Positions 1 through 35,818 of a stretch of DNA of 35,818 nucleotides are shown one piece after another. This DNA comes from a virus. How positions within the stretch are numbered: the first letter of the stretch is position 1; each line of letters begins with the position of its first letter. Made by a program: the position numbers and the translations under genes. The stretch covers positions 1 through 35,818 of the IMG/VR virus record IMGVR_UViG_3300023184_000310. One strand, written 5' to 3'. Below the pieces are notes generated by a model. That model was not told the origin of the DNA and did no database searches. It saw nothing but the letters and a program-made list of their open reading frames with translations.

Positions 1-482
1 TGTACGACGCAATGCATCTTGTTATTACGGATCAGATACTGTACGGCATTCGTACACATGAAGTCGGATCGACCATTATGAAAGGCATCCTCGTGCATGG
101 TCGGACGCGTGTAGATCATGATGGCTCGACGAGTGTCCTTGTTTGCCACCAGCTCGGATCGACACTTCTTGTACTGATCATAGTTAGCAGGAGACCAGAT
201 GCACCATCCGTAGTTCGAGTTGATGAGACCATCTTTGTCAGCGACTTGCTTCCAGATCTCGGGGACCTTGCCGGGAATGTCATTCACATTCAAAGACTGA
301 GACTCGTACCATTCGAGTTCACGACCGATGTAGTCATAGTTCAAAGCACCAAAGATCGTGGGCTCATCGGCCACAAATGAAACGCCGATCACCTCGATCG
401 TCTTCACGCCAGACTTGTCTGTGACAAATTCTCCAGCCTCGAGAGCCGTGGAGAAGTGCCACTGAATATCCATTACATTCAT
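1..482 (-). CDS. 42: dCMP hydroxymethylase, T4 gp42-like (N-terminal part, runs off window)
   Basis: This is the first 160 residues of a thymidylate-synthase-family enzyme. Known gp42 converts dCMP to 5-hydroxymethyl-dCMP in the phage precursor complex. The match to T4 gp42 from memory is close: GVKTIEVIGVSFVADEP near the start, then FGAL, RELEWY, NSNYGW, a RR-IMIYTRP segment, and SDFMCTN with the family's catalytic cysteine. The residue that separates hydroxymethylases from true thymidylate synthases (Asp in T4 gp42, Asn in TS) lies beyond the window edge, so the choice rests on overall similarity. The start at 482 follows a GAGGA ribosome site eight bases upstream, one of few good ones here. 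The upstream gene's stop overlaps that site, so the two are probably co-translated. Confidence 0.85.
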   Translation of the reverse strand, partial: MNVMDIQWHFSTALEAGEFVTDKSGVKTIEVIGVSFVADEPTIFGALNYDYIGRELEWYESQSLNVNDIPGKVPEIWKQVADKDGLINSNYGWCIWSPANYDQYKKCRSELVANKDTRRAIMIYTRPTMHEDAFHNGRSDFMCTNAVQYLIRNNKMHCVV

Positions 483-493
483 TCTTATGTTCC

Positions 494-919
494 TCATTGA
501 TTAGCCTTGTCCTCTGTCAAGAGTTGGGCAATTTGTTTTTGTTCGGGTGTCGGCGATGCAGTTATAGGACGATTCAGAAAGTCACGGTCTAATCTTTGGC
601 CGTCGATCTTTCCACGGCAATAAGAGACGATAAACGAACAATAGTTAATCATGTCTTTGGCCGAGTCTTCAATTGATTCAAAGTTAGGCCTGTAGTTAGG
701 ATCATTCTGCATGGCGCCGATAACGGATTCCATACGAAGTTTCTTGGCATGAACGATGTCAAGCAAAGAGATAATGCCGTTGGGATAGTAGTCAGCCTGT
801 TTGATCCTTGAATTGGGGTTCTGATAATCAGTCGACTTGCGAATCTGTAATTCTATACACTCGCGAAGTACCTTGACTGACTCACGTTCAGTAGTATTTT
901 CTAATTTAATATGATGCAT
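494..919 (-). CDS. DUF1599 / Nmad1-like protein, 141 aa
   Basis: The helical protein contains K-STDY near residue 25, LLDIVHAKKLRMES in the middle and FESIEDSAKDMINY near residue 88. This spacing of DY, D-x-x-x-x-K-x-x-R and E-S-x-x-D-x-x-x-D-x-x-x-Y fits the DUF1599 family, also called nucleotide-modification-associated domain 1, as I recall it. Family function is not settled; nucleotide metabolism is inferred from that name and from gp42 lying immediately downstream. ATG 919 is preferred because a promoter (TTGTAC, 17 bases, TATAAT) ends 14 bases upstream. A longer frame opening with TTG would start inside that promoter. The C-terminal 35 residues look like a disordered tail. Confidence 0.6.
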   Translation of the reverse strand: MHHIKLENTTERESVKVLRECIELQIRKSTDYQNPNSRIKQADYYPNGIISLLDIVHAKKLRMESVIGAMQNDPNYRPNFESIEDSAKDMINYCSFIVSYCRGKIDGQRLDRDFLNRPITASPTPEQKQIAQLLTEDKANQ

Positions 920-932
920 GATTTGAATGAAT

Positions 933-961
933 ATTATATCACAGTTGTGGCAAAAGTACAA
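933..961 (-). promoter_or_regulatory. Early-type promoter P1 (TTGTAC-17-TATAAT)
   Basis: On the minus strand TTGTAC (961-956) is followed after exactly 17 bases by TATAAT (938-933). The predicted start lies 5-8 bases before ATG 919. The same pattern recurs at nine other places in the window. Confidence 0.75.
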
Positions 962-968
962 CTTTTAA

Positions 969-1187
969 TTACGAAGTCGTATCGGGATTCTCGGTGTCGA
1001 GGTAGAGGTGCTCGTCGAGGAAAAGATCGATGGACTCGGCTAAGGTGTCAGCCTTATAGTGACCAATGTAGTCCGAGAACGATTCTATTCCGGACCAATA
1101 CTTGATCTCTGGCATCTCGCCTCCCTCCTTGATGTATTTCTCGAGGCGCTGGAGAGTGACGTGTATATCAATAATTCGAGTTTGCAT
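969..1187 (-). CDS. Small protein of unknown function, 72 aa
   Basis: I do not recognise this protein. It is acidic in its C-terminal half (ESIDLFLDEHLYLDTENPD) with a basic amphipathic N-terminus, and it has no cysteines or membrane segment. ATG 1187 lies inside the 3' end of the upstream nuclease-like gene (overlap 20 bases), which favours coupled translation. It ends just before promoter P1, so it is the last gene of the small-gene train that precedes the P1 unit. Confidence 0.6.
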   Translation of the reverse strand: MQTRIIDIHVTLQRLEKYIKEGGEMPEIKYWSGIESFSDYIGHYKADTLAESIDLFLDEHLYLDTENPDTTS

Positions 1188-1629
1188 TATAGAGTTTAGA
1201 TCCAGAGAGTTCGCGCATTTGTTGAGCGAGAACGGGATTAGTTATAGTTCTGAGGTGAATCATCTTTGAGATAGGCCAGCACACCATGACTCGGCCCATT
1301 GGTTCATACTGCGTAGGACGCGTTGAGACCATGTTGTAGTTTTCACGATCCACACATTCGAATATCTTAATATCTGATGTGGCATCGTATTCCACGAAGA
1401 TCAAACGATCGACGGACATGCACTTCTTCAGATTGGTCTGCTTCTGAGCATTGACTGTGAACGATCCATTTGGATGACGATTCTGTGTCTTCACCTCGAT
1501 GTTCTTACCCAGCGCAGTCATGTCTTTGATCGTGTCATACTTGTTTTCAGACAGGCTTCCACCAAGGATCGAAGCAACGAGATCTTCACCCAGTTTACCA
1601 AGCTTCTCTTTGTTTGTTGTGTAGTTCAT
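1168..1629 (-). CDS. Possible PD-(D/E)xK nuclease-fold protein, 153 aa
   Basis: The first 55 residues have the layout of a restriction-endonuclease-like core: a helix with GKLGEDLVASILGG carrying a conserved-type Glu, then Asp in KYDTIKDMTALG, then a strand with IEVKTQ giving the E-x-K half of the motif, followed by a polar loop and another strand. The rest includes LIFVEY and KIFECVD strands typical of such folds. If active it would cut or nick DNA with Mg2+. Host DNA breakdown is a plausible but unproven role in a phage with modified cytosine. The assignment rests on the motif only; a catalytically dead relative is possible. ATG 1629 is the only early methionine. Confidence 0.5.
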   Translation of the reverse strand: MNYTTNKEKLGKLGEDLVASILGGSLSENKYDTIKDMTALGKNIEVKTQNRHPNGSFTVNAQKQTNLKKCMSVDRLIFVEYDATSDIKIFECVDRENYNMVSTRPTQYEPMGRVMVCWPISKMIHLRTITNPVLAQQMRELSGSKLYNANSNY

Positions 1630-1648
1630 GTAGATAGCTTATTATATT

Positions 1649-1900
1649 TTAGTGTTGGCAGCATCCATCGCATCCATGTATAGAATCTTCTTTAGCTCTA
1701 ATGCAATCTGGATCGGGATGCCCAATTCCATGTTTGCAAATGCGTTCGGTGATTCCCCTATCCATTCGATAGTTTATAGGCCATGTACGCATGTGATGAT
1801 TAGAAGGACTATGTACAGCGCAATTTTCTTCTCGACATTCAAATGCAGCATGCGTATGCAATTTTGCCCAATACTCTTTTTCGTGTTTCAATAATTTCAT
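1649..1900 (-). CDS. Cys/His-rich small phage protein (HGIGHPDPD family), 83 aa
   Basis: The chain has a Cys/His-rich core: C-x4-C-x-VHSPSNHHMRTWP, then YRMDR, ERICKHGIGHPDPDC and a C-terminal HGCDGCCQH. I recall small proteins with C-x-HGIGHPDPD from many phages, of unknown function. The paired Cys and His residues suggest a zinc-binding fold. The start is placed at ATG 1900 rather than an upstream TTG. No ribosome site is visible. The final HGCDGCCQH is an extra Cys-rich tail, perhaps a second metal site. Confidence 0.65.
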   Translation of the reverse strand: MKLLKHEKEYWAKLHTHAAFECREENCAVHSPSNHHMRTWPINYRMDRGITERICKHGIGHPDPDCIRAKEDSIHGCDGCCQH

Positions 1901-1915
1901 AATACAGTTATTCAA

Positions 1916-2527
1916 TCAAAACGGCTTTAAGAAGTTTTCGACCTTATGTGAACGAGGAAGCTTGTCACTCAGCTTACGCCAATATCGAAACACTCCACTC
2001 ACCACACCATAGTACGGTTTAATGAAGAATCGTGAGTACCATTTCGTCCAGAATACACGCTCATTCTCCCTTCGTTTTTCCCACGCTTCGCTCTGAGCTC
2101 GAGATTCTGCATTGTTCTCGTGAGTGAATGCTTTCAGACGAATGGACTTTACCTTGCCATCAATGACCTTGGCTGTATATTCGACCCAATAGTCGTTCTC
2201 TAATTCAAGATTGTCTTGAAAGCGAATGGAGTCATAGAAGTCAAAAGAGCCGGTGAAGTCATGAATATCTTTCCACTTCGAACTTACTGCTTTCATGTGA
2301 CCGATACGGCGCAGGACTGATTCGCTCTTTGGATCTCCAGGCACGTATTCGAGTACCGCGTCAAGTACTTGCAGCTTCTTGTCGGCCGTGATTCGATACT
2401 GCGCAAACGCGTTGTAGATGTCCTTGGTCTGAAAGGTAAGTTTATTGAAGTCATATCCTTTGAGTTCCATCGGATCTGGAATCTTGGGCAGCTTGGCCTC
2501 ACACGTGATGTAGTCGAACATTCCCAT
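1916..2527 (-). CDS. Conserved phage protein of the MGMFDY family, 203 aa
   Basis: It opens with MGMFDYITCEAKLP and then LTFQTKD. This N-terminal signature (MGMFDY-x-x-C then LP and FQTKD) marks a family I know from other phages and some bacteria but for which no role is established. The middle is strand-rich and the last 60 residues are basic and aromatic (KPYYGVVSGVFRYWRKL), possibly a nucleic-acid- or membrane-contacting tail. The initiator is preceded by an A-rich leader (AACAACAGC then AAATAAATT) with no Shine-Dalgarno sequence, a pattern shared with gp45 and gp23. Confidence 0.65.
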   Translation of the reverse strand: MGMFDYITCEAKLPKIPDPMELKGYDFNKLTFQTKDIYNAFAQYRITADKKLQVLDAVLEYVPGDPKSESVLRRIGHMKAVSSKWKDIHDFTGSFDFYDSIRFQDNLELENDYWVEYTAKVIDGKVKSIRLKAFTHENNAESRAQSEAWEKRRENERVFWTKWYSRFFIKPYYGVVSGVFRYWRKLSDKLPRSHKVENFLKPF

Positions 2528-2530
2528 AAT

Positions 2531-2824
2531 TTATTTAGTTGCTGTTGTTGTTACTGATTGATCGGTGACAAATTTGCCCAGTCTTTCTAGGCTAGCTTGT
2601 GATAAAATTAGTTGATCTCCATAGGGACGACCAGAGCAAAGGATCTGCCATGCATGACGAATGCGCTGAAACCACTTGAGTCTGGAGGCATTATTCTGAG
2701 GAGTCCAGATGCAAATATCGTATTGCTTATCTTTCCTGTCGTAGACGATCTCGAGCATCTCAGTCGAGCACTCACACTTCAGATTCAGGATGCGAGGCGT
2801 GGACTTGGTTTTCTTTTCTTTCAT
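2531..2824 (-). CDS. Conserved small phage protein, 97 aa
   Basis: The N-terminal half has a C-E-C-S-T-EMLEI segment and a strand KQYDICIWTPQ. The C-terminal half is RIRHAWQILCSGRPYGDQL followed by LILSQASLERLGKF. I associate this layout with small unnamed phage proteins but cannot give a function. Translation signals are strong: AGGAG nine bases upstream, supplied by the 3' end of the 40-residue gene whose TAA overlaps this ATG (TAATG). That arrangement indicates reinitiation. Confidence 0.7.
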   Translation of the reverse strand: MKEKKTKSTPRILNLKCECSTEMLEIVYDRKDKQYDICIWTPQNNASRLKWFQRIRHAWQILCSGRPYGDQLILSQASLERLGKFVTDQSVTTTATK

Positions 2825-2946
2825 TATTGTTCTCCTACTAGGTCTTGAGTCCAGTTTATTGTGAATGTCTCACCGGATGATGATGTCCAGGTTTGTATGT
2901 GCATATCCATTTCAAGGGCAAATGCGAATTCAAGTTGTTCAGGCAT
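2824..2946 (-). CDS. Very small protein, 40 aa, translationally coupled on both sides
   Basis: ATG 2946 overlaps the stop of the upstream gene by eight bases (ATGCCTGA), and its TAA overlaps the next ATG by one base (TAATG). It fills an apparent 115-base gap exactly. The product begins MPEQLEFAFALEMDMHIQTW and ends DLVGEQ. It is acidic, has no membrane segment and I do not recognise it. The overlaps at both ends are the main evidence that it is translated. The AGGAG ribosome site of the next gene lies within its last codons. Confidence 0.75.
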   Translation of the reverse strand: MPEQLEFAFALEMDMHIQTWTSSSGETFTINWTQDLVGEQ

Positions 2947-3241
2947 AGGTCGTATTCTTTTCAATGTTGGTTTGTTTTAGTTCTTCGAGAGAACGAAAGC
3001 GTGTGGCAGAGAATCCGGCTTCAATGCCGCGATTGTTGCATGGATTATTTAGCCCGATCAAAAGAAGTGACGGCTCGTGTTTGACGTGCATATCCATGAG
3101 CAGCACATCCGCATTAACACCTGGTCGCACATCGCGTACGACATAAACCTTGTCCTCAATAGGAAGCTGCAAATAAATCTGCAGCACAGAGTCTGGAAAC
3201 TTTCCATCCACACAGACGACCTTTTGTCCGATTTCAAACAT
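2939..3241 (-). CDS. Conserved small phage protein, 100 aa
   Basis: Start chosen at ATG 3241 because the longer frame runs through the upstream gene; MFEIGQKVVCVDGKFP is a natural N-terminus. A strand-rich domain follows with VYVVRDVRPG, LLLIGLNNP and a C-terminal GFSATRFRSLEEL. This VRDVR / LLLIG-NNP / E-GF-RFR-LEE pattern occurs in small unnamed proteins of many phages. It resembles small beta-barrel (SH3-like) domains, but that is inference. It overlaps the upstream gene by eight bases and the 40-residue gene downstream by eight bases. Confidence 0.7.
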   Translation of the reverse strand: MFEIGQKVVCVDGKFPDSVLQIYLQLPIEDKVYVVRDVRPGVNADVLLMDMHVKHEPSLLLIGLNNPCNNRGIEAGFSATRFRSLEELKQTNIEKNTTYA

Positions 3242-3593
3242 TGCCGCCTTTGTTTTTCTGATTCTTGATCCATTCTTTGCCGAGCTCGGTGGGACCGTAG
3301 ACGGCTTCGCCATCTGCATTATAGTCCACAATCTCAAGTAAGCCTTTGGCCACGAGCGATTCGATAATACTTTTCGCTTCATCCAATTTTACCTGATTCA
3401 GGACTTCCATGACTTCTTCCTCCGGAATATCGGGAAATTCTTCTTTGATCATGCTGATCGCCTCTTCCTCCGTGATCGGAAAGTCTTTCTTGCCGTCGAT
3501 CACATCGGCCACAAAGTCCGCGTTAGATTGGCAATAATTCAGAAGATCGTCGATCGATCCGCTAAAGCTTTTCGTAAAAATTTCTTTTCCCAT
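3234..3593 (-). CDS. Acidic protein of unknown function, 119 aa
   Basis: Start at ATG 3593 (MGKEIFTKSFSG); a longer frame would need TTG. The middle is strongly acidic and helical (ITEEEAISMIKEEFPDIPEEE), followed by KSIIESLVAKGLLEIVDYNADG and VYGPTELGKEW. The last part looks like a winged-helix unit: a helix, then G-L-L-E-I and a wing with a G-P-T-x-x-G-K turn. A DNA-binding or DNA-mimic role is possible, but I do not recognise the family. It overlaps the next gene by eight bases. Confidence 0.6.
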   Translation of the reverse strand: MGKEIFTKSFSGSIDDLLNYCQSNADFVADVIDGKKDFPITEEEAISMIKEEFPDIPEEEVMEVLNQVKLDEAKSIIESLVAKGLLEIVDYNADGEAVYGPTELGKEWIKNQKNKGGNV

Positions 3594-3597
3594 ATTG

Positions 3598-3696
3598 TTA
3601 GAGATTGGGCAGGCAGAATGCCATGTAATAGGCAAGGGTCAGAATATAGAGACCGAATGCGATGACGGCCAATATGTCTTTTGTTTTGTCTTTCAT
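3598..3696 (-). CDS. Predicted single-pass membrane peptide, 32 aa
   Basis: This frame sits exactly between the stop of the upstream gene (3700) and the next ATG (3593). It encodes KDKTKD followed by about 20 hydrophobic residues (ILAVIAFGLYILTLAYYMAF), then CLPNL. A positively charged N-terminus and one membrane segment are evident. No ribosome site is visible, but the stop of the upstream gene is three bases away, so reinitiation is plausible. Small membrane peptides in early phage regions can alter host envelope functions, but nothing here shows a specific role. Confidence 0.55.
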   Translation of the reverse strand: MKDKTKDILAVIAFGLYILTLAYYMAFCLPNL

Positions 3697-3699
3697 TGG

Positions 3700-4095
3700 T
3701 TAGTAATTTGTCGATGCTTCCATTCCGGTCAGACGTTCCACGAGGTCTAGTGCGTCCCGGCGACGGCCGCCGATGTGCCAATGATACTTGCCGGTCGGGA
3801 TCCGATCTTCCTTCCAATCATAGATCGTAGCGACCACGCCATTGTGCTCAAGTATCCAGAGGCCGCAAACCTTGTCACCGTATTCCTGCTTGATCGGTCC
3901 GAGACGTGCCTCGAGCTGTTCCCGAGTGGCCGTCACGTATCCTAGCAGGTGAGTGAAGTTCGTGTTGGTGTCCGGATGATTGATCCGCGCGTCCTTCATA
4001 TTGGCCGCCTCCCAGTCGAGCTGGGCCTGAATCTCGGGTGTCTCGTAGATCTCCTCGCACGTTACGCGAGCCATGTCATATATGTCGTCTGTCAT
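3700..4095 (-). CDS. Conserved phage protein with IYDWK...WHIGG motif, 131 aa
   Basis: An acidic helical N-terminus (EEIYETPEIQAQLDWEAANM) precedes a compact domain containing TATREQLEARLG, YGDKVCGLWILEHNGVVATI, YDWKED and HWHIGGRRRDALD. I know similar modules (a lobe with ATIYD-K followed by WHIGG) from many phages as an unnamed small family. No enzyme motif is evident. The base composition is richer in G+C than the genes nearer the window start. ATG 4095 has only an AT-rich leader and no ribosome site. Confidence 0.65.
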   Translation of the reverse strand: MTDDIYDMARVTCEEIYETPEIQAQLDWEAANMKDARINHPDTNTNFTHLLGYVTATREQLEARLGPIKQEYGDKVCGLWILEHNGVVATIYDWKEDRIPTGKYHWHIGGRRRDALDLVERLTGMEASTNY

Positions 4096-4099
4096 AAAA

Positions 4100-4411
4100 T
4101 TATTGCTTGTTGGCGTGAATCGTCTGATAGTACATGCCGGTCGTTTTGCTGAGGATGTACGTGTGAAGGAGGGTGCAGCCGCGAGTGAGGATGTCCTTGG
4201 TCTGCTCGTAGATCTCCGGAGTCACTTCCTCGTCGACCAGCGGTTTGCTGGAGACCTGAGGCATCGAGAGCTTGAGACGAACTCGATCCGTGAAGTGGGA
4301 GATCTCCAGCATCTGCTCGCGAGGACCGCTACCGAATTTGCTGCCGTCGGGCAGGCGGTGCAGGAAGTGTTGGATCTTGGTTGCTCGTTCGCTATGTTTA
4401 CGTTGTTTCAT
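4100..4411 (-). CDS. Small basic protein of unknown function, 103 aa
   Basis: Start set at ATG 4411 (MKQRKHSERATKIQ) because promoter P2 ends just upstream; the longer open frame would start within the promoter. The N-terminal 35 residues are very basic, then comes SGPREQMLEISHFTDRV, and the C-terminal half is helical (PEIYEQTKDILTRGC) with TTGMYYQTIHANKQ at the end. Not recognised. Being first behind an early-type promoter and basic, it could bind nucleic acid, but that is only inference. Confidence 0.6.
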   Translation of the reverse strand: MKQRKHSERATKIQHFLHRLPDGSKFGSGPREQMLEISHFTDRVRLKLSMPQVSSKPLVDEEVTPEIYEQTKDILTRGCTLLHTYILSKTTGMYYQTIHANKQ

Positions 4412-4420
4412 TCTGGTATA

Positions 4421-4449
4421 ATAATACCAAGTCTGGGTCAAATGTACAC
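4421..4449 (-). promoter_or_regulatory. Early-type promoter P2 (GTGTAC-17-TATTAT)
   Basis: GTGTAC (4449-4444), 17 bases, TATTAT (4426-4421). ATG 4411 is ten bases past the -10, so the leader would be about three bases. The site is part of repeat cassette R1. A short dyad GGTAT..ATACC covers the -10 and start point. Confidence 0.7.
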
Positions 4450-4512
4450 AAAAAAGTGCGAAAAAGCGCAAATATTTTCCCCTTGATTATCAACAACTTA
4501 TACGCGGAATCA
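4421..4512 (-). repeat. Promoter-bearing intergenic repeat R1
   Basis: From the stop codon of the primase-like gene to the -10 of P2, this sequence closely matches 17883-17963 and 20202-20284. Shared blocks in order on the minus strand are CGCGTATAAGTTGTTGATAA, TCAA, GAAAATA, CACTTTTTTGTGTACATTT and CAGA-CTTG. The core palindrome here has shorter arms (TTGAT-T-ATCAA). Confidence 0.9.
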
Positions 4513-5448
4513 GACCCGGAGCGCAAAAGATATGGCCCTGGCGGACTCACTTTCGACCGGCCGGCCCTTGTACCAGCCGCCGGTATCCAGATCCAGCTCG
4601 CGGACGAGCGAGGCAATTTCCCTGGGCTCGATCGGATATCCGCGGCGGATTGCGTTCACGGCGATCGACGTCATGATCTTGTACATCCCCAAATACCAGC
4701 CGGTCGTCGTGATCGATTTGTATTCCTGAATGAGCCGCTGATTCACGAACGGACAATCGCGATATGACGTCCATGTGTATTTCCTTCCGTTCTGAAGTTG
4801 CGACTTTCGATATGCTTCCATCTTCATCTGCACTTCTTCCGGCAATTGCGAGAGCAGATCGTTCTGCGTCTTTTCAACGAACGTGTGTTTGTCCATCAGA
4901 TCACGCGGATCAAGCACGGGCGCATCCTTATGTGAGAAGATGAAGTTGTATGCATTCGGATATTCGGCTGGCACGTAATACATTCGACTGAGATCCTTGG
5001 TCTGAGGATCGGCCAACGCATTAAACTCCTTGTTGAGTGCGTACCAAAAGTGTTTGATCTTTTCGGCCGGCACGTGTTTGGTCAGCGGAAGCACGATTCG
5101 AAATTTAGGATGTTCGACACGTGAAGAGGCCGACGAATAGCAGATGTGGCGATTCACACGAAATGCATCGACCGCCTGATCGAATCCACCAGTCGGATAA
5201 TCATCCACATCGATTGCAGCCCAACCGGCCCAAGAGATCACATTCTTATTGGCGCGTGTTGTGTTCTTTTGAAAGATCGCCGGAGTGATCAGAGGAGATC
5301 CATCTGCACGTTCACCTTTCTTGGGCTTATAACCCGGCTGCCTGGCCAGACCAAATAACAATTTCTCCAGATCATCAAAGGTCTCAAACGTCATTAGACG
5401 ATGAGCCTTGTTGTCAAAGATGGAATTGAATATGGTCAGGCCAAGCAT
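4510..5448 (-). CDS. Archaeo-eukaryotic primase (AEP/prim-pol)-like protein, 312 aa
   Basis: Residues about 70-165 look like an AEP catalytic core: WAAIDVDDYP (acidic pair D80/D82 as metal ligands), CYSSASSRVEHPKFRIVLPL (second motif region), a helix with FWYALNKEFNALADPQTK, then DLSRMYYVPAEYP. The order D-x-D, S-S-x-S, P-x-x-R-x-x-L-P-L, A-D-x-x-x-x-x-D-x-S-R is typical of phage and plasmid prim-pol proteins. Such enzymes make primers or short DNA in the cytoplasm. The C-terminal 110 residues are helical and unassigned. T4 itself uses a TOPRIM primase (gp61), so this gene would be an additional or substitute activity. Its stop codon opens repeat cassette R1. Confidence 0.6.
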   Translation of the reverse strand: MLGLTIFNSIFDNKAHRLMTFETFDDLEKLLFGLARQPGYKPKKGERADGSPLITPAIFQKNTTRANKNVISWAGWAAIDVDDYPTGGFDQAVDAFRVNRHICYSSASSRVEHPKFRIVLPLTKHVPAEKIKHFWYALNKEFNALADPQTKDLSRMYYVPAEYPNAYNFIFSHKDAPVLDPRDLMDKHTFVEKTQNDLLSQLPEEVQMKMEAYRKSQLQNGRKYTWTSYRDCPFVNQRLIQEYKSITTTGWYLGMYKIMTSIAVNAIRRGYPIEPREIASLVRELDLDTGGWYKGRPVESESARAISFALRV

Positions 5449-5452
5449 ATGA

Positions 5453-5860
5453 TCAAACGATCTTGGAAATAATGCCGTGATTGCCTTTGTGTGAAGGCGC
5501 AGTCCATCCTTTGGGCTTGATTAGATCTGGCAAACCGTATGGGTTTGGCCGAGATTCTTTGATGCCAACTTTCTTCTTCATATTTGCCTTGAGCACTTCG
5601 TCCCATGCCTGGTGCGCATCAATGTCATACGCATCAAGCGTTCCGATTGCCACAACACAAAGATCGATCAATGCATCGACAACTTCTTCTGGATCACGAT
5701 TGTGTACTGCCTTGAATCCTTCATTCAGTTCCTCTTGAAGGAAGCGAAAGCGGAACTTCATGTATGAAGTCAGTAATTCTTTATTGAGTTCGATCGTCTT
5801 TTCTTTGACGCCAAACTTCTTGTGCATCTTGCGTATATCCTTTACCCAATTCTTACTCAT
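5453..5860 (-). CDS. MazG-like NTP pyrophosphohydrolase, 135 aa
   Basis: Residues 38-100 carry the all-alpha NTP-PPase pattern: FLQEELNEGFKA (E-E-x-x-E metal site), DPEEVVDALIDL (second acidic site E-x-x-x-A-x-x-D) and a third helix with AWDEVLKANMKKK. Family members hydrolyse (d)NTPs to monophosphates and pyrophosphate. Substrate cannot be read from sequence. Supplying dCMP for gp42, as T4 gp56 dCTPase does, is an inference. It lies four bases upstream of the primase-like gene and six bases after a small conserved gene in the P3 unit. Confidence 0.75.
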   Translation of the reverse strand: MSKNWVKDIRKMHKKFGVKEKTIELNKELLTSYMKFRFRFLQEELNEGFKAVHNRDPEEVVDALIDLCVVAIGTLDAYDIDAHQAWDEVLKANMKKKVGIKESRPNPYGLPDLIKPKGWTAPSHKGNHGIISKIV

Positions 5861-5866
5861 TATATG

Positions 5867-6088
5867 TTATTCGTGTATGTTTATGTTGTTGTCGTTGCAG
5901 AGTTCATGAAGATTATCTCGAGCTGCCTGAAGAGCCTTGGTTACTTCTCCAGACAAATCTTGATACTTTATTTGTGAGCGGAAATATTCGTCCATCTCAG
6001 TAACGACATATTTCCAGTTGCTGCCATCGATAGCCATGCGATGTTCCGCATCTTCTTCTGGCAAATTGAATTCGAGTGTTGCTTTCAT
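5867..6088 (-). CDS. Conserved small phage protein (MKATLEFNLPEE family), 73 aa
   Basis: The N-terminus MKATLEFNLPEEDAEHRMAI followed by W-K-x-V-V-x-E-M-D-E-Y-F-R-S-Q-I-K-Y is a widely shared small-protein signature in phage replication regions, as I remember it. No biochemical role is known to me. The remainder is helical and polar. It is first behind promoter P3, followed closely by the MazG-like and primase-like genes, so the three probably form one transcription unit. Confidence 0.75.
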   Translation of the reverse strand: MKATLEFNLPEEDAEHRMAIDGSNWKYVVTEMDEYFRSQIKYQDLSGEVTKALQAARDNLHELCNDNNINIHE

Positions 6089-6099
6089 TGTAGTTGAAT

Positions 6100-6128
6100 A
6101 TTATATCACGTTTTGATTATTTGTACAT
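6100..6128 (-). promoter_or_regulatory. Early-type promoter P3 (ATGTAC-17-TATAAT)
   Basis: ATGTAC (6128-6123), 17 bases, TATAAT (6105-6100), twelve bases before ATG 6088. It lies immediately after the DNA polymerase stop codon and carries the TGATATAATATT core also seen at P1. Confidence 0.75.
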
Positions 6129-6137
6129 TAGATTGTT

Positions 6138-8672
6138 TCATGAAAAGAATTCTTCCAAACTTCCCTGCTCTTCGGCTGTCCATCCGATGGCCTTGAGAAT
6201 CGTATCAAGCGGATCGAGGAACGTCTTTTCAAATTGCAGGTCGTAGTCGACAAAGTTATTTAGCCCAAGTTCAGCAGGCAGTCGATCAGGGAAGGCAATC
6301 ACGTTCTCTTGAATCGGATTCGGCGTCTTGAGATACACAAACCGGATCTTGTCTCCATTGGCAATCAGCGTATTCTTTTTGTCGAGACCTTTGTTCTTGA
6401 GATGACGATTGTAGAGCAGAGCGCCGCGGACATGGATCGGTGTGCCTTTCTTGTAGATCGATCCGCCATTGGCATAATCCGTGATATTAGAAACTCCACG
6501 GGGGAATGCGACCTCTTCTGGGCAGAGTTTGGAGAACTTAGCACGGAACTCAGAGATCTCAGACTGCATGGCTTTCTTATCGCCAGTCATGATTGTATTC
6601 AGGATTCGCTTGAGTTCCACGCGACATGCACCAGGAGTCGAGGACTTGACGGCTGCAATACCTTTCATCTTGATCTTAGGTTGTGCATACTTCACACCTT
6701 CAGAATCAAGCACATTCAGAATGTAGCACTTAGCACCAACCCAAATCGCACGATCCGCAATGGCCTCACGCTTCATAACCATACGATTCATGTATGCATT
6801 GGTCAGTTTAGAAAGATGTGCAAATGCCTTGGCGAATTCCGGCGTCATCGATTCCTTGCCGAACTTATTCAGGAATGCATAGGGATCTTCGGGTTTGAAT
6901 TTACTTACCACATCGTCCAGGCAAACATACACGGAGTCTGTATCACCAGCCACAACTCGGTCCTTGACGGTCTTGTCACCGATCACAGATGCCACATAAT
7001 TGTTGGCGACCATCTCGGCCAACTGAATGACCAATTGCCCGGACATTGTGATGCCCTCGGCCAATTCCATATTGAAGTAACGGAAGTAGCGATTGCCGAT
7101 TGCGCCGAATAAGGAATTCAAAAGGATCTTGATTGCCATCTGTTCGGTCTCGACTCGCGCAATGAGTTGTTCTAGGCGATGGCGATCCAGACTATTATTC
7201 TTGTCGAGTGTCTCAAGTTCTTTCTGATATCGAATCATTGAGTCCTTGATCTTCACACGTTTGGCATAAAGCTCTTCGACGATCTCAGGAATGATGCCTT
7301 TGATATCCTTACGAAAGCATGCGCCATTGGCCGCAACTGCCAGATTCTGATCGGGCACATCGATCTCAAATGTCTTAAGGATCTTCTCAGGAGATAAACC
7401 GGGCACGCGTTGATGAATCACATACGTCTCAGGCGACATGTTGTATTGCACGATCAGATTGGGATACAGAGAGTTTGCATCAAAGCCCATAACCCATTCG
7501 TGCATTCCCATGTGCGGTTCCTTCACGTAGCCACCGACAAAGTCACGAGTCCTAGACTCTCTCATGAAAGGCACAGCCACATTCTTTTTGGCCAAACGAC
7601 GAAAGATCGTAGCATCCCAGATCGCCGTAGTTCCCAAAGTGTCCGAGTAGTTTACACCAGACATGTAAGCCATCGTCATTACCAGAGTGATCAGGCCAAG
7701 CTTTTCTTCCAGACGATCGACGAGTTCCACGTCTTTGATGTTGTAATCAATGAAGCGCTGAAAGTCTTCGTCATACAGATTCGTCAGAGTGCCAACGTCA
7801 GAATAATCCATCTTGGATTCACCGAGTACGACATGTGCAATGTGACCGAGCTTATAGGATTCTTGATTGCCATACGTATAAGCAAACTTTTGAAATAGAT
7901 CGATGTAGTCGAGTTGCGGAAGTCCGCTAAGCTCATACATCAATTGGCGTCTGCCTTTGAGAGATACTTCTTTGGGTTCAACCATGTTCCAGGGCGATAA
8001 TGCCTTGGCCGCATCGTCACCCAGAATACGAGCCAGACGATTTACCAAATATGGAATATCGAATGCACGAATATTCCATCCGGTCAGAATGTCGGGCGTA
8101 TTCTCTGGATGCGACCACCAGCGAATGAAGTCAGCAAGCATTTCTCGTTCAGAACGAAATTGACTATAGATCAGGGAATAACGTTTGATCGTAGACTTAT
8201 CAGCGTCATAGTCCTTCATTCCCCACACGCGGCACTCATTAGAGTGACCGGACTTTACTGTGATCGAGATGATCTCATTGGCAGCATCGGCCGCTTCAGA
8301 ATAACCGTTGTCATATGCAGTCTCGATGTCCAGAGTTGCAACGTCTACGCGAGAACGATGGAACTGAATCTCCATGGGAAATTCAGCCTGAATGAATGCG
8401 GGTATGTGACGATCGTTTCCATGAATCGCATAGGTCGGGACATCTTTGTACATGTCCACAAACTCACGACACTCCTTCATGGTGTCAAAGCGAATAGGAT
8501 CGAGGGGAGTACCGTCTAGTGCTTTCCACTTAGACGCGGAAGGATCTTTGGCTTCGACGTAGAGTGTAGGCCGAAACTTAAACTTTTCTTGAACTCGTTT
8601 ACCATTGGCATCATAGCCACGATAAAGAATTGAATTACCAAATCGATTGACAGCGGTGTAAAATCCAAGCAT
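6138..8672 (-). CDS. 43: DNA polymerase, family B, T4 gp43-like, 844 aa
   Basis: This is the replicative polymerase with proofreading exonuclease. Exo I is TLDIETAYDN (D115/E117), Exo II TGWNIRAFDIPYL (about 198-209), Exo III YNIKDVEL (310-317). Polymerase motif A is FDANSLYPNL (D398), motif B KILLNSLFGAIGN (515-527) and motif C AGDTDSVYV (D577/D579). The C-terminus SLEEFFS resembles the clamp-binding tail of T4 gp43. Length is slightly below T4 gp43 (898). ATG 8672 is chosen over an upstream start because MLGFYTAVNRFGNSI aligns with the T4 N-terminus and because promoter P4 ends eight bases before it. The transcript would therefore begin at or within two bases of the start codon. Confidence 0.97.
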   Translation of the reverse strand: MLGFYTAVNRFGNSILYRGYDANGKRVQEKFKFRPTLYVEAKDPSASKWKALDGTPLDPIRFDTMKECREFVDMYKDVPTYAIHGNDRHIPAFIQAEFPMEIQFHRSRVDVATLDIETAYDNGYSEAADAANEIISITVKSGHSNECRVWGMKDYDADKSTIKRYSLIYSQFRSEREMLADFIRWWSHPENTPDILTGWNIRAFDIPYLVNRLARILGDDAAKALSPWNMVEPKEVSLKGRRQLMYELSGLPQLDYIDLFQKFAYTYGNQESYKLGHIAHVVLGESKMDYSDVGTLTNLYDEDFQRFIDYNIKDVELVDRLEEKLGLITLVMTMAYMSGVNYSDTLGTTAIWDATIFRRLAKKNVAVPFMRESRTRDFVGGYVKEPHMGMHEWVMGFDANSLYPNLIVQYNMSPETYVIHQRVPGLSPEKILKTFEIDVPDQNLAVAANGACFRKDIKGIIPEIVEELYAKRVKIKDSMIRYQKELETLDKNNSLDRHRLEQLIARVETEQMAIKILLNSLFGAIGNRYFRYFNMELAEGITMSGQLVIQLAEMVANNYVASVIGDKTVKDRVVAGDTDSVYVCLDDVVSKFKPEDPYAFLNKFGKESMTPEFAKAFAHLSKLTNAYMNRMVMKREAIADRAIWVGAKCYILNVLDSEGVKYAQPKIKMKGIAAVKSSTPGACRVELKRILNTIMTGDKKAMQSEISEFRAKFSKLCPEEVAFPRGVSNITDYANGGSIYKKGTPIHVRGALLYNRHLKNKGLDKKNTLIANGDKIRFVYLKTPNPIQENVIAFPDRLPAELGLNNFVDYDLQFEKTFLDPLDTILKAIGWTAEEQGSLEEFFS

Positions 8673-8679
8673 GGGGTAT

Positions 8680-8708
8680 ATTATATCATGAAAGCCGACA
8701 AAGTACAT
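8680..8708 (-). promoter_or_regulatory. Early-type promoter P4 of DNA polymerase (ATGTAC-17-TATAAT)
   Basis: ATGTAC (8708-8703), 17 bases, TATAAT (8685-8680). Only seven bases separate the -10 from ATG 8672, implying a leaderless or nearly leaderless mRNA. The -35 lies at the loop and foot of the hairpin at 8691-8732, and the spacer contains its 3' arm. Confidence 0.75.
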
Positions 8709-8732
8709 ATAATAATGCACCTTGTCGGCTTT
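8691..8732 (-). terminator. Hairpin after hsp20, overlapping promoter P4
   Basis: On the minus strand AAAGCCGACAA pairs with TTGTCGGCTTT (11 bp) around a loop of about 20 bases. The run of U after the stem is short (CUUU then CAUG), so it may be a modest terminator for Hsp20 transcripts. A second dyad (TTTACTGA..TCAGTAAA, 8743-8777) lies just upstream, so the 85-base gap is filled with two hairpins. Confidence 0.6.
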
Positions 8733-8805
8733 ATTTTACATCTTTACTGAGAATGAGCTCTTTCACTGGTCAGTAAAAAAGCGCGATTCCAGTAAACTAA
8801 GGAAA

Positions 8806-9246
8806 CTATTCCTTCAGAAGCTCAGATTTCGTAATGGAGATCTTACGAGGTTTCTTAGCCTCAGGAAGTTCCCTTTTCAGATGAATCGAGAGAATGCCAT
8901 CTTCCAGCGTAGAGCCGGTGACGACTACGTAATCGGCGAGCGTGAACGTCTTAAAGAAGTTCCGTGAGGAAATTCCTTTATGAGCATATTCGCGTTCGTC
9001 GTTCTTACCACCAGTGATGTTAAGCACTGACTCTCGTACCTCGATATCAATGTCTTCCGGTTTGAAACCGGCGACGGCGAATTCGATGGTGTAGTTATCA
9101 TCGTCAATCTTGATGACGTTATGGGGTGGATACGTACCGAATGAATTTGCTTCAGCTTTCCAGGGTTGGGATTCCAGGAGGTTGAAGAGGTTATCAAAGC
9201 CAATGAAGAATTGGCGAGGGACGTAACTGTAGTGACCGAGTTGCAT
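8806..9246 (-). CDS. Small heat-shock protein, Hsp20/alpha-crystallin family, 146 aa
   Basis: An alpha-crystallin domain spans about residues 35-130: YPPHNVIKIDDDNYTIEFAV, AGFKPEDIDIEVRES, LNITGGK, YAHKGISSRNFFKTFTLADYV and GILSIHLKRELPE. The tail KKPRKISI holds the I-x-I motif used in oligomer assembly. Such proteins hold unfolding proteins in the cytoplasm. ATG 9246 is preferred: AAGGA sits eight bases upstream, whereas an extended frame begins with TTG upstream of that site. A TATAAATA late promoter lies at 9347-9354, so it is probably made late. Phage hsp20 genes are common in cyanophages. Confidence 0.93.
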   Translation of the reverse strand: MQLGHYSYVPRQFFIGFDNLFNLLESQPWKAEANSFGTYPPHNVIKIDDDNYTIEFAVAGFKPEDIDIEVRESVLNITGGKNDEREYAHKGISSRNFFKTFTLADYVVVTGSTLEDGILSIHLKRELPEAKKPRKISITKSELLKE

Positions 9247-9346
9247 TTGTTTCCTTTCCCCCAATTAAGCGGGGAGTTTGTTTGTGTTGTAATCCACCAA
9301 GCCCCGAAGGCACTCGATGGTTCGAACTCGACAGTGAGTTCAAATT

Positions 9347-9354
9347 TATTTATA
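9347..9354 (-). promoter_or_regulatory. T4-type late promoter (TATAAATA) for hsp20
   Basis: Exact TATAAATA, about 100 bases before ATG 9246. The predicted start, five to six bases downstream, coincides with the first base of a hairpin GAACTC-ACTGTC-GAGTTC, so the message would begin with a 5' stem-loop. Confidence 0.75.
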
Positions 9355-9370
9355 TGACCGGCGCTTATGC

Positions 9371-11962
9371 CTACTTCTCTTTGGCATATTGCGCAAATGC
9401 ATCTGCATTATCCTGCATGCGCTTTTTGACACCGGCAAATCCGGACTTAAAGTCGTGGTGATTCAGGTACTGCACGGCCGCATTGGCCCAGTCTCCGGCC
9501 TTCATGAGAGCCATTGTCTTGGGAGTAGCCTTGGGACCTAGGTCTCCACGATACCATGCGGAAACTATGGCGTTCTTGACGTACTGAGGCAGAGTATGAT
9601 ATGATGGCAATGCTTGCTGAATAGCAGCTTCACGCTTGGCAATATCTTTTTTGAGAAGCGCAACGGCCTCGCTATCAGTCAATCCCTTGGAAAAGTTTTC
9701 ACCGGGCTGAAGTTTGTGCCCATAGGCAATCGTATCAGAACCACCTTCCAGACTCTTGTGCGGATACCAGCGGCCGCTCGCCTTATCGTATCCGCCAGCA
9801 GGATTGCTTTTACTATTTTCGTATGACATCAATACCTGTTCCGGAGAAGTTGCATTCATAGGTTTCACGGCATGCGTGATAGCTGGAGCGTAAGCAGCCG
9901 GTTTATGTGCAGCCATTCCAGTAACTGTAGAGAGACCGAGTAGACCGGCTGCGGCCAGAGATCTCCAATCTTCCTGTACGATTTCGCCAGATTCATTCAT
10001 ACCTAGTTTAATGAGTTTGGTGCCACCATGATCATCAACTAAGTACGGTTCAAACGTGACATCGGGGTATTCTTTTTTGAGGCCAGCAAATGCCTTCAAA
10101 TTAGCCATGGAGTCATCGTACTCGCGGACCAGATCATATTTGCCCGTGGCAAGATATTGACGTACGATTACATTCTTTCTCTGAGGAGGTAACACGCCAG
10201 GACCAGGAAGATTGCCTGCGCGATGTACGTGCACCTTGGACATATCCACACCATAGTCCTTGAATGTCTGCAGGAATACGTGCTTGTCGTCAAAGTCCGC
10301 ACGAGCCGTCAGCATGATGACCGTGGAGTCACCGGAGTTCTTCAGGATCGCCTTGAGTTTGGCAAGCATCGGACGGATCGGCTCAGATTCTTTTCTAAAC
10401 TTCTCAGCATTCTTAAATTCACCAAAGTCAAATGATTCTTCGGGTTTGAGCGTGTAGTGATTAAACTCAGATGATGTGAGAGTGTGTACAACCACAGGTC
10501 CACGCATCACGCGCACCTTGGCAGTCGTATGAAATAGTGTGTCATCAATATCAAAGATCGTGAGGCTTCGGCCTGACGGACCTTCATAGATCGTATTGCT
10601 TTCTTTGACGACGACCTTGGCCAATGGGCGATCGGCTTGACCATCCGCAAGCCAGTTCTTGAAGTCCGTTATGGAAAGAGGAGTGATGGCGCCTAGGCGA
10701 TGATGCGCAAGATCATCAGAGAATCCATTCAGATACGTCTCACGAGCAGACTGTAGATCACCAAAGGCAATCATGATCTTGTGCTCGTCAAATTCTCCGG
10801 TATCTACATTGAGCTGATCGACCACGTACACATTGGCCGCATCATCGCTATCTCCGACGTAGCAGTCCAGATCGTCACCATCGACGCCAGGAATACGCTT
10901 CAAGAATCCATAGTCAGCAGGCATCGGCACCGACCACTCGTCTCCATTTGAATTAGTTCCGCTACGAAGTGATCCTTTGGGATTCTCAATGGTAATATTA
11001 AATCCAGCAACATCGCGCGATGCAATATTAGGATTTGAAGTATCTTCTTTGACGCCAGTCCATTCACGGAATTGAAGGAGCTTACGAGAAGAGATGATCT
11101 CAAAGAAAGTCTTGGCTTCAGGATGATTAACTTTGTGATAGCTAAACTCGATCGAAGAATAGATCGGGCGATAATGCAGAGTGCGATCGTGCGAGGTCAG
11201 CAGCAATTGACCGGTGGTGACCATGTCGCCTTCAGCCGGATCGCCCTTGCGAATCGGATTCATGAATTGATCCTCTTCGTTCGGTGTAATGGCCAGGCAG
11301 TCAATCAGATCTTTAGGATTTTTGGCATCAGGCACACAAGCGATTACGTACATTAAACGGTGCTCGGTGCTTGCGCGGGCGCGCTTAAAAATAGGATCAA
11401 TTGCATTTTTAGAATAACCAAGCTGAGGAAGAATGATGCCGTGATTTGTACGAACAGACCAGCCAACTTCCTTGGTGATCTCTACGATTTCTGAAATAAA
11501 TTCACGGGGATTATCTTCATTGGCATGCTTTTTCTTAACAGTAAATCCGCCTTCTAAAAGATAGCATTCATCTTTATTGAATACATACGTTGCTCCGCAT
11601 AACTCCTGCTCTTGCAGGTATTTGATGGCCTCGAGCGGAGTTTTAAGATATAGCGCATCGCGAATAGTTTTACCATCTGGAGAATAATAATCAGTCTGGT
11701 TGTATTTCTTCTTACCGCCTTTGGGCACAACTTTGTCCCCTTCTTTTTCATCAGACTTTACAGAGAATGAAGCCGAAAGAATACAAACGCCAAACTCATT
11801 CAGACCTTCCGTCCAACGGCTAACCGTATCATCGATGTATAGGCGCTGCACGTCATTACGATCAGACTGAATGATCTTGATAGTTGTCTCATAGTTGCGG
11901 TCACGATTTTTCGCACCACACCAACCGAATTTTTCAAACCATTTAACGGCAACGACGCACAT
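9371..11962 (-). CDS. 863-aa multidomain protein: Ntn-hydrolase-like, InPase-like, HAD-like and lysozyme-like domains
   Basis: Four domains are visible. (1) About 1-305: MC at the start (Cys2 as possible N-terminal nucleophile), KNRDRNY, GLNEFGVCILSAS and VRTNHG, the pattern of cysteine Ntn-hydrolases such as the NRDE and bile-acid-hydrolase relatives. (2) About 315-440: GDEWSVPMPADYGFLKRI, GVDGDDLDCYVGD and HKIMIAF, resembling the inorganic-pyrophosphatase-like domain of phage polyvalent proteins. (3) About 466-655: IFDIDDTLFHTT, MLTARADFDD and REYDDS, a HAD phosphohydrolase. (4) About 705-863: SYENSK, HKSLEGGSDTIAYGHKL and GLTDSEAVALLKKDI, a lysozyme-like muramidase domain. An Ala/Gly-rich stretch (668-690) joins domains 3 and 4. 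A late promoter ends seven bases before the ATG and the product is large, so a virion or injected protein is likely but unproven. The frame is open throughout, with no sign of a frameshift. Confidence 0.8.
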   Translation of the reverse strand: MCVVAVKWFEKFGWCGAKNRDRNYETTIKIIQSDRNDVQRLYIDDTVSRWTEGLNEFGVCILSASFSVKSDEKEGDKVVPKGGKKKYNQTDYYSPDGKTIRDALYLKTPLEAIKYLQEQELCGATYVFNKDECYLLEGGFTVKKKHANEDNPREFISEIVEITKEVGWSVRTNHGIILPQLGYSKNAIDPIFKRARASTEHRLMYVIACVPDAKNPKDLIDCLAITPNEEDQFMNPIRKGDPAEGDMVTTGQLLLTSHDRTLHYRPIYSSIEFSYHKVNHPEAKTFFEIISSRKLLQFREWTGVKEDTSNPNIASRDVAGFNITIENPKGSLRSGTNSNGDEWSVPMPADYGFLKRIPGVDGDDLDCYVGDSDDAANVYVVDQLNVDTGEFDEHKIMIAFGDLQSARETYLNGFSDDLAHHRLGAITPLSITDFKNWLADGQADRPLAKVVVKESNTIYEGPSGRSLTIFDIDDTLFHTTAKVRVMRGPVVVHTLTSSEFNHYTLKPEESFDFGEFKNAEKFRKESEPIRPMLAKLKAILKNSGDSTVIMLTARADFDDKHVFLQTFKDYGVDMSKVHVHRAGNLPGPGVLPPQRKNVIVRQYLATGKYDLVREYDDSMANLKAFAGLKKEYPDVTFEPYLVDDHGGTKLIKLGMNESGEIVQEDWRSLAAAGLLGLSTVTGMAAHKPAAYAPAITHAVKPMNATSPEQVLMSYENSKSNPAGGYDKASGRWYPHKSLEGGSDTIAYGHKLQPGENFSKGLTDSEAVALLKKDIAKREAAIQQALPSYHTLPQYVKNAIVSAWYRGDLGPKATPKTMALMKAGDWANAAVQYLNHHDFKSGFAGVKKRMQDNADAFAQYAKEK

Positions 11963-11969
11963 ATAACCT

Positions 11970-11977
11970 TATTTATA
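11970..11977 (-). promoter_or_regulatory. T4-type late promoter (TATAAATA) for the four-domain protein
   Basis: Exact TATAAATA, with ATG 11962 only seven bases downstream (AGGTTAT between). The message would start within about one or two bases of the start codon, so it is effectively leaderless unless longer read-through transcripts exist. Confidence 0.7.
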
Positions 11978-11979
11978 GA

Positions 11980-12012
11980 TGATAAAAGCCGTCCACCTTT
12001 CGATGGACGGCT
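11980..12012 (-). terminator. Rho-independent terminator
   Basis: AGCCGTCCA pairs perfectly with TGGACGGCT around an eight-base loop, followed by UUUUAUC. It lies 25 bases after the stop of the 77-residue gene and immediately before a late promoter, separating the replication operon from the late unit. Confidence 0.85.
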
Positions 12013-12036
12013 AGTGTTAGACGGCTCTGCAAATGA

Positions 12037-12270
12037 TTATTTGCCAGGTGCCACGAAGCCCTCGTAAAGCTCCTTGGCAATCTTGATAGCCTTATCAGTA
12101 TTGATCAGCTCCGCATTATAGATCGGCGCACGATTTTCGCGATCGGCAGTAGTGAACTCAATGTCCCTGCCCGAATCCCATTCGCGTTCAACGAGGCTTA
12201 AGGCTCGGTCCAGGATTTCCCATCGAATCTGATAGGCGTTCTTGTTGTTACTGTTGTTTTGGTCTTGCAT
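12037..12270 (-). CDS. Conserved small phage protein, 77 aa
   Basis: KNAYQIRWEILDRALSLVEREW near the N-terminus and INTDKAIKIAKELYEGFV near the C-terminus are helical segments seen in small proteins of T4-like phages of aquatic bacteria, in my memory. The role is unknown. The leader is strikingly CAA/CA-rich (AACAACAACAAACAACAC just upstream) with no ribosome site. It is the last gene of the RegA-containing run before a strong terminator. Confidence 0.65.
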   Translation of the reverse strand: MQDQNNSNNKNAYQIRWEILDRALSLVEREWDSGRDIEFTTADRENRAPIYNAELINTDKAIKIAKELYEGFVAPGK

Positions 12271-12311
12271 GTGTGTATGTGTGTTGTTTGTTGTTGTTGT
12301 TTTCTACTATT

Positions 12312-12331
12312 GAACCGGCACCAGCCGGCCC
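12312..12331 (-). terminator. Short GC-rich hairpin after RegA
   Basis: GGCCGGC-TGGT-GCCGGTT on the minus strand forms seven pairs, two of them G-U, around a four-base loop, directly after the RegA stop. The following sequence (CAATAG) has no U tract, so termination is uncertain; a 3' stabilising or processing hairpin is equally possible. Confidence 0.4.
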
Positions 12332-12334
12332 AAA

Positions 12335-12781
12335 TTATTTAGGCTTCTTCACGTTACCGATCGAGTACTTAGTCTCGAGGTTCCATGAGCCTTTCTCCTT
12401 GTGGGAGATGATCTTAATCTGGCGTAACGATGCACGCTCAGTGATCGAAGAGGGATTCACAATGGTCAACAATCCCCAGTCTGATAATAGAATGGCAATC
12501 GTATTGCGTCGTCCCAAATCGTCCTTGCTAAAGTTAGCCGTCTTGCCGTCCAACATGAAAAGTTCTTTGAAATGCACAATGAAATAACGTCCTTGCTTGT
12601 GCAAAATGTGGCACGACTGAAAGAGTGTATTGACTTCTTTCTTGGATGCTACACCGATACGTGAGAGCGTCTCTCTGACTTTTAGAAAGTCATCTGGCTC
12701 ATTGAGCGAGATCTCCAGCATTGTCGATGGAGACCATTCGACCGGTTCAGAGTCGATGGAAGGATTGGGTGTTGAATCCAT
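12335..12781 (-). CDS. regA: RegA translational repressor, 148 aa
   Basis: RegA binds the start regions of early phage mRNAs and blocks translation. The match to T4 RegA is clear: MLEISLNEPDDFLKVRETLS, LFQSCHILHKQGRYFIVHFK, MLDGKTANFSKDDLGRRNTI and LLSDWGLLTIV, then WNLETKYSIGN near the C-terminus. T4 RegA begins at the equivalent of residue 21 here, so the first 20 residues (MDSTPNPSIDSEPVEWSPST) are either an extension or untranslated, with true start ATG 12721. Neither ATG has a ribosome site. It follows gp62 as in T4 (44-62-regA). Confidence 0.93.
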   Translation of the reverse strand: MDSTPNPSIDSEPVEWSPSTMLEISLNEPDDFLKVRETLSRIGVASKKEVNTLFQSCHILHKQGRYFIVHFKELFMLDGKTANFSKDDLGRRNTIAILLSDWGLLTIVNPSSITERASLRQIKIISHKEKGSWNLETKYSIGNVKKPK

Positions 12782-12820
12782 AAATGTATTTCAAGCGTAA
12801 AATAAAACTCAGTACGCACT

Positions 12821-12828
12821 TATTTATG
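12821..12828 (-). promoter_or_regulatory. Possible late-type promoter CATAAATA before regA
   Basis: CATAAATA on the minus strand lies between the gp62 stop and ATG 12781, 40 bases upstream. It differs from the late consensus at the first base only, as the site before the tube-fold gene does. Chance occurrence in an AT-rich gap is possible. Confidence 0.3.
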
Positions 12829-12831
12829 CAT

Positions 12832-13239
12832 TCAACATTTTCCACCAGGATTGAGAGTCATGCGAATCGACTTGATCTGATCCGATGTCAGAATCTTAAG
12901 TGCCTCGCGAGCCTTCTCATTCGAGTAGTTGTATGCCTTCTTCACCGTGTCCAGATCATCTGGATCTTCTTTCTTGAACCACTTCGAAAAGCGTTTACGA
13001 GGACGAACCGTCAGTCTAAGAAAATCATATTGAGCCTGAGCCGGTAATACAGCACGACGATTCATCTCATTGGCCAACAGAATCGTATCATTGAAAAGAC
13101 TCAGACCACGATTGACCATGAACGGAACATATGCCTTCTCCTCGACCGTTGGATCCGCAAAAAGATTTTTGCCTTTGGATCCATCGTTGATCGATGTGAT
13201 GAAGTCAAAGAACGATAACTTTTTAGGTTTAGCTTCCAT
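12832..13239 (-). CDS. 62: Clamp-loader small subunit, gp62-like, 135 aa
   Basis: gp62 works with the gp44 ATPase to load the gp45 clamp. Segments FFDFITSIND, YVPFMVNRGLSLFNDTILLA, NEMNRR, KRFSKWFKKED and AYNYSNEKAREALKIL fit the shorter gp62 form of marine T4-like phages. T4 gp62 itself is 187 residues. It lies between gp44 and regA as expected, but a YopX-like gene separates it from gp44. ATG 13239 follows the YopX-like stop by one base. Confidence 0.85.
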   Translation of the reverse strand: MEAKPKKLSFFDFITSINDGSKGKNLFADPTVEEKAYVPFMVNRGLSLFNDTILLANEMNRRAVLPAQAQYDFLRLTVRPRKRFSKWFKKEDPDDLDTVKKAYNYSNEKAREALKILTSDQIKSIRMTLNPGGKC

Positions 13240-13240
13240 G

Positions 13241-13654
13241 TTATTTCAACAGATCTTTGTTTTCAAATATGTTGCCAACCACCTCGAAATCGTACAAAAC
13301 ATCCACCATTGAATACCACCATGTATAATCTGCAGATTTGTATTTTCCAAAAACAAATGCACAATCCTCGGATGAATACCATACCTCGGCATTTTTTATA
13401 TTTTCCACTTCAGGCCCATGATTCATTCCACGTTTAGTGAAATTTACAATATCACCTTCGTAAATCTCTTTACCATTTTTATCCTTGAGTCCTGTGTATT
13501 GCTGAATCACATAATCGCCATCATCAATATTAGATATTGTTATTTGATTGCCTGTGTGATGCCATAGTAATTGTCCACCACTGCAGGAATAAAATGGAAT
13601 ATCCGTAAAATGTTTGGTGGTATTGCACCAGACTCTAAATTTAATAGTTCTCAT
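13241..13654 (-). CDS. YopX-like protein, 137 aa
   Basis: MRTIKFRVWCNTTKHF at the start, QQYTGLKDKNGKEIYEGDIV in the middle and FEVVGNIFENKDLL at the end are the signature of the YopX family, found in many phages, function unknown. ATG 13654 starts one base after the gp44 stop (TAATATG). A longer frame would use TTG inside gp44. Three 60-base lines within it count 20-24 G+C, against 29 in a gp44 line, so it is AT-richer than its neighbours. With its position inside the gp44-gp62 pair, this suggests a recent insertion. Confidence 0.88.
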   Translation of the reverse strand: MRTIKFRVWCNTTKHFTDIPFYSCSGGQLLWHHTGNQITISNIDDGDYVIQQYTGLKDKNGKEIYEGDIVNFTKRGMNHGPEVENIKNAEVWYSSEDCAFVFGKYKSADYTWWYSMVDVLYDFEVVGNIFENKDLLK

Positions 13655-13655
13655 A

Positions 13656-14594
13656 TTATTTCCATTCAAGATTAGCCATCAATTCCGTGAGGCATGCGGC
13701 CGTGTTGAGTTCTTTGTCAGCAACAAATGCTGCCTTGAATTGGTAGTCAGCCAATGTGATGACCGCAACTGGGACCGACTGGGGTTGTGCCACGTCAGTT
13801 ATGCACTCATAGATCGACTTGAAGATCTGTGCAGAATCAATGTCATTATTGTTTACGACCCAAGCGCGCATGGCTCGAAAGTCTTTTTCCTTGAGCGCCT
13901 TGACCAATGCCTGAATATTAGAGTCGGACAGAGCAACCAGAATCGATGAGGAGATCTCACCAGATGTCGCATGGCGCTGACATTCATTCAGACACCGTCT
14001 CCAGTCAGGAGCGTATCTGATCACAAGTTCCGCGAGTATCTTATCAGTGAACTTAACATTCTCAGTGGTCAGGATCTTCTTCAGACGAGCATGAAAGCCT
14101 CCAGCCAGAGTCGCCAAATCTTTCTTGGTCGTATTGAACTCGATCACCGAACAACGAGAATGCAGAGGCTCAATGATGCGATTCTTAAAATTACATGTCA
14201 GAATGAATCGGCAGTTGGCCGAGAACTCTTCGATGAATGCACGAAGCGCGGGTTGAGTTGACTGCGGATTCAGATAGTCGGCCTCATCGAGTATCACTAC
14301 CTTATATGAGCCACCATCCAAAGACACGGTCGATGCAAAGTGCTTGATCTTATTTCGAAGCACATCAATGCCAGATTCTTCTGATCCGTTGATCAGGATG
14401 TAGTCTAGGTTCAACATGTTGCATAATGCACGAGCCACGGTCGTCTTGCCTAGACCAGCGGTACCGGTCAACAACATGTTGTGCATCTGTCCAGTCTTGA
14501 CGATCTCGTTGAATGTCTTCTTGAGAGATTCAGGAAGCACACATTCATCGATCGTCTGCGGACGATACTTTTCTGTCCAAAGGAATTCATTCAT
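13656..14594 (-). CDS. 44: Clamp-loader ATPase large subunit, gp44-like, 312 aa
   Basis: An AAA+ ATPase that opens and loads the gp45 clamp. EKYRPQTIDECVLP opens the protein; the Walker A loop is LTGTAGLGKTT (42-52), Walker B VVILDEAD, sensor 1 FILTCNF and the arginine finger is in LHSRCSVIEF. The C-terminal collar is helical, ending MANLEWK. The length is close to T4 gp44 (319). Promoter P5 and a hairpin lie in the 56-base gap upstream, so it can be transcribed separately from gp45. Confidence 0.96.
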   Translation of the reverse strand: MNEFLWTEKYRPQTIDECVLPESLKKTFNEIVKTGQMHNMLLTGTAGLGKTTVARALCNMLNLDYILINGSEESGIDVLRNKIKHFASTVSLDGGSYKVVILDEADYLNPQSTQPALRAFIEEFSANCRFILTCNFKNRIIEPLHSRCSVIEFNTTKKDLATLAGGFHARLKKILTTENVKFTDKILAELVIRYAPDWRRCLNECQRHATSGEISSSILVALSDSNIQALVKALKEKDFRAMRAWVVNNNDIDSAQIFKSIYECITDVAQPQSVPVAVITLADYQFKAAFVADKELNTAACLTELMANLEWK

Positions 14595-14603
14595 AATATA
14601 GAG

Positions 14604-14635
14604 AGGCCGAACGACAGATCATCCATCGTCCGGCC
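14604..14635 (-). repeat. Hairpin in the gp44 leader
   Basis: GGCCGGACGA pairs with TCGTTCGGCC (ten pairs, one G-U) around a loop of about 11 bases. It begins three bases past the -10 of promoter P5 and so covers the transcription start. It could be a 5' stabilising stem or a dyad operator. Confidence 0.65.
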
Positions 14636-14637
14636 AT

Positions 14638-14666
14638 ATTGTACCACAGTTTAGTCAGTCTGTACA
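14638..14666 (-). promoter_or_regulatory. Early-type promoter P5 of gp44 (TGTACA-17-TACAAT)
   Basis: TGTACA (14666-14661), 17 bases, TACAAT (14643-14638). The -35 lies inside the 3' end of the GroES-like gene, making this an internal promoter that lets gp44-gp62-regA be expressed apart from gp45. Confidence 0.65.
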
Positions 14667-14923
14667 GCTAAAAGATCAGCTGATTTGATCGAGAAGTAAT
14701 CCTTCCCGTCAAGCGTGATCGGACTGGCCGAGCGGGCGGATGCCCACACGCGACAGCCAGGTTTCACTTCTTCCGGAATATCCTTTGAAGTGCCGACAGC
14801 CACGACGACCAACTTGGACATCTTCTCTTCAGGCAAGATGAGCAACGTGTCTTTGCTCTGTACTGTTTCAACAACACTCTCTAGGATGATTCTATCACCT
14901 AGGATTTTTGATGTGAGTGCCAT
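14651..14923 (-). CDS. Co-chaperonin, GroES / T4 gp31-like, 90 aa
   Basis: LGDRIILESVVET, then a short mobile-loop-like stretch QSKDTLLILPEEKMSKLVVVAV, GTSKDIPEEVKPGCRVW, and TLDGKDYFSIKSADLLAV reproduce the GroES fold order. T4 gp31 replaces host GroES for folding of capsid protein gp23, and the same role is inferred here since a gp23 is encoded in the window. GroES is about 97 residues and gp31 111, so this is a compact version. It lies two bases downstream of a conserved small gene in the replication operon. Confidence 0.82.
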   Translation of the reverse strand: MALTSKILGDRIILESVVETVQSKDTLLILPEEKMSKLVVVAVGTSKDIPEEVKPGCRVWASARSASPITLDGKDYFSIKSADLLAVQTD

Positions 14924-14925
14924 AA

Positions 14926-15183
14926 TTATTGTGCAGCAGCGTCGGTAGTCGTCGCAGATTCAGGAGCAGGAGTCTCTGCAACCGGAGCGGCAGGCGTATT
15001 CTGTTTCACCCAAGCGTCCACCTTGTTACGATAGGAACCGATCATTTGCAGTTCTTCACCGGCAAAGGCGCCGCGCTTAGAAGCCGCATCAATGATCTGC
15101 ACGATGAACGCAATATCGGCGATACCGAGTGCAATGGCTTGAGGTTCAGGGGTAGGTGTAGTAGTAGTAGTTTCAGTTGACAT
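14926..15183 (-). CDS. Conserved small protein downstream of gp45, 85 aa
   Basis: A low-complexity N-terminus (Thr/Pro-rich) and C-terminus (Ala/Thr/Pro-rich) flank a helical core AIALGIADIAFIVQIIDAAS, KRGAFAGEELQMIGSYRNKV. I recall proteins with the IVQIID-x-x-S-K-R-G-A-F core beside gp45 in T4-like marine phages; function unknown. The start has an A-rich leader (AATAGAATAAATT) and no ribosome site. Confidence 0.68.
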   Translation of the reverse strand: MSTETTTTTPTPEPQAIALGIADIAFIVQIIDAASKRGAFAGEELQMIGSYRNKVDAWVKQNTPAAPVAETPAPESATTTDAAAQ

Positions 15184-15197
15184 AATTTATTCTATTG

Positions 15198-15875
15198 TTA
15201 GTTGATGGTTGAGGTTTTCTCTAGGGCAATGAAATACGTAACATCATTGGTCGTATGTTTCCACTGCGAGATCAGTTTCGACGAGATGCTCACGGTATAA
15301 TCACCGCTCAGCAGCTTGAGATTAGCAATCAAGAATTGAAAGCTAAACGTGCTCTTGAATGCATTGCTCTTGTCGAGCGCTATAGTATATGTATTCGACG
15401 AGGCATCCTTGGGATCGCGGATGGCAATGTTTATTTTACCCTTCTCGCCTTCAATCGCCAGGATCGAATGACCGAGTGCGGATGCTGCTTTGCGAACCTT
15501 GGCGAGAACGTCAGCCGAGATAGGCACAACTAATTCCGCTTCAGGCATGGTGATTGCCTTGGTCGGGGCAGTGAGCACCGAGGGATTCGCAAAGCGATAC
15601 CGAATGCATGTGCTATAATCTTTGTCAGAGATCACCACAGAGTCGGTGGTGAATTCGAGTTGAGGATCATCGACGAGTGAGAGTGCCGATAGGAATTCAT
15701 TCAGGTCGTACACGCCGAATGTGCTGGTGAACTTCTCGGCCACCTTGGAGGTCGCCATGATGTTCTTGGCTTCCGCAATAGTCGCCAGTTGAGATCCTTC
15801 TTTGACGACCAGATTAGGATTGATCGAGGCGAAGTTCTTCAGGATGTCTAGGGTTTGTGTGGTCAATTTGAGCAT
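15198..15875 (-). CDS. 45: Sliding clamp, gp45-like, 225 aa
   Basis: The trimeric clamp tethers DNA polymerase and, in T4, activates late transcription with gp55 and gp33. The match to T4 gp45 (228 residues) includes TLDILKNFASINPNLVVKEG, VYDLNEFLSALSLVDDPQL, FANPSVLTAPTKAI, a central VRKAASALGHSILAI and FKSTFSFQFLIANLKLLSGD. The start has the A-rich leader AACAACCAAATAAATT and no ribosome site. It is followed by the 85-residue gene, GroES-like, gp44 and gp62. Confidence 0.95.
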   Translation of the reverse strand: MLKLTTQTLDILKNFASINPNLVVKEGSQLATIAEAKNIMATSKVAEKFTSTFGVYDLNEFLSALSLVDDPQLEFTTDSVVISDKDYSTCIRYRFANPSVLTAPTKAITMPEAELVVPISADVLAKVRKAASALGHSILAIEGEKGKINIAIRDPKDASSNTYTIALDKSNAFKSTFSFQFLIANLKLLSGDYTVSISSKLISQWKHTTNDVTYFIALEKTSTIN

Positions 15876-15881
15876 AATAAT

Positions 15882-16229
15882 TTATTTGGTTGTTGATCGT
15901 AGATAGTCTACGGCTTTTTGTGATGTGCCTAACTGATATTCAATCAGGAATAACAGACAGGTGGCCGCGTGAGCGGCATGAGCAAAGCCAGATTCAGGAT
16001 CATTGACTTCGCCCCGAGCGATCGCCCAGATGTGCCTCTGAGCCGCATCATAGTATCGCTTCGGTGAATTCTCTACATGCCTCCAATTGTTTGGAGCATA
16101 TTTGTTGGCGCCATAACTGAGTACCTTGGCGACTTCTTCCAAAGCGAATGCTGGGATCAAGCCGTATTCAGGCTTGCCAGAATCAAACTTAACACCAATC
16201 GGTGCAGTTGAATAATTTTTGGGACTCAT
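15882..16229 (-). CDS. dATP/dGTP diphosphohydrolase-like (DUF5664 / MazZ-type), 115 aa
   Basis: KFDSGKPEYGLIPAFALEEV, AKVLSYGANKYAPNNWRHV, RYYDAAQRHIWAIARGE and SGFAHAAHAATCLLFLIEY are the hallmarks of the DUF5664 family, some members of which hydrolyse dATP/dGTP and serve base-Z phages. ATG 16229 is chosen because the longer frame would start inside the perfect hairpin at 16241-16278. With the MazG-like and gp42-like genes it is part of a dNTP-pool theme. No PurZ-like gene is in the window, so a Z genome is not indicated. Confidence 0.8.
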   Translation of the reverse strand: MSPKNYSTAPIGVKFDSGKPEYGLIPAFALEEVAKVLSYGANKYAPNNWRHVENSPKRYYDAAQRHIWAIARGEVNDPESGFAHAAHAATCLLFLIEYQLGTSQKAVDYLRSTTK

Positions 16230-16240
16230 AAAAGTAACTC

Positions 16241-16278
16241 GGTGCCGGACTCGCTCGATCATTCTCGAGTCCGGCACC
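16241..16278 (-). terminator. Perfect 13-bp hairpin between two genes
   Basis: GGTGCCGGACTCG pairs with CGAGTCCGGCACC around a 12-base loop. It lies 18 bases after the winged-helix gene and 11 bases before ATG 16229. The following sequence GAGTTACTTTT is only weakly U-rich, so a partial terminator or an RNA-processing stem is possible. Confidence 0.65.
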
Positions 16279-16296
16279 AGAGTGGTTAGCCTAGGA

Positions 16297-16551
16297 TTAG
16301 GCGTTCAAGCGGTACTTGTTGACGGTACCGGTTGCGGTCTTGCGCGGGTTCGAGTAGATCGCGAAGCCATCGTTACGGAGGCTACGGACCACGGCGGACG
16401 GATTAGCGATACCGGCCTGGCGCGCTTCGCTGGCAGACACCTCGATGCCTTCAGACAGGACGGCGATCAGAGCCGCGTACTGCGTGTTGTTTTTGAGGTA
16501 GTTGCTGAGCGTTTTGGTTGCGTTTTTCATTGTGTGTTGTTGTTTTGTCAT
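16297..16551 (-). CDS. Small winged-helix DNA-binding protein, 84 aa (start may be 16530)
   Basis: After a basic N-terminus, NTQYAALIAVLSEGIEVSAS starts a helix-turn-helix: EARQAGIANPSAVVRSLRND is the recognition part and GFAIYSN..TVNKYRL the wing. This layout is common in small phage regulators. ATG 16551 gives 84 residues. ATG 16530 gives 77 and follows the CAA-rich leader typical of other genes here. It is expressed from P6 with a 5' hairpin and stands first in the clamp/clamp-loader operon, so a regulatory role over replication genes is a reasonable inference. Confidence 0.72.
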   Translation of the reverse strand: MTKQQHTMKNATKTLSNYLKNNTQYAALIAVLSEGIEVSASEARQAGIANPSAVVRSLRNDGFAIYSNPRKTATGTVNKYRLNA

Positions 16552-16570
16552 CGGCTTGTTTTCTTGTTTG

Positions 16571-16605
16571 TCTCACCAGTGCCAAGCCTTACCGCACTTG
16601 TGAGA
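16571..16605 (-). repeat. 5'-terminal hairpin of the P6 transcript
   Basis: TCTCAC-A-AGTGC pairs with GCACT-G-GTGAGA around an 11-base loop. The outer stem begins at the expected start point of P6, so the mRNA would carry a stem at its very 5' end. It could protect the message or regulate it. Confidence 0.65.
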
Positions 16606-16609
16606 GATT

Positions 16610-16638
16610 ATTATACCACACTTTGGAGCGAATGTACA
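16610..16638 (-). promoter_or_regulatory. Early-type promoter P6 (TGTACA-17-TATAAT)
   Basis: TGTACA (16638-16633), 17 bases, TATAAT (16615-16610). It heads the winged-helix, pyrophosphohydrolase and clamp operon. Its -35 is the loop of the inverted repeat at 16618-16649. Confidence 0.75.
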
Positions 16639-16649
16639 CTCCAAAGTGT
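16618..16649 (-). repeat. Perfect 11-bp inverted repeat over promoter P6
   Basis: ACACTTTGGAG and CTCCAAAGTGT enclose ten bases that include TGTACA. It lies 11 bases after the CobS-like stop. It could end CobS-like transcripts, or be an operator masking the -35 of P6; no U tract follows the stem. Confidence 0.75.
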
Positions 16650-16660
16650 AGCTATTTTAC

Positions 16661-17860
16661 TTAGAACGGAGATTCGGTCGTTGTCGGAGCCGGAGTCGCT
16701 TCAGCGGCCGGAGCCGGAGGAGTGATCGAGGCATCGATCTTTGAGTAGAGATCCAGGAATGCGTTACGCGTGTCGGTATCAAAGCGCGCAATGCACAGTT
16801 GGATGGACCGGGCACGATCCCCGAAGATCGCAAATGTCTGAGCAATGTGACAGAGACGGCGAGTCGACACGACTTCCTCAATGGCCTCAGACTCAAAAGT
16901 CTTACGGATCACCGTGGACCACGCCACAAGCTTGTCTGCAAAGTCCTCGTCGAGCTTGCCGAATTTCTCCATGTGCTTCACGACGATCTTGCGTTCCACT
17001 GCCTGAGCCGCATAGGGCTGTTCAATGGTGGCCACGAACCGTTCGAGGAATGCCTCGTCGATAATGGTGGCAGCCGCAAAGCGACCGTCGTCAGATCCAC
17101 GGCCTTTGGTATTGGCGGTGGCGATAATGTTGAAGCCGGGTGCGGGATGCACGACTTGACCGGTTTTCTTGACAAGTACCGGCTTGCCTTCCAAGATCCC
17201 CTGCATACACATGATCTTGTTGGAGCCACGATCGATCTCGTCGATCAGGAGGATGCAACCACGTTCCATAGCCTTGAGGACGGGTCCCTTGCAGAACACG
17301 GTCTCGCCACCGAGGAGGCGGAAGCCACCGATCAGGTCGTCCTCGTCGGTCTCGGGAGAGATCTGGACGCGGATGTATTCACGCTTGAGTTTGGCACACG
17401 CCTGCTCGACCATGGTCGTCTTGCCGTTACCGGAGAGACCGGAGATATAGATCGGATAAAAGAGCTGCGACTGGATCGCCTTGAGGACGGTGTCGTATTC
17501 GCCCCAGCGGACAAAGGTCGGATCGACCTCGGGCACGTATGCGTCGTCATTCATGGTCGAGGTGACGGACTGAGCGAGCTTGAAGACTGCAGACGGAGCC
17601 TGGACCGGTGTCGGCTCAGAGGGAGCCGGCTGGGCAGCCGCGGCATTGATCCGACCGCCGATGGTGACGGTGCCGACCTTGGAGATGTCGTACGCGCCAC
17701 GGCCGGATCGAGTCCGACTCGTCAGCAGATTCTCATTGATCTCCTGCCACGTGGCACCGAGATCACGGGCGGTGGTGGAGATGATGTCACGATGCCAGAC
17801 ATTTTGGCCCGGACTCCGTTCGCGGAGTTTTTGGATGGTTTGTTCAATCACGTATTTCAT
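16661..17860 (-). CDS. CobS/MoxR-like AAA+ ATPase, 399 aa
   Basis: The AAA+ core begins near residue 110. Walker A is GLSGNGKTT (141-149), Walker B GCILLIDEID (201-210), sensor 1 NIIATAN (244-250), and IIDEAFLERF gives the arginine-finger region. The GRGSDDGRFAAAT loop is typical of CobS- and MoxR-type proteins. Bacterial CobS works with CobT in cobaltochelatase; phage versions are often called cobS but have not, to my knowledge, been shown to insert cobalt. The N-terminal 68 residues (RERSPGQNVWHRDIISTTAR) form a separate helical domain, and a Pro/Ala linker follows. The C-terminal tail is Pro/Ala/Thr-rich. It is read just downstream of the CobT-like gene, as expected for a partner pair. G+C is high here (35 of 60 in one line). 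Confidence 0.88.
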   Translation of the reverse strand: MKYVIEQTIQKLRERSPGQNVWHRDIISTTARDLGATWQEINENLLTSRTRSGRGAYDISKVGTVTIGGRINAAAAQPAPSEPTPVQAPSAVFKLAQSVTSTMNDDAYVPEVDPTFVRWGEYDTVLKAIQSQLFYPIYISGLSGNGKTTMVEQACAKLKREYIRVQISPETDEDDLIGGFRLLGGETVFCKGPVLKAMERGCILLIDEIDRGSNKIMCMQGILEGKPVLVKKTGQVVHPAPGFNIIATANTKGRGSDDGRFAAATIIDEAFLERFVATIEQPYAAQAVERKIVVKHMEKFGKLDEDFADKLVAWSTVIRKTFESEAIEEVVSTRRLCHIAQTFAIFGDRARSIQLCIARFDTDTRNAFLDLYSKIDASITPPAPAAEATPAPTTTESPF

Positions 17861-17882
17861 AATGTATTCTAACTATGCTAAT

Positions 17883-17911
17883 ATTGTACCAAGATCTGAG
17901 TAAATGTACAC
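17883..17911 (-). promoter_or_regulatory. Early-type promoter P7 (GTGTAC-17-TACAAT)
   Basis: GTGTAC (17911-17906), 17 bases, TACAAT (17888-17883), 23 bases before the CobS-like ATG 17860. It is part of repeat cassette R2. Confidence 0.7.
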
Positions 17912-17963
17912 AAAAAAGTGCAACTATTTTCGTGTTGATTATCAACAACTTATACGCGTTTCA
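17883..17963 (-). repeat. Promoter-bearing intergenic repeat R2
   Basis: From the CobT-like stop codon to the -10 of P7, near-identical to R1 and R3. It contains the 13-base palindrome GTTGAT-A-ATCAAC (17934-17946), followed by GAAAATAGTTGCACTTTTTT and GTGTACATTT. Confidence 0.92.
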
Positions 17964-20195
17964 GGCGATCACCTGGCTGAATTTGGAGAGCACCACGCGC
18001 TGCGTGCGCTTTGAGTTGTTGAATTCGGTGAAGGCGCGGGCCAGTTTGCCCTGAGATTTTCTTACATCCACAACCTCAAAGTCGGTATCGAACTCGTCGT
18101 CCGTGTCGATGTTGAGATCCTTACCGGCGGCCAGCACGTAATACTCGTCGAAGCCGTAGCCGCCCTTGATGATCAGACAGTTGTCCTTGCGATAGGTCGC
18201 GCGGACATCTTTCGAAGTCGATATGCTCGGGAATGATTTGCGTGTGTAATCCATGGCGCGTCCCGCATATGCAATCGCTTGATTCTGAGAATTCGGAATG
18301 AAGAATCCAACGACCGTCGATCCGGTCGCTTTGCGAAGGTTCTGAATCAGTTTCTCATAGGAAAATGCATCGCCGTTCAGAGTGACTTCGGAGCCGCCGA
18401 GATTGCCCTTCATCTTCGAGGTCCGGTTGCCGCCCGCCGCCTTCATTCCAGCCTCGGTCTGATGGCGACCGAGCCCTGATCCGTCGCCGTCCGTGAGGAA
18501 CACGACGTTCATCTTCTGGACCGGATTCGCCTTGCGAAACTCGCTGACCAAGCCGTGGGCAGCCACGACACATTCCTGAAGCGGCGTGCCGGACAGACCC
18601 TCGAAGGCCGACGTCACTTGGCAATAACCGCCACCGCCGAGCTCGTGGCCGATCGCGCGACCAGGACCTTTGTAAAAGAAAGCCTGAGCGAGCGTTTGCT
18701 CGATGGCCAGATCAAATTCTGCCTTGCTCATCTTGCTCGAGAATGTCTGGATCAGTGACAGATAAGAAAGACTGATCTCATCGTGGGCCACGTTGTCGTG
18801 CAGCTTGTTGGCGATAGACGGATTCGTGAAGCCGTAGACCTCAAACGGGATGTTGAGGCTGCGGCAGAACATAACCAGGTTGACCGTGTGCTCCAGGACA
18901 TAGCCAAGCGAGTGACACATCGAGCTCGAGTAGTCGACGAACATCATCATGCCGTGATCCTTGGCATTGGCCAACTTGGTGATCGACTTGAAGATGTCCT
19001 CCGAGTAACGATATGAATGGAGCTTGGACATGTTGAGCGTGCCAGTCTTGGCGACGGACGCTCGAGAATACTGATGAGCCGCCTTGCGCATTTCGAACTC
19101 GCGAGCCAGACTGGCCACGTACTTCTTCGCAGACGCTTTGGTTTCCGTGTAGTGGGCCTTGGTCGCCGCATGATTCATGTATGCCGCATACCGCGGTTTG
19201 GTCTGGCGCGCCGCAAGCAGCTTTGCATACGGAGTGATGCAGTTATTGACGATCTCTTTGCGAGGGGCAATGAAGTGCGCGCACTCGTCCGTCTGCTGAA
19301 TTGACTTGACGGCTTGATTAAATGCTGCGGCGGTCTCCGAGGTGAGTTCCTCCTTGACAGTCGTATTACCGGCTTGGGATCCAACCGCAGGGGATTCTTG
19401 ATCTTCGGATTCGGTCGGCTGTTTGCCAGTCTCGGTGGACGGCTGATTGCCGGTAGATTCAGATTCGTCGGCCGCGTCGTCAGATTCACCCTTGGAGTCT
19501 GCCTCATCGGTCTGCTCGCCTTCGTCATCCGTATCCTGCCCGACATTGTTATTGCCAGGCTGCTGCTCGTCGCCCTGATCGGGCTCAGAAGATTTGCCGG
19601 GCTGAGTGTCGGATCCAGCCTCGTCTTGCTTGCGCTTGCCAACCATGTGCGCGATGTCCTTACAGATCTGGATCACTTCGTCGAAGTCGGCGGCTTTGAT
19701 GCAGCGATCGTAAATCGCCTGCTCGTCGGCCGTCAACTTGACGTCGATGACTTTGCCAGCCTTGGCATGAAGATTCAGGCGATCCGCAAAGCCCATCTTA
19801 GCGATGTCTTTGCCTTTGATGCCGAAGAAATTATCTGCGACCAACGTTTCGTATGCTTGACGGAACGTGGTCGCGAGGCCCGGGTACGTGTCTTGGATCA
19901 TGCGCTCAATGCGAATGTCCTCGACTATGTTGCAGATGTCGAACGGCACCTCGGGGAGTTCCTGACGGAACTTTTCTATGCCGGACGTCGGGGTGAAGAG
20001 GGCATGGCCCACCTCATGTCCGACGAGCAAGTCATAAACATTCTTGCCTGACGTCTTCCACATTGGAAGGCCAAGGACACGCGACTTGGTGTCGAAGAAT
20101 GCCGTGGCATAATTGCCGTGTTGGATCCGGAGATTTTCCTTGGCCAGAAGTTTGGCCAGCATCCCCTGCTGATTCATATTGACTTGCTCGATCAT
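17961..20195 (-). CDS. CobT-like protein with HExxH peptidase-like and VWA domains, 744 aa
   Basis: Three parts are visible. Residues 1-180 include LPMWKTSGKNVYDLLVGHEV, with HEVGHALF (60-67), a zinc-peptidase HExxH motif, and NIVEDIRIERM downstream, where the third ligand could lie. About 185-285 is a very acidic Ser/Asp/Glu/Gln-rich linker like that of CobT. The rest is a von Willebrand A domain with a MIDAS motif VDYSSSMCHS and FLTDGDGSG. Start set at ATG 20195 (MIEQVNMNQQG), seven bases past the -10 of P8, so the mRNA is probably leaderless. Bacterial CobT is a cobaltochelatase subunit, and MoxR/VWA pairs remodel protein targets. Which applies here is unknown. The gene is flanked by repeats R2 and R3. 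Confidence 0.85.
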   Translation of the reverse strand: MIEQVNMNQQGMLAKLLAKENLRIQHGNYATAFFDTKSRVLGLPMWKTSGKNVYDLLVGHEVGHALFTPTSGIEKFRQELPEVPFDICNIVEDIRIERMIQDTYPGLATTFRQAYETLVADNFFGIKGKDIAKMGFADRLNLHAKAGKVIDVKLTADEQAIYDRCIKAADFDEVIQICKDIAHMVGKRKQDEAGSDTQPGKSSEPDQGDEQQPGNNNVGQDTDDEGEQTDEADSKGESDDAADESESTGNQPSTETGKQPTESEDQESPAVGSQAGNTTVKEELTSETAAAFNQAVKSIQQTDECAHFIAPRKEIVNNCITPYAKLLAARQTKPRYAAYMNHAATKAHYTETKASAKKYVASLAREFEMRKAAHQYSRASVAKTGTLNMSKLHSYRYSEDIFKSITKLANAKDHGMMMFVDYSSSMCHSLGYVLEHTVNLVMFCRSLNIPFEVYGFTNPSIANKLHDNVAHDEISLSYLSLIQTFSSKMSKAEFDLAIEQTLAQAFFYKGPGRAIGHELGGGGYCQVTSAFEGLSGTPLQECVVAAHGLVSEFRKANPVQKMNVVFLTDGDGSGLGRHQTEAGMKAAGGNRTSKMKGNLGGSEVTLNGDAFSYEKLIQNLRKATGSTVVGFFIPNSQNQAIAYAGRAMDYTRKSFPSISTSKDVRATYRKDNCLIIKGGYGFDEYYVLAAGKDLNIDTDDEFDTDFEVVDVRKSQGKLARAFTEFNNSKRTQRVVLSKFSQVIA

Positions 20196-20201
20196 GGTAA
20201 T

Positions 20202-20230
20202 ATAATAACAAGTCTGGGCCAAATGTACAC
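20202..20230 (-). promoter_or_regulatory. Early-type promoter P8 (GTGTAC-17-TATTAT)
   Basis: GTGTAC (20230-20225), 17 bases, TATTAT (20207-20202). Six bases separate it from ATG 20195, so the first transcribed base is expected at or next to the A of the start codon. It is part of repeat cassette R3. Confidence 0.7.
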
Positions 20231-20284
20231 AAAAAAGTGCAACTATTTTCGCTGTTGATTATCAACAACTTATACGCGGAATCA
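20202..20284 (-). repeat. Promoter-bearing intergenic repeat R3
   Basis: From the gp46 stop codon to the -10 of P8, near-identical to R1 and R2, with the palindrome GTTGAT-A-ATCAAC at 20254-20266. R3 shares TTCCGCGTATAAG right after the stop with R1 and the GAAAATAGTTGCAC block with R2. Confidence 0.92.
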
Positions 20285-21994
20285 GACGATCTTGCTGAAA
20301 TTGTTGAGCTTTTGGAAGGTGATTTTGGTCGGAAACTTGCCATCGAGCAGATCCTGCTTATGGGAAATGACAAAGACATTCGTCTCGGTACCGAGCGTGT
20401 TAAGGATCTTCATCAGATTGTCGACCCCGTCCGTGTCCATCGACGAGTCGAATGTCTCGTCGAGAATGAGCAGATTCGTCGATATCGAGTTTTTCATCTT
20501 GGCGACCTGCCGCCACGTGAATAAAAGGGCCAGATCGATCCGTTGCTTTTCCCCTTCTGAGAATGACGCATATGAAAAGTCGTCACGATGGCGAGACCGA
20601 ATCTTTTCCTCGAACGATTCATTCAGAGTGAACGAGACAAAGAAGTCAAGCACATTCAAATATTGATTCACAAACTTATTCATGATCGGCAAATATTGAC
20701 GAATCACTTTGGTTTTGATGCCAGTGTCCTTGAGCAATTCAGACAGGATCTCGTTATATGTGCGAATGTCAAGCTGCGTGGCCCGAAGATCAGACAATGA
20801 ATCACGTTCAGTTCTGAGCTGATTCAAAAGTTCCTGTGCGGATGACGTATCAGTCGTCTGATTTGCCGATGCCAGCTTTTTATTCAATGCTGCGATCTGC
20901 GACTCGAGTGATCTGATTGATGCGTTGGTAGCAGCCAAAGACGATTGGACCTGAATCATCTTATTCACTGCCGCATCAGCCAATTGCAATTCAGCATCGG
21001 CTGCATTCATTGCATCGCTGAGTTTGGTCAGACCGTCATTTAATTCTTGTGACTGCGTGGAACACTGATGAGCCCTGCGGTCTTTGATCGTTTGCTCGAT
21101 CTTTTGTTGGCATGTCGGGCACTCGTCATTCTTTTGATAGAACTCTGATTCAGTATGGATCCTATCCAGATTGGATTGAATCTGTGCCTGATAACCGACA
21201 AGCGTCTGTCTTTTCTTTTGTGCTGCCTTTTGTGCGGCCATCACGGTCTTTACATCGGCAGCGATCGTGGATTGATATGCGGCAGCCTCGGTCTGCTTCT
21301 CTGCAATCTCAGCCGTAAGCGTATCGATCTCGGTTTGTATTTCGGCTTGTTTGCCCTGATCGATCTTGGTCAATGCATCGATATGTGTATTTTGCAGCGT
21401 GATCTTTTCCTTAATCAGATTGAGATGACCTTCGGTTGCAGAGATCGTGTCACGAAGTTTGGCTGCCTTTTCTTTCAGGAGCACATTCATCTTGGTGAAC
21501 ACATTGATGTCGAGCAGATCCTCAACAACTTCACGTCTGGTCCATTGCGGCAGTTGCATGAACGGAATGAATGAAGAAGATCCTAGAACGACAACCTGAT
21601 GGAACGATTTGTAATTCAGCTTGAGAATGTTTGACTCAAGCACCTTCTGATAATCACGCGAATGTGATTCTTGATTCAAAAGAACTTTATCTTGCCAGAT
21701 CTCAAACACATTGGGACGTGCACCGCGCACGACTCGATATTGCGTCTTGCCAATACTGAACTCGACTTCGACCAAACAATTCTTTTGATTGATTGAATTT
21801 ACAAGTTGTGCTTTGTTAATATCGCGATGCGGCTTTCCAAAGAGTGCAAATGACAATGCATCCAGCAGCGTGGACTTTCCTGATCCATTGGCACCGACGA
21901 TCAGCGTGGATCTGGAAGATGACAGATCGATCTCATTGGGCATGTCGCCCGTTGAAAGAAAGTTCTGCCATTTAATTTTACTAAAGAGAATCAT
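20282..21994 (-). CDS. 46: Recombination nuclease ATPase subunit, gp46-like (Rad50-type), 570 aa
   Basis: With gp47 this forms the Mre11/Rad50-like complex that resects DNA ends for recombination-dependent replication. Walker A is VGANGSGKSTLLDAL near residue 33; long coiled-coil arms surround a zinc hook ECPTCQQKI; the ABC signature is SFSEGEKQRIDLAL; Walker B is LLILDETFDSS. The length is close to T4 gp46 (560). Its ATG overlaps the gp47 stop by four bases (ATGA), ensuring coupled synthesis. Its stop codon opens repeat cassette R3. Confidence 0.96.
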   Translation of the reverse strand: MILFSKIKWQNFLSTGDMPNEIDLSSSRSTLIVGANGSGKSTLLDALSFALFGKPHRDINKAQLVNSINQKNCLVEVEFSIGKTQYRVVRGARPNVFEIWQDKVLLNQESHSRDYQKVLESNILKLNYKSFHQVVVLGSSSFIPFMQLPQWTRREVVEDLLDINVFTKMNVLLKEKAAKLRDTISATEGHLNLIKEKITLQNTHIDALTKIDQGKQAEIQTEIDTLTAEIAEKQTEAAAYQSTIAADVKTVMAAQKAAQKKRQTLVGYQAQIQSNLDRIHTESEFYQKNDECPTCQQKIEQTIKDRRAHQCSTQSQELNDGLTKLSDAMNAADAELQLADAAVNKMIQVQSSLAATNASIRSLESQIAALNKKLASANQTTDTSSAQELLNQLRTERDSLSDLRATQLDIRTYNEILSELLKDTGIKTKVIRQYLPIMNKFVNQYLNVLDFFVSFTLNESFEEKIRSRHRDDFSYASFSEGEKQRIDLALLFTWRQVAKMKNSISTNLLILDETFDSSMDTDGVDNLMKILNTLGTETNVFVISHKQDLLDGKFPTKITFQKLNNFSKIV

Positions 21995-23070
21995 ATTGTA
22001 TCTTGTGACTGCGCTTCGACATAAAGCTCTTGAATCAATGTCTTCAACCGAGCCTTGTCGAGATCCGTTTCAACGGCCTCAATATATGTATTGAGCAACT
22101 TGCCTGTGTCTTCCAGAGACAGGTGATCGTCTTGCACGGCTTCTCCAGAGAATTCCTCAAAGCTCTCGACAATCTTCAGTTCAAACGGACCGGCCTGTTG
22201 CATACGATCCACGTACTTGTCAAAGACAAATGGATCAGTCTTCTTGGCCACAATGACCTTGACAAACGATCCAGCCGCACGATCAAACTTACATTTGTCA
22301 ATTACATCCTGCGGCTTGTCATAGATCGTATCATTGTACACAAAGCGATTAAAGATCGAATTTGTATTCTGAATGGCCGTAAGCTCGCGTGTCTGCGTGT
22401 CGAGCACGTGAAAGAACTTAGGATCATCTGCATCGGCCCACGTTTGTTCGTATTGTGTGCCAAGATAATGAATGTTGTCCTTGGAAGATTTGGTGTGATA
22501 ATGGCCAGAGAGGACCATCTCAAACCGTGCAAACATCGTTGCATCCATGCCATGAGCGGCCACAGGCATTCCCTTCATCATCTCGAATCCTTTTAATTCC
22601 AAATGAGACATTAGAACAGGCGCTTTGCACGTGTTAATAAAGTCAAGCGACTTGGCATAATTATCCACGGTGACCCAGGGAAGAAAGCCAATATCCAGTC
22701 CGTCCATATTGGCAACAAGCGGGTTCATGCAGATATAGACATTGTCCTTATAATAACCCAGGACCTCACGCAGGCCGCAGAGCTCATTGGTGTTTCTGAA
22801 ATAAACATCATGATTGCCCGGAATGATCATCATCTTGATCCCGCGCTCTGCGGCTGGTTCCAGAAGCATCTTGCGTGACCGATGCAGCACTTTGTAATTT
22901 ACAAACTTGCGATGATCATAGAAGTCGCCCAGATGAATGATGTCCTTGATTCCATTCTTATCACAATACGGAAAGAATACATCGCGAAAGAACTTCTCTG
23001 TGTAGTCAATGAATACATCAGAGGAATTCCTCAGACCAAAATGAGAATCATTCAGGATCGCAATACGCAT
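21991..23070 (-). CDS. 47: Recombination nuclease, gp47-like (Mre11-type), 359 aa
   Basis: A calcineurin-type metallophosphoesterase nuclease. Metal-site motifs in order: ILNDSHFG (D8, H10), IIHLGDFYDHR, IIPGNHDVYF, LMSHLEL and LSGHYHTKS. A C-terminal domain of about 120 residues follows, ending in a helical region. Size is near T4 gp47 (339). It starts one base after the gp55 stop, so gp55-gp47-gp46 form a tight unit transcribed from P9. Confidence 0.96.
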   Translation of the reverse strand: MRIAILNDSHFGLRNSSDVFIDYTEKFFRDVFFPYCDKNGIKDIIHLGDFYDHRKFVNYKVLHRSRKMLLEPAAERGIKMMIIPGNHDVYFRNTNELCGLREVLGYYKDNVYICMNPLVANMDGLDIGFLPWVTVDNYAKSLDFINTCKAPVLMSHLELKGFEMMKGMPVAAHGMDATMFARFEMVLSGHYHTKSSKDNIHYLGTQYEQTWADADDPKFFHVLDTQTRELTAIQNTNSIFNRFVYNDTIYDKPQDVIDKCKFDRAAGSFVKVIVAKKTDPFVFDKYVDRMQQAGPFELKIVESFEEFSGEAVQDDHLSLEDTGKLLNTYIEAVETDLDKARLKTLIQELYVEAQSQDTI

Positions 23071-23071
23071 A

Positions 23072-23698
23072 TCAAAAGAAGCATTCGATCGTCGAATCAG
23101 CAGGCTTGGTTTTACGCTTACCGGTCTTCATGTCCTTCTTCAGCTTCTTGCCGAATTCTTTCAGTGCACCATCGCGTACGCGGATCGAGTCAACCTTGGT
23201 ACGAATACGCTCGATAATCGATTCGCCGCCGGTATGCAGCGTGGATCCGTCTTCATCGTCGAAGTTAGCAAAGGCACCGATGCCTGCGTGTTCCATGTAA
23301 AGCACCTTGATGTCCTGCTGCTTCTTCTCTTTGGCAATACGACGAAGGAATGCAAAGTAGCAGATCTGTGTGAAGTATGCAAATGCATTGGGCAGACCAG
23401 TACGAGTGGCCGCATCGACATTGTAGTTGTGAATGGCCTTGATGCAGTTCTCCACGGCATCCATCACCATCTCTTCACGATACGTGTACCGAATGAAGTT
23501 GGGTTTGCGTGAAAGACCTTCAGAGATTTTCAAGAAACACGTGCCGATGTACTCGGTAACCCGTGGTTCTTCAGTCTTGGCTTTTCGTGCAGCCTTGGCC
23601 GCCTTGACATAGTCGACGACTGATTGGCTGAACTCTTTGTTATTTACGTAGTGTTCCCGCTGCGAGGGTTTTATTTTGATAGGTAGTGTGTCTGACAT
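23072..23698 (-). CDS. 55: Late-transcription sigma factor, gp55-like, 208 aa
   Basis: gp55 directs host RNA polymerase to TATAAATA late promoters with help from the gp45 clamp. Diagnostic segments: HYVNNKEFSQSVVDY, GTCFLKISEGLSRKPNFIRY, TYREEMVMDAVENCIKAI, NAFAYFTQICYFAFLRRIAK and EKKQQDIKVLYMEHA. The last residues STIECFF fit the hydrophobic clamp-binding tail seen in T4 gp55. Late promoters with that exact core occur elsewhere in the window, consistent with its role. It is transcribed from P9 with about a five-base leader. Confidence 0.93.
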   Translation of the reverse strand: MSDTLPIKIKPSQREHYVNNKEFSQSVVDYVKAAKAARKAKTEEPRVTEYIGTCFLKISEGLSRKPNFIRYTYREEMVMDAVENCIKAIHNYNVDAATRTGLPNAFAYFTQICYFAFLRRIAKEKKQQDIKVLYMEHAGIGAFANFDDEDGSTLHTGGESIIERIRTKVDSIRVRDGALKEFGKKLKKDMKTGKRKTKPADSTIECFF

Positions 23699-23710
23699 AT
23701 TCTAGATACT

Positions 23711-23739
23711 ATTATATCATACTTGTGCAAAAAGTACAT
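23711..23739 (-). promoter_or_regulatory. Early-type promoter P9 of gp55-gp47-gp46 (ATGTAC-17-TATAAT)
   Basis: ATGTAC (23739-23734), 17 bases, TATAAT (23716-23711), thirteen bases before ATG 23698. It stands back-to-back with the plus-strand promoter at 23794. Confidence 0.75.
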
Positions 23740-23793
23740 TCAATTTTGAAAACAAATTTCATCGAGCCTAAGCAATTCAATGAGGAATAAAGA

Positions 23794-23822
23794 TGTACAA
23801 ATGTATGTATGCATGGTATAAT
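23794..23822 (+). promoter_or_regulatory. Plus-strand early-type promoter P10 (TGTACA-17-TATAAT)
   Basis: The same motif as the minus-strand set, but on the plus strand: TGTACA (23794-23799), 17 bases, TATAAT (23817-23822). It points away from gp55 and into the antisense strand of the 143-residue gene and uvsW. No plausible plus-strand gene follows. Confidence 0.6.
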
Positions 23823-23828
23823 ATTCAG

Positions 23829-23923
23829 AACACCACAACGCTACAAGAAGAACACTAATTATCAAGCCAATTGATATTAACTAAGGGGACAAGAAGAAAG
23901 ACAATGATGCACAGGCAAGGAAG
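23829..23923 (+). ncRNA. Possible small or antisense RNA from P10
   Basis: This is the stretch that P10 would transcribe before reaching the convergent 143-residue gene. It holds a stem-loop TATCAA-GCCAA-TTGATA (about 23870-23886) and no credible coding frame; the best one is 14 codons. The 3' end cannot be placed, so the right boundary is simply the neighbouring gene. Everything beyond the promoter motif is inference. Confidence 0.3.
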
Positions 23924-24355
23924 TCAATTAAGCTCCATGCGCTTCTGATTCTTAAGATTGGCCATGAGATCTTCGACGCCAGTCTTCTTCTGAACGGTCT
24001 TGACATCTTCCTTTACAGCCTCAGCCATTTCTTCAGGAGTCATAATGCCTTCCAGACGTTCGAGTAGGAAATAACGGCAGTAGGCAAACTTCTCTTCGAA
24101 TGTTGCTTCGGTCTCTGCCAGAATACGATCAAATGCCACGCGTATGTGTGACGTATCGCCGCCCATCCACGGAATGAATAATGTTTTAATTGAGTTCTCA
24201 CCCAGACCACGAATGATCTGTAGAGGGCGAGAGATCACAATATATTCATCGGCCACGTCACGGTGAGTTTCTTCTGCCAGCACAGTGGAGCCGTCAATCA
24301 TTCGATAGACGAAGATCGACAAACTTTCCGTGTATTCTTTAAGGTCGTCGGTCAT
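23924..24355 (-). CDS. Conserved protein downstream of uvsW, 143 aa
   Basis: The first half is strand-rich (LSIFVYRMIDGSTVLAEETH, YIVISRPLQII, IKTLFIPWMGG) and looks like a small Sm-like barrel with a G-S-x-V-L-A-E turn. The second half is helical and charged (FEEKFAYCRYFLLERLEGIM). I recall similar proteins next to uvsW in aquatic T4-like phages, without known function. Its ATG overlaps the uvsW stop in the usual ATGA arrangement, but here it lies upstream, so its position suggests coupled expression with uvsW. P10 faces it on the opposite strand. Confidence 0.65.
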   Translation of the reverse strand: MTDDLKEYTESLSIFVYRMIDGSTVLAEETHRDVADEYIVISRPLQIIRGLGENSIKTLFIPWMGGDTSHIRVAFDRILAETEATFEEKFAYCRYFLLERLEGIMTPEEMAEAVKEDVKTVQKKTGVEDLMANLKNQKRMELN

Positions 24356-25851
24356 GGCAGCGGTACTTCATGTATTTCATAATCAAACTTTTCCCGTATG
24401 TAAGTATTTATCCTTTCAACGGCGTGAGCGTGTGTGTAGTTCTTTTTCTTCTTCCAACAGAGATCATCGGCCAAATCATAAACCGTAGTCGGGCGTCCAT
24501 CATCAGATTTACGTAGCCCTCGCCCAATTGACTGTAGCAAACGTATCTGACTCTTGGTCGGTGACGCCATGATCAAATTATGCAAGTTGCGAATATTGAC
24601 ACCGACCGAGAATGTGCCCATTGAAGCCACAATGATCGCATCTTTTTCTTTCTCTGTGATCTCACGAATTCTTTCGCGTTCATCGGTATCCACGGATCCA
24701 GAGACATAAAACAATTTTCTCTGAGATCCTGCCAACTTCTTCTGAATCAGATCATATAACGGTTTGCCGTGCTTCTCCACATAGTTAAAGAGCACCAGTG
24801 TATTGCCTTTCTGATCTATGGCCAGATTGGCAATCAAATTATTCCGTGCACCGTAACCGACAATGAAGTCAATCTCGGCTGCATAGTCCATCTTACCCAG
24901 ACCCTTCTTGATCAGATCTGGATATTTCAGCACGAGCACATGGATCTTTAATTGTGCCAGAGTATCCGATGCAATCAGGCTCTGTGTAGTTGTAACCTGA
25001 TACACCGGGCCGAAGCAACCCTCGAGCACTAATTTATTTATTTGTGTGCCATCAAGCGTCCCAGTGGTACCGATTCGCATCCACGTATTCTGCAGGCAAC
25101 CCATGATTTTGGTCAGAGATGCTGCCTTGAACTGATGGGCCTCATCGCCAATTACACATCCAAACTGCAGGAACCAATTTCGATTCAATGTGATAGCTGA
25201 TTGCCAAGTAGTAACCACGACGCGTGCTTCAAAGTTCTCTTTTTCCTTACCAGAGTAAATGCGATGCACGTCTCTCGACGCGGCAAATGAATCATCGCCA
25301 GAAGAATATTCCTCAAAGTCTTTGTACATCTGCTCGACCAAAGAAGTCGTAGGCACAATGACAATAACTTTCTTTTCCGCATCTTTCTGCAAGAACCACC
25401 GAATCAGCTGATAAATGATCAGCGACTTGCCGGATCCAGTAGGTGACACGAGTACTGCCCGACGATTAGATACACCGTGCTGAAATGCAGAGACCTGATA
25501 GTCGCGCGACTGAATCTGCTTTCCGTTGTAATGAAGAGGAATCGAATCCAGGAACTTCTGCACCTCAATTAGTTCAACCGGAGGAACTACCAGATCGGTC
25601 TGAAACTCATATCCGCGAGTCTTACAGAATTCTGAGAGATGGAACAGCAAACCATAAGGCAACGTATTGTTACGAGAATTGAATAAGCGTACACGGCCGT
25701 CCCAGAGTTTATTCTTATAGGCGGGCATAAACTTATACCCGTTTGCAAAGAATGTAAAGAACTCAGAGACTTCCATGAGCACGCCGGTATCGGCGCATTC
25801 AACAAAAACCTCTGTCTCATCTTTTCGACGAGCCGTGACGATCGTAGGCAT
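24352..25851 (-). CDS. uvsW: Recombination helicase UvsW-like, 499 aa
   Basis: UvsW is a superfamily 2 helicase that processes recombination and stalled-fork intermediates in T4. An N-terminal domain (MPTIVTARRKDETEVFVECA) and QSRDYQVSAFQHG precede Walker A LVSPTGSGKS, motif Ia VPTTSLVEQM, DEAH-type box VIGDEAHQF, motif III TTGTLDG, motif V VGVNIRNL and motif VI QSIGRGLRKSD. The size matches T4 UvsW (about 503). ATG 25851 shares one base with the uvsY stop (TAATG); a longer frame would need TTG in uvsY. Confidence 0.95.
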   Translation of the reverse strand: MPTIVTARRKDETEVFVECADTGVLMEVSEFFTFFANGYKFMPAYKNKLWDGRVRLFNSRNNTLPYGLLFHLSEFCKTRGYEFQTDLVVPPVELIEVQKFLDSIPLHYNGKQIQSRDYQVSAFQHGVSNRRAVLVSPTGSGKSLIIYQLIRWFLQKDAEKKVIVIVPTTSLVEQMYKDFEEYSSGDDSFAASRDVHRIYSGKEKENFEARVVVTTWQSAITLNRNWFLQFGCVIGDEAHQFKAASLTKIMGCLQNTWMRIGTTGTLDGTQINKLVLEGCFGPVYQVTTTQSLIASDTLAQLKIHVLVLKYPDLIKKGLGKMDYAAEIDFIVGYGARNNLIANLAIDQKGNTLVLFNYVEKHGKPLYDLIQKKLAGSQRKLFYVSGSVDTDERERIREITEKEKDAIIVASMGTFSVGVNIRNLHNLIMASPTKSQIRLLQSIGRGLRKSDDGRPTTVYDLADDLCWKKKKNYTHAHAVERINTYIREKFDYEIHEVPLP

Positions 25852-26300
25852 TATGCTCCAGAAGTAAACTTTTTCCAATCGATCATGTTCTTCACGACCG
25901 AATGTCTCCAGCGAAGTGTATCCATGATCTCTTCCAGAGCCTGATTGATTGTCTTTTGATATTCAATCTTGGCGGTAAGTTTCTGAATGTCCGGATCGGA
26001 GTCGTAGAACATATCCATGTCTGAACGTAAAGGCTTGGTCATGCCGTTAAACGGATCGTATGCCCATCCCTTCTCATCCATTTGCTCTTTGGTCATTTTC
26101 CCGTTATAGTACAGGAATTTGTCGCGGCGCAGATCAGTAAGCTGAATCTCTGCGCGCTTGGTGGAAAGGCGAGACTCCGTTAGAAGTCCTAGGTATTTGG
26201 AATGAATCTTGGCAAACTTACGAGAACTCTCATCTAACTGCACTTGATCGATCTCACAGTCAGTTTCCCACATCTTTAGAATTTCATCAATTGGTAGCAT
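25851..26300 (-). CDS. uvsY: Recombination mediator UvsY-like, 149 aa
   Basis: UvsY loads the UvsX recombinase onto gp32-coated DNA. The protein has IDEILKMWETDCEIDQVQLD, SKYLGLLTESRL, RRDKFLYYNGKMTKEQ, DSDPDIQKLTAKIEYQK and a C-terminal RHSVVKNMIDWKKFTSG, the layout of UvsY in marine T4-like phages. T4 UvsY is 137 residues. It precedes uvsW with a one-base overlap. A GATAAATA late-like site lies 11 bases before its ATG. Confidence 0.88.
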   Translation of the reverse strand: MLPIDEILKMWETDCEIDQVQLDESSRKFAKIHSKYLGLLTESRLSTKRAEIQLTDLRRDKFLYYNGKMTKEQMDEKGWAYDPFNGMTKPLRSDMDMFYDSDPDIQKLTAKIEYQKTINQALEEIMDTLRWRHSVVKNMIDWKKFTSGA

Positions 26301-26310
26301 AATATAAAAT

Positions 26311-26318
26311 TATTTATC
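26311..26318 (-). promoter_or_regulatory. Late-like promoter GATAAATA before uvsY
   Basis: GATAAATA on the minus strand, 10 bases before ATG 26300, overlapping the stop codon of the tube-fold gene. It differs from the late consensus at the first base only. Confidence 0.4.
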
Positions 26319-26787
26319 ATCTGATAAAGTCGAAGTGATTATACCGAAATGAAACCTCGGCACTTACATATTCAATATCTGAAGCCTGAGCACTGAATTC
26401 GAATCCAGATAATGTTGTAGGAAACGCATCTTTAAATCTAATTTGCTTGTTTAGATTATTTTTGGATGACATGATTGACAATATTAGATCGTGTCGCTGT
26501 GGCGATCCGGCGGAATTTGCATTTGCTGCAATCCAATTTGCAATCTCTTGATAGTTTGACATATTCTCATCCACCATGAATCGCACACTGAACGGTTCGT
26601 AGGTAATATGGTCGCCTGGAGTAAAACCCTGTTGATTGCGAAAATTGGTAGTAACTTCCGTTATGCTGACCGATGGCAATGTTACTGATGCAGAAAAATA
26701 TGCAATATTTGCATACTTCTGATTATCGATTGTCAGTTTCCACGACGTTGGTGAAAGGAAATTTAAGTTTGTCGTCAATGTGCTCAT
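26317..26787 (-). CDS. Tail-tube-fold structural protein (gp19-like or gp3 position), 156 aa
   Basis: The chain NFLSPTSWKLTIDNQKYANI, YFSASVTLPSVSITE, GFTPGDHITYEPFSVRFMVD, ENMSNYQEIANWIAAN and PTTLSGFEFSAQASDIEYVS follows the beta-sandwich order of phage tail-tube proteins. In aquatic T4-like phages the gene between gp23 and uvsY is, as I recall, often named gp3 (tail completion). I see the tube fold but not a clear T4 gp3 match. It has its own CATAAATA late-type promoter directly after the capsid terminator, so it is expressed with virion genes. Confidence 0.7.
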   Translation of the reverse strand: MSTLTTNLNFLSPTSWKLTIDNQKYANIAYFSASVTLPSVSITEVTTNFRNQQGFTPGDHITYEPFSVRFMVDENMSNYQEIANWIAANANSAGSPQRHDLILSIMSSKNNLNKQIRFKDAFPTTLSGFEFSAQASDIEYVSAEVSFRYNHFDFIR

Positions 26788-26797
26788 ATGTCAGATC

Positions 26798-26805
26798 TAT
26801 TTATG
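26798..26805 (-). promoter_or_regulatory. Late-type promoter CATAAATA for the tube-fold gene
   Basis: CATAAATA on the minus strand ten bases before ATG 26787, starting at the end of the T run of the capsid terminator. The terminator and promoter adjoin without a gap. Confidence 0.55.
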
Positions 26806-26837
26806 CAAAAAAGGGAGCCCCCTTTCGGAGGCTCCCT
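26805..26837 (-). terminator. Strong rho-independent terminator after gp23
   Basis: AGGGAGCCTCC pairs with GGGGGCTCCCT (11 pairs, one G-U) around a GAAA tetraloop and is followed by a run of U. It lies about 43 bases after the capsid stop. Confidence 0.93.
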
Positions 26838-26880
26838 ATGAGCTAGAAGCAGTATTATTAGTACTACGCCTAGTTGTTGA

Positions 26881-28449
26881 TTACAGTCCCGAGATAACGT
26901 TCGAGGACGCAGACCACAGGGCCTGCTGGACGATCGTTGTACCCTTGAGGCTGAGGCTCTTCACACCGAACGAACGGTAGTAGAAGTTCTGGCCAGCGGC
27001 ACCCGCCTGGGTCGCATTGCTCGTTGTCTGCTGCACGAAGGGGTTCGCAACCAGACCATAACGGGTCTTGAAGGCGATCTTCGGCTGGAACGTCGCGGGA
27101 TCCACGGCACGCACCATCGTGAGGGGCACGTAAGGAGCGTAGAAGATACCAGCGTCGTAGGGGTTCGTACCACGGTAACCCACCGTGATGTAGTCGGTCA
27201 AGGCATACGGATCAACGTACACTTTGATACGACCATTCAGCACACCAGCAAAGGTGTTGCCAGTGTCGTCAACTTCGAGGGTCGTGCTCAGCGCAGGAGC
27301 GTAATCCAACACACCAGCCGCCGACAGCGTGGAAGCCACGTTGCTCGAGCAGACGATGAAGTTGCCTTTACCACGGCGCGTATCCTTGGCGATCTGGTTC
27401 GCTTCGAGTTCGATAGCGACCAGCAAGCTCTTATAACGCTCCACAGCCCAACGGCCGTCAGCGTCCAGAGCCACGTCAAACGTACCAGAGTTCGTGTAAC
27501 CGAACTGAGCACCAACAACGGCGACGTTGTTGATGGTATTGATGACTTCACGGTTGATTTCGAACAGGATCTCGGAGGAGAGGATGTTCGCCAGTTCGGA
27601 TTCAGCATCCAAACCATGAACAGCCTTGAGGTCCTGCGCCAATTCCATCGTGTAGTCAGCTTTCAGCGCGCGGGTATTAGCCGTCACGGTGGATTTCTCA
27701 ATCGAGAAGCCCATGTTCTTGAAGCCATAATCAGCCGAGCTAGCAACGTAGTCGCCCGAAAGCGCTTCGCCGTTAGCCGTCGAGTAGGTCTGCGACGAGG
27801 TCGACGTGTCACCCGAGAACGCGGAGTTCACAGGAGCGTTACCATTGATGACGAAGTTACCTGTGCCAGTAGCAAGACCCGAAGCAACCGTCAGGGTCAA
27901 GGGATCGCCATTAGCAGAGTACGAAGCAATCGCCGAGATCGCTTTCTGCGTACCAGCGGAGTCAGTGACGATCGCGCCGATCACGATGTCCTTGAGCGCA
28001 CCGCCAGAAGCCGCCACGCCGGTCAGAGTGAGCGTCGTGGACGACACCGTACCGGTCACGCGAGCAATAACTTTGCCGCCGTAGAGCGCATCGTTACCAT
28101 TGATGATTTTCTGTGTTGAGGCAACGGCCGACTGATACTTCGGCTTGAGGGCGAAGATCAAACCGGTCGGAGCAGACATCGGCTGCACACCAGCGATATC
28201 ATACGCAATCAGGTTCGGCATGGCGCGGCGCACCAGGCTGATCAGGATCGGATCGAAGTTCTGGATACCACCGGTCGTGGTCGACTCATTCAGGAAGCTC
28301 GACTGTGCGCGCTCTTCCTTCATGGCTTTTTCTTGGTTTTCAAGGAGAACGGCCGTAACCGCTTTGCGGTACGAATCCTTGATTTTGGGAGCGTCAGCGT
28401 GCTCGAGCACGGGGGCCCACTTCTTCAGGGCATTATCGGAATTAAACAT
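26881..28449 (-). CDS. 23: Major capsid protein, gp23-like, 522 aa
   Basis: The N-terminus (LKKWAPVLEHADAPKI), LVRRAMPNLIAYDIAGVQPM, SAPTGLIFALKPKY, a central KADYTMELAQDLKAVHGLDA, EINREVINTINNVAVVG, KGNFIVCSSNVASTL and GYRGTNPYDAGIFYAPYVPL are classic T4 gp23. A prohead-protease site L-N-E falls at residues 53-55 (after FLNE), so the delta piece is 55 residues (T4: 65). About 100 residues (roughly 125-225) form a Ser/Thr/Gly/Ala-rich beta-type insertion (VTGTVSSTTLTLTGVAASGG and onwards), in the region where T4 gp23 has its insertion domain. The start has an A-rich leader and no ribosome site. Confidence 0.97.
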   Translation of the reverse strand: MFNSDNALKKWAPVLEHADAPKIKDSYRKAVTAVLLENQEKAMKEERAQSSFLNESTTTGGIQNFDPILISLVRRAMPNLIAYDIAGVQPMSAPTGLIFALKPKYQSAVASTQKIINGNDALYGGKVIARVTGTVSSTTLTLTGVAASGGALKDIVIGAIVTDSAGTQKAISAIASYSANGDPLTLTVASGLATGTGNFVINGNAPVNSAFSGDTSTSSQTYSTANGEALSGDYVASSADYGFKNMGFSIEKSTVTANTRALKADYTMELAQDLKAVHGLDAESELANILSSEILFEINREVINTINNVAVVGAQFGYTNSGTFDVALDADGRWAVERYKSLLVAIELEANQIAKDTRRGKGNFIVCSSNVASTLSAAGVLDYAPALSTTLEVDDTGNTFAGVLNGRIKVYVDPYALTDYITVGYRGTNPYDAGIFYAPYVPLTMVRAVDPATFQPKIAFKTRYGLVANPFVQQTTSNATQAGAAGQNFYYRSFGVKSLSLKGTTIVQQALWSASSNVISGL

Positions 28450-28507
28450 AATAGTTTATTAGTAACTGTTGTTGTTGGTTTGTTGTTATCGAACGGGATA
28501 CTCTCGT

Positions 28508-29836
28508 TTACTTATTCGGATTATTTTTCTCAACGCGAGAGATAGCGGAGAGATAATTTTTCATGTCAGACGAAATGAACGTGTTCGGATCTTCTTGACC
28601 CTCAACGATCACCTGCGTCGTTTTCTTGCCAGCCGTAACCGCGGCTTTCACCGTGGCCACTTTACCGGCTTCTTTGTTCTGGAAGTACGATTCCTTGACC
28701 GTCGTCACTTTCTTTTGGAAAGAGTCGGCATTTTCAAAGGCAACGTCTTTCGTCAACTCATTCAGACGAGCGGCCTGAGTAGAAGCAAGGCCCTTCGAGG
28801 CTTCCGCCAAGATGGACTGACGCTGCAACTTTTCGGTCGCTGACTTCAGAGCCAGACGATTCTTTTCAGAAGCATTCAGCTGTTCCTGCAGTTTAGAGAC
28901 TTTCGTGTTGAGTTCTTCAACGACATTGGTCTTTCCAGCGGGAACTTCGATGTAGTGCTCAGAGAACACGGACTTCAAAGAGGTGATAAAGTTTTCAGCA
29001 ACTTCGACACGGAGGCTTGTGGCCAGTGCGACTTTGTTTTCCTTCATCCAGTTTTCAACGACATATGTCAGATAGTTGTCAACCTTCTCAACGATCTCAG
29101 ACTTAATAACTTTCGTCTGTTTCGTCAGAGCGGCCTTGAAACCCTCTTTCAGCTTCGTCTTCTCTTCGCGAATCTTGGTCTTCACGGCTGCTTCGAAGAT
29201 CGTCTTGGCTTTGGCTTTGAAAGCCTCGGTCAAGTTAGCTTCGGCCGAAACCAGAGCTTTCACGTCTTCTTCCATGTCAACCTCTTCTTCACTCTCTTCT
29301 TCGTCGATGTCGCCCTCTTCCTTTTCACCGGCTTCGACTTCAGCAGTCTCACCAGCTTCGTGTTCGGGGGTCTCTTCGCCTTCCTCTTCCTGCACCGTAG
29401 ACTTAGGAGCTTCAGCTTGTCCGACTTGCGCCACACCAGCAGCGACGTCGTCTTCAGCAGTCTTCACTTCAGCGGGCTCAGGTTGAGTCTCGAAGCTCTT
29501 GGCCAGACCGACCAATTCCTCTTCATCCATCATCGTAACTTTCTTCATCACCTTATCCATCAAACGTTGCTTCTCACTCGCCGAAGGCGGTGTAGCTTGC
29601 TTGATGCCGGCACTCGCCGCGGCAATGTCTTTATTTCCGATGTCAGAATCCATATCAGCTTCTGCTTCGTCAACTTCCACTTTATCTGTTTCTACTTCCT
29701 GCGAGTCCATGTTAGCATCTTCGGACTTGACTTCGGTACCGGCTTCGGTATCCTTTTCAAGCTCTTGATCTTTCAGGATCTCATCGGCCGTGACATCTTC
29801 AATGATGTCGACCATACGTTTATGACTTTTAGGCAT
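28508..29836 (-). CDS. 22: Prohead core scaffold, gp22-like, 442 aa
   Basis: It forms the inner core on which gp23 assembles and is later cut by gp21. The C-terminal half matches gp22 of T4-like phages: KVDNYLTYVVENWMKENKVA, VAENFITSLKSVFSEHYIEV, a coiled coil KLQEQLNASEKNRLALKSAT, and ISSDMKNYLSAISRVEKNN at the end. The N-terminal 200 residues are extremely acidic, with long Glu/Asp runs (EEEGEETPEHEAGETAEVEA). T4 gp22 is 269 residues, so this is a large extension. The start may be ATG 29836 or 29815. No promoter of either class is seen in the 187-base leader. Confidence 0.92.
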   Translation of the reverse strand: MPKSHKRMVDIIEDVTADEILKDQELEKDTEAGTEVKSEDANMDSQEVETDKVEVDEAEADMDSDIGNKDIAAASAGIKQATPPSASEKQRLMDKVMKKVTMMDEEELVGLAKSFETQPEPAEVKTAEDDVAAGVAQVGQAEAPKSTVQEEEGEETPEHEAGETAEVEAGEKEEGDIDEEESEEEVDMEEDVKALVSAEANLTEAFKAKAKTIFEAAVKTKIREEKTKLKEGFKAALTKQTKVIKSEIVEKVDNYLTYVVENWMKENKVALATSLRVEVAENFITSLKSVFSEHYIEVPAGKTNVVEELNTKVSKLQEQLNASEKNRLALKSATEKLQRQSILAEASKGLASTQAARLNELTKDVAFENADSFQKKVTTVKESYFQNKEAGKVATVKAAVTAGKKTTQVIVEGQEDPNTFISSDMKNYLSAISRVEKNNPNK

Positions 29837-30023
29837 AATGTTGTTGAGTTCTTATTGATTAGAGTTTGGAGAGGAAATCCCGATCAGTACTTCAGCAAGT
29901 GAAGTTCCTAGTGGATCTCAGTCTCATACTTTCACATGTATGTGATTACTCACACACGATCCCATTTCGACGTACTACCAACTATTCAAGGCTCTGATTA
30001 CCAGAGCGTTCCATGACAAAAAA
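29837..30023 (-). other. 187-base gap with several small hairpins before gp22
   Basis: No gene of any length fits here. On the minus strand there is GCTCTG-GTAAT-CAGAGC soon after the gp21 stop, CACAT-AC-ATGTG in the middle, and ACTTCA-CTTGC-TGAAGT further on. No late promoter core or U-tract terminator is seen. It may be a structured leader of gp22 or an RNA-processing region. Confidence 0.5.
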
Positions 30024-30683
30024 TTATTTACCCGAAGCGACTTCATTCAAGAAGCGCGAGAGCATGCGGGCTTGTGCTTCCGCAATCTGCTGTTTCGGCG
30101 TTGCACGAATCTCTTTACGAATCGCATCAACCTTACGGGCAACATACTCATTGCCCTCTTTAAAAAATTCCACACCCTCCATGATCCCCTCGACGAACGC
30201 CGAAGGAGCAGAAGGATCTTGCACAATGTCCACGGTGGCCAACATGAAGTCGTCCTTCACGTAGGTCGTATTACCACGCTGCTCAACGGTACCCATACCG
30301 CGTGAGGAAACACCAAGCTTAACTCCACCCTCAACCAGACCCTTGACGATCTGGCCCATCGGCGTATTCAGAATCAGCGCCTTGCCAATCACGTCATCAC
30401 CGTTCCATCTGAGTTCCGTGATACGATGAGAAACTTTATCCAGATTGATCGTAGGACCATCAGGATGATTCAATTCACCAACTGCGCGACCCGTGGAGAC
30501 TTGCTCCTTGACGTACTTATTCACGGCTTCTTGCAGAATCGCACGCGGATACACACGCTTGTTACGATTCTCTTTTTCAGCTTGCATGAACACACCTTCA
30601 ATAAACACCTTGCGTTCGCCATTAGCGGCGGCTTCGGTGATGTATTGAATATTCGAGTCTTTGAATTCGCAGATCAGTTTCAT
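30024..30683 (-). CDS. 21: Prohead core protease, gp21-like, 219 aa
   Basis: Serine protease of the herpes-type fold that cleaves prohead proteins after L/I-x-E. The catalytic-region motifs are GELNHPDGPTIN (His) and LGVSSRGMG (Ser), with FMLATVDIVQDPSAP following. The start is placed at ATG 30683 (MKLICEFKDSNI), four bases after the gp67-like stop. A longer frame would overlap that gene. Size is close to T4 gp21 (212). Confidence 0.95.
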   Translation of the reverse strand: MKLICEFKDSNIQYITEAAANGERKVFIEGVFMQAEKENRNKRVYPRAILQEAVNKYVKEQVSTGRAVGELNHPDGPTINLDKVSHRITELRWNGDDVIGKALILNTPMGQIVKGLVEGGVKLGVSSRGMGTVEQRGNTTYVKDDFMLATVDIVQDPSAPSAFVEGIMEGVEFFKEGNEYVARKVDAIRKEIRATPKQQIAEAQARMLSRFLNEVASGK

Positions 30684-30687
30684 TTGA

Positions 30688-30867
30688 TTACTTAGCCGCG
30701 GAAGCTTGCTTAGAAGCATTGTTGTTATAGATGTCAGCCGTCAGCGCAACGCGAGCGACATTAAGTGCCGCTTCGACCTTGGCGCCCATGGCCTGATGAA
30801 ATGCTGCCTGCGCTTGTTCTTTAGTACCATGCAGCATAGTATCAACAAATTGCTCAGTAGGATTCAT
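30688..30867 (-). CDS. 67: Prohead core protein, gp67-like, 59 aa
   Basis: An open frame of 59 codons fills the gap between the portal and protease genes, the T4 position of gp67/gp68. The product MNPTEQFVDTMLHGTKEQAQ then AFHQAMGAKVEAALNVARVA is one helical segment. The KVEAALN-x-ARVAL-x-ADIY core is like the small core proteins of other T4-like phages; T4 gp67 is 80 residues. An exact TATAAATA lies eight bases before the ATG, strong support that it is real. It is Ala-rich with no acidic tail. Confidence 0.78.
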   Translation of the reverse strand: MNPTEQFVDTMLHGTKEQAQAAFHQAMGAKVEAALNVARVALTADIYNNNASKQASAAK

Positions 30868-30874
30868 GTGTTCT

Positions 30875-30882
30875 TATTTATA
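30875..30882 (-). promoter_or_regulatory. T4-type late promoter (TATAAATA) for gp67-gp21
   Basis: Exact TATAAATA with AGAACAC between it and ATG 30867. The leader would be only one to three bases. It lies in the short gap after the portal stop. Confidence 0.8.
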
Positions 30883-30895
30883 TGATTACTAATTT

Positions 30896-32830
30896 TCACA
30901 GGATACCCATCTCGGTCACAAAGGCTTTCTTTGTGGTAATCGAGGGGTCAAACAAAGCAGTCTTATCGGCTGTCGGATTAGTCACACGCACGTAGACATT
31001 TCCCATAGCGGACGTTTGCGTCTCCATCTTCAAGCCATGTGTATCGACCAGATCTTTAATGCCATTCATTCCGAGTGTACGAACAGCTTCTCCATCCTCA
31101 ACCATCTCCATGGTGTCTTCGGAATCAGGAGTTGCCATGATGTCGGTGGTCAAAGGCTGTTCGGTATCTTCGGCTGCTGCCTCCATATTCTCATCATCTG
31201 CCAAGGTGGCAGTAGAGTTTAAGTCATCATCTTCTGCCGGAGGACCGTCGCCCTCACCATCTCCGTCCAGGTCAGGATTATCGATCTCGCCTTGCGGATT
31301 CTCTGCAGAGATACCTTCAGACTTTTCATCCAAGATCTCTTCATCCATCTTGTCGATATCCTCATCAGATTGGCGAAGCACGTGACGGCGAACCCAGCGT
31401 TCAGAGTAATACTTACCAATCTTATCGCCGAGCGTATCTAACAAGCCTAGGCGCTCCTTAAGGATCTCGGCTTCTTTGAGTTCTGTAAAAAAGTTATCGC
31501 GCTGAAAGTCAATGCGGATGTTTTCTTTAATGTGAGCCCAATCTTCTTCAGTAATAATACCCTTCAAGAGCAACTGTGTTTTGAGCAGGTGAATGAAGAG
31601 ATATGAAAACTTCTTGCGCAGACGATTGACAAACTTCTGGAATGAAACCTCTTCACGAGAGATCTCAGTCACACGACCAACGGAGAATGCGGACTCATTA
31701 TCAAAGCGAGACAGAGGCACATTCATACACTTGTACAGTGCCTTCTTGAAATACAAGATGTCATCGATCTGACCGAGGTTCTCGCCGCCGGGCAACGTAG
31801 TAATTTCCGTGCCACGGCCACCTTCACGACGCGGAAGCCAAAAATCTTCAAGCATCGACATGTGGCGGCGATCATCGCGGACCGCGCCAGTTTGTGCATC
31901 ATATACAAGCTTGTTGCGATACTTAGACATGATTCCCTGCATGTACTCTTCAGCCTTACCCTTAGGCAAGTTACCAACATCGACGTAGAAGATACGACGT
32001 TCAGGTGCACGAGAGATACGATAGATGACCAGAGAGTCTTCCATCATGCGAAGCTGATTGACCGGCTTCAGCGCTTTGTGCAGATAAGAAATGACGCGCT
32101 TGCGAGTAGAATCCAGAATACCAGAGGGAATGTAGACGACCGCATTAGGATCAATCTTGATTCCCAGAACATTGTCACCAGAAGAGATTGTCGTGACCAA
32201 CTGACCAGGAATAGTTTGCTCATTGTACACGAAGTACTCAGCCTTGGTCTCAACCAGATTAACGCCGGTACGAGGATCAATGGTGGTCTCAACCTCACGG
32301 ACCTTGCGCATCTTCATCGGATCGATGTAGCGAACCTCTTGAATACCGTTCTTGGCATTCTTCTCATCGATGATCACGTGATAGTAGCAGCGACCATCGA
32401 CGTACCACTGGCGAAAGATGTCAGTAGATTTACGATTGAAGTCAAGCAATTTAACGATGTGATCAAATTCCTCGAAGATCTCTTCCTTGATATTATTGTC
32501 GTAGTCCAGATCATCCAGGGTCAGTGTGACAGGAGCCTGATCATCAGAAGAGACAATGGCTTCATCGACAATACAATTCACTGCATGGTCACATTCAAAT
32601 TCCATGGCAGCATTACGATACTTAAGAATCAGATCTTGATCTGAGGCAACCGTAGTTCCATCGATGTCAATGTACTGACCAAAGTACCCACCAGCCGAAA
32701 TAGTCTGACTGCCATCCTCGGCCTCTTTAGGCACGATTGATTTCACGATTACTTCGGGTTTCTTTTCTTCAGGATCAGAAGCCTTTTCTAAGCGGCGAGT
32801 GATCTGATAACCAAATAAATTGAGTGCCAT
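30896..32830 (-). CDS. 20: Portal protein, gp20-like, 644 aa
   Basis: The dodecameric portal at the capsid vertex through which DNA enters. Matches include YRNAAMEFECDHAVNCIVDE, FRQWYVDGRCYYHVIIDEKN, IRYIDP-type EVRYIDPMKMRKVREVE, RISRAPERRIFYVDVGNLPK, MLEDFWLPRREGGRGTEITT and GRVTEISREEVSFQKFVNRL. T4 gp20 is 524 residues; about 130 extra residues at the C-terminus are acidic (LDGDGEGDGPPAEDDD), ending in a short folded-looking segment. An exact late promoter precedes it by 11 bases, overlapping an AGGA ribosome site. Confidence 0.96.
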   Translation of the reverse strand: MALNLFGYQITRRLEKASDPEEKKPEVIVKSIVPKEAEDGSQTISAGGYFGQYIDIDGTTVASDQDLILKYRNAAMEFECDHAVNCIVDEAIVSSDDQAPVTLTLDDLDYDNNIKEEIFEEFDHIVKLLDFNRKSTDIFRQWYVDGRCYYHVIIDEKNAKNGIQEVRYIDPMKMRKVREVETTIDPRTGVNLVETKAEYFVYNEQTIPGQLVTTISSGDNVLGIKIDPNAVVYIPSGILDSTRKRVISYLHKALKPVNQLRMMEDSLVIYRISRAPERRIFYVDVGNLPKGKAEEYMQGIMSKYRNKLVYDAQTGAVRDDRRHMSMLEDFWLPRREGGRGTEITTLPGGENLGQIDDILYFKKALYKCMNVPLSRFDNESAFSVGRVTEISREEVSFQKFVNRLRKKFSYLFIHLLKTQLLLKGIITEEDWAHIKENIRIDFQRDNFFTELKEAEILKERLGLLDTLGDKIGKYYSERWVRRHVLRQSDEDIDKMDEEILDEKSEGISAENPQGEIDNPDLDGDGEGDGPPAEDDDLNSTATLADDENMEAAAEDTEQPLTTDIMATPDSEDTMEMVEDGEAVRTLGMNGIKDLVDTHGLKMETQTSAMGNVYVRVTNPTADKTALFDPSITTKKAFVTEMGIL

Positions 32831-32841
32831 AGTGTTGTTCC

Positions 32842-32849
32842 TATTTATA
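32842..32849 (-). promoter_or_regulatory. T4-type late promoter (TATAAATA) for gp20
   Basis: Exact TATAAATA followed by GGAACAACACT and ATG 32830. Only 25 bases separate it from the gp19 terminator. Confidence 0.8.
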
Positions 32850-32873
32850 TGTATAGAGTTTCGTATGCATGCA

Positions 32874-32907
32874 CAAAAAAACCCTCGGCCTTTTGGACCG
32901 AGGGTTT
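32874..32907 (-). terminator. Strong rho-independent terminator after gp19
   Basis: AAACCCTCGG pairs with CCGAGGGTTT around a nine-base loop, followed by seven U in total. It lies 22 bases after the tube stop codon. Confidence 0.95.
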
Positions 32908-32929
32908 ATGAATTTCGAACTTAGTGTTA

Positions 32930-33457
32930 TTACGAGGTCGTGTTGGATTCCCAGTACTGATACTGGAGCTCAACGGCGAACTCTTCGATCGCGTCGTTCG
33001 TTTCGTAGCTCAGATCAATCTGTGCAACCGACGCAGGAAACGCACCACGGATTGTGTACGTTTTGGTCACGATGCCAGCCTTATCAAGCTGCTCGACCGT
33101 CATATCGGTCTGATAATCACGGGGATTAGCCTTACCGGTATTGGTGACATGCGAATTGATGCCGTTCATCCAACGCTCGAAAGCATTGCGAACTTCCATT
33201 TTTGTATCATTCAGAACCGTGATGGTCCACGCGTCAAACGTACGATCACCCGCGATCTTGAGTTTACGTCCACGAAACGGAACTTCGATCGGAGCGACCG
33301 TAGAAGCGGGGAGAGCCGCACCTTTGATCATGAACGAAGCCAGTTCCGTATTACCACCGGCGTAAGCCGGGAAGTTACACGTAACCTTGAACAGATTGGG
33401 GCGAGCACCGCCGCCAACCAATTTTGACTTAAAGTCATCTACACCTAATGTTGCCAT
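32930..33457 (-). CDS. 19: Tail tube protein, gp19-like, 175 aa
   Basis: Forms the inner tail tube. Matches: FKSKLVGGGARPNLFKVTCN, SFMIKGAALPASTVAPIEVP, FRGRKLKIAGDRTFDAWTIT, FERWMNGINSH, and TYTIRGAFPASVAQIDLSYE. The length is close to T4 gp19 (163). It follows the sheath gene, has its own TATAAATA 19 bases upstream, and is closed by a strong terminator, giving a discrete late message for an abundant protein. Confidence 0.95.
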   Translation of the reverse strand: MATLGVDDFKSKLVGGGARPNLFKVTCNFPAYAGGNTELASFMIKGAALPASTVAPIEVPFRGRKLKIAGDRTFDAWTITVLNDTKMEVRNAFERWMNGINSHVTNTGKANPRDYQTDMTVEQLDKAGIVTKTYTIRGAFPASVAQIDLSYETNDAIEEFAVELQYQYWESNTTS

Positions 33458-33476
33458 AATAGTATTACTTAGAGGT

Positions 33477-33484
33477 TATTTATA
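33477..33484 (-). promoter_or_regulatory. T4-type late promoter (TATAAATA) for gp19
   Basis: Exact TATAAATA, 19 bases before ATG 33457, overlapping the region just before the sheath stop at 33487. The leader is about 13 bases and lacks a ribosome site. Confidence 0.8.
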
Positions 33485-33486
33485 TG

Positions 33487-35175
33487 TTACTTACCAACGA
33501 TTTCAGAGAAATCGACGCCCGTACGGGTGGCAATAAAGTTTAGGGTGATGAAGTTAATTGAACGAGCCGGCTTGATATAGATGTCAGCCACAAAACGGTT
33601 TGTGTCAATGACCTCGCCAGTGTTATTGGTCTCGTCGCAGACAACCAGGAAGTCCGTCACACCACGACGACCTTTGACGTCACGGAGGAAAGGCTCAACC
33701 ATGTTGCGGAACATAGCGCGAGTGAATTCGTCATTCAGTTCAAACAGTTGGTACTTAGCCGCGGTAGCGATGGCTTTTTCCAACACAATGAACAGACGAC
33801 GCACATTGATACGATCAAACGCCGAGGGCTTGGCCTGAGCAGTCTTATCGCCGTAAAGGATGATACCTTGACCGGGGAATGCACAGATCGGGTTCACGCT
33901 CGTTTTGTACAGCGTGTCACGATCGGCTTGGTTCGGGTTATAGGCAACCTTCGTGACACCAAGCAGTTGACCGCGGGAATAACCGGCCGGAGAGAACCAA
34001 GGTTCAGCCACGGAATCCGTATTAGCGCAGAGACCGGCAATATGGCCAGCTGCCGGAATCCAGATATAGTTATCCTGGTATTTGTTATAGACATACAGCG
34101 GAGTTGAATCCAGTACAAAGTATGAATTGCGAGTAATCGCAGTAGCTTTACCAACGGCCAAAGATTTACGAGTTGCATCAGACGTTGCCTGACTAATTGA
34201 GATAGGAGCCGAAATGAAAGCAACGCAATCTTTACGATTGGTAGCCAACGTAATCAGCGCAAGCTCAGCAGCATTAGCAGTATCATCCGCTTCAGACGTG
34301 AAAACCAAATTGACGTCAACCGTTTCTGCATCGGACAAGAAGGTCAGCGCAGCAGTCGTATCGCCAATAACTAAGCTGCCATTCACGGCATTAGCAAAAG
34401 CCAAACGCGTAGCAACACCGGCAACCGTGCCAAGAGTCAAACCGGAATCAGAAGCCGTATCGGCATTCGCAATCAGGTTTGTAACCATGGAGACTCCCCA
34501 GACGTAAGAAGAGAAGCCGCGCAAAACGGTCTTATAGTAGTTGTTTGTACCGTCGTCCTTCTGCGCATCAGTCCAGACAGATAGGCCAGTCCATTTTTCC
34601 AGAACCGTACCAGGCGTACCGGTGATGTAACCGCCGTCGTCGACAATGAGAATATGAATCTCGTCGGCCGTCATGTTAGAACCGGTATAATCAAACTGTG
34701 CCAACACGTCAATAGTATAACCATTGCCGGTATAGCTGGTCGCGGTAGAGTCTTTTGTGACGACCCAGGCCATCAAACTGTTGCCAATAGTACCGGGGCA
34801 TCGGGCCGCCAGATTACCATTCAACGACAGAGTGTCATATTGCGATTGATTTTTGATGAGCGAAGCAGCTGGAGCGGAGCCAGTCGAAACATAGCCGACA
34901 GCATTACGAGCAGCAGCAGGGCAGGCGCGAGAAACAAGCAGCGCATTGCCATACTTAAGAAAAGAGGCGGCCGTAGCAAACGAGCGCACATTCGCCGAAG
35001 TAGGCGTGCCGAAGTAGTAAGCCAGTTCCTTTTCAGAGCTGACGGTGATAAGTTGCTCGACTGGGCCCCACGAGAATGCACCGGCGTAACCGCCGATAGA
35101 AGTGGAGACAGCCGGAATAACGTTTGTCAAGTCAATTTCTTTGACTTGGACGCCCGGAGAGACTTGGAATCCCAT
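33487..35175 (-). CDS. 18: Contractile tail sheath protein, gp18-like, 562 aa
   Basis: Forms the contractile sheath. The N-terminus VSPGVQVKEIDLTNVIPAVS, IGGYAGAFSWGPVEQLITVS and LLVSRACP, then the C-terminal IWIPAAGHIAGLCANTD, INVRRLFIVLEKAIATAA, EPFLRDVKGRRGVTDFLVVC and RSINFITLNFIATRTGVDFS are typical sheath segments. T4 gp18 is 659 residues; the shorter variable outer domains (Thr/Ala-rich middle) explain the difference. It has an exact late promoter at 35246-35253 and a 64-base leader with TGATAA-C-TTATCA. Confidence 0.96.
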   Translation of the reverse strand: MGFQVSPGVQVKEIDLTNVIPAVSTSIGGYAGAFSWGPVEQLITVSSEKELAYYFGTPTSANVRSFATAASFLKYGNALLVSRACPAAARNAVGYVSTGSAPAASLIKNQSQYDTLSLNGNLAARCPGTIGNSLMAWVVTKDSTATSYTGNGYTIDVLAQFDYTGSNMTADEIHILIVDDGGYITGTPGTVLEKWTGLSVWTDAQKDDGTNNYYKTVLRGFSSYVWGVSMVTNLIANADTASDSGLTLGTVAGVATRLAFANAVNGSLVIGDTTAALTFLSDAETVDVNLVFTSEADDTANAAELALITLATNRKDCVAFISAPISISQATSDATRKSLAVGKATAITRNSYFVLDSTPLYVYNKYQDNYIWIPAAGHIAGLCANTDSVAEPWFSPAGYSRGQLLGVTKVAYNPNQADRDTLYKTSVNPICAFPGQGIILYGDKTAQAKPSAFDRINVRRLFIVLEKAIATAAKYQLFELNDEFTRAMFRNMVEPFLRDVKGRRGVTDFLVVCDETNNTGEVIDTNRFVADIYIKPARSINFITLNFIATRTGVDFSEIVGK

Positions 35176-35245
35176 ATTAGTTTATACCTTTCAGGTGTTT
35201 ATTGGTTGTGATAAGTTATCATAGTAAGAAGAATCAATACGAAAC

Positions 35246-35253
35246 TATTTATA
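35246..35253 (-). promoter_or_regulatory. T4-type late promoter (TATAAATA) for gp18
   Basis: Exact TATAAATA, 23 bases after the terminase stop and 70 bases before ATG 35175. The leader contains the small palindrome TGATAACTTATCA and AAAGG 13 bases before the ATG. Confidence 0.8.
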
Positions 35254-35276
35254 ATTCCGCATTTTCCTAGAGTTCC

Positions 35277-35818
35277 TTAGAGAGTCTGCCAAGCCTTCTG
35301 CTGTGCAATCATATCCTCATATGCATATGTTGAGGCAGGCTTATTCTCATGGCCAGTATGAAACACTCCAGCGGGCACCAAATCGTCTTCCATAGCCTTA
35401 AGTTTCTCGGCAAATAGCATAGCCTTGAATTCGCCTTCGGCCAAGTCGGCAAATGGTGTAGACAAGAACCAACCAAACATTACCAGATTCATTGCCAGAT
35501 CGTCGTGGCATCCATCAGCGGCCGCATAGCTCTCGCCCGTCGTCTCAAAGGTCGTGAGCTCCTGGATTGTATGCAGATCTCTAATGACCAGCTTCCTGGC
35601 TTCCATTAGGTCTTTCAGATTTGAGCAGCCAATACGCTTGACCTTTTTGGTCATAGTCACACCTACGCCGCCGGATTTAACCGTAGACTCTACAAAGGTA
35701 TTCTCATACTCTAACTCATGATAGACCGTATTGCACACTACCTGCCCGGCATCGTTGTTCTCTATAATAAGCAAAGCATCATTGTACTTCTTGGCCACGC
35801 GTACCAGGACATCTGGAA
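35277..35818 (-). CDS. 17: Terminase large subunit, gp17-like (C-terminal 180 residues, runs off window)
   Basis: This is the end of the DNA-packaging motor's nuclease domain. The frame is open to the window edge; reading from it gives PDVLVRVAKKYNDALLIIEN, then YENTFVESTVKSGGVGVTMT, KRIGCSNLKDLMEARKLVIR, LTTFETTGESYAAADGCHDD and LAMNLVMFGWFL, all typical of the gp17 C-terminal region, including the late H-D-D metal-site motif. An apparent GTG start at 35798 is an artefact of the edge. It sits just before gp18, as in T4. Confidence 0.93.
   Translation of the reverse strand, partial: PDVLVRVAKKYNDALLIIENNDAGQVVCNTVYHELEYENTFVESTVKSGGVGVTMTKKVKRIGCSNLKDLMEARKLVIRDLHTIQELTTFETTGESYAAADGCHDDLAMNLVMFGWFLSTPFADLAEGEFKAMLFAEKLKAMEDDLVPAGVFHTGHENKPASTYAYEDMIAQQKAWQTL

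Follow-up and report, generated by a model that had tools for sequence, protein, structure and literature searches.

A late four-domain protein at a module-swapping locus of an uncultured T4-like phage, a candidate cargo of the phage head

Results

An intact four-domain frame inside the replication cluster

The window analysed here is the whole of a linear 35.8-kb IMG/VR fragment from an uncultured T4-like phage. It carries T4-type genes for gp17-23, gp46, gp47, gp55, uvsW, gp45, gp44, gp62, regA, hsp20 and gp43, which were named from our own reading of the translations and from synteny, with gp21 checked by Pfam. Within the replication cluster, in the order regA, gene, hsp20-gp43, lies a minus-strand ORF for an 863-aa protein that starts with ATG and runs in one frame with zero internal stops, and the plus-strand reading of 9371-11962 has stops throughout (Table 1). 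The initial annotation had described its product as a single late-made protein joining a cysteine Ntn-hydrolase, an InPase domain of the polyvalent type, a HAD phosphatase and a terminal lysozyme, and this description held in all its parts. Every quoted motif is present (Cys2, NRDRNY at 19-24, GLNE at 53-56, RTNHG at 171-175, DLDCYVGD at 364-371, DIDDTLF from 471, MLTARAD at 550-556 and SLEGGSDTIAYGHKL at 737-751), and the domain matches given below go beyond chance. GC and GC3 along the ORF are fairly even and similar to those of the neighbouring genes, and a comparable multi-part fusion of 834 aa occurs at the matching locus in L030 (three identical contigs); a sequencing frameshift or a chimera behind the frame is unlikely for these two reasons.

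Table 1. Features of the 863-aa gene and of its surroundings in the window
Feature	Position	Strand	Basis or remark
ORF for the late multidomain protein of 863 aa	9371..11962	minus	exact span of the initial annotation
Cysteine Ntn-hydrolase domain, residues 1-300, nucleophile Cys2	11063..11962	minus	AlphaFold and structural matches
InPase domain, residues 316-438	10649..11017	minus	PF18823, E 5e-41
HAD phosphatase domain, residues 466-655	9998..10567	minus	motifs, model, PHROG 415
GH24 (T4-type) lysozyme domain, residues 705-863	9374..9850	minus	PF00959 and fold match
IYE, residues 458-460 (L/I-x-E)	10583..10591	minus	aligned with the prohead-type site of stand-alone HADs
VQE, residues 662-664	9971..9979	minus	aligned with LEE/LNE ahead of DW in relatives; V makes a relaxed motif
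DWRSLAAAGLLGLSTVTGMAAHKPA, hydrophobic segment before the lysozyme	9896..9970	minus	conserved; signal-peptide- or membrane-like
TATAAATA, T4-type late promoter	11970..11977	minus	7 nt ahead of the ATG of the 863-aa gene
hsp20, downstream border of the slot	8806..9264	minus	own TATAAATA promoter
regA, upstream border of the slot	12335..12781	minus	synteny in relatives
Prohead protease (gp21 type) of this phage	30024..30719	minus	PF03420 Peptidase_S77, E 1.2e-42
gp23-type major capsid protein	26881..28449	minus	FLNE↓STT near the N-terminus (sequence)

The sequence TATAAATA, well established as the T4 late promoter, occurs 6 times in the window (0.47 expected from shuffling), always intergenic and on the minus (coding) strand, with four copies among the head and tail genes gp17-gp21, one ahead of hsp20 and one ahead of the 863-aa gene. 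Among relatives, NATAAATA is found within 80 nt upstream of the Ntn gene in 39 of 49 distinct cases, as against 1.5% of background bins. A late promoter kept both at this gene and in its relatives bears out late expression. The hsp20 gene, which adjoins the DNA polymerase gene, has a T4-type late promoter of its own at 9347-9354.

FLNE↓STT in the gp23-type capsid protein is a putative prohead-protease site (the arrow follows the motif here and below). Directly downstream of gp23 lies a second gp19-like (tail tube) paralogue (26317-26787) with CATAAATA ahead of it, and positions 16661-20222 in the replication cluster encode an ATPase of the AAA class (MoxR/CobS-like) together with a partner of 753 aa (PHROG 459, 'peptidase'), both kept in relatives.

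The N-terminal domain has a cysteine Ntn-hydrolase fold

AlphaFold modelling of residues 1-310, with 33 family members aligned, gave a pTM of 0.80 and a mean pLDDT of 73.7. Foldseek placed isopenicillin N acyltransferase, bile salt hydrolase (BSH) and penicillin V acylase at the top of the matches, and a second structural aligner returned CV2077 at Z 18.8 (218 residues aligned at the most similar match) and NAAA, acid ceramidase, C69 dipeptidase and TANGO2 at Z 14-18, with many Ntn families among the top rows of the match list. Residue 2 of the model superposes on the mature nucleophile position of the matched structures, and M1-C2 together with R20, D21, N55 and N173 are invariant in the 33-sequence family alignment. 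The model and these matches, with Cys2 on the nucleophile, uphold the Ntn assignment.

The fold, the N-terminal Cys and the N-R-D and TNH-like motifs are common to the PF03417-type Ntn-hydrolases (isopenicillin N acyltransferase, NAAA, choloylglycine hydrolase, TANGO2), from which the phage Ntn differs as a separate family whose tested members pass no Pfam or PHROG cut-off. The Pfam scan gave no PF03417 match to the 863-aa protein at E<=1, the relative in the cultured Chryseobacterium phages MA9V scored 22.0 bits, just below the 23.2-bit cut-off, and a PHROG scan of one stand-alone relative (L051) gave no match. The domain is classed from the model by fold and catalytic residues, outside PF03417 membership. 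An alignment with L030 and MA9V as query collected 162 relatives, of which 80 were kept; the MA9V Ntn query added no further Ntn relatives, none were found in genome_contigs (cellular genomes), and the Ntn segment alone found no match in viral_contigs because that search used exact peptides. Among 50,697 phage records the domain was found only in MA9V, and no paper on Ntn-hydrolases in phage virions was found in the literature; within the papers and libraries searched, this phage family looks undescribed.

The C-terminal tail of the Ntn domain is nearly invariant (FFEIISSxxLLxFKE) and modelled at low confidence, and the top CTS-like 7-mers lie within it in most stand-alone members. A role of this tail as a displaced targeting peptide gained no support in the window protein, whose own tail does not score.

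InPase, HAD and lysozyme domains

The PF18823 match of the InPase domain reaches 140 bits against a cut-off of 26.8, which supports its assignment to the polyvalent type, and the acidic DGDxxD motif reads DGDDLD at 361-366. The domain aligns with the C-terminal InPase of a Pseudomonas phage portal (9b41) at E 1.6e-24; this Pbunavirus gp19 portal has the domain type in common with the window protein but bears it at the C-terminus, whereas here it stands between Ntn and HAD. No InPase relatives were found in T4-like phages, and an alignment that took in InPase fragments was set aside as misaligned.

The HAD assignment draws on three things that together sustain it: the motifs, the PHROG 415 match and the model. 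The DxDxT nucleophile motif, the Thr of TAR, the Lys and the DD pair are kept in all relatives, with domain residues D16, D18, T97, K141, D161 and D162 invariant in 10 HAD sequences, and identity to stand-alone phage HADs is 46-66%. For PHROG 415 (polynucleotide kinase) the segment gives E 4e-4, and the model matches the HAD of Lem4, AphA and the phosphatase of T4 Pnkp at modest E-values; a HAD profile run against the sequences of solved structures gave nothing meaningful. HAD motifs and fold are common to T4 polynucleotide kinase/phosphatase and the class B acid phosphatases, from which the window HAD differs by its low sequence similarity and by being without a kinase domain. In relatives, a 5'(3')-deoxyribonucleotidase-type HAD occupies the place of the HAD.

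At the C-terminus, Phage_lysozyme (PF00959) matches residues 740-848 over the Pfam cut-off (E 2e-7), and the model superposes on T4 lysozyme with Z 14.1 over 137 residues (rmsd 2.5). Glu715 falls at the position of T4 Glu11 and Thr744 at that of T4 Thr26, so the predicted terminal lysozyme is confirmed by family, fold and the catalytic Glu and Thr. E739 (in LEGG) stands five residues ahead of Thr744 and does not vary in the close alignment, and D726 is Asn in L036; E739 would be the likely stand-in for T4 Asp20. Fold (Z 14) and the Glu and Thr positions are common to T4 lysozyme and R21 endolysin (GH24), from which the window domain differs by a longer loop between catalytic Glu and Thr and by its place inside a fusion with a signal-like segment ahead.

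Modelling of residues 440-863 gave two domains with a low-confidence linker at 664-696 between them, and the segment at 9896..9970 is probably a flexible linker because of this low confidence. DWRSLAAAGLLGLSTVTGMAA, which follows VQE662-664, includes the most hydrophobic stretch of the whole protein, and the pattern of a site followed by a hydrophobic segment recurs ahead of many related lysozymes (LEE↓GWKDWVAAGAIGLGTLAGSPALA, ITE↓DWKKTLATTALAAATAFGG). The segment resembles a signal peptide or a membrane segment, and on this hypothesis cleavage at the site would leave it at the new N-terminus. Four of the 10 [LIV]xE sites fall in linkers, whose share of the protein is about 10%; this enrichment (p about 0.015) is post hoc and weak.

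Modules are exchanged between regA and hsp20/gp43

The contents of the slot between regA and hsp20/gp43 differ among related contigs, and its genes are late. Ntn alone (about 300 aa) occupies it in part of L051-L127 and HAD alone (about 200 aa) in L003-L019, in some of which it comes after hsp20; a 5'(3')-deoxyribonucleotidase-type HAD joined to lysozyme is found in L027, L028 and L033. The L030 slot holds Ntn, an unassigned segment, nucleotidase and lysozyme, and because its Ntn domain is 62-64% identical to that of the window while its middle differs, modules are exchanged. The best reading of the locus is a cargo slot whose modules are swapped among related phages. In part of L063-L124 the Ntn gene is distant from regA, elsewhere in other T4-like genomes.

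Other arrangements were seen beside these. In L029 (6330-8540), tandem duplicate nucleotidase-type HAD domains with a truncated junction inside precede the lysozyme, a snapshot of module shuffling. In L008, L013 and L019 the slot is taken by a plain T4-type lysozyme, late and about 150 aa long, next to a HAD with a targeting peptide and hsp20. Between regA and the Ntn gene, L075, L078-L083 and part of L088-L111 have one more gene, whose product of about 228 aa starts like a targeting peptide (MKSFVEYNACSIQE↓EHDYYEALSLLETA).

Stand-alone relatives carry packaging marks

T4 gp21 cleaves after L/I-x-E, and a 10-residue N-terminal targeting peptide suffices for cargo entry into the T4 head (PMC9026906). 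All nine non-redundant stand-alone HADs have a targeting-like N-terminus (11/559 among other ORFs), of the form M..FKxFLEE↓A, for example MVKFKTFLEE↓A, or MKTFWEIRE↓S. Of the stand-alone lysozymes, 28 of 39 have L/I-x-E followed by A, G, D, S or V within residues 5-28, with starts such as MIRLKSLLTE↓G and MSIIKLKDLLHEQKLIE↓A. Other ORFs show the pattern in 43 of 305 cases, and internal positions of the lysozymes in 0-4 of 39; both the HAD and the lysozyme counts include related sequences, which overstates their significance. A large lysozyme family in viral_contigs (L172, L174, L140, L166, L191, L196) likewise has prohead-type N-terminal sites; some of its members contain LysM, and in some a signal-like segment immediately follows the site.

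In the cultured MA9V phages, the catalytic Cys of the Ntn domain comes directly after FINE↓ (MA9V-2, L129:37782-38606) or FLNE↓ (MA9V-1, L231:465-1289). Both genes are annotated as hypothetical protein, and an in-frame upstream ATG yields a start (MLKTFTNM...) that resembles a T4 targeting peptide. MA9V-2 has a gp21-type protease, and the motif found in its Ntn recurs at the N-terminus of the major capsid protein (EFINE↓A) and at that of the core protein (YFINE↓A). Several propeptide positions are changed between MA9V-1 and MA9V-2, and the change from I to L still keeps the motif. Cleavage at these sites would free the Ntn nucleophile. Judged by such marks, the stand-alone HAD and lysozyme relatives and the MA9V Ntn look like prohead cargo. 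The 863-aa protein itself begins with MCVVAVKWFEKFG and has no capsid-targeting peptide ending in L/I-x-E; the nucleotidase-lysozyme relatives have no N-terminal targeting peptide either.

Discussion

InPase and lysozyme are among the phage-type polyvalent domains predicted to be packaged and injected, and InPase fused to portals has been predicted to be virion-borne (Iyer et al. 2017, PMC5512222). From this prediction, together with the InPase in the portal chain of a solved virion structure (9b41), injected head cargo is the favoured reading: we consider it fairly probable that this T4-like phage makes the 863-aa polyvalent protein late, packages it in the head and injects it with the DNA. 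Support for the virion protein proposed in the initial annotation is indirect, coming from the head-packaging marks on relatives of each module. The four domains, the late promoter, the swaps in the slot, the targeting peptides of relatives, the portal-fused InPase and the protease in the window support this reading, and against it stand the missing N-terminal targeting peptide of this protein and of the nucleotidase-lysozyme relatives, and the strict L/I-x-E in one linker only (IYE458-460), the other sites having V. The protein would be co-assembled into the prohead and remain beside the DNA once the head is mature; the gp21-type protease encoded in the window may cut it at the L/I/V-x-E linker sites, and it would enter the host at injection. 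Removal of Met would expose Cys2 as the nucleophile of an amidase acting on some amide or small peptide. Nucleotides, nucleic-acid ends or PPi may be the substrates from which the HAD and InPase domains strip phosphate or pyrophosphate, and the lysozyme, preceded by its hydrophobic export-like segment, would act on the wall. A breach of the wall by the lysozyme part is possible, and this part could equally serve lysis.

That last option leads to the alternative that the protein is the endolysin of the phage, namely a late cytoplasmic protein whose lysozyme is exported at lysis by a segment of the signal-arrest or signal-peptide type, with late metabolic enzymes or accessories as its other domains. 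We regard this main rival as unlikely, although the late promoter and the GH24 fold with a signal-like segment suit it, the nearest large contigs (L028 and L030, both fragments) showed no other GH24, M15 or Amidase_2 lysin in family searches and with a lysozyme profile, and the plain late lysozyme in the slot of L008, L013 and L019 is in its favour. An endolysin has no need for the extra enzymes, however, and the capsid-targeting-like N-termini of lysozyme relatives argue for another role, as do the Ntn and HAD relatives that bear packaging marks with zero lysozyme and the two contigs in which a targeting-type lysozyme is accompanied by Amidase_2.

A late cytoplasmic multi-enzyme protein, made for neither virion nor lysis and acting on nucleotides and amides in DNA packaging or against rival phages, would have little evident use for a lysozyme that follows a hydrophobic stretch of export-like type, and the packaging marks of the stand-alone HADs and lysozymes and of the MA9V Ntn speak against it. 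This explanation is quite improbable in our estimate; the 863-aa protein itself being without a targeting peptide agrees with it, three of the four domains would act on small molecules, and InPase has been proposed to clear PPi and nucleotides (PMC5512222). Finally, the fusion might not exist, being an assembly chimera or mis-joined frames. The protein is known from one metagenomic contig and no close InPase relative was found in T4-like phages, but the frame is intact, the composition is fairly even and L030 has an independent multi-part fusion at the matching locus, making an artefact of this kind very improbable.

Returning to the head-cargo reading, capsid maturation might also switch on the injected enzyme set. 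In MA9V the prohead protease would free the amidase nucleophile, and in the window the poly-enzyme would be divided at its linkers, releasing among others a lysozyme with a signal-like N-terminus. We put this forward as a tentative possibility.

With at least two distinct enzymatic domains in one chain encoded by a mobile element, the window protein is of the polyvalent kind, and like the phage polyvalent proteins of PMC5512222 it has several enzymatic domains per chain, InPase and lysozyme among them. It differs from them in that its gene lies in a T4-like replication cluster, it carries a Pnkp-like HAD and no metallopeptidase processing domain was found in it; the abbreviation NTN is absent from the main text of that paper. 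With the T4 internal head proteins (IPI-III, Alt) it has in common the late promoter and L/I-x-E motifs, and a T4-type prohead protease encoded in the genome; targeting-peptide-like N-termini are found on its stand-alone HAD and lysozyme relatives. By contrast with IPI-III and Alt, the 863-aa protein is larger, multi-enzymatic and without an N-terminal targeting peptide. The likening to T4 gp5 in the initial annotation is not apt, since the gene lies between regA and hsp20/gp43 and not in the baseplate cluster; the OB-fold N-domain and beta-helix C-domain of gp5 are absent from the Pfam scan and the two models. Its further claim that no such set of domains had been described stands in the collections searched, no place in the 50,697 phage records covering 80% of the protein. 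The four-domain combination thus looks new in what was searched, within a kind, polyvalent or internal head protein, that is already known.

Taken together, these findings point to a cargo slot amid the replication genes of uncultured T4-like phages, in which late enzymes are swapped and fused. If these proteins are injected, the deliveries made by T4-like heads would widen beyond Alt and the IPs and would come to include an amidase family that the searched papers and libraries do not describe for phages.
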